Assembly: GCF_023374055.1 (NCBI RefSeq)
Contig: NZ_JAMBEP010000001.1
Span: forward strand, 62,001-126,000
DNA length: 64,000 bases
DNA from: Luteimonas galliterrae
GTDB lineage: Bacteria > Pseudomonadota > Gammaproteobacteria > Xanthomonadales > Xanthomonadaceae
Direction: 5' to 3'
The translations under genes were made by a program, and so were the position numbers. Positions 1 through 64,000 of this stretch are shown here, piece after piece. The notes under the pieces were generated by a model that made no database searches, was not told where the DNA came from, and saw only the letters and a program-made list of their open reading frames with translations. The number at the start of each line of letters is the position of its first letter. Positions within the stretch are counted from its first letter, which is position 1.

Positions 1-1
1 A

Positions 2-793
2 CTGCGCTTCGCCAAGCCGGCGGACGTCGACGCGGTGCGTTCGCAGTTGGCCGCCGCCGGCTATTCGAGCGCGCAGGTGCAGACGTTCGGTTCCGGCAAC
101 GACCTGCTGGTCCGCCTGCAGGCGAAGGAGGGCACCGACCCCGCCGATGCCACACGCACTTCGGACGACGTGGTCAGGGTGGTATCCACGCCCGGCAATC
201 CCGCGCAGCGCTTGAGTTACGGCTATGTCGGCTCGCAGGTGGGCAAGGAACTGGCCGAAAACGGCCTCTGGGCGCTGCTGTTCGTGCTGGCCGGCTTTCT
301 GGCCTACATATCGTTCCGCTTCGAATGGAAATTCGCGGTCGCGGCCATCGTCACCACGCTCAGCGACATCGTCATCGTCGCCGGCTGGTTCGCGGTGTCG
401 CGGCACGAGTTCGACCTGACGGTGCTGGCCGGCATCCTGTCGGCGCTGGGTTATTCGATCAACGACAAGATCGTGGTATTCGACCGCGTGCGCGAGAACT
501 TCCGCGCGATGCGCGCGGATCCGCGCGACGTGCTGAACACTTCGATCAACCAGACCTTGTCGCGCACGATCATCGTGTCGTTCGTTGCGTTCCTGACGGT
601 GCTGGCCCTGTACTTGTACGGCGGCGGGTCGCTGCAGGGCATGGCCGAGTCGCAAATGATCGGCATCGTGCTGGGTACGTTGTCCTCGATCTTCGTCGCC
701 TGCCCGCTGCTCACCATAGGCTGGCTGAAGGTCACCAAGCAGGATCTGATGCCCAAGGCCCGCGACGAAGCCGCGCTTGCGCGGCGGCCGTAA
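2..793 (+). CDS. secF: Protein translocase subunit SecF (5' end outside window)
   Basis: SecF forms the SecDF proton-driven accessory complex that helps pull preproteins through SecYEG in the inner membrane. Only the C-terminal ~263 codons are here; the frame is open from base 2. Five hydrophobic segments are visible, and the family signature ALGYSINDKIVVFDRVREN lies about 150 codons in. This is the conserved region of the SecF transmembrane channel. The C-terminal end is short and polar, as usual. The gene is followed 20 bases later by a strong hairpin terminator, so it is the last gene of its operon (normally yajC-secD-secF, with secD outside the window). Identification is firm; the start cannot be seen. 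Confidence 0.96.
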   Translation: MRFAKPADVDAVRSQLAAAGYSSAQVQTFGSGNDLLVRLQAKEGTDPADATRTSDDVVRVVSTPGNPAQRLSYGYVGSQVGKELAENGLWALLFVLAGFLAYISFRFEWKFAVAAIVTTLSDIVIVAGWFAVSRHEFDLTVLAGILSALGYSINDKIVVFDRVRENFRAMRADPRDVLNTSINQTLSRTIIVSFVAFLTVLALYLYGGGSLQGMAESQMIGIVLGTLSSIFVACPLLTIGWLKVTKQDLMPKARDEAALARRP

Positions 794-813
794 GCCTGCG
801 GCCGCCGGCAACG

Positions 814-842
814 AAAAAGGCCGCGCATCGCGCGGCCTTTTT
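814..842 (+). terminator. Rho-independent terminator after secF
   Basis: A perfect GC-rich hairpin (AAAAAGGCCGCGC, short loop, GCGCGGCCTTTTT) starts 20 bases after the secF stop. It has A-runs on the left and T-runs on the right, so it could work in both directions. Confidence 0.85.
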
Positions 843-854
843 CGTCGCATCTTT

Positions 855-1062
855 GTAGAGCGAAACTCGCTCCGCTGTCCTTCTCTTGCTCTGAGCTTTG
901 CTCCGCCTTTGTAGGGCGGGGCTTGCTCCGCTGCTCTTCGCTCTTAGGCCGTTTGTTCTTAGGCCGTTTGCTTTTTTAAGCCGTCATCCCAGCGAACGCT
1001 GGGACCCATGTTGCTCTGGCGCTTGCCCCTTCAGCCGTCATCCCGGCGAAGGCCGGGATCCA
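855..1062. repeat. Cluster of REP (GTAG-headed) and dRS3-like palindromes
   Basis: Two GTAG-headed palindromes of the AGCGGAGC/GCTCCGCT family lie at 855-878 and 911-936. Two palindromes with the pattern ATCCC-n-GGGAT lie at 982-1008 and 1036-1062 and resemble the dRS3 repeats known from Neisseria. No credible gene is present. Short open frames here cross the palindromes and have no ribosome binding site. Confidence 0.7.
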
Positions 1063-1130
1063 GGCCCGCGTCCTGGCCGCTTGCGCTGCGACTCGCGCCA
1101 TGGACAAAAGCTTCCGCGCTGCGCGCGGGT

Positions 1131-1478
1131 CACTTTCTTTGCTGGCCCAAAGAAAGTAACCCAAGAAAGGGCCTGAACTGCGGTGCGATGCGTCGCGCCT
1201 GAAAGTTCGCCAGCGGACCTGCTTTCGTCGTGGGTGACCTTCTTACGCAGGTACTAGATTTTGATTCGTAGCCTATGGGTGACGTGGCTTTTGCGGATGG
1301 GCGCTGAGGAGGCGTTCGGGTCGATCGCCCCGAATCTGAATGTCGAAGCGACGGAGGAATCCCGAGGGCCGGCGATAAGTGGCCAAGAACACGGGGTGGC
1401 CCCATCGCCGGGATACCTTCCAAAGGCCCTTTTTCTTTGGTTACTTCTCTTTTTGGGCCCATCAAAAAGAAAGTAACT
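1131..1478. mobile_element. Non-coding element bounded by self-palindromic inverted repeats
   Basis: The left end (1131-1172) and the right end (about 1425-1478) are imperfect inverted copies of each other. Each end is also internally palindromic, built from ACTTTCTTT, a GGCCCA core and AAAGAAAGTAAC. The interior of ~250 bases carries only overlapping open frames that run through the ends and look like translated repeat. I know of similar ends in other proteobacterial genomes, but not what moves them. It resembles a non-autonomous (MITE-like) element; no transposase is present. Calling it mobile is inference from structure. Confidence 0.45.
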
Positions 1479-1551
1479 CGGCCGCGGTTTTAGCGGACGA
1501 AACCCCGGCCTGGAAGGCCGGCAGGTCGCGACGAACCCGCAAGCGAAGGCA

Positions 1552-1804
1552 GCAGAGCAAGCTCCGCTCTACAAATGTAGGTGCGAATTCATTCGCACGC
1601 TCTTGCTACGCTGAAAAGCGTGCGAATGAATTCGCACCTACGAAAATCAAGAGCAGCGGGGCAAAGGCGTGGGATTACTCGCTTCGCTCGCCCTCCGGGC
1701 CATCTGCTGACGCAGAGGTTCGCTACGGCCTCCGGCCTCCGCAGTCCCGCCTTCGCGGGGATGACGTCAGGGGTAAAAAAACAGCGGAGGCAAGCCCGCT
1801 CTAC
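1552..1804. repeat. REP palindromes, including an inverted GTAG pair of the GTGCGAATTC family
   Basis: The stretch carries a reverse-oriented AGCGGAGC-type REP at 1552-1572 and a 65-base inverted pair at 1577-1641. That pair begins GTAGGTGCGAATTCATTCGC and ends with its complement. A dRS3-like palindrome follows at about 1742-1766 and a further reverse REP at 1783-1804, only 8 bases from the end of suhB. Nothing coding is supported here. Confidence 0.7.
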
Positions 1805-1812
1805 AAAGCGGC

Positions 1813-2646
1813 TCAGCCGAAGGTCTTGGCGTATCCCGACGACACGATCAGCTTCTGCAACGGCTCGACCATCTTGATGCCGCCGGCGATGATCTGACCG
1901 CCGCCAACGGCATTGGCCACATCCATTCGTCCCAGATTCGCACCGCGGTAATCGCAGACCCGGCCGCCGGCTTCGCGCACCAGCAGGGCGCCGGCGGCGA
2001 TGTCCCAAGGCTTCACGCCGGCTTCGAAGTAAGCGTCGACGCGGCCGCAGGCCACATAGGCCAGGTCGAGCGCCGCCGAACCGGTGCGGCGCACGTCTTC
2101 GGCGTCGCGCAGCAATTCGCGCACGCACTCCAACTGCGCGCCGGCGCGTACGCGCTCGCGCGGCGGGAAACCGGTGACCACCACGCTGCCGGCCAGGTCC
2201 TTGCGGTCCGCGACGCGGATCTTGCGATCGTTGAGCACGGCGCCGGCGCCGCGGCTGGCGGTGAACAATTCGTTGCGGATCGGATCGAAGATCACGCCGT
2301 GGGTCGGTTCGCCGTTCTCGGTGAGCGCGATCGACACGCAGTAATGCGGAAAGCCGCGCAAATAGTTGCTGGTGCCGTCGAGCGGGTCGATCACCCAGGT
2401 GAACTTGCCGCCGCCGCGGCCGGCCTTCTGCGCGCCGCCTTCCTCGCCCAGGATCCCGTAATCGGGGAACGAACGCTTCAGTTCCTTGATGATGGCTTGC
2501 TCGGCCAGTCCGTCGACCTCGCTGGCGAAATCCATGCGGTCCTTTTCGACCACATTCAGCGCGTCCAGCTTGCCCAGATGGCGCAGAAGGACGCTGCCGC
2601 CCGCACGAGCTGCCTTGACCATGATGGTGACTGCGGGTTTTTGCAT
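1813..2646 (-). CDS. suhB: Inositol-1-monophosphatase family protein SuhB
   Basis: This is a cytoplasmic, Mg-dependent phosphatase of the inositol monophosphatase family. In E. coli, SuhB also joins the Nus antitermination complex on rRNA operons. The protein has 277 residues, the usual length is ~270. The metal-binding motifs are intact: GEEGG near residue 68, [12 protein letters not shown] near residue 82-93, and [15 protein letters not shown] near residue 212. The start [17 protein letters not shown] matches the family N-terminus. The gene is divergent from trmJ across 92 bases, the same arrangement as in other Xanthomonadaceae. A REP palindrome lies just beyond its stop. Confidence 0.94.
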
Positions 2647-2738
2647 GGCGCGGACGGCCTCCGTGGCGCGGGGTAGGGCTGGCGGGGGTAAAGAGCGGTC
2701 CGGCGCGATGGCCGGCGCGCGCAGTTTAACATTCGCGC

Positions 2739-3494
2739 ATGGAGACTCCCGCGCAGCGCATCCGCATCGTCCTGGTCGGCACCCAGCATCCCGGCAATAT
2801 CGGCTCCGCAGCGCGGGCTTTGAAGACCATGGGCCTGCGCCGGCTGGCGTTGGTGGCCCCGCACCGTTATCCGCACGCAGAGGCCTCGGCGATGGCCGCC
2901 GGCGCCGATGACGTGCTCGACCAAGCCCAGGTGTTCGCCACTCTGGCCGAAGCCGTGGCCGACTGCCGGCTGGTGTTGGGCTGCACCGCCCGCGACCGGC
3001 GCGTGGCCCTGGAACAGCTGCTGCCGCGGACCGCCGCGGCGCGGGCTTGCGCCGCGGCGAACGACAGGGAAGTCGCGCTGGTGTTCGGCCGCGAGCGGAC
3101 CGGGCTCACCAACGAAGAATTGCAGCTATGCCATGCGGCGGTGCATATCCCCGCCGACCCCGTCTACAGCTCGCTGAACCTAGCCGCCGCCGTGCAGGTG
3201 CTGGCCTACGAAGTGCGCCTGGCCGTGCTCGGGCGGACGGCCGTCGATGCGGATGCGGCCGAATCGCGCGTCCTGGCCTCGCATGCCGAATTGGAAGGTT
3301 TCTTCGCGCAGCTGGCCCAGACCCTGGACGAGATCGATTTCCACAAGGGCCGGGCGCCCGAATCGGCCATGCGCAAACTCCGCCGCCTGTACTTGCGGGC
3401 CGACCTGGACGCCAAGGACGTGCGCCTGCTGCGCGGCATCCTGGCCGATGCGCAGCGGATGGCGTCCCTGGCCCGCCGCGCCGGCGCTCTGTAG
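2739..3494 (+). CDS. trmJ: tRNA (cytidine/uridine-2'-O-)-methyltransferase TrmJ
   Basis: TrmJ is a SPOUT-family enzyme that 2'-O-methylates position 32 in the anticodon loop of several tRNAs, using S-adenosylmethionine. The 251-residue protein opens with [20 protein letters not shown], the family N-terminal motif. It continues with [13 protein letters not shown] near residue 110 and [16 protein letters not shown] near residue 145, the parts that form the trefoil-knot cofactor site. The C-terminal ~80 residues are the TrmJ-specific extension. No clear Shine-Dalgarno sequence precedes the ATG. The TAG stop codon is supplied by the GTAG head of a REP palindrome. Confidence 0.94.
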
Positions 3495-3665
3495 AGCGGA
3501 GCCTGCTCCGCTACTTTTGCTTGTCTCCTTCCCTTCAGGGGGAAGGCCGGGATGGGGATGGGTTTAATCTTGCTGCTTATGCCGAAATCAAAGTCAAACC
3601 CATCCCGCCCAACCCTCCTCTTGAAGGGGAGGGCTTTAAAAGCAGCGGAGCAAGCTCCGCTCTAC
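3491..3665. repeat. REP pair flanking a ~110-base inverted repeat
   Basis: A GTAG-headed AGCGGAGC REP begins at 3491 and overlaps the trmJ stop; its reverse partner ends at 3665. Between them lies an imperfect inverted repeat (3525-3633) with arms of the CTCCTTCCC...GGGATGGGTTT type. Nothing coding is seen between trmJ and the next gene. Confidence 0.65.
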
Positions 3666-3750
3666 AGGGCCGGTAAGGCGTCCGCGGCTGCTGTCCCGGC
3701 GACTGCGGTTAGGCTAGGCTGCACACGCCGTAGCTCTGGGGATTCGAATC

Positions 3751-4680
3751 TTGGCTGGACTGACCGCGCGACTCGCAGCCGGGTTGTTGGGTGTGCTGGT
3801 CGCACTGTCCCCCTGGTCTTCCGCACGGGCCGTCGACGACGCGCACGTCCTCGTGCTCGGCCGCATCAGCGACGACCCCAAGACGCATTACGAGCAACTC
3901 AAGCCGCTGCTGGACTACATCGTGCCGCGCATGGCCGGCGTCGGCATCCGCGAAGGCCGCATCCTGATGGCGCGCGACGCGCAGCAGATGGCCAGCTACC
4001 TGCGCCGCGGCCGCGTCGACTGGGTCACCGAAACTTCGGGCACCGGCGTCGCGCTGGAAGCGCGCGCCGGCGCCAAGCTGCTGCTGATGACCGAGCGCGA
4101 CGGCGTCAGCCATTACCGCACCGTGTTCTTCGCGCGCCGGGACAGCGGCATCACTTCTCTCGACCAGCTGCGCGGACATAGCGTCGCATTCCAGAACATC
4201 AGCTCGACCAGCGCCTACTTCGTGCCCGCGTCCGAACTGCTCGAGCGCGGCATGCGGCTGGAGTTGCTGATGTCGCCGATGGACAAGCCGACCACCGGCA
4301 CGGTGGGCTACGTGTTCGCGCGTTCCGAACTGAACATCGCCAACTGGGTGCACAAGCGCCTGGTCGACGTCGGCGTGATGAGCAATATCGACTGGGACAA
4401 CCCGCAGCGCGTACCGCCCAGCTACCGCAGCGAGTTGCAGTTGCTGCGCAGCACGCCGGAATACCCGCGCGCGGTGGAAGTGGTGCGCGGCGATCTGGAT
4501 CCCAAAGTCGAAGCGCGCCTGCGCGAGGTGCTGGTCGAAGCGGCGCAGGATCCCGATGCGCGCGACGCCTTGCGGCGCTTCTTCAAGACCACGCGCTTCC
4601 TGCCGATCGATGCGGCTTCCGGACACGCGCTCGAGTACCTGCGCCAAGGCGTCAAGCGGGTCCGCACGGAGGTGGAATGA
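3751..4680 (+). CDS. PhnD-like periplasmic solute-binding protein
   Basis: This is a 309-residue periplasmic binding protein of the phosphate/phosphite/phosphonate (PhnD-like) type. A signal peptide ending in SSARA is visible near residue 26. The mature part has the PhnD pattern: a YEQLKPLLDYI stretch, DWVTETSGTGVALEARAGAK near residue 90, and SLDQLRGHSVAFQN near residue 132, typical of the hinge region. The start is TTG with a CTGGGGA ribosome site 8 bases upstream. It overlaps the following GGDEF/EAL gene by ATGA, so the two are translationally coupled. No ABC permease or ATPase is nearby. I therefore infer a sensory rather than a transport role; the ligand is unknown. Confidence 0.85.
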   Translation: MAGLTARLAAGLLGVLVALSPWSSARAVDDAHVLVLGRISDDPKTHYEQLKPLLDYIVPRMAGVGIREGRILMARDAQQMASYLRRGRVDWVTETSGTGVALEARAGAKLLLMTERDGVSHYRTVFFARRDSGITSLDQLRGHSVAFQNISSTSAYFVPASELLERGMRLELLMSPMDKPTTGTVGYVFARSELNIANWVHKRLVDVGVMSNIDWDNPQRVPPSYRSELQLLRSTPEYPRAVEVVRGDLDPKVEARLREVLVEAAQDPDARDALRRFFKTTRFLPIDAASGHALEYLRQGVKRVRTEVE

Positions 4681-6812
4681 AGCGCTTCCGCATCGGCCTG
4701 CAGGGACAGCTGCTGGCGCTCATGGGCCTGGCGCTGCTGATCTTCGCCACCCTGATGCTGCTGCTGTGGCAACGGCAGGCGACCATGCAATCCGAAGTCA
4801 CCCGCATCAGCCGCAAGGCCATGCACGACATGGTGATCGACGCGCTGCGCAAGCGCGGCGAAACCACGGCCACCCAGCTGGCCGACAGCTTGACCAATCC
4901 GCTGTACTACTTCGATCTGGACGCGATCGGCGCCATCACCCGCGCCGCGATGCGCCAGCCGGACATCAATTACGTGCTGGTCTACGACACCCAGGGCCGC
5001 ATCATCCACGACGGTTCCGGCGACATCCCGGCCTACGGCCAACCGATGCGCGATCCGCTGGCCTACGAAGTGGTGCGCGCGCGCGGGCCGCATGCGCAAT
5101 GGACCGACGAAGTGGTCGACGTGTCCAACCCCATCCACCTCGGCGACCAGCGCATCGGCGGCGTGCGCATCGGGTTTTCGCTGTCCTCCGTGCGTGCGAC
5201 CGAAGAACGCGCCAGCGCCGGCTTGCGCGACAGCCTGGCCGAACTGGGCAGCCGCTACCGCACCTTGATCGCCGTGCTGATGCTGTCGCTGCTGGCGCTC
5301 GGCGCGGGCATCGTGTGGGTGATCCAGAGCACGCTGGTGGGCCCGGTGCGGCGCCTGGCCGACGCCGCGCGCGAGATCGAAGCCGGCCGCTTCGGCGGCA
5401 CCGCGCCGGTCAGCCACCGCAACGACGAAGTCGGCGATCTGGTGCGCGCTTTCGGCCGCATGAGCCAGAGCGTGGCGCGCCACGACCGCGACATCCGGCG
5501 CATGGCCTATACCGATGCGCTGACCGGCCTGTCGAACCGGCTCGCGTTCCGCGAGAGCCTGGATCAGCGCCTGCTGGAACTGCGCGGCGTCGGCAAGCAG
5601 CTGGCGTTGCTGTTCGCCGACATCGACGACTTCAAACGCGTCAACGACACCCTCGGCCACGAGGCCGGCGACGAGGTGCTGGTGCAATTCTCCACCCGCA
5701 TCCGCGCCGCGGTCGAGCGTCTCGGCGGCGAGGACGCGCAACTGGCGCGCTTCGGCGGCGACGAATTCGTGATCCTGCTGCAGAGTTCGGTGCAGCCCGG
5801 CGACGAGGTGCGCACCAAGGCCAGCCGCCTGGCCGAGAACCTGGTGGTCGAGTTGAGCCGGCCGATCGTGATCCACGACCGCCAGGTGTTCCTGGGCACG
5901 TCGATCGGCATCACCCTGTTCCCGGAAGACGCGTCCAGCGCGACCATGCTGATGAAGAACGGCGACATCGCCATGTACCAGGCGAAAGTGGCCGGCAAGA
6001 ACTGCTACCGCTTCTACAGCCGCGCGATGGACCAGGCGGTCGAACGCCGCGTACGCATGGAGCAGGAATTGCGCGGCGCCTGGGAGCGCGGCGAACTCAG
6101 CGTGGCCTATCAACCGGTCTATCGGCTGCGCGACAACCGCCTGGTCGGCGCCGAGGCGCTGCTGCGTTGGCACCATCCGGAGCAGGGCATGGTGTCGCCG
6201 GCGGTGTTCATCGACGTGGCCGAGCAGAGCGGCCTGATCGAAACCATCGGCCCGCAGGTCCTGCGCGTGGCCTGCCGCGATGCGATGCGCTGGCAGGACG
6301 AATTCGCCACCGACGAGCCGCTGTTCGTATCGGTCAACGTATCGCCGCGGCAATTGCGCAGCGCCGAACTGCCGGGCCTGGTGGAGGCCAGCCTGAAGGA
6401 AACCGGCCTGCCCGCATCGCAACTGCACGTGGAACTGACCGAAACCGCGGTGATCGGCGACGAGCTGCACGCCAGCACGCTGCTGTCGCGCCTGCGCAGC
6501 ATCGGCGTGAAGGTATGGCTGGACGATTTCGGCACCGGCTTCTCCGGCCTCAGCCATTTGCGCCGCGTGCCGGTCGACGGCGTCAAGATCGACCGCAGCT
6601 TCATCGCCGACGTATTGCGCGACCCCGACGACCTCGCGCTCACCACCGCCATCATCGCGATGGCGCATTCGCTGGGCATCACCGTCGTCGCCGAAGGCGT
6701 GGAGAAGGAAGGCCAATACGCCATCCTGCGCGAACGCGGCTGCGACCTGGCGCAGGGGTATTGGCTGGGGCATCCGTCCAGCGCGCAGGATTTCGCGCGG
6801 TTGTTGATCTGA
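4677..6812 (+). CDS. Membrane GGDEF/EAL bifunctional c-di-GMP protein
   Basis: This 711-residue protein makes and/or degrades cyclic di-GMP. In order it has a first membrane helix (residues ~12-32), a periplasmic sensor of ~160 residues, a second helix (~200-222), a HAMP linker, a GGDEF domain with an intact GGDEF motif near residue 360, and an EAL domain starting GAEALLRW near residue 490. EAL catalytic residues look complete (ELTET, LDDFGTGFSGL, VKIDRSF, AEGVE, AQGYW). The GGDEF domain lacks a clear RxxD inhibition site. Coupling to the PhnD-like gene suggests that the bound periplasmic protein controls it. Which activity dominates cannot be told from sequence. Confidence 0.93.
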   Translation: MKRFRIGLQGQLLALMGLALLIFATLMLLLWQRQATMQSEVTRISRKAMHDMVIDALRKRGETTATQLADSLTNPLYYFDLDAIGAITRAAMRQPDINYVLVYDTQGRIIHDGSGDIPAYGQPMRDPLAYEVVRARGPHAQWTDEVVDVSNPIHLGDQRIGGVRIGFSLSSVRATEERASAGLRDSLAELGSRYRTLIAVLMLSLLALGAGIVWVIQSTLVGPVRRLADAAREIEAGRFGGTAPVSHRNDEVGDLVRAFGRMSQSVARHDRDIRRMAYTDALTGLSNRLAFRESLDQRLLELRGVGKQLALLFADIDDFKRVNDTLGHEAGDEVLVQFSTRIRAAVERLGGEDAQLARFGGDEFVILLQSSVQPGDEVRTKASRLAENLVVELSRPIVIHDRQVFLGTSIGITLFPEDASSATMLMKNGDIAMYQAKVAGKNCYRFYSRAMDQAVERRVRMEQELRGAWERGELSVAYQPVYRLRDNRLVGAEALLRWHHPEQGMVSPAVFIDVAEQSGLIETIGPQVLRVACRDAMRWQDEFATDEPLFVSVNVSPRQLRSAELPGLVEASLKETGLPASQLHVELTETAVIGDELHASTLLSRLRSIGVKVWLDDFGTGFSGLSHLRRVPVDGVKIDRSFIADVLRDPDDLALTTAIIAMAHSLGITVVAEGVEKEGQYAILRERGCDLAQGYWLGHPSSAQDFARLLI

Positions 6813-6906
6813 TTATCGGCGCGCTGCAGCCTAACCGCTCTAGACGCATCTTTAAGGCCAAGCGCGCTAGGCTTCGTCCGTATCGACAGGCACTGCGGAG
6901 GCCGGC

Positions 6907-7326
6907 ATGAAACCTCGCATCACAGTCCTTACTCTCGGCGTCGACGATCTGGAAAGGTCGCTCGCGTTCTATCGCGATGGCCTCGGATTGAAGACGGAAG
7001 GGATCGTGGGAACAGAATTCGAGAACGGCGCAGTCGCTTTCTTCGAGCTGGAAGGGAACCTGAGGCTTGCGATCTGGCCACGGAAGAGCCTTGCCCACGA
7101 TGCGGGCCTGCCGCAGGCGCCGCCCAGCGCTACCGATTTCTCCATCGGCCACAACGTCGCTTCCAAAGCCGAAGTGGATGCCGTCATGGAACTCGCCAAA
7201 GCGGCGGGCGCCGCGATCGTGAAGCCGGCGCGGGACACCGTGTGGGGCGGTTATACCGGCATCTTCCAGGACCCGGATCATCATCTTTGGGAAATCGCGT
7301 GGAATCCCGCGTGGAAACAATCGTAA
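6907..7326 (+). CDS. VOC-superfamily (glyoxalase/bleomycin resistance-like) protein
   Basis: This is a 139-residue single-unit vicinal-oxygen-chelate protein. It has the typical opening ITVLTLGVDDLERSLAFYRD, a central NGAVAFFELEGNLRLAIW strand pair, and the ending WGGYTGIFQDPDHHLWEIAWNP, which carries the usual C-terminal metal-ligand glutamate. The family includes lyases, dioxygenases and drug-binding proteins, and the substrate cannot be predicted. A GGAGGCCGGC ribosome site precedes the ATG. It stands alone, 94 bases after the GGDEF/EAL gene. Confidence 0.85.
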   Translation: MKPRITVLTLGVDDLERSLAFYRDGLGLKTEGIVGTEFENGAVAFFELEGNLRLAIWPRKSLAHDAGLPQAPPSATDFSIGHNVASKAEVDAVMELAKAAGAAIVKPARDTVWGGYTGIFQDPDHHLWEIAWNPAWKQS

Positions 7327-7413
7327 GTTGCGGTTCGCTTCCGACGATGGTGGCGTTCGGCCGCATAAGCGGCCCGATGATCTTGTCCGGCGTGCCGCGC
7401 CAGCGTTCGCGCG

Positions 7414-7965
7414 CTAGGGCGCTTCGCCCCTGGCCAACGCCGCCGCCTGCGCCAGGCTGATGCCGTCGACGAGCGGATCCGCATGCCGGTGCGCGAGCCG
7501 CCATCCCGATCCTTCGCGGCGGTAGACCAGGGTGACGCGCAGCGCCCAGTCCTGGGCCTTCAGTCCGCCGACTTCGACGTGGGCGCGCTCGATGACGGCG
7601 AGCACCACCATGTCGGCCGAGGCGTAGCTCTGGACGACTTCCTGTTTCAGTGTGCCGTTCTTGAAGAACCGGCCCATCGCTTGCATCCGCTCGTCGGTGA
7701 GCTGCGACGCATGCGTGGGCGGCCCGCCGAAGGGCGCCATCAGCGTGAAGTCGTCGGTGAGTTCGATCAGTTCCCTATAGGCGTCGATATCGCCGCGCAT
7801 GAGCGCCGCGTTCGAATCCGCGGACAGTTTGATGAGGCCGGCGACGTCGTCGCCGTGGCCGGAAGGCGATGGCATGAGCATGGAGATGTTCGTGGCGCCG
7901 GCGATCTCGAGCGAGGCGAGACTGGTGCCGGCAAAGGCGAGGAAAGAACGTCGTGAGGTAGGCAT
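7414..7965 (-). CDS. Tat-exported NTF2-like (DUF4440/SnoaL-type) protein
   Basis: This 183-residue protein has an N-terminal twin-arginine signal (TSRRSFLAFAGTSL) followed by an NTF2-like cone fold. The latter shows DIDAYRELIELTDDFTLMAPFGG and a C-terminal LRVTLVYRREGSGWRLAHRHADP, characteristic of ketosteroid isomerase-like DUF4440 proteins. The reading frame stays open far upstream across the histidine kinase gene, but the Tat signal starting at 7965 marks the true start. It is divergent from the kinase over ~280 bases. Its enzymatic role, if any, is unknown. Confidence 0.82.
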   Translation of the reverse strand: MPTSRRSFLAFAGTSLASLEIAGATNISMLMPSPSGHGDDVAGLIKLSADSNAALMRGDIDAYRELIELTDDFTLMAPFGGPPTHASQLTDERMQAMGRFFKNGTLKQEVVQSYASADMVVLAVIERAHVEVGGLKAQDWALRVTLVYRREGSGWRLAHRHADPLVDGISLAQAAALARGEAP

Positions 7966-8244
7966 GCGGACTCTTGTCCCGGTGCGATAGCTGCGATCCA
8001 GCGTTGCTGGATACTCGACACCGACATCGGTATTCGTGGGGGCACTATGTTGGAGTCTCGGCCCGGTGCGCTCCACTGTCGCCACGGGGTGCCGGAGCGC
8101 TAACTTCGGCCAGTACACACTTCCGCTCAAACGTATATTTTTGCCGTCTGCGCATCGCAGGCTTCGGCATCCGCCCGACGGCCTTGCGCGCCGTGCCCGG
8201 ATCGTCACCCCGACGGAGTCGCCGGTGCCGTCCAGGAGCCCACG

Positions 8245-9894
8245 ATGTCCCGCCACGTCCAAGGGCAGCTCGAACTGCTGTCCCACATCGTCGAAGAGAT
8301 TTCGGGCGAGCTGGCGCTGGAGCCGTTGCTGCGGCGCATCCTGGAGCGCGCTTGCTCGCTGCTGGATGCCGACGACGGCATGATCGGGCTCTATTCGCCG
8401 CAGCACAACGCGATACACACCGCGGCTACGTACGGCAGGCCGCTGCAGAACGCATACAGCTACGTGTATCCCGGCCAGGGCCTGGTCGGGCATGTGCTGA
8501 AGACGGGCGCGCCGATCTGCATCCGCTACGGCGACCTGCCCAATCCGCTGGACAACGAGCATCCCGACAAGAACGTCATGGGCATGCCGATCCACATGCG
8601 CGGCGCGCTGATCGGCGTGTTCTGCGTGGCGTCCTGGCGCGAAGGTTTTCTCGAAAACGACAACCAGGCCTTGCTGCGCCTGTTCGCGCGGCATGCGGCC
8701 ATCGCCATCGACAATGCGAACCGGTACAGCCGGGAACAGCGCCGCACCTTCAGGTTCGGGTTGATCGCCAAGGTGGCCGCGCTCGGCGCCGCGGGCACGG
8801 ACCTGGAAACGCTGCTGCAGCGGGTGGCCGATGCCACGCACGAGATGCTGTCCTATCCCAGCGTCGACCTCGGCCTGATCGATCCCGACGACGAGAACGC
8901 GCTGGTGATACGCGTGCGCAGCGGCAGGTCGAAGCAGAACAGGCAGGAGGCCCGCCTGCCCATCAGCGGCGGCATCATGGGCGCAGCCGTGCGCGAGCGC
9001 GCCGCGCAACTGGTCAACGACGTTACCCAAGACCCGCGCTACATCGCGCCGCCGGAGGCGCGGCCGTTCGGCGCCGAACTGGCCATCCCGATCCGCTACG
9101 GCGACGAAGTGCTCGGCGTGTTGAACGTGGAAGGCGAGGGGCCGTTCGACGAACTGGACAGCGCCGGCCTGGAGATCGTCGCCGAATACCTGGCGACCGC
9201 GATCATCAACGATCGCCTGCACACGCGTTCCCGGCAGGTCGCATTGCTCGAGGAAAGGCAGCGCCTCGCGCGCGATCTGCATGACAGCGTCACCCAGCTC
9301 ATGGCGTCGATGAACCTGATCTGCCAATCGCTGGCGGAAGCCTGGCGCCGCGATCCCGCCGAAGGCCGACGATTGGTCGGCAGGCTGGGCGAGTTGTCGC
9401 AGCTCGCATTCGGGGAATTGCGCGGCATGCTCGCCGAACTGAAGCCCGATGCGGCGAAGGCCGGCGCGCAGTGCGACCTGCCGGGGGAACTGCGCCGGTT
9501 GCTGCGGATCATGGTGCCTACGCCGATCCGGTTGGAATTCGAAGTGGTGGATTACCTGCCGCAGGCGCCGCGCCACGAGGAAGCGATACTCCGGGTGTGC
9601 CAAGAGGCGGTGTCGAACGCCGTGCGGCATGCGTCGGCGCGCCGCATCGACATGTCGATCAGGCTGACCGAAACGGAGCTTCTTGTGAGCATCAGCGACG
9701 ATGGCTGCGGGATACCCAAGCGTCCATCGCCGGGCATGGGGTTGCGCAATATGCGCGGACGCCTGCAGGAGTTGGGAGGCAAGTTGCGCATTTTCGCGCG
9801 CCGGCAGCAGGGGACTTCGATCGTGGCGCGTTTGCCCAGGCGCGACAGGCCGGAGCCGGCCGAGACGGTCGCGGCGCGCGGAGAAGCGGGCTAG
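8245..9894 (+). CDS. Cytoplasmic double-GAF sensor histidine kinase (NarL/LiaS type)
   Basis: This 549-residue soluble kinase has no membrane segment. GAF domain 1 covers ~residues 20-165 and GAF domain 2 ~180-330. A HisKA_3 dimerisation helix follows with RLARDLHDSVTQLM (phospho-acceptor His346), then an HATPase domain with EAVSNAVRHA, DDGCGIP and GMGLRNMRGR. Kinases of this type phosphorylate NarL/LuxR-type response regulators. None is adjacent, so it is an orphan here; the RcsB-like regulator ~23 kb away is a possible but unproven partner. GAF ligands (haem, nucleotide or other small molecules) cannot be assigned. The next gene begins 43 bases downstream. Confidence 0.9.
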   Translation: MSRHVQGQLELLSHIVEEISGELALEPLLRRILERACSLLDADDGMIGLYSPQHNAIHTAATYGRPLQNAYSYVYPGQGLVGHVLKTGAPICIRYGDLPNPLDNEHPDKNVMGMPIHMRGALIGVFCVASWREGFLENDNQALLRLFARHAAIAIDNANRYSREQRRTFRFGLIAKVAALGAAGTDLETLLQRVADATHEMLSYPSVDLGLIDPDDENALVIRVRSGRSKQNRQEARLPISGGIMGAAVRERAAQLVNDVTQDPRYIAPPEARPFGAELAIPIRYGDEVLGVLNVEGEGPFDELDSAGLEIVAEYLATAIINDRLHTRSRQVALLEERQRLARDLHDSVTQLMASMNLICQSLAEAWRRDPAEGRRLVGRLGELSQLAFGELRGMLAELKPDAAKAGAQCDLPGELRRLLRIMVPTPIRLEFEVVDYLPQAPRHEEAILRVCQEAVSNAVRHASARRIDMSIRLTETELLVSISDDGCGIPKRPSPGMGLRNMRGRLQELGGKLRIFARRQQGTSIVARLPRRDRPEPAETVAARGEAG

Positions 9895-9937
9895 CATGTG
9901 CGGGCGACGCGACCTTCCACTCATGCAGGAGCCGGCC

Positions 9938-10396
9938 ATGCGCGCTGAAGCCCGCATCATCGTCCTCGTCTCTGCGCTTTTGTTCGATCCGGCGCCGGCG
10001 TACGCGGCGTCGTCCGGCCCGCCCATGATCGTCGCGCCTTACGAACAGGCTGTCTTCGTGCCGTCCAACCCGGACAATCCCGGCGGCACGCAGATCGCCG
10101 TACTCAAGGGCGATCCGACGACCGGACCTTCGGCGATGCTGATGCGTATGAAGAAAGGCGCCAGCCCGCTGCATGTCCACTCATCCGATTATCAGCTGGT
10201 GGTGATCGAGGGCACGATGAAGCATTTGGGCGCGGCGCAGCGGGAAAGCGACGCGAAACCGCTGGGGCCGGGAAGTTACTGGTTTCAGCCGGGGGAGCAG
10301 GCGCATTCGGATGCGTGCCTGGTCGACGAGTGTCTGATGTATATCGTCTGGTCGGGAAAGCGCGACGGGCGGTTGGTGGAGAAGGGCGGGCTTTAA
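9938..10396 (+). CDS. Secreted cupin-domain protein
   Basis: This is a 152-residue protein with a signal peptide (cleavage likely after PAPAYA) and one cupin barrel. It has the LHVHSSDYQLVVIEGTMKH metal-motif strand and GSYWFQPGEQAHSDACL as the second cupin motif, similar to DUF4437/ChrR-like cupins. The start at 9938 is chosen because AGGAG lies 8 bases upstream; a start at 9923 would add five residues. Its last ~32 codons and the following ~80 bases are duplicated 319 bases downstream. The function is unknown; the histidines suggest metal binding. Confidence 0.78.
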   Translation: MRAEARIIVLVSALLFDPAPAYAASSGPPMIVAPYEQAVFVPSNPDNPGGTQIAVLKGDPTTGPSAMLMRMKKGASPLHVHSSDYQLVVIEGTMKHLGAAQRESDAKPLGPGSYWFQPGEQAHSDACLVDECLMYIVWSGKRDGRLVEKGGL

Positions 10397-10440
10397 GCCG
10401 TCATTCCTGCGAAGGCGGAAATCCAGCGACTTGGCTTTAG

Positions 10441-10599
10441 CCCTCTCGCGCTTGCGGGAGAGGGTTGGGTGAGGGCACGCGCGATGTCAGATCGCAGCGA
10501 AAGGGGATTCGAGTTCGAAACCATCGGAAATGATCCGTCTGACGCGATCTGAGGCTTCGCGCGCCCTCACCCCAGCCCTCTCCCGCAAGCGGGAGAGGG
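10441..10599. repeat. ~160-base inverted-repeat element of the CCCTCTCCCGC family
   Basis: Both ends are hairpins of the CCCTCTCCCGC-GCGGGAGAGGG type, followed inward by GTTGGGTGAGGGC and a CGCGCGA...TCAGATCGC tract that are inverted copies of each other. Arms are ~50 bases. It is non-coding and lies between the cupin gene and the duplicated cupin 3' end. A related, disrupted copy lies at 52984-53220. Confidence 0.65.
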
Positions 10600-10619
10600 G
10601 GCAGAGCGCGCCGGCGTCG

Positions 10620-10715
10620 GCGCATTCGGATGCGTACCTGGTCGACGAATGCCTGATGCATATCGTCTGGTCGGGGAAGCGCGACGGTTGGCTGGTGGAG
10701 AAGGGCGGGCTTTAA
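10620..10715 (+). pseudogene. Duplicated 3' fragment of the cupin gene
   Basis: The fragment encodes AHSDAYLVDECLMHIVWSGK, then the last 11 codons and the stop. It nearly matches the C-terminus of the cupin protein ending at 10396. The direct duplication spans about 10301-10474 and 10620-10792 (offset 319 bases), so it includes the downstream repeat. It has lost the N-terminal three quarters of the gene and has no start of its own. It is a dead remnant. Confidence 0.8.
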
Positions 10716-10872
10716 GCCGTCATTCCCGCGAAGGCGGAAATCCAGCGACTTGGCTTAAGCCCTCTCCCGCTTGCGGGAGAGGGTCGGGTGAGGGCGCCCG
10801 CAGCAGCAGGTCGCGTCGGCGCTTTCTGGATGAGCAAAGTCACTGGATTCCCGCCTTCGCGGGAATGACGGC
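10716..10872. repeat. Composite inverted-repeat element, copy 1
   Basis: The outer arms are GCCGTCATTCCCGCGAAGGC followed by a GGAATCCAGCGACTTGGCT-like tract, with the inverted copy at the right end. Inside sits a CCCTCTCCCGC hairpin followed by GGGTGAGGGCGC and AGGTCGCGTCG. The same order recurs at 14932-15087. It is non-coding, located between the cupin fragment and exoD. Confidence 0.7.
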
Positions 10873-10923
10873 TAAGAAGCAAAGGCAATCGCCGCGGGTG
10901 CGGCGATGCGATCGCGAAGCCGA

Positions 10924-11565
10924 TCACATCAGGCCATCGATCCACCGCGTAGCCATCGCCACCAGATTGCCCGACAGCACGCCGAAGAAACCGATGGCCA
11001 CGATGCCCGCGATCCAGGCGACCAGCATCAGCGCGCCGTCGCGTTCCAGCAGCGCCAGCGCGAACATCAGCATCAGCGCGCCGAACAGGTAATTGGTGAA
11101 GGGGATCGGCAGCGACAGCAGCAGGCCCAGCAGCACCAGCAGCAGGCCGGTGAACAGCGTCGCGAACGGGTGATCCAGCACCGCGGTCAACCGCGGCTTG
11201 ACCAAATGTTCCAGCCGCTCCAGCCAGGGCGAAATGCGCTGGTTGAAGCGCACCAGCAGGCGGCGGTGCGGGCCGCGCTCGGCCAGGAAGCCGGGCAGCC
11301 ACGGCTTGCGCAGCAGGAACAGCAATTGCATGCCGACCAGCATCACCAGCGGTCCGCTCAGCGCGCCGGCCAGGCCCGGAATGGGGATGAAAGCCGGCAG
11401 CGTGGCGACCATCAGCAGCATGCCGAAAGTGCTGCGACCCAAGTCGGCGAGCACGTCGCGCAGCTTCAGGATCTCTTCCGGATCGCCGATCGCCAGCGCA
11501 TCCAGGAGCGCGCGCGTGCCCGGTTCGCGCGGCCTCTTCTGTTTTTCGTCGTGATCAGCCGTCAT
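10924..11565 (-). CDS. ExoD-family membrane protein
   Basis: This 213-residue inner-membrane protein of the ExoD family was first described as needed for exopolysaccharide production and alkaline tolerance in Sinorhizobium. It begins with a charged cytoplasmic segment, then GRSTFGMLLMVATLPAFIPI and PGLAGALSGPLVMLVGMQLL, the family core. Two more helix pairs follow (~residues 140-175 and 183-205). Its start lies inside the end of the upstream CNNM/CorC-type gene (11-base overlap), so the two are co-translated. The biochemical role of the family is not established. Confidence 0.85.
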   Translation of the reverse strand: MTADHDEKQKRPREPGTRALLDALAIGDPEEILKLRDVLADLGRSTFGMLLMVATLPAFIPIPGLAGALSGPLVMLVGMQLLFLLRKPWLPGFLAERGPHRRLLVRFNQRISPWLERLEHLVKPRLTAVLDHPFATLFTGLLLVLLGLLLSLPIPFTNYLFGALMLMFALALLERDGALMLVAWIAGIVAIGFFGVLSGNLVAMATRWIDGLM

Positions 11566-12883
11566 CTTCTTCGTCGCTATCGGCTTCCGGCAGACGCGCC
11601 AGCAGCAGCTTGTCCACGCGGGGACCGTCCAGGTCGACCACTTCGATGCGCCAACCGTCCCAGTCGAAATGCTCGCCGGCGTGCGGGATGCGGCCGAAGC
11701 GCGCGATCGTCATGCCGGCGGCGGTGTGGTAATCGTGCTCTTCCTCGTCGGGGAAGGCGGCCACGCCCATCAGTTCGCGCAGCTCGTCGATCGGCAGCGC
11801 GCCGTCGACCAGCAGCGAGCCATCGCTGCGGACCACGACCAGCGCTTCCTCATCGTCGGTTTCGCTCGACTGCAGACGGCCGAGCACGGCGCCCATCACG
11901 TCCGATACGGTGACCAGGCCCTGGATGTCGCCGTACTCGTCTACGACCAGGGCCAGCGATTGCTGCTCCTCGCGCAGGATTTCGAGCAGTTTCATCGCGT
12001 GCGTGGATTCGGACACGAACACCGGCGTGCGCAGTTCCTGGAACAGCTCGGGCGCGGTCTGGTCCAGGCGGTCGAGCAGCGATTTCACTTCCAGGATGCC
12101 GAGCACGTCCTGGTCGCTGCCGCGGTACACCGGGTAGCGCGAGAACGGCGTCTCGCGCATGGTTTCCAGGTTCTCCTCGAACGGCGCGGACGCATCCAGC
12201 CAGGTGATGCGCATGCGCGGCGTCATCAGGCTGTCGGCGGTGCGGTCGCCCAGGCGCAGCACGCGGTTCATCATGTTGCGTTCGTGCGCGTCGATCACGC
12301 CCTGCTCGTGGCTTTCGCTCACCAGCAGACGGATCTCCTCTTCGGTGATGGCGTTGCGGGCGTCGTCCTTGATGCCCAGCAGGCGCAATACCAGGCGGTT
12401 GATCGCGCCCAGCGTGAACACGATGGGTTTGGCGGCGGTGGCCAGCGTGCTCAGCGGGATCGCGACCACGCTGGCGATGCCTTCGGCGTTGGTCAATGCC
12501 AGGCGTTTGGGGATCAGTTCGCCGAAGATCACCGATGAGATCGTGATCAAGCCGACCGCCGTGCCGATGCCGATCGGCCGGGCGTATTCGCGCACCGCCG
12601 GGAATACGTCGTCGAGCCAGCCGGCAATGATCAGCCCGATCGCGTCGCCTCCGAACACGCCTGCCAGGATGCCGATCAGGGTGATGCCTATCTGCACGGT
12701 CGACAGCAGGTTGTCCGGATGCTCGGCCAGCGCCAGCGCCTTGCGCGCGCCGCGGCTGGGCGCGACAGGGTCCTCCGCCATCTGCTTCAGGCGCAGCTTG
12801 CGCGAGGTCATCAGCGCCATCTCCGACAGGGCGAAGAAGGCGTTGAGGGCGATCAGGGCGATGACGATCAGTAGCTCGAGCAC
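11555..12883 (-). CDS. CNNM/CorC-type (hemolysin-like) membrane protein with CBS pair
   Basis: This 442-residue protein has a DUF21 (CNNM) transmembrane domain at residues ~1-190, starting ELLIVIALIALNAFFALSE. A CBS domain pair follows at ~205-330 (MTPRMRITWLDA, VVDEYGDIQGLVTVSDVMGA), then a C-terminal CorC_HlyC domain (~345-430, with DYHTAAGM and WRIEVVDLDGPRVDKLL). Family members are linked to Mg2+/Co2+ export or ion homeostasis; the name hemolysin is historical. The acidic tail is typical. It is first in a two-gene unit with exoD and divergent from the phosphate-uptake genes. Confidence 0.9.
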   Translation of the reverse strand: MLELLIVIALIALNAFFALSEMALMTSRKLRLKQMAEDPVAPSRGARKALALAEHPDNLLSTVQIGITLIGILAGVFGGDAIGLIIAGWLDDVFPAVREYARPIGIGTAVGLITISSVIFGELIPKRLALTNAEGIASVVAIPLSTLATAAKPIVFTLGAINRLVLRLLGIKDDARNAITEEEIRLLVSESHEQGVIDAHERNMMNRVLRLGDRTADSLMTPRMRITWLDASAPFEENLETMRETPFSRYPVYRGSDQDVLGILEVKSLLDRLDQTAPELFQELRTPVFVSESTHAMKLLEILREEQQSLALVVDEYGDIQGLVTVSDVMGAVLGRLQSSETDDEEALVVVRSDGSLLVDGALPIDELRELMGVAAFPDEEEHDYHTAAGMTIARFGRIPHAGEHFDWDGWRIEVVDLDGPRVDKLLLARLPEADSDEEDDG

Positions 12884-13068
12884 GCGGGGGCTTCGCTCAG
12901 GGCCGGGGTCGGAAAGGGCAACGGCTGCGCCGCGACGGTATCGCGGGCGGACAAGGGCAGGGGCTTAGGGTCGTCGTCCATAGAAGGCGCCGAGGCGCTG
13001 GCGGGGATCATAACAGGGCGGGGAGGGCCCCCAGGCGGGGCCGCGACCCGTGACGGTAATGCCGCAAT

Positions 13069-13090
13069 CGTCATGATGCCGTCATAATTG
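13069..13090 (+). promoter_or_regulatory. Possible PHO box upstream of the DUF47-pit pair
   Basis: Two CGTCAT direct repeats start at 13069 and 13080, exactly 11 bases apart, and each is followed by an AT-richer tract. This fits the layout of a PhoB-binding PHO box (11-base repeats). It lies ~42 bases before the DUF47 start. No convincing -10 element is visible, so the call is tentative. Confidence 0.4.
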
Positions 13091-13131
13091 CGCCTTCGTT
13101 CAGACCCCAGCCATCGGGAAGGCCCCACGCG

Positions 13132-13758
13132 ATGTTCTCCCTGCAGACGATCTTCGGCTCCGGCAAGCAGTTCTTCACCCTGATCGAGGACGCCGCCCAG
13201 GCCGCCCACGACAGCACCAAGGCCCTGCACGCGATGATGAAGGCCACCGACCGCCAGCCGGCGTTGGACGCCTTCAAGCTGGCCCGCCAGCGCGAGCGCG
13301 CGGCGTCGGACAAGATCGGACAGGCGCTGGTGGACAGCTTCATGACCCCGTTCGAGCGCGAGGACATCGAGGCCTTGGGTTCGGCGCTGTACAAGATCCC
13401 CAAGCAGGTCGAGAAATTCGCCGACCGGTATTCGCTGGCGATCCGCCACCTGGAAGGCATCGATTTCGCGCCGCGCGCTGCGATGCTCGAACAGGCTTCG
13501 GGCGTGGTCGTGGAGATGGTGCACGAGCTGCGCAAGATGAACATCGACCGCATGACCGCGCTCAACGAGAAATTGCGCGCGATCGAGAACGAGGCCGACC
13601 GGCTGATGCTGGAGCTCTACCGGGACATCTATTCCGGCAAGCTCGACAACATGCAGATGTTCCTGCTGAAGGAGTTCTTCGAGATCCTGGAAAAAGCGAT
13701 CGACCGCTGCCGCGAGGCCGGCGTGGTCGCTTACCAGATCGTATTGAAGAACAGCTGA
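13132..13758 (+). CDS. DUF47/TIGR00153 Pit accessory protein
   Basis: This is a 208-residue, mostly helical PhoU-like cytoplasmic protein. It has the family marks DSFMTPFEREDIEAL near residue 67, then IPKQVEKFADRYS, and a C-terminal LEKAIDRCREAGVVAYQIV. DUF47 proteins are almost always encoded next to a Pit phosphate transporter and are thought to control it. That is the case here: pit starts 11 bases after this stop. A possible PHO box upstream would place the pair under phosphate control. The protein is full length. Confidence 0.92.
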   Translation: MFSLQTIFGSGKQFFTLIEDAAQAAHDSTKALHAMMKATDRQPALDAFKLARQRERAASDKIGQALVDSFMTPFEREDIEALGSALYKIPKQVEKFADRYSLAIRHLEGIDFAPRAAMLEQASGVVVEMVHELRKMNIDRMTALNEKLRAIENEADRLMLELYRDIYSGKLDNMQMFLLKEFFEILEKAIDRCREAGVVAYQIVLKNS

Positions 13759-13768
13759 GGCCGGCGCG

Positions 13769-14890
13769 ATGCTCACCCTTGTCTTGGTGGTGATCCTGGC
13801 CGCGCTCGTCTTCGAGTTCATCAACGGCTTCCACGACACCGCGAACTCGATCGCCACCGTCGTGGCGACCAAGGTGCTGACGCCGGGGCAGGCGGTGATG
13901 CTGGCCGCGGCCACCAACCTGGTCGGCGCGCTGACCGGCACGGCGGTGGCCAAGACCATTTCGTCGGGCCTGGTCGACACCGAGGTGGTCGACGTCACCT
14001 CGCAGGTGATCCTGTGCGCGCTGGGCGGCGGCATCATCTGGAACCTGATCACGTGGTGGAAGGGATTGCCGTCGTCGTCTTCGCACGCCCTGATCGGCGG
14101 CCTGTGCGGCGCGGCGCTGGCGGCCGCGCACAATAACTGGGCGGCGCTGATCTGGTCCGAGCCGGTCGGCAACTGGGCCAAGAACAAGGGCCTGCTGTGG
14201 AAGGTGCTGCTGCCGATGATCAGCTCGCCGATCGCCGGATTTCTGCTCGGCGTGCTGGTGATGCTGCTGCTGTGGGCGATCATCGCGGCGATGTCGCGCG
14301 CCGGCGGAGTATTGGCGCGATTGGCGCGGCCGCGCTGGGTCAATGCGTTCTTCGGCAAGGCGCAATTGGTGTCGGCGGCCTACATGGGTTACGCGCACGG
14401 CCATAACGATGCGCAGAAGACGATGGGCATCATCGCGTTGGCGCTGTTCGGCGCCGAGGCGAGCGGTGCGCTGGACGATCTGCCGTCGTGGCTGGCCTTC
14501 ATGCATCCGGGCGTGGCCGGGCAGGACGACATCGCCACCTGGATCGTGCTCACCTGCGCGGTGGTGATGGCGTTGGGCACCGCCGCCGGCGGCTGGAAGA
14601 TCATCAAGACGCTGGGCCACAAGATGGTCAAGCTGCATCCGATCCACGGTTTCGCCGCGGAGACCAGCTCGGCGACGATCCTGACTTTGGCCGCGCATTT
14701 CGGCATGCCGGTGTCGACCACGCACAGCATCTCGACCGCGATCATGGGCGTGGGTTTCGCCAAGAATCCGCGTGCGCTCAAGCTGGGCGTGATCGAGCGG
14801 ATCGTGTGGGCGTGGATATTGACGATCCCGGCCGCGGGCGGCATCGCTTACGGGTTGTTGCGGCTGCTCGAAGCGGCCGGCTGGGCTTGA
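13769..14890 (+). CDS. Low-affinity inorganic phosphate transporter, Pit family
   Basis: This 373-residue inner-membrane symporter of metal phosphate with protons belongs to the PiT family. Both family signatures are present and inverted-repeat related: FEFINGFHDTANSIATVVAT near residue 12-31, and AYMGYAHGHNDAQKTMGIIA near residue 206-225. About ten membrane helices are seen. At ~370 residues it is shorter than E. coli PitA (~500) and has the length of the DUF47-linked subfamily. The second gene of the DUF47-pit unit, it is followed within six bases by a REP palindrome. Confidence 0.94.
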   Translation: MLTLVLVVILAALVFEFINGFHDTANSIATVVATKVLTPGQAVMLAAATNLVGALTGTAVAKTISSGLVDTEVVDVTSQVILCALGGGIIWNLITWWKGLPSSSSHALIGGLCGAALAAAHNNWAALIWSEPVGNWAKNKGLLWKVLLPMISSPIAGFLLGVLVMLLLWAIIAAMSRAGGVLARLARPRWVNAFFGKAQLVSAAYMGYAHGHNDAQKTMGIIALALFGAEASGALDDLPSWLAFMHPGVAGQDDIATWIVLTCAVVMALGTAAGGWKIIKTLGHKMVKLHPIHGFAAETSSATILTLAAHFGMPVSTTHSISTAIMGVGFAKNPRALKLGVIERIVWAWILTIPAAGGIAYGLLRLLEAAGWA

Positions 14891-14895
14891 GGCTT

Positions 14896-15149
14896 TGCAG
14901 AGCGGAGCTTGCTCCGCTGCTCTTGCTTTAAGCCGTCATTCCCGCGAAGGCGGGAATCCAGCGACTTGGCTTTACCCGTCCCGCTTGCGATAGAGGGTTC
15001 GGTGAGGGTGCGCGGGACGGCAGGTCGCATCGTCGCTTTCTGAAGCAGCCAAAGTCGCTGGATTCCCGCCTTCGCGGGAATGACGGCTGAAAGGCTCGCG
15101 GCTGAAGCCGCTCTTACGAAGAGCAGCGGCGCAAGCTCCGCTCTATAGA
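14896..15149. repeat. REPs plus composite inverted-repeat element, copy 2
   Basis: A REP of the AGCGGAGC family (with GCAG instead of GTAG) lies at 14896-14922. Then, at 14932-15087, comes the second copy of the composite element seen at 10716-10872: same outer arms, same order of inner blocks, length within one base. Its inner hairpin is decayed. Two reverse REPs, one of each main family, fill 15092-15149. Nothing coding is seen. Confidence 0.7.
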
Positions 15150-15157
15150 ACGAAGGC

Positions 15158-15568
15158 TTAGAGCAAATCGCCGCCGGCGGAGAGCGCGTGCTCGATGCGG
15201 TCGCCCATGCCGCCGATTTCCAGGACCAGGCGATCCACTTCGGCCGGCGTCAGCGCGTCGTAGGGGCGGTTCTCGCACAACTGGAGGTAAGGCACGCCGT
15301 CCAGGTCGCCGATCGCCAGGTAGCCCACGCGGCTTTCCCAGTTGAACGCGAGCGCGCGGCGCGCGTCCACGCCGGTGATCGGGGCGATGGTCGTGGCCAC
15401 GCGCAGGTAGGTGCGTTCGTCGTCGTCGTGGATTTCGGACAGGAAGATCGACTGATGGCGGCGGCCGCCGTCCAGCGACAACTCCACGCAGACCACATAC
15501 GGTTCCTGCATGGTCAGCTTGAAACCGGAAGCGGACAGGTGGCTGCGGATCTGTTCGAAATTCTGCAT
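15158..15568 (-). CDS. Conserved hypothetical protein, possibly YbjN/secretion-chaperone fold
   Basis: This 136-residue soluble protein has no signal peptide. It alternates strands and helices: an N-terminal helix (MQNFEQIRSHLSASGF), several strands including RTYLRVATTIAPI and VGYLAIGDLDGVPYLQLCEN, and a C-terminal helix. This order resembles the YbjN / type III secretion chaperone fold, which is only an inference. The open frame extends upstream, but MQNFEQ is the first sensible start. It is divergent from the alkyltransferase-like gene with 47 bases between starts. Confidence 0.6.
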   Translation of the reverse strand: MQNFEQIRSHLSASGFKLTMQEPYVVCVELSLDGGRRHQSIFLSEIHDDDERTYLRVATTIAPITGVDARRALAFNWESRVGYLAIGDLDGVPYLQLCENRPYDALTPAEVDRLVLEIGGMGDRIEHALSAGGDLL

Positions 15569-15615
15569 CGGCGGGCGGATGTCGCGGGAGAAAGATGCCG
15601 CTATGCTAATCCGCA

Positions 15616-15954
15616 ATGGCCGAACTGTCTGCCGCCGACCGCATTTTTGCCGCGATCCGCGCGATTCCGCGGGGCCAGGTGGCCGGCTACGGCGAAATCG
15701 CCCGCCGCGCGGGCCTGCCCGGCCGCGCGCGCCTGGTGGCGCGCCTGCTGAGCGAGAACAGCGATCCGCGGCTGCCCTGGCACCGCGTACTGCGCTCGGA
15801 CGGACGTATCGCCATGCCCGACGGATCCAAGGGCCATGCCGAGCAGACGCGCCGGTTGCGCGCGGAAGGCGTATGGGTGGAGAACGGTCGCGTGCGCGGA
15901 TTGAAAGCCGCAGCGACCATCGACGAGCAAATCTGGGGAATGCCGCCGGAGTGA
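15616..15954 (+). CDS. Alkyltransferase-like protein (ATL; MGMT homologue lacking the catalytic Cys)
   Basis: This 112-residue protein is homologous to the DNA-binding domain of O6-methylguanine-DNA methyltransferase. The wing-helix part reads AIRAIPRGQVAGYGEIARRA. The active-site motif PCHRV is replaced by PWHRV near residue 55, so the alkyl-accepting cysteine is a tryptophan. Proteins of this type (ATL1, E. coli YbaZ/eAtl) bind O6-alkylguanine lesions, flip the base, and hand it to nucleotide excision repair. The start fits the homologues. The gene is single, divergent from a hypothetical gene. Confidence 0.9.
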   Translation: MAELSAADRIFAAIRAIPRGQVAGYGEIARRAGLPGRARLVARLLSENSDPRLPWHRVLRSDGRIAMPDGSKGHAEQTRRLRAEGVWVENGRVRGLKAAATIDEQIWGMPPE

Positions 15955-15966
15955 GCCTTGGATTTT

Positions 15967-16101
15967 CCCTCTCCCGCGTGCGGGAGAGGGACGGGCCGAA
16001 GGCCAGGGAGAGGGTCCGGCTTTTCGCGCCATGCATAGGAAGCTCTCGCGAGGAAGCAAAAGCTCGCGGCTGAAGCCGCTCCCACAAGAGCCGTTCCCAC
16101 A
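15967..16101. repeat. Isolated CCCTCTCCCGC hairpin and reverse REPs
   Basis: A CCCTCTCCCGC/GCGGGAGAGGG hairpin lies at 15967-15990. A reverse-oriented AGCGGCTTCAGCCGC REP follows at about 16060-16085, and a truncated copy after it ends at 16101, 11 bases before the 2OG oxygenase stop. Confidence 0.55.
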
Positions 16102-16111
16102 AAGAATGTGG

Positions 16112-16723
16112 TCAGCGACGGAACCACGCGGCAATACTCAACCGCTCGCGGGCCGCAGGCAGCACTTCATGCTCGAGTTCGCTGAGAAAACAAACGCTGG
16201 TGCCGCCGAGCGGCGTCACATCGACTTGGCCGTCGTCCGTTAGCACGCGCAAGGCGCCGCCATCGGATTCGTTCCATCCTTCGTTCAGATAGCTGACCCA
16301 CGAAAGCACGCGCGCATCGTCGTCGCGGAAACGGTCGCGATGGCGGGCGTAACCGCTGCCCGGCGGATAGGCGGCGTAGTGCGCTTCGACTTCGTGCAGG
16401 CCCAGGTACAACCGCTGGTTCAACTCGCCCCGCAAAGCGTCGAGTTCGGCCAGGAAATCGCGTGCGGCGTCGCCGCAGCGCGGATCGTGCAGCCACAGCG
16501 TGGAATCGCCGCGTACGTCCGGGCGCAGTGCGCGCGTCCGGTCGCGACCGACGGAGGCCGCCTGCAGCGCGCCTTCGTCGCGCAGGCGAAGAAGGTCCGA
16601 ACGCAACGCCGGCCATCGCGCCGGCATGCCGACGATCCTGCAGGCGCCGCGATCGGCCAAGGCTTCGGCCATGGCGGCCGGAGCCTGCCTCTGGGCAGCG
16701 TCGACCTCGGGCAGGGCGGTCAT
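16112..16723 (-). CDS. 2-oxoglutarate/Fe(II)-dependent oxygenase (prolyl-4-hydroxylase-like)
   Basis: This 203-residue protein has a double-stranded beta-helix fold. The iron-binding triad is visible: HRD in GYARHRDRF near residue 133-135 and a distal His in SELEHEVLP near residue 187. The 2-oxoglutarate arginine is in ARERLSIAAWFRR at the C-terminus. SWVSYLNEGWNESDGGALRV is the typical P4Hc core. The substrate may be protein or small molecule. The frame is open upstream over the rhomboid gene, but MTALPEV at 16723 gives the normal length. The start is 36 bases from the divergent rhomboid start. Confidence 0.88.
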   Translation of the reverse strand: MTALPEVDAAQRQAPAAMAEALADRGACRIVGMPARWPALRSDLLRLRDEGALQAASVGRDRTRALRPDVRGDSTLWLHDPRCGDAARDFLAELDALRGELNQRLYLGLHEVEAHYAAYPPGSGYARHRDRFRDDDARVLSWVSYLNEGWNESDGGALRVLTDDGQVDVTPLGGTSVCFLSELEHEVLPAARERLSIAAWFRR

Positions 16724-16759
16724 GCGGCTATGATATCCGGGCCCCCGATTGGAGTTCCT

Positions 16760-17422
16760 ATGTTCTCCCGACTCCCGCCGATCACCAAGGCGCTGTTGAT
16801 CGCCAACGCGCTCATGTTCGCGTTGCAGTACCTGCTGACGAACGAGACGTTTGCGGCGTTCATGCTGTGGCCGATCGGCGACACCGGCTTCGATGCGTAC
16901 GCGCCCGAGCAGAGCTTCCTGCCGTGGCAGCTGCTGACGTACGGCTTCCTGCACGGCAGCTTCGCGCATCTGGCTTTCAACATGCTGGCGCTGCTGATGT
17001 TCGGTGCGCCGCTCGAGTACACGTGGGGCAATCGCCGTTTCCTGACGTACTACCTGGTGTGCGTCGCCGGTGCCGGCATTTGCCAGTTGCTGGTGGCGTC
17101 GTGGACCGTGGCGCAGGGCGGCGGCGCGTATCCGACCGTGGGTGCATCGGGTGGCGTGTTCGGGCTGTTGCTGGCATACGGCATGCTGTTCCCGAATCAG
17201 CGCGTGATGCTGCTGATACCGCCGATCCCGATGAAGGCGCGCACGCTGGTGATCGTCTACGGCGTGATCGAGCTGATGCTGGGCTTCACCGGCCTGCAGC
17301 CGGGCGTGGCGCATTTCGCGCATCTGGGCGGCATGCTGTTCGGTTGGCTGCTGATCCGCTATTGGCGCGGGCAGCCGCCGTTCGGCAAGGGCGGGCCGCG
17401 GAGGCCGCGGATCGTGCGTTGA
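16760..17422 (+). CDS. Rhomboid-family intramembrane serine protease
   Basis: This 220-residue, six-helix inner-membrane protease cleaves other membrane proteins within the bilayer. The catalytic serine is S130 in GASGG and the histidine is H188 in HFAHLGGMLFG. The LTYGFLHGSFAHLAFNM motif in helix 2 carries the conserved oxyanion-site histidine and the asparagine. The start ATG has GGAG five bases upstream, which excludes the longer upstream frame. A basic tail (GGPRRPRIVR) follows the last helix. The substrate is unknown. It is a single gene, followed by an inverted REP pair. Confidence 0.93.
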   Translation: MFSRLPPITKALLIANALMFALQYLLTNETFAAFMLWPIGDTGFDAYAPEQSFLPWQLLTYGFLHGSFAHLAFNMLALLMFGAPLEYTWGNRRFLTYYLVCVAGAGICQLLVASWTVAQGGGAYPTVGASGGVFGLLLAYGMLFPNQRVMLLIPPIPMKARTLVIVYGVIELMLGFTGLQPGVAHFAHLGGMLFGWLLIRYWRGQPPFGKGGPRRPRIVR

Positions 17423-17436
17423 CGACGGCGGATCTT

Positions 17437-17554
17437 GTAGGAGCGGCTTCAGCCGCGAGCTTTTGCTCCACGTTTGCGCGAGCATGATGAAAAGAGTTCG
17501 CGGCTGAAGCCGCTCCTACAAAAGCAAAAAAGCAGCGGGGCAAGCCCGCTCTAC
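17437..17554. repeat. Inverted REP pair plus a third REP
   Basis: GTAGGAGCGGCTTCAGCCGC at 17437 faces its complement ending in CTAC at 17519. A reverse AGCGGGGC-type REP follows at 17531-17554. The block sits between the convergent 3' ends of the rhomboid and M13 peptidase genes. Confidence 0.8.
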
Positions 17555-17562
17555 AAAGCCGA

Positions 17563-19593
17563 TCAGCGCCAGAGGGCGAGCTGTTCCGCCGGCGCCTTCT
17601 GCATATTGGTCGTCGCCTTGCACTTGTAAGCCTCGCCGAACGCGGGCTGATTCACCAGCGGACCGTTGGCGCGCCATTTGCCCGGCGCGTGCACGTCGGT
17701 GGCCGACAGCAGCTTGGCGGCTTCGAGGCTGTTCTGCTGCGCCCACAGACCGGCCCAGGCTTTGTAGAAAGCCTGCTTGCCGGTCTCGGTGGTCGCCGCA
17801 GGATCGGTGGAGAAGGCGGCATAAGCCAGTTCGACGCCGGCCAGATCGGCCATGTTCTCTTCCGCCGTCTGGCGGCCGTTGACCTTGACGCCGCCCAGGT
17901 CCGGATACGCATAGTTGTCGTATTGCGCGGCCAGCTTGTTGGACCTGTCCTGCCAGGCGGCGTCGTCGGCCGGCGTCCACCAGCTCTTCAGCGTGCCGCT
18001 GGCGTCGACCAGGCGTCCCTTGATGTCGACCGCATGGCTGAGTTCGTGCCCGACCAGGGCGCCGAAAGTGCCGTACTGCGTGGCCGCATCTTTGCTCATG
18101 TCCAGCACCGGCGCCTGCAGCATCGCCGCGGTGACGATCAGGCGGTTCTGCGCGATGTCGTAAGCCAGCGCCGGCTGTTGCGGCAGCACGTCCCAGCGCC
18201 GGTCGGCGTTCGTCTGGCCGATGCGCTTCATCTCTTCGCGGTGGCGCCAGGTGGAAGCGATCAGCATGTTGCCGCCGAAGCTGCCGCGGCCCATCGGCTG
18301 GACGGTGTAGTCGAGGTCGCGGTTGGGCGTGCCGACTTCGATTTTCAGCTGGTCGAGTTTCTTCTTGGCTTCGGCCTTCGCCTCGGCGCTCATCCAAGTG
18401 CCGCGTTCGACGTCGGCTGCCAGCGCTTCGCGCACCTGCTTGGCGATGGCTTCAGCGCGCGAGTCGGTCGCGCTGGGCAGGTAGCGGCCGGCGTATTCGC
18501 GGCCGAGCATCGGGCCGGCGGCGGTGTTGATCGCGTCGAGCACGTCTTTCCAGCGCGGCTCGGGCGCGGCTTCGCCGCGCAGCAGGCGGCCGCGGAAATC
18601 GAATTCGGCGTCGCGGAACGGCTTGGACAGGTAGGGCGCCATCGCATTGCCCACCTGGAAGCGCAGGTAGGCCTTCCACTGCGCCGGCGGCAAGGTCGCC
18701 ACCAGGTTGTCCAACTGCGCGAACAGTTGCGGATTGGCCATCGACACGGTGTCGTTGGCCACGCCTTGCACTTTCAGGAAATCGCCCATCTGCAGGCGCT
18801 TGTACTGCTTGGCCAGCGCCGATGCGGGCGTCGGCGCGTAGTTGGCGCGCGGGTCGCGGAAAGAAGTCAGCGGCTTGGAGGCTTGGGCGATGCGCGTCTC
18901 CAGGTCGATCACCGATTTCGCATCGGCTTCCAGTTGCGCCGGCTGCGTGCCGGTGAGGGTGAGGATGCGCTTGACGTAATCGGCGTAGCGCGCCATCAGC
19001 GCTTTGGTGTCGGCGTCGCCGCGGGTATAGAACTGCGGATCGGGCAGGCCCAGGCCGCCCTGGCTGAAATAGCCGATGTGGCGGTCGAACTTGGCCAGGT
19101 CGATGTCGGGGCCGAAGTTGAACGCGACCGGGATGCCGACCTGATGCAGCGCGGCGATCGACGGCGGGATGTCCTTGGCCTTCTTGATGGCGTCGATGCG
19201 GCCCAGCAGCGGCGCGATCGACTTGCTGCCGTCGGCTTCCACGGTCGCCTCGTCCAGGCCGCTGGCCCAGAAATCGCCGAGCAGCTTCTGCACGTTGCCT
19301 TGCGGCGCGCTCATCGCGCTGTCGAGCAGATCGCGCTGCTGCTGCAGCGCGCGATCCCGCATCTGCCCGAGCGCGCTGACCGAACCGTTGGCCGACACCA
19401 CGGTATTGGCCTTGAGCCAGTCCGCGTTGGCGAAACTGTAGAAGTCGCTGCAGGCCGTGGCCGCGGGCGCCGCTTTCTTGGGGGCGGCCTTCTTTTTCTT
19501 GGCGGCGTCGGCGTCGTGGGCGGACAGCGTGGCGGCGAGGGCGACGATCAGGGCCAGGGCGAGCGGGCGGACTTGGGGCATTGCGGATTCCAT
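17563..19593 (-). CDS. Secreted M13-family (neprilysin/PepO-like) zinc metallopeptidase
   Basis: This 676-residue secreted or periplasmic endopeptidase belongs to family M13. A signal peptide (LALALIVALAATLSAHDADA) is followed by a lysine/alanine-rich linker. The catalytic motif is HELSH near residue 516-520, and the third zinc ligand is in ENMADLAG. The paralogue next door has HEMTH and ENIADLGG, so this copy is the more diverged. Start: MESAMPQV at 19593 or MPQV at 19581; the latter has GGAA ten bases upstream. It forms a tandem pair with the gene at 19737-21857 but is separated from it by a terminator. Confidence 0.92.
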   Translation of the reverse strand: MESAMPQVRPLALALIVALAATLSAHDADAAKKKKAAPKKAAPAATACSDFYSFANADWLKANTVVSANGSVSALGQMRDRALQQQRDLLDSAMSAPQGNVQKLLGDFWASGLDEATVEADGSKSIAPLLGRIDAIKKAKDIPPSIAALHQVGIPVAFNFGPDIDLAKFDRHIGYFSQGGLGLPDPQFYTRGDADTKALMARYADYVKRILTLTGTQPAQLEADAKSVIDLETRIAQASKPLTSFRDPRANYAPTPASALAKQYKRLQMGDFLKVQGVANDTVSMANPQLFAQLDNLVATLPPAQWKAYLRFQVGNAMAPYLSKPFRDAEFDFRGRLLRGEAAPEPRWKDVLDAINTAAGPMLGREYAGRYLPSATDSRAEAIAKQVREALAADVERGTWMSAEAKAEAKKKLDQLKIEVGTPNRDLDYTVQPMGRGSFGGNMLIASTWRHREEMKRIGQTNADRRWDVLPQQPALAYDIAQNRLIVTAAMLQAPVLDMSKDAATQYGTFGALVGHELSHAVDIKGRLVDASGTLKSWWTPADDAAWQDRSNKLAAQYDNYAYPDLGGVKVNGRQTAEENMADLAGVELAYAAFSTDPAATTETGKQAFYKAWAGLWAQQNSLEAAKLLSATDVHAPGKWRANGPLVNQPAFGEAYKCKATTNMQKAPAEQLALWR

Positions 19594-19679
19594 CGCTTGG
19601 GATCGCGCCAGTCTAGCAAGCCGGCCGGGCGGCGATTCTGAACCTGTCGGGCGGGTTGCGGCATGCTGCACGGCGTCAC

Positions 19680-19712
19680 AAAAAACGAAGGCCCGGGCGA
19701 GCCGGGCCTTCG
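19680..19712 (-). terminator. Rho-independent terminator of the upstream M13 gene
   Basis: Read on the minus strand, CGAAGGCCCGG, a short loop and CCGGGCCTTCG are followed by six to seven T. It lies 25 bases after the stop of the lipoprotein M13 peptidase. Most transcripts should therefore not continue into the next M13 gene. Confidence 0.85.
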
Positions 19713-19736
19713 CGTTTCACGCCGTTCGGGCGCTCG

Positions 19737-21857
19737 TCACCAGATCACGACCTGCTTGTCGCCGTCGCGCACCATCGGCTGGCCGGGCTTGCACGAGAAC
19801 GCCGCGGCGAAGGTCGGCATGTTGGACGGCGCGCCGATCGCGCGGAACTGCGCCAACGCGTGCTCGTCGGTGGCCAGGCGGTTCTTCATGTCGTCCTCGG
19901 TGTGCGAACGGCGCCACACGGTGGCCCAGCCGTAGAAGAAGCGCTGATCGCGGGTCATGCCGTCGATCATCGGGTCGGGCGTGCCGGCGGTGGCCTTCTT
20001 CATCGCGTCGTAGGCCGTGGCCAGGCCGCCCAGGTCGGCGATGTTCTCGCCCAGGGTATGGGTGCCATCCACATTCTTCATGCCCGCGCCGGGCGAGTAC
20101 TGGTTGAACTGGTTCACCAGCTTGCCGGTCAGGCCGCCGAACGCGTCGAAGTCGGCTTGGGTCCACCAGCCCGGGTTTTCCAGGAACTTGCCGGTCGAAT
20201 CGAAGCGGCTGCCCTGGTCGTCGTAGCCGTGGGTCATTTCGTGGCCGATCACCGCGCCGATGCCGCCGTAGTTGATCGGATCGTCGGCCTTGGCGTCGAA
20301 GAACGGCGGCTGCAGGATCGCGGCCGGGAAAGTCAGCTGGTTCTGCTGCGGGTTGTAAGAGGCGTTGACCGTCTGCGGCTTCATGCCCCACTCGGTGCGG
20401 TCGACCGGCTTGCCGATCTTGCCCAGCCGCCACTTGTAGTTGAATTCGTTCGCGGCCAGCACGTTGCCCAGATAGCTGTCGCGGTTCGTCGACAGGCCGT
20501 TCCAGTCGCGCCACTTGTCGGGATAGCCGATGCGCGGGTCGAAGGTCTTCCACTTCTCCAGCGCCTTGGCCTTGGTTTCGGGGCTCATCCAGGCCAGGTT
20601 TTCGATGCGCACTTTCAACGCATCGCTCATGTTCTTGACCAGCGCTTCCATGCGCTGCTTGGATTCGGCCGGAAACGCGACCTTCACGTACATCTGGCCC
20701 AGCGTTTCGCCGACCTGGCCATTGATGGCGGCCAGCACGCGCTTCCAGCGCGGCTTCATTTCCTTCTGGCCGCGCAACGCCTTGCTGTAGAAGTTGAAGT
20801 TTTCCTGCACGAAGGCGTCGCTCAGGTAAGGCGAAGCGCCGTCGACGGTATGGAAGCGCAGGTAGCTCTTCCACTGGTCCGCCGGCACGTCGACCAGCAT
20901 CTTGCTGACTTCCTGGTGGAATTCCGGCATCGCGAACGAGAACATCTTCGGCACCGCGACGCCCTGCGATTCGATGAACTTGGTCCACGGGAAGTTGGGG
21001 GACAGCTTGTCCGCTTCGGCCGGCGAGATCGGGTTGTAGAACAGCTTGGCGTCGCGCGACAGTTCCTTGTTGGACTTGGAGACCTTGGCCAGGCGGGTTT
21101 CGAACGCCATCACGTCCTGCGCTTGCTTGGCGGCATCGGCGGCGGGAACGCCGGACAATTCGAGCACCTTGGCGATGTGCGCGACGTAGGCATCGCGCTT
21201 GTCTTTCTTGTCGGCGTCGGTGTAATACGTGGTTTCCGGCAAGCCGAGACCGGACTGCGAGGCGTACGCGATGTTCATGCCCGGCACGTCGAAATCGGCG
21301 CCGGAATCGAAATCGAACAGGAAGCCTTCGCCGGTGGCGGCGGTCTTGCGCAGGTATTCGGCGATGCCGGCGGTGTCGGTGAGCGCGTCGATCTCGGCCA
21401 GATCGGCCTTCAGCGGCTCGATGCCCTGCGCGTTGATCTTGGCTTCGTCCATGCCGGTGGCGTAGAAGTCGCCGACGATCTTCTCGACGCCGGTGGCGCC
21501 GGTGTCGGCCGCGGCCTGTTCGGCCAGTTGGTGCTGCACGCCGTTGGAGCGCTCGTCGAGCATTTCGAACGCGCCCCAACTGGAGCGGTCGCCCGGGATC
21601 GGGTTGGCCGCCAGCCACTTGCCGTTGACGTAACCGTTGAAGTCGGTGCAGGCGTTCTTGCTGGCGTCGAGGTTGCCCGGCTCGAAACGGTTGACCGGCG
21701 GCAATTTGCTCTCGTCGATGGCCAGGGTCTTGGCTTCGGCGGGTTTGGCATCGGCGCCGGCGGCGGCCTGTTCGGCGGCCGGCTCGCGCTTGCATGCGGC
21801 CAGCGCCATGGCGACGGAAAGGGACAGCAGCAGAATCTGGGGTTTGTTGACGGTCAC
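19737..21857 (-). CDS. M13-family zinc metallopeptidase lipoprotein
   Basis: This 706-residue M13 endopeptidase is anchored as a lipoprotein: the signal peptide ends in a lipobox, MALAACKRE, with the modified cysteine near residue 22. The zinc motif is HEMTH near residue 539-543 within VIGHEMTHGYDDQG. ENIADLGG carries the third ligand, and the protein ends in the conserved C-terminal tryptophan (VVIW). Such oligopeptidases cut peptides of up to ~40 residues. It is full length and has its own terminator. Together with the downstream paralogue it looks like an old gene duplication. Confidence 0.94.
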   Translation of the reverse strand: MTVNKPQILLLSLSVAMALAACKREPAAEQAAAGADAKPAEAKTLAIDESKLPPVNRFEPGNLDASKNACTDFNGYVNGKWLAANPIPGDRSSWGAFEMLDERSNGVQHQLAEQAAADTGATGVEKIVGDFYATGMDEAKINAQGIEPLKADLAEIDALTDTAGIAEYLRKTAATGEGFLFDFDSGADFDVPGMNIAYASQSGLGLPETTYYTDADKKDKRDAYVAHIAKVLELSGVPAADAAKQAQDVMAFETRLAKVSKSNKELSRDAKLFYNPISPAEADKLSPNFPWTKFIESQGVAVPKMFSFAMPEFHQEVSKMLVDVPADQWKSYLRFHTVDGASPYLSDAFVQENFNFYSKALRGQKEMKPRWKRVLAAINGQVGETLGQMYVKVAFPAESKQRMEALVKNMSDALKVRIENLAWMSPETKAKALEKWKTFDPRIGYPDKWRDWNGLSTNRDSYLGNVLAANEFNYKWRLGKIGKPVDRTEWGMKPQTVNASYNPQQNQLTFPAAILQPPFFDAKADDPINYGGIGAVIGHEMTHGYDDQGSRFDSTGKFLENPGWWTQADFDAFGGLTGKLVNQFNQYSPGAGMKNVDGTHTLGENIADLGGLATAYDAMKKATAGTPDPMIDGMTRDQRFFYGWATVWRRSHTEDDMKNRLATDEHALAQFRAIGAPSNMPTFAAAFSCKPGQPMVRDGDKQVVIW

Positions 21858-22055
21858 GTAAGGCTCTCCGGCCCCGATGGGCGCGTGTGATTTCGGGAGT
21901 ACGGCCGAGAGGCCGGACCAGGGCTTGCAGCCCCGCCAGGCGGGGCATCGGGCGACTCTACGCCGGACGGCAGGGGCGAGCGGGTGTCGAAGGTCATGGC
22001 GGAAAACCGGCCCGGGAGGGTAACCGTTTCCATGCGGTCCGCGGGCTCCGCTCTT

Positions 22056-22203
22056 GTAAGAGCGGCTTTTGTAAGAGCGGCTTTTGTAGGAGCGGCTTTT
22101 GTAGGAGCGGCTTTAGCTGCGGGCGTTTGGAAATGATGCAGGGCCGGAAAAGCTCGCGGCTAAAGCCGCTCCTACAAGAGCGGCGAAGCAAGCCCCGCTC
22201 TAC
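22056..22203. repeat. Tandem array of REP half-units plus reverse REPs
   Basis: Four 15-base units (two GTAAGAGCGGCTTTT, then two GTAGGAGCGGCTTT-type) run from 22056 to about 22115. A reverse AGCGGCTTTAGCCGC REP lies at 22151-22175, and a reverse AGCGGGGC REP at 22180-22203 provides the stop codon of ltrA. The rest of the 340-base spacer (21858-22199) shows no gene. Confidence 0.75.
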
Positions 22204-23387
22204 GAAGCACGGGCGGGACGATGCAGGGCGACGGTTTCCCAGGCGGCCACCAGCATCAGGATCGCGGTCGTCGTCGCGCCCAGGGCCAGCGCCGAAAACA
22301 GGTGCGCGAACGCGAACGGCGCGAGCGCGAACAGCAGCAGCAGGCCGATCAGGTGCGACAGCGGCGGCCCGCGGCGATCGTTGGTGACCCATTTGAATAG
22401 CGCGTTGCCCAGCAGATAGAGCGCGGGCCCGGCCAGGATCGTTGCGATGCCCGCATCCTCGGCGTGGCCGGGATGCACCAGCACGATTTCGTCGGCGACC
22501 GCGCAGACGACGATGCCGGCGACGATCGGCAGATGCAGGTAGGTATACGCGGAGCGAGCCACGCGCCCGGGGTCGGCGCTGTTTGCGATGCGTCGATGGC
22601 CGCGCTCGGCGCCGGTGTCGAAATAGATCCACCACATCGCCACGCTGCCGAGGAAGGCGACCGCGAAGGCGGCGACCGTATCCGCGTTCCATGCCAGATC
22701 GGCGAAGGTCGCGCCGGTGATCAGCAGCGATTCGCCCAGCGCGATGATGATGAACAAGGCGCAGCGCTCGGCCATGTGGTGGCCATCCACGTTCCAGTCC
22801 GCAGTGGTGGAGCGTCCGAGGCCGGGCACCCAGAAAAGCACGAGCGGCGAGACGAATTCGATGGCCAGCGCCAGCAGCCATAGGCCGAAGCGCGTTTCGC
22901 CCTGGCCGAAGCCGCCGGCGATCCACAGCGCGCCCGACGCCAGCAGCCACACGAGCACGCGCTGGAAATTGCGGCGCAGCGCCGCCGGTCCGTTGCGCGT
23001 GGCCCACAGCATGAACAACGTCCGTCCGACGTGCATGAAGGCGTAAGCGCCGGCGAAGGCTAGGCCGTGGGCGCCGAAAGCCTTCGGGATCGACGACGAC
23101 ATCAGCAGCCCCGCCAGCATCAGCGCGAACAGCATCAGCCGCACCGGCACGCGTTCGGGGTCCAGCCAGTTGGTGATCCACGAGGTGTAGATCCACACCC
23201 ACCACATCGCCACGAACAGCAGCGCGGTCTGCAATGCGCCGGCCGGCGTCGGCTGCGCCAGCAGCGTATGCGACAGCTGGGTCACCGCGAAGACGAACAC
23301 CAGATCGAAAAACAGCTCGACCATGCCGACGCGGCCGCTTTCATGGCCGCCGCGCGTGCGCAGCAGCGGTTTGGGCGATGCGTTCAT
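22200..23387 (-). CDS. LtrA-family (low temperature requirement) membrane protein
   Basis: This 395-residue inner-membrane protein has about ten to twelve helices and matches the LtrA family. It opens with ESGRVGMVELFFDLVFVFAVTQLSH, the family signature, followed by VAMWWVWIYTSWITNWLDPE. LtrA was named from Listeria cold-growth mutants; its molecular role is unknown. The TAG stop comes from the GTAG head of a REP. It starts 10 bases after the stop of the DoxX gene, so the two form an operon. Confidence 0.88.
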   Translation of the reverse strand: MNASPKPLLRTRGGHESGRVGMVELFFDLVFVFAVTQLSHTLLAQPTPAGALQTALLFVAMWWVWIYTSWITNWLDPERVPVRLMLFALMLAGLLMSSSIPKAFGAHGLAFAGAYAFMHVGRTLFMLWATRNGPAALRRNFQRVLVWLLASGALWIAGGFGQGETRFGLWLLALAIEFVSPLVLFWVPGLGRSTTADWNVDGHHMAERCALFIIIALGESLLITGATFADLAWNADTVAAFAVAFLGSVAMWWIYFDTGAERGHRRIANSADPGRVARSAYTYLHLPIVAGIVVCAVADEIVLVHPGHAEDAGIATILAGPALYLLGNALFKWVTNDRRGPPLSHLIGLLLLFALAPFAFAHLFSALALGATTTAILMLVAAWETVALHRPARAS

Positions 23388-23397
23388 AGCGCGGTGC

Positions 23398-23757
23398 CTA
23401 CAGCCGGCGCTGCTTGTTGCCGGATACCAGCGCCAGCAGCAGGAAACCGCCGACGATGTTGACGTTCTTCATGAAATGCAGCAGTTGCGCGCCGCGTTCG
23501 GGTCCGTGCAGCGCCCAGAACTTGTGCGAGAGCAAGGCGTCGGCCAGCATGAGCAAGGCGGCCAGGATCGCGGTCCAGCGCACCCGCCAGCCGATCGCGA
23601 TCAGCAGCCCCAGCACCAGCTCCACCGCGCTGAAGACCAGCGTGCTGTTGGGGATCGCCGCGCCTTGGGCGGCGGCCATCAGCCGATAAGCGCCCATCAC
23701 CACGAAAACGCTGGCCAGCAGCCATCTGGCGAACAGGATGCCGGGATCGCGTCTCAT
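23398..23757 (-). CDS. DoxX-family membrane protein
   Basis: This 119-residue protein has four predicted membrane helices with the DoxX/SURF4-like layout: FARWLLASVFVVMGAYRLM, STLVFSAVELVLGLLIAIGW, and a final LHFMKNVNIVGGFLLLAL. The start at 23757 is preferred over one at 23814 because GGAGGGA lies 7 bases upstream. The family is loosely tied to quinol or thiosulfate metabolism and oxidative stress, without a defined reaction for this subgroup. It is the first gene of the pair with ltrA. Confidence 0.83.
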   Translation of the reverse strand: MRRDPGILFARWLLASVFVVMGAYRLMAAAQGAAIPNSTLVFSAVELVLGLLIAIGWRVRWTAILAALLMLADALLSHKFWALHGPERGAQLLHFMKNVNIVGGFLLLALVSGNKQRRL

Positions 23758-23835
23758 ACCGTTCCCTCCACGTTTCGGAAATCCAAGATTCGCACAAAAC
23801 ATGGCGCGAGGCATCGCCGCAGGCGCAGGCGCCGG

Positions 23836-25494
23836 TCAGGACGGAACCGTGGTTTCCGCGCAGTAACTGCGATCGCGGCCTTTTTCCTTGGCCTGGTACA
23901 GGGCGGCGTCGGCGCGTTCCAGCAGGTCGCTGTCGTGGCCTTCCAGGATCGGGAAATACGCGGCGACGCCGATGCTCACGGTCATCACCGGCGCCACTTC
24001 CGATTCGTTGCGCGCGATCGCCAGGCCGCGCACGTCCCGTACGATGTGGTCGGCGATGGCCTGCGCCGCATGGGCGGTGGTCTCGGGCAGGATGACGGCG
24101 AGTTCGTCGCCGCCGTAACGCGCCGGCACGTCGCGCGGGCGCCGCGCGCGTCCGGAGATGGCCTGGGCGATGCGGCGCAACGCGTCGTCGCCGGCCTGAT
24201 GGCCATAGGTGTCGTTGTAATGCTTGAAGTGGTCGACATCGATCAACAGCAGCGATAGCGGGCGGTTGCCGCGCCGCGCCGCGCCCAGTTCGCGCGCCAG
24301 CATCACGTCGAACATGCGCCGGTTGGACAGCCGCGTCAGCGCATCCGAATGCGCCAGGCGCTGCGAATGCTGCAGCCGGTTCACGGCCCACAGCGCCAGG
24401 CAGAGCAGCAGCGTGGCCAGCGTCGCCATCGGCGGGAACCAGTGGCGCCCGTAGTAAAGCAGCACCGCGCTCAGGACGAGGATCGTGCCGCCCGCGCCGA
24501 GCGCCAGCAGCCAGGTGCGACGCGCTTCGATGCGCGCATGCAGCAGCAGCGGCAATAGCACCAATGCGATCGCGATCGGCAGCTGCCAGGCCAGCGGCAA
24601 CGGCGCGATGGCATTGCCGCGCACCAGCATATTGAGCAGATTGGCCTGGTATTCCACGCCCGAGATGCGCGTATCGGTGGAAGCGACCGGCGTGAGCAGG
24701 GTGTCGCCGATGCCCGGCGCCGTTACTCCGATCAACAGCCAGCGGTCGCGCAACAGCGATGCCGGCGCCGTGCCGCGCAGCACGTCGAGATACGACACGC
24801 GCTGGAAGCCGTCGTCGTCGGCCACATACGGGATCATGACGTGGTGGTCGCGCACCCACAGGTAAGGCGACGCCGGCGTCTTGTCCGGATTGCGCAGGCC
24901 GGGCAAAGCGCCCCTGCCGCCGGCGCCCGGCGCCTGATCGAACAGCGCCAGCGCCAGCACGGGCCATTGCGCGTTGCCCAGCCCCGCATGCAGATAGGCC
25001 TGGCGTGCGACGCCATCCGGATCGACGTCGACTTCCACATGGCCGAGGCCCGCGGCGGCCTGCGCCAGCTCGGTCAGCGGCAGCACTTCGATCAAAACGC
25101 CGTCCGGTTGCGAAGGTTCCACCATCACCGGCAGCACGACCTTGCCGTTGCGTCGTATCGCCTTGGCCAGCGACGCGTCGCCGACGGGATCGGCGATGTC
25201 GCGCTCCGAGAACGAAACATCCATGGCGACGCCGCGCGCGCCGGACTCGCGCAGGCGCTCGAGCAGGTCGGCATGAATGCCGCGCGGCCACGGCCAGCGC
25301 CCGAGTGCGGACAGGCTTTCGTCGTCGATCACCACCATCACGATGCTGTCGTCGGCGACTTGTCCGGAATGGGCCAGCAACAGGTCGTAGAACCACATGT
25401 CGAAGCGCCAGGTCAATGCCGACGCGGTCAGCGCCACGACGCAGACGATGGCGGACAACCCGGCCAACGATCGCAGACGCAGATCGGCGAGCAC
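23836..25494 (-). CDS. CHASE2-domain diguanylate cyclase
   Basis: This 552-residue membrane protein probably makes c-di-GMP. In order: an N-terminal helix (~10-32), a periplasmic CHASE2 sensor (~35-280, with MVVIDDESLSALGRWPWPR), three membrane helices (~290-355), and a GGDEF domain. The active site reads GGDEL near residue 460, an accepted variant, preceded by RPRD in the place of the RxxD product-inhibition site. The start is GTG, only two bases after the stop of the LysM/FecR gene, so translation is coupled. The frame continues upstream, but coupling and the helix position favour this start. The CHASE2 ligand is unknown. Confidence 0.88.
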   Translation of the reverse strand: MLADLRLRSLAGLSAIVCVVALTASALTWRFDMWFYDLLLAHSGQVADDSIVMVVIDDESLSALGRWPWPRGIHADLLERLRESGARGVAMDVSFSERDIADPVGDASLAKAIRRNGKVVLPVMVEPSQPDGVLIEVLPLTELAQAAAGLGHVEVDVDPDGVARQAYLHAGLGNAQWPVLALALFDQAPGAGGRGALPGLRNPDKTPASPYLWVRDHHVMIPYVADDDGFQRVSYLDVLRGTAPASLLRDRWLLIGVTAPGIGDTLLTPVASTDTRISGVEYQANLLNMLVRGNAIAPLPLAWQLPIAIALVLLPLLLHARIEARRTWLLALGAGGTILVLSAVLLYYGRHWFPPMATLATLLLCLALWAVNRLQHSQRLAHSDALTRLSNRRMFDVMLARELGAARRGNRPLSLLLIDVDHFKHYNDTYGHQAGDDALRRIAQAISGRARRPRDVPARYGGDELAVILPETTAHAAQAIADHIVRDVRGLAIARNESEVAPVMTVSIGVAAYFPILEGHDSDLLERADAALYQAKEKGRDRSYCAETTVPS

Positions 25495-25496
25495 GG

Positions 25497-27137
25497 CTAC
25501 AGAGCCAGCAGCAGTAGCGCCGCGCCGCCGCCTATAGCGGCGATCCGGCAAGGCAGGCAGCCCAGTTTGATGCTTTGCGCCGGGCCGAACGGGCCGGCAT
25601 AGCCGTCGCTGTCGATGGCCTGGGTACGCGCATACCAAGTGCCCGAGCGCAGCCCGGGCACGGTGACGTAAGGCGTGTCGATTTCGCGGTCCACTTCCAG
25701 CTTCGAGAAATCCGGCTTGCGCGACAGCTGGAAGCGATAGCGCTGCCCGGCTTCGCCGGCCGGCCAGCGCACGTGCAGGGCTTTCTTGTCGGCTTCGTCG
25801 ACGCCGCTCTCCACTGCGGGTCCGTTGCCAGGCTGCACTCGGAAACGCACGCCGTCGCTGAAGGGCGATGCCTGGCCGTCGCCGTCGACGACTGCGACGC
25901 GCCAGCGGTATTCGCCCGGCGGCAACGCCTGCGCGATACGCAGTTCGGTCTTTTGCAGTGCCGGCTCGTCGACCAGTGGGGATTCGAAACCGCCGTCGCC
26001 GGCGGCGAGCTGGAAGCGATAGCGCGCGCCATCGCCCATCGACGCCCAGCGGAAGCGCGGACGTTCGGCGCCGGTGGCGCTGCCGTCGACCGGGGCGATG
26101 GCGAACGGCGGCTGCAGCGAGACGCTGGCCTGACCGATGGCGTCGTAGCCTTCGATGCCGTTCGCGTCGATCCCGCGCACCCGCAAATGGTAGCGGCCGT
26201 TGCCGAGCGCGGGCAGCGGGATGGCCGGCCGCTCGCTCACTTCATCGACGATCAAGGTGACGAAGTCCGGCGTGGCGCTGATCTGGCCGCGGTACCGGTG
26301 CGCGCCGGACACCGGCGCCCAGCTCAGCTGGCCTGCGCGCAGCGCGATCGAGCGCGGCTCGGGCGCCGGCAACAGGCGCGATGCCGCAGCGATGCCGCCG
26401 CCGCGATCGCTGGCGGTGCCTTGCCCCGGCTTCAGCAGTACTTGGCGTTTGCCTCCCCGCACCGCGACGCTGCCTTCCAGCACTTCGGCCTGGGTACGGC
26501 TGCCGTCGCTGCCGACGCGAAACTGGGTACCGCGGACGCTGGACATGGCGCTGGGCGTTTCGATGATGAATCGCGATGCCGGCCCGCGCATGCGCTTGAT
26601 CGAATGGGTGGTGCGCCCACGCGGCAGGCGCACGCGCGTGTCGACCATGCCGGTGGCGCCATAGGCGCTGAGCTTGTCGAGGATGAGTTCGCTGTCGCTC
26701 TGCAGGAGCAGGCGCGATCCGTCGACGAATTGCAGCGTGAGGCTGGCGCCCTTGGACGTGCGCAAGCGCGTGCCTATGCCGAGCAGCATGCCTTCGGCGA
26801 CCGCGAAAGCCTTTGCGGCGCTTCCCATCTGCGCGAAGGCCGCGCCTTGCACGCCGAGCACGCGCGCCTTCGCCGGTTGCAGCTTCAGCCAGGCCACGGG
26901 AATGCGCAACAGCGATCCGGGTGGCAGCCGGTAAGGGTCGGCGATGGCGTTGTGCGCCTGCAGCCTCTGCCAGGCCACGTCCTTGCGCACGTATTTCGCG
27001 CAAAGGTCCCACACCGTGTCGCCAGGACGCACGCGGTAGCGCCATTCCTGCGCCGATGCGCTCCCGGCCGCCAACAGAGCCAAGAAGGACAAGACTACGG
27101 CCGATAGGAATTTGCGGCCCGCCCGCCCGGGGCGCAT
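25497..27137 (-). CDS. LysM/FecR-domain periplasmic protein
   Basis: This protein of ~546 residues has a signal peptide (LSAVVLSFLALLAAGSASA). A LysM-like domain follows (YRVRPGDTVWDLCAKYV), then a FecR domain (about residues 115-235, with SSVRGTQFRVGSDGSRTQAE and EGSVAVRGG). Three beta-sandwich-like repeats follow, each with a YRFQL or YRGQI strand, and a C-terminal hydrophobic anchor (AIGGGAALLLLAL). The start at 27137 gives a normal signal peptide; 27209 is the longer alternative. It is coupled to the CHASE2 cyclase gene. FecR here is not next to any sigma factor or TonB receptor, so a classical iron role is unlikely. A role in wall sensing is inference. Confidence 0.85.
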   Translation of the reverse strand: MRPGRAGRKFLSAVVLSFLALLAAGSASAQEWRYRVRPGDTVWDLCAKYVRKDVAWQRLQAHNAIADPYRLPPGSLLRIPVAWLKLQPAKARVLGVQGAAFAQMGSAAKAFAVAEGMLLGIGTRLRTSKGASLTLQFVDGSRLLLQSDSELILDKLSAYGATGMVDTRVRLPRGRTTHSIKRMRGPASRFIIETPSAMSSVRGTQFRVGSDGSRTQAEVLEGSVAVRGGKRQVLLKPGQGTASDRGGGIAAASRLLPAPEPRSIALRAGQLSWAPVSGAHRYRGQISATPDFVTLIVDEVSERPAIPLPALGNGRYHLRVRGIDANGIEGYDAIGQASVSLQPPFAIAPVDGSATGAERPRFRWASMGDGARYRFQLAAGDGGFESPLVDEPALQKTELRIAQALPPGEYRWRVAVVDGDGQASPFSDGVRFRVQPGNGPAVESGVDEADKKALHVRWPAGEAGQRYRFQLSRKPDFSKLEVDREIDTPYVTVPGLRSGTWYARTQAIDSDGYAGPFGPAQSIKLGCLPCRIAAIGGGAALLLLAL

Positions 27138-27581
27138 GGCTTTTACGGCATTTCCCGCCGTGGTCTCGATCCGGTTCAATCCCTGCTTCCGTTCCCCCCA
27201 ACGGCGCATATTGTCGGCGAAAACGTGCGCCGGTTCACACTGTTAAACCGTTTACAAAGGCCGTTACAGGTCCGCCAGGACCGCCGTTTGAGCGGAATAA
27301 GGCAGTTGCGCCGCAAAAGTGGCCTATTCAGCTCGATTCGCGTAGTATTCGCCCGTTTGCAACGCGGCTGCCTGTTCCTGGTACGCCTGTCGCCGGGTCG
27401 AAAAGGGTGTCAATCCCCGACCACTGCGGCCACTTATCCCGCACGTCTTTCGTCGCGCAGACACGGTCCGGAATGTCCGGTGCCGTCAAATCAGTTACTC
27501 GCAGCGCGGTTCCTAGGAAGCTTCGAGTAAACGGCCCGCCGCCTTGCAGGCGCGCGGTGCTATCCCGGAGCTGCACCTATC
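27138..27581. other. Divergent spacer and possible long rhlE leader
   Basis: This spacer of ~440 bases lies between the divergent FecR and rhlE genes. No open frame with coding character or ribosome site was found. It holds a short inverted repeat (GTTAAACCGTTTAC near 27242) and is locally more AT-rich than the flanks at 27235-27360. It probably contains both promoters and a leader for rhlE. No riboswitch was recognised. Confidence 0.4.
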
Positions 27582-28925
27582 ATGACGTTCGAAACCCTCG
27601 GGCTGTCGCCCGCGCTGCTGCGCGCGCTCGCCGAAAACAACTACACCACGCCGACGCCGATCCAGGCCGAAGCGATTCCGCTCGCGCTGGCCGGCCACGA
27701 CCTGCTCGGCGGCGCCCAGACCGGCACCGGCAAGACGGCCGCGTTCTCGCTGCCGTTGCTGCAACGCCTGTCCAAGCTCACGCCGCCCAACGGCCCGCGC
27801 AAGCCGCGCGCGCTGGTGCTCACGCCGACCCGCGAACTCGCGGTGCAGGTCGCCGATAGCCTCAAGACCTACGGCCGCCACCTGCGCCTCAACGTGACCA
27901 CCATTTACGGCGGCGCCGGCATGGGTCCGCAGATGGACAACCTGCGTCGCGGCGTCGACATCCTGGTCGCCACGCCGGGCCGCCTGATCGACCACCTCGA
28001 GCGCGGCACCGCCAAGCTCGACGAGATCGAAGTGCTGGTGCTGGACGAAGCCGACCGCATGCTCGACATGGGCTTCCTGCCCGCGATCAAGCGCATCCTC
28101 AACCGCGTGCCCAAGGAGCGGCAGACGCTGCTGTTCTCGGCCACGTTCGAGGACCAGATCAAGGCGCTGGCGCTGGAGTTCATGCGCAATCCGCAGCAGG
28201 TCCAGGTGACGGCGAAGAACACCATCGCCGAAACCATCGTGCACCGCGCGCACCCGGTCGACGGTTCGCGCAAGCGCGATCTGCTGATCGACATCCTCAG
28301 CAAGCGCCATACCGACCAGGTGCTGGTGTTCGGCAAGACCAAGCACGGCTGCAACCGCCTGGCCGAACAGCTGGAAACCGCTGGCCTGAAGGCCGTCGCG
28401 ATCCACGGCAACAAGAGCCAGGCGCAGCGTCAGAAGGCGTTGAACCTGTTCAAGGCCGGCAAGGCGCGCGTGCTGGTGGCGACCGATGTCGCCGCGCGCG
28501 GCCTGGATATTCCCAATCTGCCGCTGGTGATCAACCACGATCTGCCGATGGTGGCCGAAGACTACATCCACCGCATCGGCCGCACCGGCCGCGCCGGCGC
28601 GCAGGGCGAAGCCTTGTCGCTGGTGTCGCCGGAAGAAGGCGGCCTGCTGCGCCAGATCCAGCGGATGCTGAAGGTCGATCTGGTGATGGACACGATCGAA
28701 GGCTTCGCGCCGAGCAAGCCGATCCGCCTGGACACGCCGATCCCCAAGAACGGCGGCCAGCAGCGTCAGGGCGGCCAGCGTCCGCCGAGCCGCGCGCCGA
28801 GCAAGCCGGCGCATCGCGCGCACGGCAAGCCGGGCGACCGCGGCGCGCATGCGCATGCCGGACCCAAGCAGCACCGCAGCGGGCAGGGCGCTTATGCCGG
28901 ATCGCGCCGCGGTTCGCGCGCCTGA
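27582..28925 (+). CDS. rhlE: DEAD-box ATP-dependent RNA helicase RhlE
   Basis: This 447-residue RNA helicase has a RecA-like pair with all DEAD-box motifs: Q motif (YTTPTPIQ), motif I AQTGTGKT near residue 46, motif II DEAD at 155-158, motif III SAT, ARGLDIP, and motif VI HRIGRTGRAG. A basic, low-complexity C-terminal tail of ~70 residues rich in Q, R, G and H likely binds RNA non-specifically. RhlE proteins act in ribosome maturation and RNA turnover, especially in the cold. The ribosome site GGAG lies ~12 bases before the ATG. A strong terminator follows. Confidence 0.92.
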   Translation: MTFETLGLSPALLRALAENNYTTPTPIQAEAIPLALAGHDLLGGAQTGTGKTAAFSLPLLQRLSKLTPPNGPRKPRALVLTPTRELAVQVADSLKTYGRHLRLNVTTIYGGAGMGPQMDNLRRGVDILVATPGRLIDHLERGTAKLDEIEVLVLDEADRMLDMGFLPAIKRILNRVPKERQTLLFSATFEDQIKALALEFMRNPQQVQVTAKNTIAETIVHRAHPVDGSRKRDLLIDILSKRHTDQVLVFGKTKHGCNRLAEQLETAGLKAVAIHGNKSQAQRQKALNLFKAGKARVLVATDVAARGLDIPNLPLVINHDLPMVAEDYIHRIGRTGRAGAQGEALSLVSPEEGGLLRQIQRMLKVDLVMDTIEGFAPSKPIRLDTPIPKNGGQQRQGGQRPPSRAPSKPAHRAHGKPGDRGAHAHAGPKQHRSGQGAYAGSRRGSRA

Positions 28926-28950
28926 TCCGTTCTTTGCGGTGAACTAGAGT

Positions 28951-28978
28951 AAGGGCCGGCAATGCCGGCCCTTTTCTT
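28951..28978 (+). terminator. Rho-independent terminator after rhlE
   Basis: AAGGGCCGGC, loop AAT, GCCGGCCCTTTTCTTTT lies 25 bases after the rhlE stop. It is a perfect GC-rich stem followed by a T-rich tract. Confidence 0.88.
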
Positions 28979-28996
28979 TTGGCGGACCGGAGAGAG

Positions 28997-29024
28997 AAAA
29001 AAACCCTCCCGCATCGGGGAGGGG
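28997..29024 (-). terminator. Rho-independent terminator of the PD40 gene
   Basis: On the minus strand a CCCTCCC/GGGAGGG hairpin is followed by seven T. It lies ~35 bases after the stop of the beta-propeller gene and converges on the rhlE terminator. Confidence 0.8.
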
Positions 29025-29058
29025 AAAGGTCCGCAACGCTAGGGTGGAAACGCTGCGA

Positions 29059-29967
29059 TCAGTCGAGCTTGAATCGGGTGATGAAGAAATCGGGGTACCA
29101 ATCCGGGTCTTCGATGAAGTTGCGTATCCAGATCAGCCGGTTCTCTTCCCACAGCATCGTCGGGTGGTAGTCGTCGGCGTTCGAATTGATGCATGGGCCG
29201 AGGTTCTGCGCCGGCCGGAAAGCGCCGTGGCGCAGATCGCTGCGGTAGATATCCCCCCAGCCGTAACCGCCCGGGCGGCTGAGCGATGCGAACAGCAGCG
29301 TTTTGCCGTCGGGCGAGATTTCAGGGTTGTATTCCCAGTAGTCGGCCGTGTTGACGCCGCTGCCGAGCTTGACGGCGGCTCCGAAGCGTCCGTTGGGCAA
29401 TCTTGGGCTGCGCCACACGTCCCATTGCTCGTTGTCGCGGTTGCTGCCGTAGTAGAGATTGCCGTGGCGGTCGATGCTGGGATACAGCTCATCGGCGGCG
29501 CTGTTCGGACCGTGGCCGAGATGCTCCGGCGTGCCGAAGCCGCGCGCATCGCTGTAGCGCACCTTCCACAGGTCGAAGGTGGGCAGCGGCTCGCCGCCGG
29601 ACTGCAGCGGGCGCTTGGACGAGAAGTAGATCGTCTTGCCGTCGGGCGAGAAGACCGTATCAACATCGTCGTACACGCCGGAGAAAGGCGCGACGACCGG
29701 CTCGCTCCAGCCGCCGCGGCGGTATTCGGACATCAGCACGACCAACGGTTCGCCGCCGAACACGTTGCCGACGGTCCAGAGCGCGAGATTGCGGTCCGGA
29801 GACAGCGTCAATCGCGATTCCCAGTTGTTTCCAGGACGCGAAATGACGCCCTCGCCGAAGATCTTCAACGGCGCGCAGCGCTCCGCGTCGTTGCCGGCAA
29901 AGGCGGCGGGAGCGATGGCGCACAGGCATAGCGCCAGTGCGGCGGGCAATACGGCGGAACGTTTCAT
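29059..29967 (-). CDS. Secreted PD40 (WD40-like TolB-type) beta-propeller protein
   Basis: This 302-residue exported protein has a signal peptide ending AIAPAAFA. It contains repeated PD40 blades: LTLSPDRNLALW, DTVFSPDGKTIYFSSKRP, LYPSIDRHGNLYYGSNRD and PEISPDGKTLLFASLSRP. The xSPDGKxIxFxS pattern is that of TolB-like propellers. Such proteins are mostly of unknown function and probably bind proteins. The start is MKRSAVLP because the signal peptide begins there; the frame continues upstream across the spacer. It is divergent from the LytS gene and has its own terminator. Confidence 0.85.
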   Translation of the reverse strand: MKRSAVLPAALALCLCAIAPAAFAGNDAERCAPLKIFGEGVISRPGNNWESRLTLSPDRNLALWTVGNVFGGEPLVVLMSEYRRGGWSEPVVAPFSGVYDDVDTVFSPDGKTIYFSSKRPLQSGGEPLPTFDLWKVRYSDARGFGTPEHLGHGPNSAADELYPSIDRHGNLYYGSNRDNEQWDVWRSPRLPNGRFGAAVKLGSGVNTADYWEYNPEISPDGKTLLFASLSRPGGYGWGDIYRSDLRHGAFRPAQNLGPCINSNADDYHPTMLWEENRLIWIRNFIEDPDWYPDFFITRFKLD

Positions 29968-30111
29968 GGCATTCACCGTGGTGGGGACGTCGCAGCCACT
30001 TTCGCCGCCGCGCGCCGCCCGGCAAGCGCGATGTGACGAAGGCATCGCGCACGGGGACCAACGCGCGCCGATCCGGTTGCAACGGCAGACGGGCGCGGCT
30101 AGCGTGGCGGC

Positions 30112-31179
30112 ATGTCGCGACATGCTTGGTTGGTGGTGCTGGCGGTAATCGTCTGGTGGACGCTGGAAGGCCTGGTCACGACCGGCCAATTGCTGACGAT
30201 GCAGTTCGGCGACGACGAAGTGCTCACCCTTGTGCAGGCAGTCCGCAGGGGCATGGCGTCGGCCTGGCTGTGGATCCCGTTCTCGCTGGGGTTGTTCTGG
30301 CTGGTGGAACGCTACCCGATCGAGCGCGGCGGCCTGGTGCGCTCGCTCTGCGCGCTGACGGCGGCTGTGCTGGCGATCGTGCTGCTGCGTGCGGTATGCG
30401 TGTACTACCTCAATCCGTGGCTGGGCTGGTATCGCACGCTGCCGCCGTTCCGCGACGTGCTGGTCACCAGCGTGTTCAATAATTTCCTGCTGGCCTGGCT
30501 CAACATCGGCGTGGCGCACGCCTGGCTGTTCGGCCGGCGCGCGCTGCAAAGGCAGCGGCAGGCCGAGCAGCTGCAGGCGCGGCTGACCGAAACGCGACTG
30601 GAGGCGTTGAGCGCGCAGCTCAATCCGCACTTCCTGTTCAACGCCCTGAATTCGATCGCCGAGATGGTGCATCGCGACGCCGCCGCGGCCGACCGCATGC
30701 TGGTGGGCCTGGGCGAGCTCTTGCGCAGCAGCCTGGACCATCGGCAGCGGGCGCTGGTGCCGTTGCGCGAGGAGCTGCGCCTGTTGCGGCATTACATCGA
30801 CATCGAGAAGGTCAGGCTCGGCGAGCGCTTGCAACTGCAATGGGATATCGACCAGCGCCTGGCCGACGCGCTCGTGCCGCCGCTGCTGCTGCAGCCGCTG
30901 GCGGAGAACGCGATCCGCCATGCCATCGCCGAGAAGATCGCGCCCGGGCTGCTGCGCATCGGCGTCGGCGGCGACGGCCCGTGGCTGCTGCTGGAAGTGG
31001 GCGACGACGGCGACGGCCGTTCCAGCGCGCCGCGCCACGGCACCGGCCTGGCCAATATCCGTTCGCGCCTGGAGTGCCTGTTCGGCACCGGTTATTCGCT
31101 TGAGCTGGAAGCGCCGCCGGAGGGCGGCACGCGCGCGCGGTTGCGCATACCTCTGCAACGCGCACGGATGGCCGCATGA
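30112..31179 (+). CDS. LytS/YehU-type membrane sensor histidine kinase
   Basis: This 355-residue kinase has four N-terminal membrane helices (~5-155) and a short coiled linker (RQRQAEQLQARLTETRLEAL). A His_kinase domain follows with LNPHFLFNALNSI (phospho-acceptor H173), and then a GHKL ATPase domain with LLLQPLAENAIRHA and GTGLANIRSRL. The lack of a large periplasmic part suggests sensing within or near the membrane. It overlaps the LytTR regulator gene by ATGA, so they are a co-translated two-component pair (as AlgZ/AlgR or LytS/LytR). The signal is unknown. Confidence 0.92.
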   Translation: MSRHAWLVVLAVIVWWTLEGLVTTGQLLTMQFGDDEVLTLVQAVRRGMASAWLWIPFSLGLFWLVERYPIERGGLVRSLCALTAAVLAIVLLRAVCVYYLNPWLGWYRTLPPFRDVLVTSVFNNFLLAWLNIGVAHAWLFGRRALQRQRQAEQLQARLTETRLEALSAQLNPHFLFNALNSIAEMVHRDAAAADRMLVGLGELLRSSLDHRQRALVPLREELRLLRHYIDIEKVRLGERLQLQWDIDQRLADALVPPLLLQPLAENAIRHAIAEKIAPGLLRIGVGGDGPWLLLEVGDDGDGRSSAPRHGTGLANIRSRLECLFGTGYSLELEAPPEGGTRARLRIPLQRARMAA

Positions 31180-31949
31180 CGCGGGCATTGCGCGCGGTGA
31201 TCGTCGACGACGAACCGCTGGCGCGGGCGCGGCTCAGCCGCCTGCTGGGGCGCGAGCATTCGGTGGAGGTGCTGGCCGAATTCGGCGACGGCGAATCGGC
31301 CGCGCAGGGACTGCGCGCGCTCGCGCCGGACGTGGTGTTCGTCGACGTGCGCATGCCGCAGCTGGACGGCTTCGCCATGCTGGAACGGCTGGCGCCGTCG
31401 CAGCGGCCGCTGGTGGTGTTCGTCACCGCGTATTCCGAACACGCAGTGCAGGCTTTCGATGCGCGCGCGGTGGATTACCTGGTCAAGCCGGTGGCGCCGG
31501 ACCGCCTGCACGATTCCGTGCAACGCGTGCGCCATCGGCTGGCGGCGCGCGAGGGCGCCGATCGCGCGTCGTCCGACGCCGCCGCGCCCTATCCGGAGCG
31601 CCTGGCGGTGCCCGACGGCTTGCGGGTCCGCATCGTCGCGGTGCGCGATATCGAATACCTGCTGGCGCAGGGAAACTACGTCGAATTGCGGGTCGACGGC
31701 CGCAGCCTGCTGCTGCGCGAGACCATGGCCGGCATCCAGTCGCGGCTGGATCCGCGCTTGTTCGTGCGGATCCATCGTTCGCGCATCGTCAGGATCGATC
31801 TGATCGAACAGATCGAAGCGCACGGCGCCGGCCAATACCTGGTGCGGATGCGCAGCGGAGCGCGCATGACCTCGGGGCGCAGCTATCGCGCCGAATTGCG
31901 CAAGGCCCTGGGCTTGACCGCGGCGGACGAAACGCCGGCTATGCCGTGA
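31176..31949 (+). CDS. LytTR-family response regulator (AlgR/LytR-like)
   Basis: This 257-residue regulator has a receiver domain (~1-120, phospho-acceptor D57 in VVFVDVRMPQLDGF, conserved K in YLVKPV) and a LytTR DNA-binding domain (~145-245). The latter has IEYLLAQGNYVELRV, FVRIHRSRIV and MTSGRSYRAELRKAL. It is cognate to the preceding kinase by gene overlap. LytTR regulators bind direct repeats upstream of targets and often control envelope, motility or virulence genes; the targets here are not known. Its end overlaps the end of the convergent Hpt gene by 11 bases. Confidence 0.93.
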   Translation: MTRALRAVIVDDEPLARARLSRLLGREHSVEVLAEFGDGESAAQGLRALAPDVVFVDVRMPQLDGFAMLERLAPSQRPLVVFVTAYSEHAVQAFDARAVDYLVKPVAPDRLHDSVQRVRHRLAAREGADRASSDAAAPYPERLAVPDGLRVRIVAVRDIEYLLAQGNYVELRVDGRSLLLRETMAGIQSRLDPRLFVRIHRSRIVRIDLIEQIEAHGAGQYLVRMRSGARMTSGRSYRAELRKALGLTAADETPAMP

Positions 31950-32391
31950 CCTGGCCGTGCGGCGCGGCCACGGTTTTCTCCAACCGCGTCGCCAGCGCCA
32001 TTACGCGATCGCGGTAAAGCCACAGCCGCGGCAGCGTCGAGGGGCTTCGCTCGGTGCGCAGTTCGGCCAGCAATTCGCGGCCTTCGTCGGCGAGCGCCGA
32101 AGGGCCGAGCAGATGGTAGCTGCCGACGATGCGGTGCAACTGCTGGGTGGCCTGGTCGTAATCGTAGGCGCGGATGGCGCGGTCGAGCGCGGCGATGTCC
32201 GCGCGCGTGACTTCGACCAGCAGCGCAACCACCTTGTGGACTTCCGCCGGACCCAGCATATCGACCAGCGCCGCCAGCTCGGGGCAGTCGTCGAATGCGG
32301 TTTCGGTGCGGATTTCGTCGGCGTCCGCGTCTTCGGGCGACCGGCTCGCCGGCCCGGCGAGCAGCAACTGATGGGTCCAGCCGTTGACCAT
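31939..32391 (-). CDS. Stand-alone Hpt-domain phosphotransfer protein
   Basis: This is a 150-residue cytoplasmic protein with a four-helix Hpt domain. The phospho-histidine is H86 in QQLHRIVGSYHLLGPSALAD, a variant of the usual HxLKGSS motif. An acidic N-terminal tail precedes it. The start ATG has GGGGGAA four bases upstream. Hpt proteins pass phosphate between a hybrid kinase and a response regulator. It is divergent from the RcsB-like regulator (191 bases between starts), which suggests a shared phosphorelay. No hybrid kinase is present in the window. Confidence 0.82.
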   Translation of the reverse strand: MVNGWTHQLLLAGPASRSPEDADADEIRTETAFDDCPELAALVDMLGPAEVHKVVALLVEVTRADIAALDRAIRAYDYDQATQQLHRIVGSYHLLGPSALADEGRELLAELRTERSPSTLPRLWLYRDRVMALATRLEKTVAAPHGQVTA

Positions 32392-32582
32392 GATTCCCCC
32401 TTTGCGGAAATGTGCCGGCACGCGCGGGGAGGGTCTGTGATTTGCGTCACGTAAGGCGAACGCGGCCTTGCGGCGGGCCCCGCCCGCGGCCGCGCCGTCG
32501 TGACGGCACGCACATGCGCGGCGCGAAGCGAACGTTGTAGTCTGCATTGCGGCCGTCCGAGTCGGGCGGCGAATGGGGGCGC

Positions 32583-33227
32583 ATGGAAGCCTTGCGGATT
32601 TACGTGGCCGACGACCACTCCGTCGTCGTCGCCGGAGTGCGCGCGATCCTGCAGCGCGCGCATCCGCCGATGAAGGTGGTGGCCACGGCCGACAGCGGCG
32701 AAGCATTGCTGGGCTTGCTCGAGGGCGGGCGCTGCGACGTGCTCGTGACGGACTTCGCCATGCCGCAGCGACAGGGACGCGGCCAGGACGGCTTGCGCAT
32801 GCTGCAATCGCTGCGCCGCGACTACCCGCAGTTGCGCATCGTGGTGCTGACGGTGATCGACAACCCGTCGATCCTGCGCGCCATGCTGGAACTGGGCGTA
32901 CACGGGCTGGTCGGCAAGATTTCGGCCATGGAGGACTTGGCGCATGCGATCGCCGCGGTGAACGCGGGCCGCGGCTATGTCAGCGCCGACCTCCAGGCCA
33001 AGCTCGATACGGATGCGGATATGCCGACCCTGGCGGGCTTGTCCGCGCGCGAGGCCGAAGTGGTCCGGTTGTTCGCCGATGGCATGTCGGTGAGCGAAAT
33101 CGCGCAGCGGCTGCACCGCAGCGTCAAGACCATCAGCCACCAGAAGACCGATGCGATGCGCAAGCTCGGCATCGAGAACCACAGCCAGCTCTACGCCTAC
33201 GCCCGCGACCACGGCCTGAAACCGTGA
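32583..33227 (+). CDS. RcsB-like NarL/LuxR-family response regulator
   Basis: This 214-residue regulator has a receiver domain (IYVADDHSVVVAGVRAIL, phospho-acceptor D57 in DVLVTDFAMPQ) and a C-terminal LuxR helix-turn-helix (LSAREAEVVRLFADGMSVSE, then RSVKTISHQKTDAMRKLG). The receiver stretch LTVIDNPSILRAMLELGVHG and the SVKTIS-QK recognition helix closely follow RcsB, the capsule/stress regulator fed by the RcsD phosphotransfer protein. The start at 32583 follows a GGGGGC ribosome site; 32547 is the longer option. The neighbouring Hpt gene supports an Rcs-like relay, which is inference. Confidence 0.9.
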   Translation: MEALRIYVADDHSVVVAGVRAILQRAHPPMKVVATADSGEALLGLLEGGRCDVLVTDFAMPQRQGRGQDGLRMLQSLRRDYPQLRIVVLTVIDNPSILRAMLELGVHGLVGKISAMEDLAHAIAAVNAGRGYVSADLQAKLDTDADMPTLAGLSAREAEVVRLFADGMSVSEIAQRLHRSVKTISHQKTDAMRKLGIENHSQLYAYARDHGLKP

Positions 33228-33568
33228 CGCAGCGCATGTTTCGCGCGGCGTCCCGGGCAATATGAGAATCGTCTGATTCCCTGCGCGGCCGCGCCGCGCG
33301 AGCCTGTCGCCAGCATGTTGATGTTCGCCGCCGAAGGAGTGCGGTCGGCGACACCGGTTGAGACGTGCCGTAGGCGCCGGTCGGTCATGGTCGGCGCAAA
33401 GAACAACATGGCGGCCGCGGTAACGGGCCGGCGTATTCCCCACGCCGCTCCCGTGCCATGCAAAGCGGCCGGCCATGTCGCCCTGCCGTGAGGCAGCGCC
33501 TTCGAAAGGGAGCCGCAAGGCTCCCTTTTTTATTGCGGCGCCTTGTCGCAGTGCGCCCGTTTCGTTTG
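33228..33568. other. Spacer without a gene, ending in a terminator
   Basis: This is 341 bases between the RcsB-like regulator and the convergent queuosine-precursor transporter. No supported open frame is present. The part before the terminator at 33505 is rich in GC stems, so a small RNA or a long 3' untranslated region is possible. I saw no promoter good enough to call a small RNA gene. Confidence 0.4.
33505..33532 (+). terminator. Rho-independent terminator
   Basis: AAAGGGAGCC, loop GCAA, GGCTCCC is followed by six T and then ATT. It is a strong plus-strand terminator, but it lies 278 bases after the nearest plus-strand gene, which is unusually far. Confidence 0.85.
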
Positions 33569-34342
33569 TCAGCTTGCGGCGGCTTGTTCGCGCAGTTCCG
33601 CCGCGCGGGCGTGGCCCAGATAGCGGTGGATCATGGCTCGCGCCAGGTAAAGCAACGGGATCAGCGCCACCGCAGCGGCCATCTTGTAGGCGTAATTCAA
33701 AGTGCCGACCGCCAGGAACAGCGAGGTCGGCCAATGCTGCGGCCCGATCACGAAGGCGATGTACAGCACCACGAAACTGTCGATCAGCTGCGACACGGCG
33801 GTGGAGCCTGTGGCGCGCAGCCAGGCGTAACGCTCGCCCGTGGCGCGACGGATGCGGTGGAATACCGACACGTCGATCAACTGGCCGATGATGAAGGCGA
33901 TCAGCGAACCCCAGATCGTCCACAGCCCCTGCCCGAACACGGCGGCGAACGCGGCCTGGTAGTCCGGCACGCCCTGTTCCTTGGCCACGCCCACCCACCA
34001 TGCGGCGGGCGCCAGGTGGATGGCGATGAAGGCGAACGCGAAACCGTAAACGATCAGCCCCGCCGCCAGCCAGCTGATGAAACGCACGCCGCGGCGGCCG
34101 TAATACTCGTTCACCGTGTCGGTCATGATGAACACGATCGGCCACAACAGGGTGCCGGCGGTGAAGTTCAACGAACCGGTCTGGCCGAACAGGTTCCATT
34201 CCAGCGGCTTCAGGCCCAGCGTGTCTTCCAGCGCGAAGATCTTGACGCCGATGAACTCGGCCAGCACCGCGTTGACGCAGAAAAAAGCCGCCAGCAGCAG
34301 GAACAGCCGCATGGCGCGGTCTTCGAGCGGACGCAGGCTCAT
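33569..34342 (-). CDS. Queuosine precursor transporter, VUT/YhhQ family
   Basis: This 257-residue inner-membrane protein has six to seven helices and matches the VUT family (YhhQ/QPTR), which takes up preQ0/preQ1 for queuosine tRNA modification. Family marks: FFCVNAVLAEFIGVKIF near residue 21, FIMTDTVNEYYGRRGVR near residue 71, and IGQLIDVSVFHRIRRATGER near residue 147. The start ATG overlaps the stop of the DUF502 gene (ATGA), so the pair is co-translated. The open frame upstream is not used. Members occur both in organisms that make and in those that salvage preQ1. Confidence 0.9.
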   Translation of the reverse strand: MSLRPLEDRAMRLFLLLAAFFCVNAVLAEFIGVKIFALEDTLGLKPLEWNLFGQTGSLNFTAGTLLWPIVFIMTDTVNEYYGRRGVRFISWLAAGLIVYGFAFAFIAIHLAPAAWWVGVAKEQGVPDYQAAFAAVFGQGLWTIWGSLIAFIIGQLIDVSVFHRIRRATGERYAWLRATGSTAVSQLIDSFVVLYIAFVIGPQHWPTSLFLAVGTLNYAYKMAAAVALIPLLYLARAMIHRYLGHARAAELREQAAAS

Positions 34343-35010
34343 GCTTGCGCGGATGGAGGCGAGAACGGAATCGTATCCGGCGAGACCGCGCCGCCGGAAA
34401 TGATGAAACTCATCGCCTGGTCCACCGTCCAATCGGTCGGCGTCATTTTCTCCACGGGCACGATCTCCAGGTAACCCGACGTCGGGTTCGGCGTGGTCGG
34501 CACGTATACGGCGGCGAGCTCGCGGCCGGTGCCCTGTTCGCGGATCACGCGGGTGACGAAGCCGATCGACTTCATCTCGGTGTGCGGGAAATCGATCAGC
34601 ACCACGCGCTGAGTGCCGTCGGGCTGGGTCTGCAGGATATCGAGCAGCTTGCGCGCGCTGCCGTAGATCGTGCTGGCCAGCGGCACGCGCGCGATCACCG
34701 ATTCGAGCCAGCGCAGCAGGCGCTGGCCGACCACGCGACGCGCCAGCCAGCCCACCGCCAGGATCACCAGCAGCGTGGCGAGCAGGGCGATCGCGGTCTG
34801 CACCCAGGGATCGTCGAACCAGCCGAACACGGCGGGGTTGGACAGCGCTACCTGCCGCGACAGCGGTTGCACCCAGGGCTTGCTCAGGTCGCTGAGCAGG
34901 ACGAACACGAATTTCACCACCACCCAGGTCAGCCAGATCGGCAACAGGGTCAGCAGTCCGGTCAGGAACAATCGTTGCAGGCGTTTGCCCGGCTTGGCGT
35001 TAGGCGACAT
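34339..35010 (-). CDS. DUF502-domain membrane protein
   Basis: This 223-residue protein has two N-terminal membrane helices (~12-36 and ~66-90) and a soluble C-terminal domain. The DUF502 marks are TGLLTLLPIWLTWVVVKFVF, PLASTIYGSARKLLDIL, VVLIDFPHTEMKSIGFVT and YVPTTPNPTSGYLEIVP. The family is widespread and of unknown function. The start MSPNAKPGK at 35010 matches the usual N-terminus. It is coupled to the following transporter gene and lies 42 bases after the stop of the kinase gene. Confidence 0.88.
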   Translation of the reverse strand: MSPNAKPGKRLQRLFLTGLLTLLPIWLTWVVVKFVFVLLSDLSKPWVQPLSRQVALSNPAVFGWFDDPWVQTAIALLATLLVILAVGWLARRVVGQRLLRWLESVIARVPLASTIYGSARKLLDILQTQPDGTQRVVLIDFPHTEMKSIGFVTRVIREQGTGRELAAVYVPTTPNPTSGYLEIVPVEKMTPTDWTVDQAMSFIISGGAVSPDTIPFSPPSAQA

Positions 35011-35052
35011 GCGGCGATTGTAGGCGAGGGTCGAATGTCGTGTACCCAAGGC

Positions 35053-37095
35053 TCAGGGATCGCGAACGACGCGGAAACCGACATCGTCGTAGCCGCGACC
35101 AGGATCCAGCGGCCGCGCGCCTGCGCCGCCGCGCCACGAAGACCCCTGCGCGATCCGCTTGCGGCAGCCCTGGCTGCAATCGGACAGCCATTCCGACACG
35201 GCTTTGCCGCTGCCGGCGGCGAATTGCGCCGCCTCGGCGGCGCTGGGCAGCCGATAGCGGCGGCCGTTGCGTTCGCTCAGCCAGCGCAGGTAGGCCTGCG
35301 CGTCGTTCCAGGACACGCAGACGACGGCTTGTCCGTCGTCCTGTGCGAAGCCGGGAGTTTTCCAGTCGCGCGGCGCCAGCACGCGCAGCAGCGAAGCGCG
35401 TTCGCGGCACAGCGCCGGCGGGCGGCCGGTGGCGGCCGCGAAGCGCGCGTAGTCGCCCCGCGAAACTTCGTTGCGGGCCACGGCGACGATGTGCCCGCCG
35501 CTGTGCATGAAGATCAGGCCGGCGACGTCGTCCGGCGCGCGGTCGCCGGTCTGCCCGACGTCGCGCGCGCGCTTCATCAGCGCGGCTGCGGCGGTCTTGT
35601 CGTCCATCAGCTCCGCGGCCACGGTCGCGGTCCGGATGGCGCCGTTGCGATCCAGCCGTTTGGCGGCGGCATCGACGCCCGCGCCCAGCGCCTTGGCCAC
35701 GGCGGCTTGCATGCGTTTCAGCGCCGGCGAGTCGGCCCTGCGCGTTTCGCGGGCGATCCGCTCTGCGCGCGAGACGTATTCGCGCACGCGCTCGTAGCCT
35801 CCGTCCTTCAGCCGCTGCTCGACTTGCACGGTCATCGCATCGATCAAGCCGTCGACCGTGCCCGGCAGCCGCGCGTGCGCGGGATCGGCGCGCCATGCCG
35901 CGAGCACGCTGTCGTAGGCGTTGCCGCCCTTGGGTGCGATCAGGTTGCGCGCGCGGGTCTGTTGTTCGGCGGCGATCATCCAAGGCTCCGCCGGCGACTC
36001 CGGCGGCGGCCGCAGCATGGCGCTGGTCAGGTCGGCCTGGGGCGCGGGAGCGGCCGGCGTCGGCGCTTGCGCCGCCGGCGGCGCGACTGCGGCGGTGGCC
36101 TCGGCCGGCGCCGGACTGCGGTTGTAGTGGCGCAACCCGACACCGAGCAGCAGCGCCGCCGCCAGTCCGGCCGCGATCCACACGCCGAGCGGCGCATGCC
36201 GCATCCGCGACACGCCGTCGCCGATGCGCTGGGCGAAGGCGAAGCCGGCGGACTGGCGTTTGCGGTCTATGCGTTGCAGCGCGTCCAGCATCTGCTGCGC
36301 GCTGCGGTAGCGCGCGCCGGGCGATTTGGCCATGGCCTTGTCGATCAGGCGCTGCCAGTGGCGCTTTTCGCGGGGCAGGCGCGGGATCGGATCCTGCACA
36401 TGCTGCATCGCCATCGCCAAAGCGTCGCCGGCGACGTAAGGCAGCCGGCCGGCCAGCATTTCGAAGGCCAGCACGCCGAGGCTGTACAGGTCGGCGCGAT
36501 GGTCCACGTTTTCGCCGCGCGCCTGTTCGGGCGCCATGTAGGCGGTGCTGCCCACCGCCAGCCCCGCCATGGTCACGCGCGGACTGTAGCCGTGGCGCAG
36601 GGCGATGCCGAAATCGGCCAACAGCGGCCGGTCGGCTTCGTCGAACAGCACGTTTTCGGCTTTCACGTCGCGATGGATCACGCCGCGCGCATGCGCGTAG
36701 TCGAGTGCGGACAGCAGCGCGCGCAGGATCGCGATCACGCGCGGCTCGTTCTGGGTGAGGTTCAGCTGCCCCAGATGGCCGCGCGACAAATGCGGCATGG
36801 CGTAGTAGGGCAGGCCGTCGCGCGTGCGGCCGACTTCGAAGATGCCGACGATGTGGGGATGCTCAAGCCGGGCGATCGTACGCACTTCGTTCTCGAAGCG
36901 GCGGCGGCTGACCTCGTCGGCCAGCGCCTCGGGCAGCATCACCTTGACCGCCACCTCGCGGCCGAGCGAGGCCTGCACGGCCAGGTACACGGTGGACATG
37001 CCGCCGTGGCCGATCGCTTGCAATACCGTGTAACCGGCGATGTCCGGCAACGGCTCGGCGCTTTCCTGCGCCTGTTCAGGCTGTTCGCTGGACAT
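35053..37095 (-). CDS. Ser/Thr protein kinase fused to a formylglycine-generating-enzyme-like domain
   Basis: This 680-residue protein has an N-terminal Hanks-type kinase (residues ~20-285) with the glycine loop IGHGGMSTVY, lysine in VAVKVML, HRDVKAENVLF, DFG and MAPEQARG. It is therefore likely active. A membrane helix lies at ~325-345, then a Pro/Ala-rich stretch and a ~120-residue helical region. The C-terminal ~150 residues are FGE/SUMF1-like (ARNEVSRGDYARFAAATG, VVCVSWNDAQAYLRWLSER, WRGGAGARP, DDVGFRVVRDP). That domain lies outside the cytoplasm if the helix spans the membrane, so it probably senses rather than modifies. GGGGGGAA precedes the ATG. Confidence 0.9.
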   Translation of the reverse strand: MSSEQPEQAQESAEPLPDIAGYTVLQAIGHGGMSTVYLAVQASLGREVAVKVMLPEALADEVSRRRFENEVRTIARLEHPHIVGIFEVGRTRDGLPYYAMPHLSRGHLGQLNLTQNEPRVIAILRALLSALDYAHARGVIHRDVKAENVLFDEADRPLLADFGIALRHGYSPRVTMAGLAVGSTAYMAPEQARGENVDHRADLYSLGVLAFEMLAGRLPYVAGDALAMAMQHVQDPIPRLPREKRHWQRLIDKAMAKSPGARYRSAQQMLDALQRIDRKRQSAGFAFAQRIGDGVSRMRHAPLGVWIAAGLAAALLLGVGLRHYNRSPAPAEATAAVAPPAAQAPTPAAPAPQADLTSAMLRPPPESPAEPWMIAAEQQTRARNLIAPKGGNAYDSVLAAWRADPAHARLPGTVDGLIDAMTVQVEQRLKDGGYERVREYVSRAERIARETRRADSPALKRMQAAVAKALGAGVDAAAKRLDRNGAIRTATVAAELMDDKTAAAALMKRARDVGQTGDRAPDDVAGLIFMHSGGHIVAVARNEVSRGDYARFAAATGRPPALCRERASLLRVLAPRDWKTPGFAQDDGQAVVCVSWNDAQAYLRWLSERNGRRYRLPSAAEAAQFAAGSGKAVSEWLSDCSQGCRKRIAQGSSWRGGAGARPLDPGRGYDDVGFRVVRDP

Positions 37096-37310
37096 GGTTC
37101 CCCCCGGATCCGACGCCAGCATAGCGCCCGGATGCGGCCTCGGGCGACCGTTCGCGGCCCCCGTTCCGACCGTACGCACCCTTGGTCCGGCGGGCTGAGT
37201 CGTTCAGGAGTCGGATCCGGCGATCAAGGCATGCGCTGGAGAAGATGGCAATTCGCACGGAAAGGACCGGATACTTCGGCTGGGGCGGCAAGGCACTTTA
37301 AGGGGAAAGC

Positions 37311-38735
37311 ATGCGCAGGTTCATCCGTTGGGCGCTTTGGATTTTGCTTGCGTTGTTGGTGATCGTAGTAGGCGCATGGTGGCTTTCGCGGATGCTCGGG
37401 CCGACTGCGGAGCAGAAAACGGCGCTGGCGATGCTCGGCAAGGAAAGCGCCGTCCGCGGAAGCAATGCGTTCCCAGCGCTATGGTCGTTGCCGTACGACG
37501 TGCCTGAGGACATGCAGCAAGCCGTAGCGGCTGAGGACGCGAAGCGGTTTGGCGCACTGCCTGCGTCGCCATCGGGGGAATTTCTGTCGGCTCAGGCTTC
37601 GACGAGCGTTGCGGCGGCGCGCTATGCGGATTTGACGCCCTCGGAAGCGGACTGGAGCAAGTTCTGCAAATCGCGAACGGCCGGTTGCCTGGAAAGCGTG
37701 CGCGCTGACCGCGGCGGTTACGCCGCATTGTTGGCGCGCAATGCGCGTTTGGTGGAGCGTTCCATCGCCTTGCGCCAATACGGCCACTATCGGAATGGAT
37801 TGCCGCTGCGCAACGATGGGCCGATGCCCCCGTTCCACTATGCGATCGCGCCGTTGACCCGGCATGCCCTGGACTTCGCCGACGGCCGCCAGGACGCCGC
37901 GCTGGCCGGCGTCTGCCAAGACGCGGCCGCATGGCGGCGGATCGGCAGCCATGGCGATTCGTTGATCGCCCGCATGATCGGCATCGCCTACGCGACCGAT
38001 GGTTACGGCCGCTTGTTCGCGGACATGCTCGCCGAGTTGCCCGCCGGCCATCGTCTGCCGCCGGTTTGCATTTCGGCGTTTGCGGTTCCGGTGTTGGAGG
38101 AAGGCTTGATTTGCGAGGCGATGAAGGGCGAGTCGAAGTTCGTCGCTGAAGGCATGCGTGCGCTGTACGATGCGTCGTCCCCCGTCGGCGATCCGATCGG
38201 CGATTTTTTGTTTCCCGTGCTATTCGACGAAGAGATGACGCTTGCGCGCATGGCTCCCAGCCAGGCGCATGCATGTTCCGACGAAGTGCGGCATTCGGTC
38301 CAAGCCGATACGCCGATCAAGCCTCTTCCCGCGACGCCGCTGAACCGCGGCTTCGATTGCGTCGGCAACTACGTCGGCTGCCTACTGGCCCATGTCGGGA
38401 CAGAAGGCGGCCCTTACGACCGCTATGCGTTGCGCGGGCAGGACTACGTGGCCCGTTTGCGCCTGATCGCCACGCTGCTCTGGCTGCGCGAGCAAGAAGG
38501 CGACGGAACGTCTATCGAACAGCGCCTGCGCGAGAGGCCGCGTGCGCTGGTGGCGCCCGGGCATCCTGTCGAAGTCGCCGATGGCGGCAGATCGTTGCGC
38601 ATCCGGCATTTCGACGATTCGAACGACGCTTATTGGCAAGTGCCCATCGCAGCGGCGGATGTGCGCCGGCCGGATGCTGCAGCGGGCGATCAAGCCGGCT
38701 CGTCGGTCGGCTTCTCGCGCTTGCGCCGCACGTAG
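37311..38735 (+). CDS. Membrane-anchored protein of unknown function
   Basis: I do not recognise this 474-residue protein. It has one N-terminal membrane helix (WALWILLALLVIVVGAWWLS), then a large, mostly helical domain outside the cytoplasm with several cysteines (SKFCKSRTAGCLESV, GVCQDAAAW, LPPVCIS, FDCVGNYVGCLLAHVG). These may form disulfides. The spacing of helices suggests a peptidase-less scaffold, but no catalytic motif is evident. AAGGGGAA lies seven bases before the ATG. Codon use is slightly less GC-biased than the neighbours. Its 3' end overlaps the convergent DUF4442 gene by 46 bases. Confidence 0.75.
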   Translation: MRRFIRWALWILLALLVIVVGAWWLSRMLGPTAEQKTALAMLGKESAVRGSNAFPALWSLPYDVPEDMQQAVAAEDAKRFGALPASPSGEFLSAQASTSVAAARYADLTPSEADWSKFCKSRTAGCLESVRADRGGYAALLARNARLVERSIALRQYGHYRNGLPLRNDGPMPPFHYAIAPLTRHALDFADGRQDAALAGVCQDAAAWRRIGSHGDSLIARMIGIAYATDGYGRLFADMLAELPAGHRLPPVCISAFAVPVLEEGLICEAMKGESKFVAEGMRALYDASSPVGDPIGDFLFPVLFDEEMTLARMAPSQAHACSDEVRHSVQADTPIKPLPATPLNRGFDCVGNYVGCLLAHVGTEGGPYDRYALRGQDYVARLRLIATLLWLREQEGDGTSIEQRLRERPRALVAPGHPVEVADGGRSLRIRHFDDSNDAYWQVPIAAADVRRPDAAAGDQAGSSVGFSRLRRT

Positions 38736-39157
38736 ATCTGCTTGCGCACGCGTGCGACGACGTCACCCTGTGTGTCGATCACGTCGGCATCGAACCAGCG
38801 CAGGGCCTTGTCGCCGTTCGCGGCGGCGGTGCGCAGTTCGTCGAGGACGCTTTCGTCCAGATCGAATTCGGCATGGACCGTGCCGCGCCCGGGTTTGACG
38901 AATTCGATCTCGGCGGCCTTGTCCCAGACCATGTAGCCGCGGCCGATGCGTTCCTTGACCATGATCATCCAGAACGGATCGGTCATCGCGAACAGGCTGC
39001 CGCCGAAGTGGGTGCCGACGTAGTTGCGGTTCCACAACCGCATACGGAGTTCGACGCGGGCGTGGCGGAAGTCGTCGCTGAATTCGACCACGCGGATGCC
39101 GGAGGCGATGAAGGGCGGCCAGAGGTTGAGGATGCGGCGCAGGCTGCTGGCTTTCAC
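38690..39157 (-). CDS. DUF4442 hotdog-fold (thioesterase-like) protein
   Basis: This 155-residue cytoplasmic protein has a hotdog fold. DUF4442 marks are LWPPFIASGIRVVEFSDDFR, RLWNRNYVGTHFGGSLFAMT and MVWDKAAEIEFVKPGRGTV. It is related to acyl-CoA thioesterases of the PaaI type. The usual catalytic residue is not obvious, so activity and substrate are unknown. Its last 46 bases overlap, in the opposite direction, the end of the preceding membrane-protein gene. Confidence 0.85.
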   Translation of the reverse strand: MKASSLRRILNLWPPFIASGIRVVEFSDDFRHARVELRMRLWNRNYVGTHFGGSLFAMTDPFWMIMVKERIGRGYMVWDKAAEIEFVKPGRGTVHAEFDLDESVLDELRTAAANGDKALRWFDADVIDTQGDVVARVRKQIYVRRKREKPTDEPA

Positions 39158-39230
39158 GAGAGTCTCCCGATTCTATTCGGCACCATCTCATGATCGTGCT
39201 GGAGTGATTGCTCGAGCGTCGCGCTTTCTT

Positions 39231-39305
39231 GTAGGAGCGGCTTCAGCCGCGAGCTCTTTGCTGGCTCTATGCGCTCGAACGGCTCGCGGCCGAAGCCGCT
39301 CCTAC
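39231..39305. repeat. Inverted REP pair
   Basis: GTAGGAGCGGCTTCAGCCGC at 39231 faces the complementary copy ending in CTAC at 39305, spaced ~75 bases. One base in the right arm is changed (CGGCCGAAG). It lies between the DUF4442 gene and cnoX. Confidence 0.8.
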
Positions 39306-39390
39306 AAAAAGCGGATGGCGCGAAAAGCCGGGCCCTCTCTCTGGCCTCCGGCCTGTCCCACTCCCGTGAAGGGAGTGGGGAAAAGCCCCG

Positions 39391-40269
39391 CTACACCAGC
39401 AACAACGAGGACATCTTGCGGCGATAGCGGCCGACGAGGTCTTCGTCGTCGATGACGCGGAACGCATCGATCAGCGCCTTTTTGGGCAAACCTTCTTCGT
39501 AGGCGCGGTCGCGCCGCAGCATCTCGAGGAATTGTTCCAGTCCGGCTTCGGATTGCCCGCCCACGATGCGATGCACGCCGAGCAGGTGGCGCGCGCGCAG
39601 ATCGTCCGGATTGCTGGCCACGGCCGTTTCCAATACTTCCGGTGCGGGTGCGTCTTTCAGCAATGATGCGAAACCCAATCGTGCACGCGCTTTGACCGCG
39701 CGGTCGTCGGTGGACAGGTTGGCGGGCAGGGCGTCGAGCAGTTGTTCGGCTTCGTGCGCGCCGCCGGTCTGCAGCAGCGCCAGCGCCAGATCGAGTTTCA
39801 GTTCGGCCTTGTCGGGCTCGGCTTCGATCGCCTTGCGCAGGCGCATGACTTCGGCATGAGGGTCGACCGGCGCGGCGGTTTCGGCCGGCGCTTCGGGCGC
39901 ATCGTTCGCGGCGGCGGGTTCGATGCCGTGATGCTTGAGGAATTCGCGCACCTGGCCTTCCGGCAACGCGCCCTGGAAGGCGTCGACCAGCTTGCCGTCC
40001 TTCACCAGGAACACGGTCGGGATCGAGCGGATCTGGAAGGCCGCGGCGATCTGCTGTTCCTGCTCGGTGTCGACTTTGGCCAGCACGAAGCCGCCGTTGA
40101 AGTCGGCGGCCAGCTTTTCCAGGATCGGGCCCAGCGTCTTGCACGGCCCGCACCAATCGGCCCAGAAATCCACCAGCACGGGGGTCTGCAGGGATTTCTG
40201 CAGGACATCGGCCTCGAAGCGTTCGGTGGTGACATCGAAGACATGCGGTTTGGCGACAGCGGCGGACAT
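39391..40269 (-). CDS. cnoX: Thioredoxin-TPR co-chaperone, CnoX/YbbN type
   Basis: This 292-residue protein has an N-terminal thioredoxin domain (~1-115, active site WCGPCK with cysteines 40 and 43) followed by a helical TPR-like region (~135-285). E. coli CnoX is a holdase that hands stressed proteins to GroEL and DnaK and lacks the first cysteine. Here both cysteines are present, as in the redox-active subgroup. The TAG stop is formed by a GTAG repeat head. The start gives a normal thioredoxin N-terminus. It is divergent from the XRE regulator, with 118 bases between. Confidence 0.9.
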
Positions 40270-40343
40270 GGGGAATCCCGTAAGGCGTTCAGCCGGAGAT
40301 TGTGCCAGCCGGGCCGGAATCCAAGCGGATGTAAAAAGTACCT

Positions 40344-40387
40344 TACATTTCTTGCTGAAATGTATTTCTTATGTTACATATTGTCAT
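40344..40387 (+). promoter_or_regulatory. Promoter and operator of the XRE-DUF998 unit (likely leaderless)
   Basis: A -35-like TTGCTG (40352-40357) and a -10-like TACATA (40375-40380) are separated by exactly 17 bases. Transcription would begin about seven bases later, at or next to the GTG start codon, which has no ribosome site. A perfect inverted repeat TACATTTC-n5-GAAATGTA (40344-40364) covers the -35, suggesting repression by the encoded regulator. The tract is strikingly AT-rich for this chromosome. Confidence 0.55.
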
Positions 40388-40615
40388 GTGAAGAATACAT
40401 TGGTCCGGACTCCCATCGGCAACGACATTCGCCGCCTGCGTTTCGAACACGGCGAGATGACGCAGGAAGCGCTGGCGCAGGCCTGCGGCGTGACCCGCCA
40501 GACCATCATCGCGCTGGAGGCGGGTAGGTACGCGCCTTCGCTGGCGCTGGCGTTCCGGATCGCGCGCGCGTTCGGCGTCGGCGTGGAAGACGTCTTCCGT
40601 TGGGAGCAGGCATGA
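40388..40615 (+). CDS. Small XRE-family (Cro/CI-like) transcriptional regulator
   Basis: This 75-residue protein is a single helix-turn-helix: [40 protein letters not shown], then [20 protein letters not shown]. It belongs to the compact XRE type (YozG-like) that is often paired with a small membrane protein. The start is GTG at 40388, inside an AT-rich promoter. It overlaps the DUF998 gene by ATGA and so is co-translated with it. Likely target: its own promoter, through the inverted repeat at 40344. That is inference. Confidence 0.85.
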
Positions 40616-41211
40616 AGCAGGTCACGCCGCACGCGGGCCTGTTGGCCGCGGTGTTGTCCATCGGCGCGGCGTCGATGTTCGCCGCCGGATGGGAAGACTA
40701 TTCGCACGCCGCGCATCCGCTCGGGTTGTTGGGCGCATACGGCACGCCGCATGCGTTGGCTTTCAACCTGTACGGATTCGTGGTGCCCGGATTGCTGGCG
40801 GCGTGGCTGGGCTGGCGCCTGCGCGACGCCATGCAGGAGCGCGGCTGGATGGCGCGGATCGGCGCCTGGCTGGTGCTTCTATCGGCGTTGGCCTTCGCTG
40901 CGCAGGGCATGGCGAGGTTGGATCCGCAGGATCTCGAAGCGCTTTCCGGCCGCCTGCATGCCGCGAGTTGGATGCTGTGGTGGATCGCCTTCGTTCCGGG
41001 GGCGCTGTTGCTGGCATTTGGGGCGGGACCGCATGCGGGCCGGGGCTTGCTCGGCGTAGTCAGTGCCGCGGCGGCGATTGCGGTGCTGGCGCTCACGATC
41101 TTCGCCCCGGCGTGGATGCCGATCGCGATCGCGCATCGCATCGCTTTCGTTTGCTGGTTCGGCTGGCTGACTTTTGCCGGCTACGCCCTTGCCGCGAAGC
41201 CACGGGCATAG
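40612..41211 (+). CDS. DUF998-family integral membrane protein
   Basis: This 199-residue protein has six predicted membrane helices and resembles DUF998. The first helix ([20 protein letters not shown]) is followed by [20 protein letters not shown] and a run of helices ending near residue 195. The start ATG overlaps the stop of the XRE gene and has GGGAG six bases upstream. The function of DUF998 is unknown. The XRE-membrane protein pairing suggests a membrane component controlled by, or controlling, the regulator. Confidence 0.75.
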
Positions 41212-41232
41212 CGCCTTGTGGAACCGGCCCTT

Positions 41233-41309
41233 GTAGGAGCGGCTTCAGCCGCGAGCTCTTGATCCTGTCGTCATCGGCCAGAAAAGCTCGCGGCTGAAGC
41301 CGCTCCTAC
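41233..41309. repeat. Inverted REP pair
   Basis: GTAGGAGCGGCTTCAGCCGC at 41233 faces its complement ending in CTAC at 41309. The arms are perfect over ~28 bases. It lies between the convergent ends of the DUF998 and SemiSWEET genes. Confidence 0.85.
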
Positions 41310-41337
41310 AACGCCTCGCCGCTCCCGCAGAAAAAAG

Positions 41338-41601
41338 TCATCCGGCCGCGCGCTTGTTGCGCAGCAGGACGATCAGGATGGCCGACGCCAGTACGAACGT
41401 GATCACGTTCGATACGATCATCGGCCATGAGCCCAACGACACGCCGTATGCGAACCAGAACGCTACTCCGACGGTGAACACCGCATACATCGCCAGCGAG
41501 ATGCCGCGCGTGTCGCGGCTGCGAATCGTCTTGATCGCCTGCGGCACGAAGGAGAGCGTGGTCAGCGTGGCGGCGACGTAGCCGAGCCATTCCGGATTCA
41601 T
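41338..41601 (-). CDS. SemiSWEET-type sugar transporter (PQ-loop protein)
   Basis: This 87-residue protein has three membrane helices, the single triple-helix unit that dimerises to form a bacterial SemiSWEET. The PQ motif is in helix 1 (TTLSFVPQAIKTIRSR). RGISLAMYAVFTVGVAFWFAY (helix 2) carries the usual residues, and a final helix runs to the end. GGAGG lies ten bases before the ATG. SemiSWEETs move small sugars down their gradient; the substrate is not predictable. It is flanked by REP spacers on both sides. Confidence 0.9.
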   Translation of the reverse strand: MNPEWLGYVAATLTTLSFVPQAIKTIRSRDTRGISLAMYAVFTVGVAFWFAYGVSLGSWPMIVSNVITFVLASAILIVLLRNKRAAG

Positions 41602-41643
41602 GCGTTTCGTCCTCCGCTGGATGCGAGCGTAAAAGCAGCTTTT

Positions 41644-41823
41644 GTGGGACGGCTTTATGGGAGCGGCTTCAGCGGGGTGCTCTTGATCTTTTAGCTGTCA
41701 TCCCGAGCGAAGCGAGGGATCTGCTGTCCCATGCCGACATGGAAGCAGATCCCTCGCTTCGCTCGGGATGGCAGCTGAAAAAGGCCCGCGGCCGAAGCCG
41801 CTCCTACAAAAAGCCGCTCCTAG
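41644..41823. repeat. Nested inverted repeats: REPs around an 80-base hairpin
   Basis: Degenerate REPs at 41644-41680 and 41783-41823 surround a nearly perfect hairpin at about 41698-41777. The hairpin arms read CATCCCGAGCGAAGCGAGGG then ATCTGCT, and the inverted copy. It lies in the spacer between the SemiSWEET and amidohydrolase genes, which has no gene. Confidence 0.75.
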
Positions 41824-41845
41824 AAAAAACAGCCGCTGCGAGAGA

Positions 41846-43132
41846 TTACGGCGAAGGGCGCTTGTACACCACGCCATCCCTCATCACGAAATCCACTTTG
41901 GTCACGTTGGCGATATCGGCGACCGGATCGCCGGGCAGGGCGACGATGTCAGCGCGCATCCCGGCTTCGATCGCGCCCTGGTCGTCGGCGCCGAGCACTT
42001 CGGCCGCACGGATCGTCGCCGCCTGCAGCGCATAAGCCGGCGGCATGCCGGCTTCGACCATGTAAAGGAATTCGCGCGCGTTGTCGCCGTGCGGGCCCAC
42101 GCCCATGTCGGTGCCGAAGGCGATCTTCACACCGTGCTTGTAGGCCCGCGCGGCGGTGTCCTGGATCTGCGCACCGATGCGAGCGGCCTTGGGGCGCACG
42201 ATCTCGGGATAGTAGCCGTCGATCTTCGCTTTCTCGGCCACGAAGCGGCCGGCGTAGATCGTGGGCACGTACCAGGTGCCTTTCTGCTTCATCAGCGACA
42301 TGACTTCGTCGGTCATCATCGTGCCGTGCTCGATGCTGGTGACGCCGCCGAGTACCGCGCGCTTCATGCCTTCGGTGCCGTGCGCGTGCGCGGCGACCTT
42401 GTAGCCGTAGTCCTTGGCGGTGTCGACGATGGCCTTGACTTCTTCCACGGTGAATTGCGGCGCGTCGCCGGACTTGGCGTAGGACAGCACGCCGCCGGTC
42501 GCGGTGATTTTGATCACGTCGCTACCGTCCTTGTAGCGCTGGCGCACGGCCTGGCGCGCGTCCTCGGCCGAATTGATCACGCCTTCGGTCGGGCCTGGCG
42601 GCCCGAGCAGGTGCGACAGTTCGGAGTTGTAGCCGTTGGTGGGGTCGGCATGGCCGCCGGTGGTGGCGATCGACTTGCCGGCGGCGAAGATGCGCGGACC
42701 GCGCACCAGGCCCTGGTTGATCGCGTCGCGCAGGTGCGGGGCCACTTCGCCGCCCAGGTCGCGGACGCTGGTGAAGCCGGCCATCAGCGTCTTTTCGGCA
42801 TAGCCCACGCTGCGGAAAGCGAAGTCGACGTCGTCCAGGCGGAAGCCTTCCGAATAACTCTGCGGGTTGGATTGCGAGCCCAAATGCACGTGCAGGTCGG
42901 TCCAGCCGGGCAGGCAGGTGCGGCCGGCGAGGACGATCGATTCGGTGCCCTCGGCCAGCTTGGCGCGGCCGGGGATCACTTCGGCGACCTTGCCATCGCG
43001 CACCAGCACGGTGTGCTCGCCCAGCACTTTGCCGCTGCGGCTGTCGAACAGACGCTCGCAGTGCAGGGCGGTGGTGGCGGCCTGGGCGGGCAGGGCGGCC
43101 AGGGAGATCAGAACGGCGGCGATGGTTTTCAT
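41846..43132 (-). CDS. Secreted metal-dependent amidohydrolase
   Basis: This 428-residue enzyme has a signal peptide ([15 protein letters not shown]) and belongs to the amidohydrolase superfamily, near the imidazolonepropionase/Xaa-Pro dipeptidase (Sgx9260-like) group. Metal ligands are visible: DLHVHL near residue 80, the lysine in VIKITATGG near 205, histidines in AHAHG and SIEHGTMM, and the aspartate in FGTDMG near 337. Relatives hydrolyse N-acylated or C-terminal amino acids such as acyl-prolines. Periplasmic location suggests peptide scavenging. It is a single gene, full length. Confidence 0.88.
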
Positions 43133-43178
43133 GGTGCGAGCGTAACGGGGTCGCTCGGGTTGCGGTACTGGAGAGAGG

Positions 43179-43250
43179 GTAGCCCGGGTAAGCGAAGCGC
43201 ACCCGGGGCCTGGCGCATCTCCCCGGGTGCGCTTCGCTTACCCGGGCTAC
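43179..43250. repeat. 72-base GTAG-headed palindrome
   Basis: Thirty-base arms (GTAGCCCGGGTAAGCGAAGC, then GCACCCGGGG) form a near-perfect inverted repeat ending in CTAC. It sits 74 bases before the leuS start, so it is probably in or near the leuS promoter or leader. The GTAG head is shared with the REPs, but the body is a different sequence. Confidence 0.8.
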
Positions 43251-43323
43251 GCTCTTGCACGGCTCGGGCACGCGGTTGGCGCTTTTTGTGCGCTGCGGTA
43301 GGCTTGCCGGTCCTGTCCTGCCG

Positions 43324-46086
43324 ATGTTTCCTGTGTCGAACGCGCCCGCCCCGCCCGAAGTCCCTGCCTACCAGCCTGCCGCCGTCGAAGCCGCCGCCCA
43401 GCGGTTCTGGGACCGCACCCGCGCGTTCGAGGTCAAAGAAGCCCCCGGCAAGCCGAAGTTCTTCTGCCTGTCGATGCTGCCGTACCCGTCCGGGGCGCTG
43501 CACATGGGCCATGTGCGCAACTACACCATCGGCGACGTGATCAGCCGCTACCAGCGCATGACCGGCAAGAACGTGCTGCAGCCGATGGGCTGGGACGCGT
43601 TCGGCCTGCCGGCGGAGAACGCCGCGATCAAGAACAAGACCGCGCCGGCCAAGTGGACCTACGCCAACATCGACCACATGCGCGATCAGCTCAAGACGAT
43701 GGGCTACGCGATCGACTGGACGCGCGAATTCGCCACCTGTTCGCCCGACTACTACGTGCACGAGCAGCGCATGTTCGTGCGGCTGTTGAAGAAGGGCCTG
43801 GCCTACCGCAAGAATAGCGTGGTGAATTGGGATCCGGTCGACCAGACCGTGCTGGCCAACGAGCAGGTGATCGACGGCCGCGGCTGGCGCAGCGGCGCGG
43901 TGGTGGAGAAGCGCGAAATCCCGCAGTGGTTCCTGAAGATCACCGATTACGCGCAGGAACTGCTGGACGGGCTGGACGCGTTGCCGGGCTGGCCGGATTC
44001 GGTCAAGACCATGCAGCGCAACTGGATCGGCCGCAGCGAGGGCCTGGAGTTCGCGTTCGACGTGGAAGGCAGCGATCAGCGCCTGAGCGTGTTCACTACG
44101 CGCCCCGACACGCTGATGGGCGTGACCTTCGTATCGATCGCGGCCGAACATCCGCTGGCCGTGCAAGCGGCGGCGAACAATCCTGACCTGGCCGCCTTCA
44201 TCGCCGATCTGAAAAAAGGCGGCGTGTCCGAGGCCGAGCTGGAAACCCAGGTCAAGCGCGGCATGGACACCGGTTTGCGCGCGATCCATCCGGTCAGCGG
44301 CGAAGCGCTGCCGGTCTACGTCGCCAACTTCGTGCTGATGGGCTACGGCACCGGCGCGGTGATGGCCGTCCCCGGCCACGACCAGCGCGACTGGGAATTC
44401 GCGCAGGCCTATCGGTTGCCGATCAAGATGGTGATCGTTCCGGACGAAGTGCGCGATGCGCTGGCCGAGATTTCGTCGCACGTCGCCAACCACGACGACC
44501 CGATGCGCGCCGCGCTCGGCGAAAGCGGCGCGATCGACGTTTACGACACCGGTGCGGCCGTGCAGGTGGTCGAGGAATTCCAGCGCCGCATCGCCGAGGA
44601 AGCGGCTTACACCGAACGCGGCTGGCTGGTGAATTCCGGCGAATTCGACGGCCTGGATTTCCAGCAGGCGCTGGATGCGCTGGCGGCGCGCTTCGAGCGC
44701 GAAGGCCGCGGCAGCAAGCGCGTCAATTACCGGTTGCGCGATTGGGGCGTGTCGCGGCAGCGTTACTGGGGCTGTCCGATCCCGGTGATCTACTGCCCGA
44801 ACTGCGATGCGGTGCCGGTGCCGGAAGCGCAATTGCCGGTGGTGCTGCCCGAAGACGTCGCCGACGCGTTCGCCAAGGGCGCGGTGCAGTCGCCGATCAA
44901 GGCGGATCCGGAATGGCGCAAGACCACGTGCCCGCAGTGCGGCGCGGCGGCGGAGCGCGAGACGGATACCTTCGATACCTTCATGGAATCGAGCTGGTAC
45001 TACGCGCGCTACACCTCGCCGGGCGCTGCCGACATGATCGACGGGCGCGCGCGCTACTGGCTGCCGGTGGACCAGTACATCGGCGGCATCGAGCACGCGA
45101 TCCTGCACCTGATGTATTTCCGCTTCTACCACAAGCTGCTGCGCGACGCGGGCATGGTGGATGGCGACGAGCCGGCGACCAACCTGCTGACCCAGGGCAT
45201 GGTGATCGCCGAAACCTTCTATCGCGAGGACGCGCACGGCGCCAAGGATTGGATCAATCCCGCGGAGGTCGAGATCGATCGCGACGAGCGCGGCCGCATC
45301 GTCGGCGCCAAATCGAAAGCGGACGGCCGGCCGGTGCATATCGGCGGCACCGAGAAAATGTCCAAATCCAAGAACAACGGCGTCGATCCGCAATCGATGG
45401 TCGACAAGTACGGTGCCGACACCGTGCGCCTGTTCTCGATGTTCGCTGCGCCGCCGGACCAGTCGCTGGAATGGAACGAGGCCGGCGTCGAAGGCATGGC
45501 GCGCTTCCTGCGCCGCCTGTGGGCGCAGGTAGACAAACATGCCGTCGAAGGCGCCGCTGCCGCGTTCGACGCGGACGCGTCGACGCCGGCGCAGAAGACC
45601 TTGCGCCGTCAGCTGCACGAAGCGATCCAGAAGGTCGGCGACGATTACGGTCGTCGCCACAGCTTCAACACCGCCATCGCCGCGGTGATGGAATTGCTCA
45701 ACCACGTCTCCAAGTTCGACGACGGCACGGCCAACGGCCGCGCGCTGCGCCAGCAGGCGTTCGAAGCGATCGTGTTGCTGCTCAACCCGATCACGCCGCA
45801 CGCCAGCCATGCGTTGTGGCAGCGCCTGGGCCATGCCGAAACGCTGCTGGAAGACGTTCCGTTCCCGCAGGCCGATCCCGCCGCGCTCGAGCGCGATGCG
45901 GTGACGCTGGCGGTGCAGGTCAACGGCAAGCTGCGCGGCACGATAGAGGTGGCCATCGATATGCCGCGGGAGGCTATCGAGGCGCTGGCGCTGGCGGAAT
46001 CCAACGTGGCTCGGTTCCTGGAAGACAAGACGGTGCGCAAGGTGATCGTGGTGCCGGGCAAGATCGTCAACATCGTCGTCGCGTGA
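43324..46086 (+). CDS. leuS: Leucine--tRNA ligase
   Basis: This 920-residue class I aminoacyl-tRNA synthetase charges tRNA-Leu. The ATP-binding HIGH motif is HMGH at residues 60-63 within [23 protein letters not shown] is at 678-682 within [16 protein letters not shown]. The CP1 editing domain lies at ~240-440 ([33 protein letters not shown]). A zinc-ribbon-like segment is seen near 500-560. The start at 43324 gives the normal N-terminus; the frame is open earlier. It heads the leuS-lptE-holA-nadD-rsfS group. Confidence 0.97.
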
Positions 46087-46104
46087 GGCCGTCCTCCGCT
46101 TTTC

Positions 46105-46184
46105 GTAGGAGCGGCTTTAGCCGCGAGCTCTTGATTTCCTGCGATGAGCTTGGAAAAAGAGCTCGCGGCTAAAGCCGCCCCTAC
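46105..46184. repeat. Inverted REP pair
   Basis: GTAGGAGCGGCTTTAGCCGC at 46105 faces its complement ending in CTAC at 46184. It separates leuS from the broken GST gene. Confidence 0.82.
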
Positions 46185-46212
46185 GAAAAGCGGGTTCCCT
46201 AGGTTCGACGGT

Positions 46213-46711
46213 ATGGCTATCGATTCCGCAACCCTGTACTGCCACCCCGAATCCGGCTTCAGCTACAAGGCCGCGTTCTGCCAGTCGAACGTGATCCTCG
46301 ATTACCTGGCGCGCCGCGAAGGCCGGTTGGACGGCAGCGACGACGCCCAGCGCCTGGCCGTGCGCGAGTGGCTGGCGTGGGAAGCCAACCGCGTCGGCCC
46401 TGAACGTGGCGCATTCGCGCTTCGGTCGCCGCTTCGCGCGCTACGACGACGACGTGATCGCGTGGTACGACCGCCGTGCGCGCGCCGACCTGGACCGCAT
46501 GCAGGAAACGCTCGCGCTTTCGCCGTTCCTGGCCGGCGCCGCGCCGAGCATCGCCGACACCGCCTGCTGCGGCTACCTGTACTGGGCCGACCAGGCCGAG
46601 ATCGATATCGCCGGCTGGCCCGCGGTGCGCGACTGGCTGGACAGGATCGCCGGGTTGCCTGGCTGGCGCTCGCCTGAAGCCATGTTCAGCGGCCATACGG
46701 TGCGCTATTGA
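46213..46711 (+). pseudogene. Broken glutathione S-transferase gene (internal deletion and frameshift)
   Basis: The start MAIDSATLYCHPESGFSYK is a GST N-terminus, but it jumps straight to CQSNVILDYLARREGRLDG. About 45-50 residues of the thioredoxin-fold domain, including the cis-proline region, are missing. After WLAWEANRVG the frame is lost: one extra C at about 46397-46401 shifts the sequence, and the C-terminal domain resumes in another frame (LNVAHSRFGRRFARYDDD to GHTVRY). Either defect would destroy the fold. A sequencing error could explain the frameshift, not the deletion. The gene sits between leuS and lptE, which are normally adjacent or close. Confidence 0.85.
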
Positions 46712-46742
46712 TGCCCGCGCCGGGCTCGTCCAGACTGGCGGC

Positions 46743-47255
46743 ATGATCCGGACCTCCCTCGTCGCCTTCTTCTCGGTGCTGGCATTGCTGTTGTCGGGCT
46801 GCGGCTTCCATCTGCGCAACGCGCTGACCTTGCCCGAGGATCTGGGTCCGGTACGCGTGGTATCGGCCGATCCCTACAGCCCGCTGGGCACGGCATTGGC
46901 GCAGGCCTTGTCGCGGATCGGCGCCACGCCGGCGTCGCCCGACGCCACCGAAGGCGTGGCCACCCTCGAGGTGATCTCCGAACGCTGGGGAAGCCGGCCG
47001 ATCAGCATCGACCAGTTCGGCCGCGCGCAGGAATTCTCGCTGCGCTACGCGGTGGTGTTCGGCCTGCGCAAGGCCGACGGCACCGACCTGCTGCCGCGGC
47101 AGACGCTGGAGTTGTCGCGCGACTACATTTCCAACCCGGTGAATCCCACCGGCGCGGAGAGCGAACAGGAATTGCTGACGCGCGAATTGCGGCGCGAAAT
47201 GGTCGCCAGCATCCTGCGCCGCATCGATGCGGTGGAACAGGTGCCGCAATCCTGA
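46743..47255 (+). CDS. lptE: LPS-assembly lipoprotein LptE
   Basis: This 170-residue outer-membrane lipoprotein plugs the LptD barrel and helps deliver lipopolysaccharide to the cell surface. The signal peptide ends in lipobox LLLSGC, followed by GFHLRNALTLPEDLGPVRV, the typical LptE start. The C-terminal ELLTRELRREMVASILRRID helix is also family-typical. It lies one base before holA, as in many gammaproteobacteria, so the two are translationally linked. Confidence 0.93.
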   Translation: MIRTSLVAFFSVLALLLSGCGFHLRNALTLPEDLGPVRVVSADPYSPLGTALAQALSRIGATPASPDATEGVATLEVISERWGSRPISIDQFGRAQEFSLRYAVVFGLRKADGTDLLPRQTLELSRDYISNPVNPTGAESEQELLTRELRREMVASILRRIDAVEQVPQS

Positions 47256-47256
47256 C

Positions 47257-48291
47257 ATGGAACTGACGCCGGAACGGCTGGCGGCGCAACTGGCGAGCGA
47301 GCCGCTGCGGCCGGCCTACCTGATCGCCGGCCCCGAACCCTTGCGCGTTTTGGAGGCCGCCGATGCGCTGCGCCAACAGGCGCGCGCGCAGGGCTATGCC
47401 GAGCGCGAAGTGTTCGAGGCCGAAGGCAACCAGCGCGAACCGGATTGGGATGCACTGCACGCGACCTTGTCGGCCCCGAGCCTGTTCAGCGCGCGGCGCC
47501 TGATCGAGTTGCGCCTGCCTACCGGCAAGCCCGGCAAACAGGGCGCCGAGCTGGTGTCCGATTTTTGCGCCGACCCGGCGCCGGATGTCGCGCTGGCGGT
47601 GATCGCCGGCGACTGGAGCCGTGCGCATGCGGGCAAATGGAGCGAAGCGATCGGCCGCGCCGGCCACATCGTCGTCGCCTGGGCGGTGAAGCCGCACGAA
47701 TTGCCGGACTGGATCGAGCGGCGCCTGCGCGCGCGCGGTGTGCGCGCGGAACGCGAGGCGGTGCAGAGCCTGTGCGACCGCGTCGAGGGCAATCTGCTGG
47801 CCGCGGCGCAGGAAATCGACAAATTGGCCCTGCTCAACGACGGCCAGACCCTCGATGCCGCACGCATGGAGGCGCTGGTGGCCGACGCCGCGCGCTACGA
47901 CGTGTTCCGCCTGGTCGACGCCGCGCTGGGCGGTCAGCCCGCGCACGTATCGCGCATGCTCGCCGGCCTGCGCGGCGAGGGCGAGGCGGTGCCGGCGCTG
48001 CTCGGCATGGTGGTGATGGAACTGCAGCGCGCGGCGGCCTTGGCCCGTGCGCAGGCGCGTGGCGGCAACCTGGCCGCGGAGTTCAAGGCGCAGCGCGTCT
48101 GGGATTCGAAGCAGGCCTTGTACAAGCGTGCGCTGCAACGCCATGCCGCGCCGCGATGGGAGCGTTTCGTGGTAGCCGCGGGGCATGTCGATCGCATCGC
48201 CAAAGGCCGCGCCGCGGGCGACGCCTGGCAGTCGCTGGAGCGGTTGCTGTTGGCGGTCGCCGAGCCGCGTGCGGTCGCGTTGCTGGCATGA
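47257..48291 (+). CDS. holA: DNA polymerase III subunit delta
   Basis: This 344-residue clamp-loader subunit opens the beta sliding clamp during replication. The N-terminal stretch RPAYLIAGPEPLRVLEAADA is the family opening (AAA+-like, without a functional Walker site, as expected). LPTGKPGKQGAE and LLAAAQEIDKLALL follow, and the C-terminal collar domain includes LLGMVVMELQRAAALARA. The length is normal (E. coli 343). It starts one base after the lptE stop and is followed by a REP pair and nadD. Confidence 0.93.
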   Translation: MELTPERLAAQLASEPLRPAYLIAGPEPLRVLEAADALRQQARAQGYAEREVFEAEGNQREPDWDALHATLSAPSLFSARRLIELRLPTGKPGKQGAELVSDFCADPAPDVALAVIAGDWSRAHAGKWSEAIGRAGHIVVAWAVKPHELPDWIERRLRARGVRAEREAVQSLCDRVEGNLLAAAQEIDKLALLNDGQTLDAARMEALVADAARYDVFRLVDAALGGQPAHVSRMLAGLRGEGEAVPALLGMVVMELQRAAALARAQARGGNLAAEFKAQRVWDSKQALYKRALQRHAAPRWERFVVAAGHVDRIAKGRAAGDAWQSLERLLLAVAEPRAVALLA

Positions 48292-48311
48292 GCGGATCGC
48301 ATCCGCGCCTC

Positions 48312-48388
48312 GTGGGAGCGGCTTCAGCCGCGAGCTCTTTCTCCAAGAAACTGGAAGTCGAAGAGCTCGCGGCTGAAGCCGCTCCCAC
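48312..48388. repeat. Inverted REP pair (GTGG-headed variant)
   Basis: GTGGGAGCGGCTTCAGCCGC at 48312 faces its complement ending in CCAC at 48388. It fills almost the whole 118-base gap between holA and nadD and may affect read-through within the operon. Confidence 0.82.
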
Positions 48389-48409
48389 GAAAAACGGTGC
48401 AGGCATCGA

Positions 48410-49087
48410 TTGAACAGGCAGGCGTCATTGCGGCTGCTGTACGGCGGCACCTTCGATCCCGTGCACAACGGCCATCTGGCCGTCGCGCGGCATGCGCGCG
48501 ATGCCTTGGGTGCGCAAGTGCATCTGATGCCGGCGGCGGATCCGCCGCATAAAGGCCCCACGCATGCCGATGCCGAACAACGTGCGGCGATGCTGGCGCT
48601 TGCGATCGGCGACGAGCCGGGCCTGCTTGTCGACCGCCGCGAACTGCTGCGCGACGGGCCGTCCTACACCATCGATACCCTGCGCGCGCTGCGCGCCGAA
48701 TTGGGCCCGCAAGCGCCGATCGCATTGCTGGTGGGCGCCGACAGTTTCCTGGGGCTGCCTACGTGGAAATCTTGGCGCGAACTGTTCGGCTATGCGCATT
48801 TCGTGGTCGCCGAGCGCCCGGGAAACGGCATCGACAGCGCACTTCCGGCGGATCTGGCGCAGCGGCTCGCAGGCCGCTGGGCCGGCGCGGCGGCGGCGCT
48901 GAGCGACGCGCCGTCCGGCAAGGTGCTGCGCCTGGAACAGCCGCTGCGGCCCGAATCGGCCAGCGATATCCGCCGTCGCATCCAGGCCGGAGAACCGTGG
49001 CGGGACCAGGTGCCGTTCGCCGTAGCGGCCTATATCGTCCAGAACCGGTTGTACGGCGCCGGAACCGTCACATCCGGTCCGCTATAA
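48410..49087 (+). CDS. nadD: Nicotinate-nucleotide adenylyltransferase
   Basis: This 225-residue enzyme makes nicotinate adenine dinucleotide from NaMN and ATP in NAD synthesis. The nucleotide-binding motif GGTFDPVHNGHLAVA begins near residue 11. DPPHK, LLVGADSFLGLPTWKSW and SASDIRRRIQAGEPWRDQVP (the ISSTxIR-type motif) follow. The start is TTG with a weak ribosome site, a few bases beyond the REP pair. The gene order holA-nadD-rsfS is conserved. Confidence 0.94.
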   Translation: MNRQASLRLLYGGTFDPVHNGHLAVARHARDALGAQVHLMPAADPPHKGPTHADAEQRAAMLALAIGDEPGLLVDRRELLRDGPSYTIDTLRALRAELGPQAPIALLVGADSFLGLPTWKSWRELFGYAHFVVAERPGNGIDSALPADLAQRLAGRWAGAAAALSDAPSGKVLRLEQPLRPESASDIRRRIQAGEPWRDQVPFAVAAYIVQNRLYGAGTVTSGPL

Positions 49088-49117
49088 TCCCTGCGTAATT
49101 CCCGGAGCCGATACCCC

Positions 49118-49540
49118 TTGACCAGCCCCGCGCAAGTCATCAAGACCCGCCTGCCCAACCCGCCGCCGCCCGTACCCGTTCTGCTCGAACAGGTCCACCT
49201 AGCCCTCGAAGACATCAAGGCCCGCGACACGGTCCAGATCGACGTGCGCGACAAGACCAGCGTCTGCGATTACATGGTGATCGCGTCGGGCACCTCGACC
49301 CGCCATGTCAAATCGATCGCCGACGAGGTGATCCGCTTCGCCAAGAAACTCGATGTGCAGCCGCTCGGCGTGGAAGGCGAGCGCGAAGCCGAATGGGTGC
49401 TGGTCGATCTCGGCGACGTGATCGTGCACGTCATGCTGCCGCGCGTGCGCGAGTTCTACGCGCTGGAGCGGTTGTGGACCGTCGGCGACCAGCCGCCGGA
49501 AGAGTCCGAAGTCGAGACCGACGCCGAAGGCAGGCTGTAA
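49118..49540 (+). CDS. rsfS: Ribosomal silencing factor RsfS (Iojap family)
   Basis: This 140-residue protein binds ribosomal protein uL14 and keeps the subunits apart in stationary phase. The core reads [20 protein letters not shown], then [20 protein letters not shown] and [20 protein letters not shown]. The start is TTG, with GGAG 11 bases upstream. A perfect -10 box TATAAT (49083-49088) overlaps the nadD stop, so rsfS may have its own promoter in addition to read-through, although no good -35 is visible. rlmH, its usual neighbour, lies 1.9 kb further on. Confidence 0.93.
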
Positions 49541-49547
49541 CGCTTTT

Positions 49548-49657
49548 CGTAGAGCGGCTTTTGTGGGAGCGGCTTTAGCCGCGAGCCCTTGATCTTATTG
49601 GCGAGCCGAGATCAAGAGCTCGCGGCTAAAGCCGCTCCCACAAAAAAGCCGCTTCCA
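49548..49657. repeat. REP pair with extra half-units
   Basis: A GTAGAGCGGCTTTT half-unit near 49549 is followed by a GTGG-headed inverted pair (49563-49641), then a further reverse half-unit (AAGCCGCTTCCAC) to 49657. The outward half-units resemble those at 22056. Confidence 0.72.
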
Positions 49658-49660
49658 CAA

Positions 49661-49700
49661 AGTCAAAATCGAAGACAACGGCGCCTGGCGGCGCCGTTGT
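49661..49700 (-). terminator. Probable terminator of the PhoX gene
   Basis: A perfect ACAACGGCGCC / GGCGCCGTTGT hairpin (49675-49700) is followed on the minus strand by TCTTCGATTTT. The T tract is imperfect, but the position, 12 bases after the stop, fits. Confidence 0.65.
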
Positions 49701-49711
49701 CGTGTCCGGAA

Positions 49712-51265
49712 TCACATCGGCCCGCGCAGCCACGGCCCGGTGATCGCGAAGGTGATGCCCGGCGTCTGGATATTGACGAACATGGTGCGGCCGAACGGGT
49801 CCCAGCAGGCGCCGGTGAACTCGCTCTCGCGGTAGTCGCCCTCGGGAATCGCCTTGTCGGCGTTGGCGATCTGCGCCGACGTCAATTCGACGTTGTTCTT
49901 GCAGAAGTAGAAGGACTCGCCCTGGCGGGTCAAGCCGATCAGGCGCGTGCCCGGGCCGTACTGGTCTGGGCTGCCGGCCGGTGCGGCGTCTGGGTCCTCG
50001 CACAGCAGTACGCCGCCGCGCGGGCTGACGGTGACGTTGTCGGGGTTGTGCGCGGCCAACTGGTGTCCGCTGACGAACAGCGCGCGCAGTTTCTGCGTGG
50101 CCAGGTCCAGCACCCACACCGTGCCGTTGCCGCGGCCCTTGCGGCCGTCCGCGCCCAGGCCGCAGCTGGTGTCGACGATGAACATCTTGCCGTGGCTGTA
50201 CCAGATGCCTTCGCCGCGGCTCATGCGCAGCCCGCCTTCGCTCCATGCTTGCGCGAACGGGCCGCTGAGCGTTTCGCCGGCGGAAATGTCCGGGAAACCG
50301 GACGGCGCGACGATCGAATCCAGATCCGGATCGGGCACATCGAACCATTCCAGCTTGTATTCCGCGCCGATGCTGGCCACAACCAGGTCCGCGTTCTGCT
50401 GGCCGCCCACGCGCGCCGCCTGCAGGCGGCCGCCGTTTTGCAGCGATCCGTAGCGTCCGCTGCGGTCGTTGGGGACGAAACGGTACAGGCCGGATTTGTT
50501 GCGGTCGTCTTCGGTCAGGTAGACGAAACCGGTGTTCGGGTCGATCGCCACCGCTTCGTGGCTGAAGCGGCCCAGCGCCACCAGCGGCTGTCCGCTGGTG
50601 CGTTCGGCGTCCGGATGCACTTCGAACACATAGCCGTGCTTGTGGCCGGTGCTCGATGCCGCGTTGGTCTTGATCTCCTCGCAGGTGAGCCAGGTGCCCC
50701 ACGGCGTGGGGCCGCCGGCGCAGTTGACCAGGGTGCCGCCGAGGCTGGGTTCCAGCGTCTGCCAGCCGCGCGCGCCGTAGCCTAGCGTGGTGGTGCCGCC
50801 GCCGGCGAACTGCCCACCGCCGATATCGCCGGTGTCGTACATCGCCGGCGCATCGATCGGCGCCGCGCCACCGCGTTCGTGGTTGCGGATCAGCACCATC
50901 TCGGTGCCGCGGACGCGATCGCCCCGGCGACCGAAACGGTCGCCGCGCGGGCGACGGAAGCCGACCACCGCCATGCCGTCGTGTTTGTCGGGGCAGGGCT
51001 GGCCGTTGCCCATCAGGTCGCCGGTCCAGCCGAAGGAGCGATAACTGAAACCGCGCGGCAGTTGCAGCAGCGGCAACCCGGTGGTGCGGTCGGCGACCGG
51101 GGACAAGGGGCCGTAAGGACTCGGGATGGGCAGATTGCGCGTCGGATCGCCGGCGGCGAGCGCTTGGCGCGTGTACAGCGCGCCCAGGCTGCCGATGGCG
51201 CCGACGGCCATCGCCGCAGCGCTGCCCTTGAGTACCTGGCGGCGGGAGTGATCGACGGGTTGCAT
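49712..51265 (-). CDS. PhoX-family (DUF839) Tat-exported protein
   Basis: This 517-residue protein has a twin-arginine signal (HSRRQVLKGSAAAMAVGAI) and a PhoX/DUF839 beta-propeller. Family marks include FSYRSFGWTGDLMGNGQPCP, DGMAVVGF, LIRNHERGG, GTLVNCAGGPTPWGTWLTCE and GRFSHEAVAIDPNTGFVYLT. PhoX enzymes are Ca/Fe-dependent alkaline phosphatases. This subgroup carries the core but is not proven to be a phosphatase. It lies on the opposite strand between rsfS and rlmH, genes that are adjacent in many relatives. Its own terminator follows. Confidence 0.87.
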   Translation of the reverse strand: MQPVDHSRRQVLKGSAAAMAVGAIGSLGALYTRQALAAGDPTRNLPIPSPYGPLSPVADRTTGLPLLQLPRGFSYRSFGWTGDLMGNGQPCPDKHDGMAVVGFRRPRGDRFGRRGDRVRGTEMVLIRNHERGGAAPIDAPAMYDTGDIGGGQFAGGGTTTLGYGARGWQTLEPSLGGTLVNCAGGPTPWGTWLTCEEIKTNAASSTGHKHGYVFEVHPDAERTSGQPLVALGRFSHEAVAIDPNTGFVYLTEDDRNKSGLYRFVPNDRSGRYGSLQNGGRLQAARVGGQQNADLVVASIGAEYKLEWFDVPDPDLDSIVAPSGFPDISAGETLSGPFAQAWSEGGLRMSRGEGIWYSHGKMFIVDTSCGLGADGRKGRGNGTVWVLDLATQKLRALFVSGHQLAAHNPDNVTVSPRGGVLLCEDPDAAPAGSPDQYGPGTRLIGLTRQGESFYFCKNNVELTSAQIANADKAIPEGDYRESEFTGACWDPFGRTMFVNIQTPGITFAITGPWLRGPM

Positions 51266-51464
51266 ATGCGACTCCAGCTAGCGGGGGAGTCAAGACACTA
51301 GGCGGCGGCGGTAACCGGTAGATGACATTTCGGTTTCCGTCGGCGGAAATGCGAGGGCGACCGCTGGCCGGCCATCAATCGATGCGTTCGGGACGCATTG
51401 AAAAGACCCCGACATCTCCCGGGTGCCCGGATCAAGTCCGGGATTACCGGGCTACCATGCGCGG

Positions 51465-51935
51465 ATGAAGGCGAAATTGATCGCGGTCGGGGAACGCGCA
51501 CCGGTATGGGTGGCGCAGGGTTTCGCCGAATACCAGAAACGCCTGTCGCATTGGCTGCCGTTGGAGCTGGCCGAAATCGAACCGGGTTTGCGCGGCAAGG
51601 GTCGCGACGCCGCCCGCGCTACCCAGGACGAAGGCGCGCGCGTGCTTGCCGCGCTGCCCAAGAACGCGCAAGCGGTCGCGTTGGACGGCCGCGGCAAGCC
51701 TTACTCGTCGGAACAATTGGCGCAGCGGCTGGAGCATTGGCGGGGATCGGGCCGCGACTTGGCCTTGCTGATCGGCGGGCCCGAGGGCCACGCCGCGGAG
51801 GTGTTGTCGCGCGCCGACGAAAGCTGGTCGCTGGGGCCGCTGACCCTGCCGCACATGCTGGTGCGGCTGTTGGTGGCCGAGCAGCTTTATCGCGCGGCGG
51901 CCGTGCTGGCCAACCATCCGTACCACCGCGCCTAG
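51465..51935 (+). CDS. rlmH: 23S rRNA (pseudouridine-1915-N3)-methyltransferase RlmH
   Basis: This 156-residue SPOUT enzyme methylates pseudouridine 1915 in 23S rRNA on the 70S ribosome. MKAKLIAVGERAPVWVAQGF begins the protein, DLALLIGGPEGHAAEVLSRA holds the knot, and SLGPLTLPHMLVRLLVAEQLYRA ends it. The YHRA C-terminus is conserved (usually HPYHR). The start at 51465 is preferred; an earlier in-frame ATG would add residues absent from homologues. The length is normal. Confidence 0.95.
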   Translation: MKAKLIAVGERAPVWVAQGFAEYQKRLSHWLPLELAEIEPGLRGKGRDAARATQDEGARVLAALPKNAQAVALDGRGKPYSSEQLAQRLEHWRGSGRDLALLIGGPEGHAAEVLSRADESWSLGPLTLPHMLVRLLVAEQLYRAAAVLANHPYHRA

Positions 51936-51941
51936 CTTTTC

Positions 51942-52011
51942 GCAGGTGCGAATTCATTCGCACGTTTTTTATCTTTCAAGAGCAACAGCGTGCGAATGAA
52001 TTCGCACCTAC
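51942..52011. repeat. Inverted pair of the GTGCGAATTC palindrome family
   Basis: GCAGGTGCGAATTCATTCGC at 51942 (head GCAG) faces the complementary copy ending in CTAC at 52011. The same family is seen at 1577-1641 with GTAG intact on both sides. A T-run follows the first hairpin and could terminate rlmH. Confidence 0.8.
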
Positions 52012-52048
52012 GGAGAGCGGCGGGCGAGGGGTCGCCCGCCGCGAGGGC

Positions 52049-52735
52049 TCAGTGGCTCAACGTGAAATTGATCGGCACCATGCCGATCGCCTGCACGGCC
52101 ACGCCATCCTTCATCGCCGCGCGGAAGCGCCAGCGCTTGAGCACCTGCATGCGCGCGGCGAGGTCCAAATCTCGGTGGCCGCTGCTTTGCACGACTTCGA
52201 CCGCGATCGGCTTGCCGTCGACGCCGACGGTCACCTGCAGCATCACCACGCCCTGGCGTCCGTCGCGCTTGGCATCCACCGGATACACCGGCGGCGGTGC
52301 GTTGGCATATTCCAGGCGCACCGCGGCGGGCGCCGGATCGATACTGGGCGTCGCGACTGGACCCGCATCGACGACGGGCGGCACATAAGCCACGGAGCCT
52401 TCATCGCTCACGATCGGCACATCTTCGGCTACTGCCTGCTGCACCGGCCGTTGCACGGGCGTATCCGTCGGCTGCGGGCGGACGATCTCGACCGGAATCG
52501 GCGGCGGCGGATCGGGCGGCTTGGTTTCGTCCTTGGGCGCCAAGGGCACGACCCTGACAACAGGCGGTTCGTCGACGATCGGCGGCACGGCTACGGGCGC
52601 CACGAGCACCAGCAGCGCAACCACGTGCAATGCGATCGCAGTGCTGGTCGCGGCGATGCGCAACGGATTGGGCGCCTTGTCGGCGTCCGCGCCGGACAGC
52701 GAAAAACGGAGACCGCGGTTTTGCGAAAGGACCAT
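52049..52735 (-). CDS. tonB: TonB-family energy transducer
   Basis: This 228-residue inner-membrane protein links the proton gradient to outer-membrane receptors. It has a membrane helix (~28-52, ATSTAIALHVVALLVLVAPV) and a periplasmic proline-rich span (~53-130, PPDPPPPIPVEIVRPQP). The C-terminal TonB domain (~140-228) has APPPVYPVDAKRDGRQGVVM, VVQSSGHRDLDLAARMQVLK and WRFRAA. GGAGGTGG lies just before the ATG. ExbB/ExbD are not adjacent. It is one of probably several TonB proteins, so the symbol is generic. Confidence 0.88.
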   Translation of the reverse strand: MVLSQNRGLRFSLSGADADKAPNPLRIAATSTAIALHVVALLVLVAPVAVPPIVDEPPVVRVVPLAPKDETKPPDPPPPIPVEIVRPQPTDTPVQRPVQQAVAEDVPIVSDEGSVAYVPPVVDAGPVATPSIDPAPAAVRLEYANAPPPVYPVDAKRDGRQGVVMLQVTVGVDGKPIAVEVVQSSGHRDLDLAARMQVLKRWRFRAAMKDGVAVQAIGMVPINFTLSH

Positions 52736-52983
52736 GACCCACCTCCAAGGTTGTCGCCTGCGTGATCCCTAACGCACCGACGGAGAAGGTGGGGTTGAAG
52801 CTACCGACCCCTGACCGGCGCGCTACCCGACTGCGACTCCAAATTGCGCTGCTCGGGTGTGCACGTCAAGTGATGGGCGGAAGTGCGAAAAGATTCGTTT
52901 CGAATCGAATCGATCCAGTGAATTCGTTTCGGTTGAAACCGAAGCAACGCATCCGCCATAACCCCCGGTTGCGCATGCTTTAG

Positions 52984-53220
52984 CCCTCTCCCGCTTGCGG
53001 GAGAGGGTTGGGTGAGGGCGCGCGAAATATCAGATAGCGTCGCGTATTGGTTTCAGATGAAAGCCGCTGCGAAGATTGCAGTCGGGGCAATCTGCAATCG
53101 CGCGCGCCCTCACCCCAGCCCCGCTCCGCGCCCCAGCCCGCACTCGCGTGCGGGCGCTCAGCTGCACGCGCGGCGGTACCGCGCAAGCGTGTGCAGCATC
53201 GCCCCGCAAGCGGGAGAGGG
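52984..53220. repeat. Disrupted inverted-repeat element of the CCCTCTCCCGC family
   Basis: The left end has the CCCTCTCCCGC hairpin, GTTGGGTGAGGGCGCGCG and a TATCAGAT tract; the inverted right end starts near 53097. The right end is interrupted at about 53121 by ~80 bases carrying a further hairpin (GCTGCACGC ... GCGTGTGCAGC) before the terminal GCGGGAGAGGG. The whole spacer 52736-53251 has no credible gene; the ~200 bases next to tonB probably hold its promoter. Confidence 0.6.
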
Positions 53221-53251
53221 AGCCCATTCGTCGCATTCTCAGTTCTCTATC

Positions 53252-53440
53252 TCAACCGTCCCCGCCGCCATCCGCTTCCGGGTCGCGCTGCAGATCGCGC
53301 TCGTCGGGCTGCGCCGGACGCGGCGGCTTCTTGGGCGTATGCGCATCCTCGTGGTCGCGGGGATGCGGCTCCGCATAGCCCGGGTTGCGCCCGGGCTTGG
53401 GATCGGGCGCCGGCGGCGCCGATTTGCCGCGCTTGGCCAT
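53252..53440 (-). CDS. Small basic proline-rich protein coupled to the SIMPL gene
   Basis: This is a 62-residue hydrophilic protein, MAKRGKSAPPAPDPKPGRNP onward, rich in Pro, Asp, Arg and Lys, with no membrane segment or signal. Its ATG shares bases with the SIMPL stop (TGATG), so it would be translated by coupling. I do not recognise a family. It looks disordered. The arrangement supports a real gene, but composition alone could also arise by chance in GC-rich DNA. Confidence 0.45.
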   Translation of the reverse strand: MAKRGKSAPPAPDPKPGRNPGYAEPHPRDHEDAHTPKKPPRPAQPDERDLQRDPEADGGGDG

Positions 53441-54189
53441 CAGCGGCCCAGTTCGAACACCACGTCGAGCGTCATCGACAACGTGGTTTCGCCCGGCGAC
53501 ACCGACGTATCGGCCGCGTAGGCTTCCTTGGAACGCGACATCGCCATCATCGGCATCGGCGGCCGTGGGAAGCTGCCGCCGTTCTCGGAGATGCTGACCA
53601 CACGGCGCACCTTCAGACCCATCGTCTTGGCGTACATCTCGGCGCGCGCCTGGGCCTTGTCCAGCGCCGCGCGGCGCGCCTCGTCGTAGGCCTCGTCGGG
53701 CTTGTCGACCTCGAAGTTGGGGCCGTTGACCTGGTTGGCGCCTTGCGCGACCAGCGTGTCCAGCACCTTGCCGAGCTTGGCGATATCGCGCACCTTCAGG
53801 CTGACGGTGTTGCTGGCCTGGTAGCCGGTGATCTCCGGCGCCTGGTTCTCGACGTATTTGTACTGCGGATTGATGCTGATGCCGCTGGTCTGCACATCGC
53901 GCTCGGCGATGCCCGCGGCCTTGATGGCGGCCACCACCTTGGCCATCTGCTCCGCGTTCTGGCGCATGGCCGCGTTGGCGTCGGCGGCCTGGGTGACGAC
54001 GCCGGCGGAAATCGTGGCTACGTCCGGCACGCGCTTGGAATCGGCCTGGGCCGAAACCGAGAGCAGGGTGCCGTCGGCGGGTATGGCGTAGCCGCCCGGG
54101 GCGGCGGTCTGGGCGCAGGCAGAGGTCATCAGCAAGCTCGTGGCGAGGGCGGTGGCAAGCAACAGGGGGCGCAATCCAGCGAAGCGCAT
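53440..54189 (-). CDS. SIMPL (DUF541) domain periplasmic protein
   Basis: This 249-residue exported protein has an N-terminal signal peptide (LLLATALATSLLMTSACAQ, which may be a lipobox). The SIMPL domain follows (LLSVSAQADSKRVPDVATIS, IAERDVQTSGISINPQYKY, TGYQASNTVSLKVRDIAKLG, ARRAALDKAQARAEMYAKTM). DUF541 proteins such as E. coli YggE form periplasmic oligomers linked to oxidative stress; the exact role is unclear. AAGGAG lies ten bases before the ATG. A small ORF follows by coupling. Confidence 0.9.
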   Translation of the reverse strand: MRFAGLRPLLLATALATSLLMTSACAQTAAPGGYAIPADGTLLSVSAQADSKRVPDVATISAGVVTQAADANAAMRQNAEQMAKVVAAIKAAGIAERDVQTSGISINPQYKYVENQAPEITGYQASNTVSLKVRDIAKLGKVLDTLVAQGANQVNGPNFEVDKPDEAYDEARRAALDKAQARAEMYAKTMGLKVRRVVSISENGGSFPRPPMPMMAMSRSKEAYAADTSVSPGETTLSMTLDVVFELGR

Positions 54190-54301
54190 GGAGTATCTCC
54201 TTGGGAATGTGCGACAGGGTGTTCGGGAACCAGTTAACGGTCCGTGAGCCGCGGAGGGGTTAGGCGGGCTCGACCCGGTCAGCGCGGGTTATTCTTCGTC
54301 G

Positions 54302-54904
54302 ATGCTGTATCTCGCCTCGAAATCGCCCCGCCGTTCCGAGCTGCTGGCCCGCCTGGGCCTGGATTTCGGGCTACTGGACAACGACGTCCCCGAACACCGC
54401 GCTCCCGGCGAACCCGCCGAGGAGTACGTGCGCCGCGTCGCCCGCGAGAAGGCGGGTGCGGGTTTGCTGCACGTGGTAGGCGTGGCTGGCGCGGTGGTGC
54501 TGGGCGCGGACACCGAGGTCGTGCTCGACGACGATGTCTTCGGCAAGCCGCGCGACGCGGACGATGCGGCGGCCATGCTGCGGCGCCTGTCCGGGCGAAG
54601 CCACCGCGTGATTTCGGCGCTGTCGCTGGTGTCGGCCTCGCGCGAGGCGCAGGCGGTGTCGCTGTCCGAGGTGACCTTCGCCGAACTCGGCGACGCCGAT
54701 ATCGCGGGTTATCTCGCCACCGGCGAATGGGAAGGGCGGGCCGGCGCTTACGCCATCCAGGGACGGGCGCAAACTTTCATTTCGCATTTGTCGGGAAGCT
54801 ATTCGGGCGTGATGGGCCTGCCGCTATACGAAACCGCGCGCTTGTTGCGCGAATTCGGCGTGTCGGGAAAAGGAAAAATTTCGGGCACGGATCAAATCGG
54901 ATGA
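54302..54904 (+). CDS. maf: Maf-family nucleotide pyrophosphatase (YhdE-like)
   Basis: This 200-residue house-cleaning enzyme hydrolyses dTTP/UTP and modified nucleotides to monophosphates. It has [19 protein letters not shown] (family opening), [20 protein letters not shown] (catalytic Asp region), and [20 protein letters not shown] with GVMGLPLYE at the C-terminal end. This is the YhdE subfamily, judged by the GAYAIQGRA form. Its last ~7 codons and the stop lie inside an inverted repeat element that continues past the gene, so the natural 3' end may have been replaced. Confidence 0.92.
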
Positions 54905-54960
54905 ACGCGGATAAAAGCCTTTCGAACCATTCATCCGCCTTTATCGGATTTGATCCGTGC
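54885..54960. repeat. 76-base inverted repeat overlapping the end of maf
   Basis: The arms GCACGGATCAAATCGGATGA and its following GCGGATAAA pair with the inverted copy ending CCGTGC at 54960. Part of the left arm is translated as the last codons of maf. It fills most of the gap between maf and rng, whose start is 26 bases beyond. Confidence 0.82.
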
Positions 54961-54986
54961 CGAAAAGCTGTTGCGAGGCCGTCGGC

Positions 54987-56585
54987 ATGACCGAGGAGAT
55001 TCTGGTCAACGTCACCCCGCGCGAGACGCGTGTGGCCGTGGTCGAGAACGGCATGCTGCAGGAACTGCACATCGAGCGCGGCTGGCGCCGCGGCGTGGTC
55101 GGCAACATCTACAAAGGCCGGGTGCAGCGGGTGATGCCCGGCATGCAGGCGGCCTTCATCGAGATCGGCCTGGATCGGGCGGCCTTCCTGCACGCCAACG
55201 ACATCGTGCGGCCGGCGCCGGTCGTCCAGGGCGAGGGCGACGACGAAGCGCCGCTGCCGCCGTCGCCGCCCAAGCCGATCACCGAACTGGTGCGCGAGGG
55301 CCAGGAAGTGATCGTGCAGGTGGTCAAGGACCCGATCGGCAGCAAGGGCGCTCGGTTGACCACGCAATTGAGCATCCCGTCGCGCTACCTGGTGCTGCTG
55401 CCGCAGTCGCGCGTGGTCGGCGTGTCGGCGCGGATCGAGGACGAGGCAGAGCGCGCGCGGCTCAAGTCGCTGGTGTCCGAATTCGCAGGCATCGCCAAGC
55501 CGTCCGAAGTCGTGGTCGCGCTGGATGGCGCAGCGGGCGAGCCCGCGGAAGACGCCTCGGTCGCGGACATGGTGCGCACGGCGATCGCGGCTTCCGGAAA
55601 GCGTCCGGACCAGGGTTACATCGTCCGCACCAACGCCGAAGGCCAACCCGCCGAGGCGCTCGCCGAAGACATCGCCTATCTGAGCCGCGCCTGGGCGCTG
55701 GTCGAGCGGCGTTCGCGCGAGGCGCGCGTCGGCGCGGCCGTGTACGAGGACCTGAGCCTGCCGTTGCGCGCGGTGCGCGACCTGATGCGGCGCGATGTCG
55801 AAAAAGTGAAGGTCGATTCGCGGGAAACCTGCGACAAGCTGCGCGAGTTCGCGGCCCAGTACATGCCGGGCCTGGCCGATAAAATCGAGCACTACGGCGG
55901 CGCGCGGCCGATCTTCGACCTGTACGGCGTCGAGGACGAGATCCAGCATGCGCTGGAAAAAGAGGTTCCGCTCAAGTCCGGCGGCTATCTGGTGATCGAC
56001 CAGACCGAGGCGATGACCACGGTCGACGTCAACACGGGCTCGTTCCTGGGTCAACGCAACCTGGAGGAGACCGTTTACAGGACCAACCTCGAAGCGGCGC
56101 AGGCGGTCGCGCGGCAACTGCGGCTGCGCAACCTGGGCGGGATCATCATCATCGACTTCATCGACATGGTCGACGCCGAACATCGCCGCCAGGTGCTGCG
56201 CACGTTGGAGAAATCGCTGGTCAAGGACCACGCCAAGACCACGGTCTACGATTTCTCGCCGCTGGGCCTGGTGGAGATGACCCGCAAGCGCACCGTCGAA
56301 AGCCTGGAACGGCAGCTGTGCGAGCCCTGCCACGAATGCGGCGGCCGCGGCATGCTCAAGACCAGCGAGACGGTGACCTACGAGATATTCCGCGAGATCA
56401 CCCGCGCGGTGCGCCAGTTCGAGGCGGCGCGGCTGCTGGTGATCGCCTCGCCCAAAGTGGTCGCGCGGATCACCGAAGAGGAGTCGGCCGCGGTGGCCGA
56501 ACTCGAAGAATTCCTGGGCAAATCGATCCGCTTCCAGCCCGACGAGCAGTACCTGCAGGAGCAGTTCGATGTCGTGCTGCTCTGA
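54987..56585 (+). CDS. rng: Ribonuclease G
   Basis: This 532-residue endoribonuclease of the RNase E/G family matures the 16S rRNA 5' end and helps mRNA decay. It has an N-terminal S1 domain interrupted as usual (NIYKGRVQRVMPGMQAAFIE), a 5' sensor region, and a DNase I-like catalytic part (GGYLVIDQTEAMTTVDVNTG; IIIIDFIDMVDAEHRR). The zinc link CEPCHECGGRG is near residue 450. Length and the absence of an RNase E tail define RNase G. The start MTEEILVN at 54987 fits; a longer frame uses bases of the repeat. Confidence 0.95.
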   Translation: MTEEILVNVTPRETRVAVVENGMLQELHIERGWRRGVVGNIYKGRVQRVMPGMQAAFIEIGLDRAAFLHANDIVRPAPVVQGEGDDEAPLPPSPPKPITELVREGQEVIVQVVKDPIGSKGARLTTQLSIPSRYLVLLPQSRVVGVSARIEDEAERARLKSLVSEFAGIAKPSEVVVALDGAAGEPAEDASVADMVRTAIAASGKRPDQGYIVRTNAEGQPAEALAEDIAYLSRAWALVERRSREARVGAAVYEDLSLPLRAVRDLMRRDVEKVKVDSRETCDKLREFAAQYMPGLADKIEHYGGARPIFDLYGVEDEIQHALEKEVPLKSGGYLVIDQTEAMTTVDVNTGSFLGQRNLEETVYRTNLEAAQAVARQLRLRNLGGIIIIDFIDMVDAEHRRQVLRTLEKSLVKDHAKTTVYDFSPLGLVEMTRKRTVESLERQLCEPCHECGGRGMLKTSETVTYEIFREITRAVRQFEAARLLVIASPKVVARITEEESAAVAELEEFLGKSIRFQPDEQYLQEQFDVVLL

Positions 56586-56596
56586 CGCCGGGATCC

Positions 56597-56704
56597 GGGA
56601 TTTGGGATTGGGGATTCGTAAAAGCCGAGTCTCGCTGTGGCGTGCGCGCATTTTCAGCGCAGCGAATGTTCTTTCCGAATCCCTAATCCCCAATCCCCAA
56701 TCCC
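56597..56704. repeat. Inverted repeat of GGGATTGGGGATT units
   Basis: The left arm is GGGATTTGGGATTGGGGATT (56597-56618). The right arm is the inverted copy with one extra unit (56676-56704). The ~57-base loop has no gene. It lies between rng and yhdP, with the yhdP ribosome site 15 bases later. Confidence 0.8.
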
Positions 56705-56729
56705 GCTCCGCGGAACGCGGAGCCACCTG

Positions 56730-59700
56730 ATGCCGACGCCCTGGCGCCACCGCCTCCGTCTGTTGCGCAGAGGCGTGTGGTACGCGCTCGCCGCCGCGCT
56801 GGTGCTGATGGCGCTGGTTGCGGGCGTCACCAGCCAGTTGCTGCCGCTGGCCGAGCGGCATCCGGACAAGATCGCCGGATGGCTGAGCGAGCGTGCACAG
56901 CGCCGCGTCGCCTTCGATCACGTCGAAACCGAATGGACGCGGCGTGGACCGCTGCTACGCCTGGACGGCTTGCGCATCGGCGACGGCGCCGATGCCGTGC
57001 AGATCGGCGAGGCCGAAATCCTGGTCGCTCAATACGCCGGTTTGCTGCCGGGGCGCTCGTTCACGGAATTGCGGGTGCGCGGGTTGGAATTGGTGTTGCA
57101 ACGCGCTAACGACGGACGCTGGTCGATACGCGGCCTGCCCGGGCAGCAGCGTGAAGGCGGAGATCCGCTGAGGACCCTGGAAAACCTGGGCGAGCTGCAG
57201 GTGATCGACGCCAAGCTGGCGCTGGTGGCGCCGTCGCTGGGCATCGATGCGCGCCTGCCCAAAGTCGACATGCGCGTGCGCGTGGACGGCAATCGCGTGC
57301 GCGCCGGCGCGCGTGCATACGCACGTCATCCCGCCGCGCCCGTCGACGCGGTGATCGACTTCGACCGCAAGAACGGCGACGGCCGCATCTACTTCGCGGC
57401 CAGACAGGCCGATCTCGCGGCGTGGTCGCCGCTGCTGCGTTATGCCGGCGCCAGCGTGGAAGGCGGCAACGGCCAGGCCCAGGCTTGGGCGGAACTTCGC
57501 GGCCATCGTGTCATGACGGTGACGGTCGATGCCGCCATCAACCGGTTGGCTTTGCGCGGGGCGGCTGCGGCAGGCGCGCAGGCGCCGCGGCTGCAGTTCG
57601 ACCGTCTCGAAGCGCGCGCGCGCTGGCGCGTGGCGTCGGGCGGCTGGCGCTTGGACGCGCCGCGCCTGCGCATCGGCAGCGGCAAGGCGCAACAGTCGCT
57701 GGACGATCTGGTGCTGGCCGGCGGGCAGCGCTATGCCGTGGTCGCCGGGCGCGTGCAGATCGCACCGCTGCTGTCGGTCGCCGCCTTGAGCGATCGCCTC
57801 GATCCGGGATTGCGGCGCTGGCTGCTGGCGGCGAAACCCGCGGCTACGCTCGAGCGGGTGGAAGTGGCCGGGGTGCGCGGCGGCGCGATGCGCGCGCAAG
57901 GACGCATCGCGGGCCTGGCCTTCGCGCCGGTAGGCGATGCGCCCGGCCTGAGCGGATTGTCGGGCGACTTCATCGGCGACGCCGATGGCTTCGCGTTGCG
58001 ACTGGATCCGCGATCGGACTTCGTATTCGACTGGCCGCGCGGCTTCGGCGTGCCGCATCCGGCGAAACTGCAAGGCACCTTGAGCGGTTGGCGCGAAGGC
58101 GCGGGTTGGCGCGTCGGCAGCGGCGACCTGTATGCGCGCGGCAGCGATTTCGGCGCGCGCATGCGCGGCGGCTTGTGGTTCCAGGGCGACGGCACGCGCC
58201 CCTGGATCGACATCGCCGCGCAACTGGACGAATCTCCCGTGCCGGCGGCGAAAGGCTTCTGGATCAAACACCAGATGTCGCCGGCGACGGTGAAATGGCT
58301 CGATGCCGCGCTCGTCGCCGGCACGGTGCGCAACGGCAATGCGGTGGTCTCCGGCGATCTCGACGACTGGCCCTTCCGCGACCGCAACGGCTTGTTCCAG
58401 GCCGATGCCGATCTGGCCGGCGCGACGCTGAAATTCCAACCTGACTGGCCCGCGGCGGAAGCGATGGACGGCAAGGTCAGCTTCGTCGCCGACGGATTCA
58501 CCGTCGACGGCAAGGTGACCATCGCCGGCGTCGGCATTCGCAAACTGCATGCCGGCATTCCCCGTTTCGGCAAGGCCGAACTAACTGTGCAAGCCGAAGG
58601 CGGCGACGACGCTTCCAAGCTGCTGGACCTGCTGCGGCAAAGCCCGTTGCGCAAGGAGCACGGCGAAACGCTGGACAACGTGGCCGCCAGCGGTCCGGCC
58701 AATCTCACTTTCGGGCTATGGCTGCCGATGCATCGCGAGGCCAAAGGCGCCAAGAAGATCGAGGGCACGGTCGAGCTCGCCGGCGCGAAACTGTCGGAGA
58801 AGCGCTGGCAGCTGGCCTTCGACGACGTGCGCGGCCGCGCCCGCTACGGCGACGCAGGTTTCGATGCCGACAAGCTCGACGTGACGCAGGGCGGCCAGCC
58901 CGGCAAGCTCACGCTGCGCGCAGGCGGTTTCGTCCGGGATGCGCGGCAGGCGTTCGAGGCCGAACTGCAATCGCATGTCGCCAGCGACGATTTGCTCGAC
59001 CGCGACAAGTCGCTCGCCTGGCTCAAGCCCTATCTCGATGGCCGCTCGCAATGGACGGTGGCGGTCGCGATACCGCGCACCGCCGCCGGACAGAAGAATC
59101 CCGCGCCCACGCGGCTGCAGTTGCGCTCCAACCTGGTCGGCACCGCGCTCGATCTGCCGGCGCCGCTGGCCAAGGCGGCGGCCGTGCCGTTGGCGGCCTC
59201 GATCGACGCCGCGCTGCCGCTGGACAGCGGCGAGGTCCGGGTGACGCTGGGCAACCTGCTCGCCTCGCGCGCGCGCAGCGCGGGCGGCCGCACTGGCGTG
59301 AGGATCGTGCTCGGCGCGGACGCCGTTACCGAAGCGCCGCCGGCGTCGGGCCTGGTCGTCAGCGGCCGCGCGAACACGCTGGATGCGATCGAATGGCTGT
59401 CGCTGGCGCAGGCCGACAGCGGCAGTGGCGGCGAAGGCTTGAAACTGCAACAGGCGGACGTGACCGCCAACCGCCTGCAACTGTTCGGCTCGGCTTTCGC
59501 GAATACGCGCCTGCAAGTGACGCCCGCGACCGGAGGCACCCGTATCCGCATCGACGGTCCCGCCCTGGCCGGCACGCTGTTGTCGCCGGCGGCGGAAGGC
59601 GCGCCGCTCACCGGCGATTTCGAGCGCGTGTACTGGCGCTTCGCCAAGTCCGGCGCCGCGCCCGCGGCGAATGCGGCCGCGCGCGCCGAGCCGAACAAGC

Positions 59701-60569
59701 CTGGCGCGGATATCGATCCGGCGAAAGTGCCGCCCTTGTCGTTCGATATCGCCGACCTGCGCCTCAACGAAGGCCAGTTCGGCACGGCCACGCTGCGCAC
59801 GCGGCCCGTGGCCGCCGGCATGCGCATCGAGCGGTTGCAGACGCGCGCGCCGAAGCAGCGCATCGACTTGGACGGCGATTGGTTCGGACGCGGCGCTGGC
59901 GCACGCACCCGGCTCGGCGTCACCGTCGACAGCGAGGACATGGGCGCGTTGCTGGCCGGCGCCGGCTTCGGCAAGCAGGTGGACGGCGGCAAGGGCCGGA
60001 TACGTTTCGACGCGCAATGGCCGGGCGCGCCGTCGGCGTTCAAGCTCGACGCGCTACAGGGCAAGCTCGCCTTGTCCGCCAACGACGGGCGCTTGCTGGA
60101 AGTGGAACCGGGCGCGGGCCGCGTGCTCGGCCTGCTGAGCCTGGCGCAGTTGCCGCGTCGGTTGATGCTCGATTTCCGCGATTTCTTCTCCAAGGGCTTC
60201 GCGTTCAACAAGATCACCGGAGAGATCGATTTCGCTGCCGGCCACGCGCGCAGCGACGATCTGGTGATCGACGGCCCCGCTGCGGAAATCCGCATCCGCG
60301 GCGTCGCGGACCTGCGCGCGCAGCGATTCGACCAGACCATCGAGGTGCTGCCGCGCGCCGGCAACCTGCTGACCGTGGCCGGCGCCCTGGCCGGCGGTCC
60401 GGTAGGCGCGGCGATCGGCGCGGCGGCCAATGCGGTGCTGAAGAAGCCGCTGGGGCAGATGGCCGCCAAAACTTACCGCGTGACCGGGCCGTGGAAAGAG
60501 CCCAAGGTCGAAGTGATCGGGCGCGAGCAGGGGCGGGCGTCCCGGCAGCCGCCGCCGCCGGCCGGTTGA
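56730..60569 (+). CDS. yhdP: YhdP-family AsmA-like phospholipid transport protein
   Basis: This 1279-residue inner-membrane-anchored protein spans the periplasm. An N-terminal helix (RGVWYALAAALVLMALVAGV) is followed by a very long beta-rich repeat region of the AsmA/DUF3971 type. The C-terminal AsmA_2 part has LSANDGRLLEVEPGAGRVLG, LLSLAQLPRRLMLDFRDFFS and GFAFNKITGEIDFAAGHA. E. coli YhdP moves phospholipids to the outer membrane, together with TamB and YdbH. GGAG lies seven bases before the ATG. The order rng-yhdP-tldD is conserved. Confidence 0.94.
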   Translation: MPTPWRHRLRLLRRGVWYALAAALVLMALVAGVTSQLLPLAERHPDKIAGWLSERAQRRVAFDHVETEWTRRGPLLRLDGLRIGDGADAVQIGEAEILVAQYAGLLPGRSFTELRVRGLELVLQRANDGRWSIRGLPGQQREGGDPLRTLENLGELQVIDAKLALVAPSLGIDARLPKVDMRVRVDGNRVRAGARAYARHPAAPVDAVIDFDRKNGDGRIYFAARQADLAAWSPLLRYAGASVEGGNGQAQAWAELRGHRVMTVTVDAAINRLALRGAAAAGAQAPRLQFDRLEARARWRVASGGWRLDAPRLRIGSGKAQQSLDDLVLAGGQRYAVVAGRVQIAPLLSVAALSDRLDPGLRRWLLAAKPAATLERVEVAGVRGGAMRAQGRIAGLAFAPVGDAPGLSGLSGDFIGDADGFALRLDPRSDFVFDWPRGFGVPHPAKLQGTLSGWREGAGWRVGSGDLYARGSDFGARMRGGLWFQGDGTRPWIDIAAQLDESPVPAAKGFWIKHQMSPATVKWLDAALVAGTVRNGNAVVSGDLDDWPFRDRNGLFQADADLAGATLKFQPDWPAAEAMDGKVSFVADGFTVDGKVTIAGVGIRKLHAGIPRFGKAELTVQAEGGDDASKLLDLLRQSPLRKEHGETLDNVAASGPANLTFGLWLPMHREAKGAKKIEGTVELAGAKLSEKRWQLAFDDVRGRARYGDAGFDADKLDVTQGGQPGKLTLRAGGFVRDARQAFEAELQSHVASDDLLDRDKSLAWLKPYLDGRSQWTVAVAIPRTAAGQKNPAPTRLQLRSNLVGTALDLPAPLAKAAAVPLAASIDAALPLDSGEVRVTLGNLLASRARSAGGRTGVRIVLGADAVTEAPPASGLVVSGRANTLDAIEWLSLAQADSGSGGEGLKLQQADVTANRLQLFGSAFANTRLQVTPATGGTRIRIDGPALAGTLLSPAAEGAPLTGDFERVYWRFAKSGAAPAANAAARAEPNKPGADIDPAKVPPLSFDIADLRLNEGQFGTATLRTRPVAAGMRIERLQTRAPKQRIDLDGDWFGRGAGARTRLGVTVDSEDMGALLAGAGFGKQVDGGKGRIRFDAQWPGAPSAFKLDALQGKLALSANDGRLLEVEPGAGRVLGLLSLAQLPRRLMLDFRDFFSKGFAFNKITGEIDFAAGHARSDDLVIDGPAAEIRIRGVADLRAQRFDQTIEVLPRAGNLLTVAGALAGGPVGAAIGAAANAVLKKPLGQMAAKTYRVTGPWKEPKVEVIGREQGRASRQPPPPAG

Positions 60570-60599
60570 TTCGCGCGCTCTGAGGCCGCATGTTGGCTT

Positions 60600-60678
60600 G
60601 TGGGAGCGGCTTCAGCCGCGAGCTCTTCCAACAATGTTCGGTGCGGCTCGAAAAGCTCGCGGCTGAAGCCGCTCCCAC
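60600..60678. repeat. Inverted REP pair (GTGG-headed variant)
   Basis: GTGGGAGCGGCTTCAGCCGC at 60600 faces its complement ending in CCAC at 60678, 24 bases before the tldD start. Confidence 0.82.
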
Positions 60679-60702
60679 AAAAGCGACCAGGAATTTCTAT
60701 CG

Positions 60703-62145
60703 ATGACCCAACCTCTCGCCATCGCCGAATCCCGTCTGCTGCTGCCCGCAGGCCTCGACAGCCGCGGCCTCGACCGCGCCTTCGGCACGCTGCTCGGGCC
60801 GGGCATCGATTTCGGCGACCTTTATTTCCAGCACACCCGGCGCGAGAGCTGGAGCGTGGAGGACGGCATCGTCAAGGACGGCGCGCATTCGATCGAACAG
60901 GGCGTCGGCGTGCGCGCGATCAGCGGCGAGAAGACCGGCTTCGCCTATTCCGACGACATCAACGCCCAGGCGCTGCTGTCCGCGGCGCATTCGGCGCGCG
61001 CGATCGCGCGCGACGGCAGCGAACATCCGGCGCATGCGCTGGTGCGCGGGCAAAGCCGCGAGTTGTACGCGCCGCAGGATCCTATCGACGTGCTCGACAA
61101 CGCCGAGAAAGTGGAAGCGTTGCGCCGCGTCGACAAGCTGCTGCGCGCCGCGGATCCGCGCGTGCAGCAGGTGATGGTCAGCTTGTCCGGCGGAGTGGAC
61201 ACGATTCTGGTCGCGCGCAGCGACGGCGTTCTGGCCGGCGACGTGCGGCCGCTGGTGCGGCTCAACATCCAGGTGATCGTGGAGCAGAACGGACGCCGCG
61301 AAACCGGTTTCGCCGGCTACGGCGGGCGTTATTCGTACGCAGAGCTGCTCGCCGACGGCAAGCCGGAAAAATTCGCGCGCGAAGCGCTGCGCCAGGCGCT
61401 GGTGAACCTGGAGGCGATCGACGCACCGGCCGGCGTGATGCCGGTGGTGCTCGGCGCGGGCTGGCCCGGCGTGCTGCTGCACGAGGCGGTCGGACACGGC
61501 CTGGAAGGCGATTTCAACCGCAAAGGCACTTCGACCTACGCCGGCCGCATGGGCCAGCGCGTGGCATCGCCCGGCGTCACCATCGTCGACGACGGCACGC
61601 TGCCGGGTCGCCGCGGTTCGCTCAACATCGACGACGAAGGCACGCCGACGCAGTGCAATACGCTGATCGAGGACGGCGTGCTGGTCGGCTACATGCAGGA
61701 CACGCTCAACGCGCGGCTGATGGGCGCAAAGCCCACCGGAAACGGCCGCCGCGAATCATTCGCGCACCTGGTGATGCCGCGGATGACCAATACCTACATG
61801 CTGGCCGGGCAGCACGATCCGGAAGAGATGATCAAGTCGGTGAAGAAAGGCCTTTACGCGGTCAATTTCGGCGGCGGCCAGGTCGACATCACCAACGGCA
61901 AATACGTGTTCTCCGCGACCGAGGCGTATCTGATCGAAGACGGCAGGATCACCGCGCCGGTGAAGGGCGCCACCCTGATCGGCAACGGACCGGAAACGAT
62001 GCAGCGGGTGAAGATGATCGGACACGACATGCGCCTGGACGACGGCGTCGGCGTCTGCGGCAAGGACGGGCAGAGCGTGCCGGTGGGCGTGGGGCAGCCG
62101 TCGTTGCTGATCGATCAGTTGACGGTGGGTGGTACCAGCGCGTGA
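60703..62145 (+). CDS. tldD: Metalloprotease TldD
   Basis: This 480-residue zinc protease forms a heterodimer with TldE/PmbA and trims modified peptides (microcin B17 precursor, CcdA). The metal motif [11 protein letters not shown] starts at residue 260 and is intact, as are [20 protein letters not shown] and [19 protein letters not shown]. The C-terminal [20 protein letters not shown] also matches. The partner pmbA starts 724 bases after its stop, with the convergent darP gene between them, so both subunits are encoded here. Confidence 0.95.
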
Positions 62146-62162
62146 TGCGAATGCATGCTTTT

Positions 62163-62287
62163 TCCTTCTCCCATCGGGAGAAGGTGGCGCGGCAGCGCCG
62201 GATGAGGGTTCGGTGCGAGCGCGGTGCCTCGGCCACACACCGAACCCTCATCCGCCCTTCGGGCACCTTCTCCCGGCGGGAGAAGGA
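62163..62287. repeat. 125-base inverted-repeat element of the CCTTCTCCC family
   Basis: The ends are CCTTCTCCC/GGGAGAAGG hairpins. Inward of them GTGGCGC, GGATGAGGGTTCGGTG and their inverted copies pair. It is non-coding, between the convergent ends of tldD and darP, and could terminate both. Confidence 0.78.
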
Positions 62288-62303
62288 ACAGCAAGCAGCG
62301 CCG

Positions 62304-62852
62304 CTATTCCAGCTCAGCGCTGCCTTCGTCGGAAGCTTGCGCAAGCAACTCGCGCAACTCGCGGAACAATTCGCGATAGCTGTGCGGCGGCTTGTTCTTC
62401 GCCCTTTCTTCGCCGGCGTTGCGCACCAGTTGCCGCAAGCGCTGCCGGTCGGCATTCGGATGCTCGGCCAGCAATTCGGCCAGCGCCGCATCGCCATCGG
62501 CCAGCAGCCGCTCGCGCCAAGACTCGACCCGATGCAGCATCGCGGTCTCGCGCCGCGAAGCTTCGCCGCCGGCGTCCAGCGCGTCGCGGATCGCATCCAG
62601 CGTGGCATCGTCCTCGCGCCGCATCTGCTTGGCCAGGAACGCCATCTGCCGCTTGCGCGCGATCGGCGAGGTGATGCGCTGGGTATCGGCGATATGCGGC
62701 CGCAGCCCTTCCGGAATCGGCAGCTTGTCGAGCTGCGCGGCGCTCAGCGCCGCCAGTTGATGGCTCAAGGCGAGCACGTCCAGCGCGGCCTGCCGCTGCT
62801 GGGTGCGGCTGGGGCCCAGGAATTCGCCGGTTTCTTCGTCGCGTCCGCGCAT
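62304..62852 (-). CDS. darP: Ribosome biogenesis factor DarP (YjgA)
   Basis: This 182-residue, highly charged helical protein binds late 50S precursors (E. coli YjgA/DarP). It has [60 protein letters not shown] and [17 protein letters not shown], which are the family blocks. The start [11 protein letters not shown] at 62852 agrees with Xanthomonas homologues; an ATG at 62870 would add six residues and abut pmbA. It is divergent from pmbA by 17 bases. Confidence 0.93.
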
Positions 62853-62869
62853 GACACTAGGATAAGCCA

Positions 62870-64000
62870 TTGAACGCAGTCATTCCCCATCTCGAAGACG
62901 ACAGCCAGGCGCGCCTGGACGCCTTGGCCGCCATTTCGCAGCGCCTGCTTGATCGCTGCCGCGCCAACGGCGCCAGCCAGGCCGAAGTCAGCTGCAGCGA
63001 AGAGCGCGGGCTCAACGTCAACGTGCGCATGGGCGCCGTCGAAACCGTGGAGTCCAACCACGACCGCGGCATCGGCGTCACCGTCTATTTCGGCCAGCGC
63101 AAGGGCAGCGCCAGCACCGCGGACCTGCGCGAAGAGAGTCTGGAATCGACCGTGGCGCAGGCCTGTGCGATCGCCCGCTATACCGAAGACGACCCGGCGG
63201 CGGGACTGGCCGATGCCGAACTGATGGCCCGCGAGCATGGCTATTTCGACACCTGGCACCCGTGGGGCATCGACGCGGACCAGGCGCTCGACCTGGCGCT
63301 GGCTTGCGAAGCGGCCGGCCGCGATGTGGACGCGCGCATCGAAAATTCGGACGGCGCCTCGGTCGGCAGCAGCGCCAGCCTGAGCGTTTACGCCAATTCG
63401 CACGGTTTCGTCGGCCGCGACCGCGATACCCAGCACACGATCGGCTGCGCGCTGATCGCCGGCCGCGGCGATGCGATGCAGCGCGACGGCTGGTACAGCA
63501 CCGCGTTGGCGGCCGAGGATCTCGAATCGGCGGTCGCCATCGGCCGCAGCGCCGCCGAGCGCGCGGTCGCGCGGCTGGCGCCGCGGCAAATCGCCACCGG
63601 CGCCTATCCGGTGCTGTTTTCCGCGGAGATCGCGCGTTCGCTGATCGGCCACCTGCTCGGTGCGGTGTCCGGCGGCGCCTTGTACCGGCGCGCCAGTTTC
63701 CTGCTCGACAGCGTCGGCACGCAGCTGTTCCCGTCGTGGCTGTCGATAGAAGAGCAGCCGTTCCTGCGCCGCGGCTTCCGTTCCTCTTCTTACGATTCGG
63801 AAGGCGTGGCCACGCGCGAATCGCCGCTGGTGCGCGACGGCGTGCTGCAGCGCTACGTGCTGGGCAGCTATTCGGCGCGCAAGCTCGGGCTGCAGACCAC
63901 CGCCAATGCCGGCGGCGTGCACAACCTCGCCGTATCGGCGAACGCGGGCGGCTTCGACGAGATGCTGCGCGGCATGGGCCGCGGCCTGCTGGTCACCGAA
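62870..64000 (+). CDS. pmbA: Metalloprotease-like subunit PmbA/TldE (3' end outside window)
   Basis: The first 377 codons of TldE/PmbA, the TldD partner, are present. It starts TTG-AAC-GCA with AGGA seven bases upstream, between the divergent start codons. Recognisable parts: [20 protein letters not shown] near residue 54, [20 protein letters not shown] near 124, [20 protein letters not shown] near 154, [20 protein letters not shown] near 275, and [20 protein letters not shown] near 324. It lacks the HExxxH of TldD, as expected. The frame stays open to the last base of the window. Confidence 0.93.

Follow-up and report, generated by a model that had tools for sequence, protein, structure and literature searches.

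The XRE-DUF998 module of Luteimonas galliterrae is most likely, as judged by comparison with related loci, a conserved operon in shortened form. The best overall explanation, to which we give a probability of about three in four, is that its small XRE regulator acts as an autorepressor on a set of palindromic boxes in an operon that has been trimmed of ORF1, a DUF2178-like membrane gene. In this model, a CylR2-like XRE dimer would bind two 20-bp boxes, and probably a third, which enclose the promoter, and would thereby repress its own operon; in relatives a membrane signal would probably relieve that repression through the DUF2178-like protein, the DUF998 protein or both. In the lineage of the window, ~0.63 kb with the DUF2178-like gene would have been lost, leaving the end of box 3 joined to the start of the XRE gene, and expression would probably be lower, or start elsewhere, because the -35, the -10 and the box spacing have drifted while the boxes are near-perfect. 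The window, i.e. the whole 64,000-nucleotide stretch of DNA that was analysed, carries the following features at this locus.

40388-40615, + strand: XRE regulator, CylR2-like, given here from GTG 40388 (Pfam HTH_3, 52.1 bits against a cut-off of 23, 6.6e-14)
40612-41211, + strand: DUF998 membrane protein of 199 residues, starting with ATG (PF06197, 36.8 bits against a cut-off of 30)
39391-40269, - strand: divergent thioredoxin-TPR gene, trx (Thioredoxin 96 bits, TPR_20 94.8 bits)
40329-40348: putative operator box 1, ATGTAAAAAGTACCTTACAT, 12/12 to ATGTAA-N8-TTACAT, at a place conserved in relatives
40360-40379: putative operator box 2, ATGTATTTCTTATGTTACAT, 11/12, 31 bp from box 1 against the usual 32 bp
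40381-40400: probable third box, TTGTCATGTGAAGAATACAT, 10/12 with both half-sites, 21 bp from box 2
40342-40368, + strand: place of the conserved promoter, CTTACA (40342-40347)-N15-TATTTC (40363-40368), in relatives TTGACA-N16-TAAnnT
40344-40364: 8-5-8 inverted repeat, TACATTTC-TTGCT-GAAATGTA, the right half of box 1 facing the left half of box 2

A preliminary description of this DNA had proposed a compact, AT-rich and self-operated two-gene switch, and what it said of the genes themselves holds: the XRE reading frame from GTG 40388 is present with its HTH_3 match, its end overlaps ATG 40612 of the DUF998 gene in an ATGA coupling, and the DUF998 product, besides scoring above the family cut-off, has six long, membrane-length helices in its AlphaFold2 model (pLDDT 95.3). 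The two genes are each single-copy in the 3.6-Mb genome, and trx is the usual neighbour of the locus, adjoining the operon in most relatives. The AT-richness is real for positions 40325-40401 (30% GC, the sole place that AT-rich at 77 bp within the window) but not for the XRE and DUF998 genes, at 66% and 68% GC in a window of 67%, so that it is confined to the control region; a foreign AT-rich island is ruled out by the same gene values. Around the locus, a REP-like element, GTAGGAGCGGCTTCAGCCGCGA, occurs in 19 copies within 15096-60678 (e.g. 41231-41311) when up to 3 mismatches are allowed, against 0.01 expected from shuffles; most copies form inverted pairs, and such pairs flank the trx-XRE-DUF998 locus on both sides. 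A second hairpin type lies 3' of DUF998 at 41689-41780 (37-nt arms, 95% complementary, 18 nt between), and 35053-37179 on the - strand encodes a fusion of a Ser/Thr protein kinase and an FGE-sulfatase-type domain.

Putative operator boxes, promoter and regulator gene

Scanning with ATGTAA-N8-TTACAT located boxes 5' of the operon's first gene in most XRE loci. Close homologues of the XRE (E 2e-25 or better) occupy 85 places, of which 82 were analysed (G165, G203 and G227 were left out); a box pair scoring at least 19/24 was found in 72 of these 82 loci, that of the window included, and in 67 of those 72 the two boxes start 32 bp from each other, whereas the ten loci without a pair include the distant homologues L148, L150 and L154-L156. 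The aligned boxes of the relatives read ATGTAAnnnnnnnTTGACAT - 12 bp - ATGTAAnnTnnnnnTTACAT, and the conserved composite thus comprises two 20-bp boxes, 32 bp apart, that carry a -35 TTGACA and a -10 TAAnnT. Among the 68 relatives defined by a box pair at 32 bp, which by that definition leaves out L104 (34 bp) and L110 (33 bp, TTTACA), TTGACA is found in 68/68, TAAnnT lies 16 bp past it, and A2 and T6 of the -10 are kept in 64/68. The control region of the relatives thus reads as a promoter enclosed by putative operators. There is probably also a third, weaker copy of the operator: 21 bp past box 2, the 68 relatives score a mean of 8.2/12, against 3.0 (sd 0.24) at 50 offsets further downstream, with both strict half-sites present in 10/68 and one in 42/68, and this box coincides in part with the region of the first gene's ribosome-binding site.

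The window has an altered form of this composite. Box 1 still has the full palindromic consensus and is the only 0-mismatch match in the whole 3.6-Mb genome, in which box 2 is the only 1-mismatch match; the second box starts 31 bp after the first, and the two promoter hexamers differ from those of the relatives, the place of the conserved promoter retaining 4+3 of 12 consensus positions.

Self-operation by the XRE, also part of the preliminary description, is supported because the composite is found only near close homologues of the XRE gene. When the composite pattern was searched in 297 family genomes, allowing up to 3 mismatches, it matched in 70, at one place each, which in every case is no more than 2.5 kb from a close XRE homologue; the pattern was absent from every other family genome of the 297, and a reversed-pattern control gave 0 matches in the same set. 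Close XRE homologues occur in 84 genomes, 14 of which, including that of the window, fail the composite pattern. Comparison thus supports autorepression by the XRE as a predicted activity. In the 95-row XRE alignment, which includes places present twice, every position of the stretch R37 Q38 T39 I40 I41 A42 L43 E44 agrees with the window in 91 or more of the rows; the analogy to HTH_3 proteins makes it the probable recognition helix, and its near-invariance parallels the conserved boxes. One genome, G195, in which the search for the composite operator gave no match, carries two diverged XRE copies (L130 and L155, 79% and 64% identical to that of the window over the matched part).

The longer operon of relatives and its missing gene

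The usual order in relatives is trx on the opposite strand, the control region, ORF1, XRE and DUF998. In some loci another membrane gene is present, or an alpha/beta hydrolase (BAAT_C, 71.6 bits) follows the XRE, and some have no DUF998 near the XRE. In Thermomonas-type genomes the hydrolase stands between XRE and DUF998 (L010:566-1471, L012:557-1477, L035:2009-2929) and has an apparent N-terminal membrane helix. The ORF1 alignment, of 47 members, has invariant E70, A73, D137-E138-R139-D140 and R209, and 20 of the 47 have a DUF2178 match with an E value of 0.01 or better; the product is termed DUF2178-like only, because ORF1 of L031 has no DUF2178 match and that of L037 reaches 20.6 bits against a cut-off of 22.8. 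The DUF998 gene is more widespread than the regulator, with homologues in 224 of the 297 family genomes as opposed to 84 with a close XRE; 58 of 66 aligned DUF998 relatives match PF06197 at E 0.01 or better, and a sample of the order gave a DUF998 match in 22/151 genomes, 21 of this family and 1 of another.

Structure comparisons were made for both membrane proteins. A Z-scored fold comparison with solved structures returned generic helical matches only, with Z 10.2 for DUF998 (Ste2, rmsd 4.3, 181 aligned) and 7.4 for ORF1 (YiiP, rmsd 5.8, 129 aligned), and these likenesses are set aside, as helical bundles can attain such scores via a common arrangement. Foldseek gave a best E of 0.82 for DUF998, and searches of the PDB with DUF998 and ORF1 alignment profiles gave nothing below E 0.3. 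The adiponectin receptor 6ks0 (Foldseek E 1.9, TMq 0.47 to DUF998), which was not among the 50 Z-comparison matches listed, was not used.

The preliminary description was right about the two-gene layout, but a compact module is not the likely original state, since the sister locus L031 has one more membrane gene, placed between the operator and the XRE. In a quick thioredoxin protein tree, L031 and the window are joined as sisters (SH-aLRT 97), and relative to L031 the window lacks ~0.63 kb holding ORF1 between box 3 and the XRE start. The compact state is thus probably derived, the gene having presumably been lost rather than gained in the sister. The ORF1 space is missing from the window and nine other loci in the tree set of 94, from which 11 duplicate loci and those with fewer than 230 trx residues matched were left out. 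On this tree, where change counts give no direction between gain and loss, at least 8 changes of the ORF1 space are needed among XRE loci (the starred branches forcing 5 in the group with the XRE only), and 13 changes of XRE presence. Because the ORF1 space changes so often among loci that have the XRE, the membrane gene is not required to keep the regulator.

A related account, which we hold to be possible though clearly less probable than a working autorepressor, is that the operon is decaying after the loss of its membrane gene, with a failing promoter, and is heading to the DUF998-only state of the same-genus genomes G072 and G032, in which no close XRE adjoins DUF998. The -35, the -10 and the spacing of the window all deviate as this account would have it, the locus of G072 (L003) keeps, in our reading, only the half box TTGACAT, and XRE presence changes recurrently on the tree. 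Against decay, boxes 1 and 2 are preserved at 12/12 and 11/12, and both reading frames are intact with low dN/dS, ~0.13 for XRE and ~0.19 for DUF998 in the comparison with L031, pairwise values that do not isolate the time after ORF1 loss. Both genes look to be under selection on these values.

Inverted repeat, start codon and leader

It had also been proposed that the operator is the 8-5-8 inverted repeat and that transcription starts at the GTG codon itself. The repeat is present and perfect, as described. It is ruled out as the operator, since the conserved units are the ATGTAA-N8-TTACAT boxes and all 8 pairs are formed in 1 of 71 loci, that of the window. Across the 71 loci the same positions form 3 pairs in 3 loci, 4 in 19, 5 in 34, 6 in 13, 7 in 1 and 8 in 1, which puts 66/71 loci at 4-6 pairs. 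The repeat consists of facing box halves plus three extra pairs: TACAT/ATGTA, accounting for 5 of the 8, arises because the two boxes adjoin there. The reading of a perfect inverted repeat in a single genome can therefore pick the gap between two operators.

The -35/-10 pair with 17-base spacing can likewise be found, as TTGCTG (40352)-N17-TACATA (40375), and does put a start near 40387, but it has only 3+3 of 12 consensus matches, and two other pairs in the same stretch reach 8/12, above the 6/12 of this one. A consensus promoter scan of 40200-41400 reported a single promoter-like site, which is on the - strand, and nothing on the + strand. As for translation, the column of TTG 40400-40402 holds Met in 91 of the 95 rows of the XRE alignment. 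The XRE starts coincide in 90 of 95 rows, partly by construction, because the choice of starts was guided by the expected place and favoured ATG; the Met count of that column is free of this effect. A start at GTG 40388 would lengthen the XRE by four residues. In relatives a ribosome-binding-site-like core precedes the first gene in 47 of 71 loci (GGAG in 35/71) and none does in the other 24; the examples inspected have GGAG, then 7-8 bases, then the ATG of ORF1, and in L133, another locus that lacks ORF1, GGAG stands 8 bases before the XRE ATG. The window has GAAG at 40390-40393, 6 bases 5' of TTG 40400; this is at best a weak match and possibly the relic of a ribosome-binding site. Translation is most likely to begin at TTG 40400 and, if the start of the ancestral promoter (expected near 40375) is used, a TTG start with a leader of ~25 nt is the simplest reading; a shifted promoter and a leaderless GTG are possible.

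These results bear on the proposal as a whole, i.e. that of an intact, leaderless and self-operated two-gene switch with the 8-5-8 repeat as operator and the transcript beginning at GTG 40388, which we now regard as improbable. It draws on the perfection of the repeat, on the pair that points at GTG with 17-bp spacing, on the degraded state of the conserved promoter in the window, which a new one might replace, and on the want of a good ribosome-binding site before GTG, a trait shared at the corresponding place by the 24/71 loci mentioned above; but the full repeat recurs in no relative and the pair is outscored nearby. Its leaderless part in particular is not supported, because the conserved promoter of the relatives predicts a leader, the core is present in 47/71 loci and the start column aligns with TTG 40400.

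The divergent gene, toxin-antitoxin pairs and CylR

Box 1 begins ~60 bp from the start codon of trx, and it could thus be argued that the boxes serve mainly the divergent gene and that the XRE is a trx regulator. We find this very unlikely, as the boxes follow the XRE and not trx. Next to trx, a pair of at least 20/24 within 300 bp occurs in 62 of 72 distinct XRE loci, as opposed to 0 of 23 distinct loci that have trx and DUF998 without the XRE (best score 14); 2120 shuffled regions gave a box-pair score of at most 16. In seven of the ten low-scoring XRE loci (L098, L104, L108, L109, L117, L119 and L127), trx lies 0.7-1.8 kb away from a pair that has stayed beside the XRE operon; the remaining three, L100, L146 and L130, score 18, 17 and 17. 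An additional effect of the XRE on trx is a separate possibility. Just 5' of box 1, within 40270-40330, there is a CAAG whose letters are the commonest at their places in 37-49 of 67 relatives; it may be part of the divergent trx -35, and the XRE could therefore also touch trx.

That the XRE is the antitoxin and DUF998 the toxin of a toxin-antitoxin pair is hardly credible: the overlapping two-gene layout with an XRE protein is of that kind and the HTH is weakly similar, below cut-off, to the HipB/HigA type, but DUF998 far exceeds the XRE in its distribution, each gene is single-copy in the genome of the window, 72,556 plasmid records held no DUF998 match, and XRE-membrane pairs are excluded as candidates in the excerpts of Makarova 2009 (PMC2701414) used here. 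The distribution of the two genes appears unlike that of a mobile toxin-antitoxin pair.

The autorepressor reading, in turn, can be set beside known systems. The solved structure closest to the XRE in sequence is a PbsX-family regulator (9k3w, PDB; 1.6e-14). A structural link between DUF998 (PF06197) and Frag1/DRAM/Sfk1 has been described (PMC10584675), and in a selection for esterases one metagenomic clone with DUF998 scored (PMC6302743); the window protein, a six-helix bundle above the family cut-off, is like other members, and neither report demonstrates its function, nor did the excerpts of these two papers yield a function for the family. Our literature search on DUF2178 and XRE-membrane gene pairs returned no paper, and the literature found on DUF998, CylR and PbsX, in a search covering few subscription journals, does not describe the operon. 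As a wider and rather speculative proposal, in which we place little confidence, the Lysobacteraceae operon might be an undescribed one-component membrane-signal system with a CylR2-like repressor, a three-box operator and interchangeable membrane partners, in which DUF998 would be the sole sensor where the DUF2178-like partner has been lost, as in the window and several other branches. From a practical point of view, DUF998 and its DUF2178-like neighbour gain a candidate operator and a candidate regulator, both precisely defined and accessible to tests in E. coli, and the natural variants that either have or lack the membrane gene already amount to experiments on the signal of the repressor.

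The nearest parallel is the CylR system of the Enterococcus faecalis cytolysin operon, in which, according to the portions of PMC3709268 consulted, a small XRE repressor that binds the promoter is encoded beside a suspected membrane protein, CylR1, which is needed for induction and is thought to pass on the signal by a mechanism that is not understood. CylR2 (1utx) is, like the XRE of the window, a small single-domain protein, and the two are similar over residues 12-73 (38.1 bits, 1.1e-8). The layout of an XRE gene beside a membrane-protein gene is also shared, the partner being likened to CylR1 by description and not by sequence. After the CylR system, we infer that the XRE would repress its own operon and that a membrane protein encoded there would relieve the repression. 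Unlike in CylR, there is no toxin operon, the genes adjacent to the module being DUF998, thioredoxin-TPR, PQ-loop and amidohydrolase genes with no cytolysin or lantibiotic operon among them; the partners are DUF998 and, in relatives, the DUF2178-like protein, and two or three boxes enclose one promoter. By this analogy, the module would work like a CylR2-type autorepressor outside the cytolysin system.
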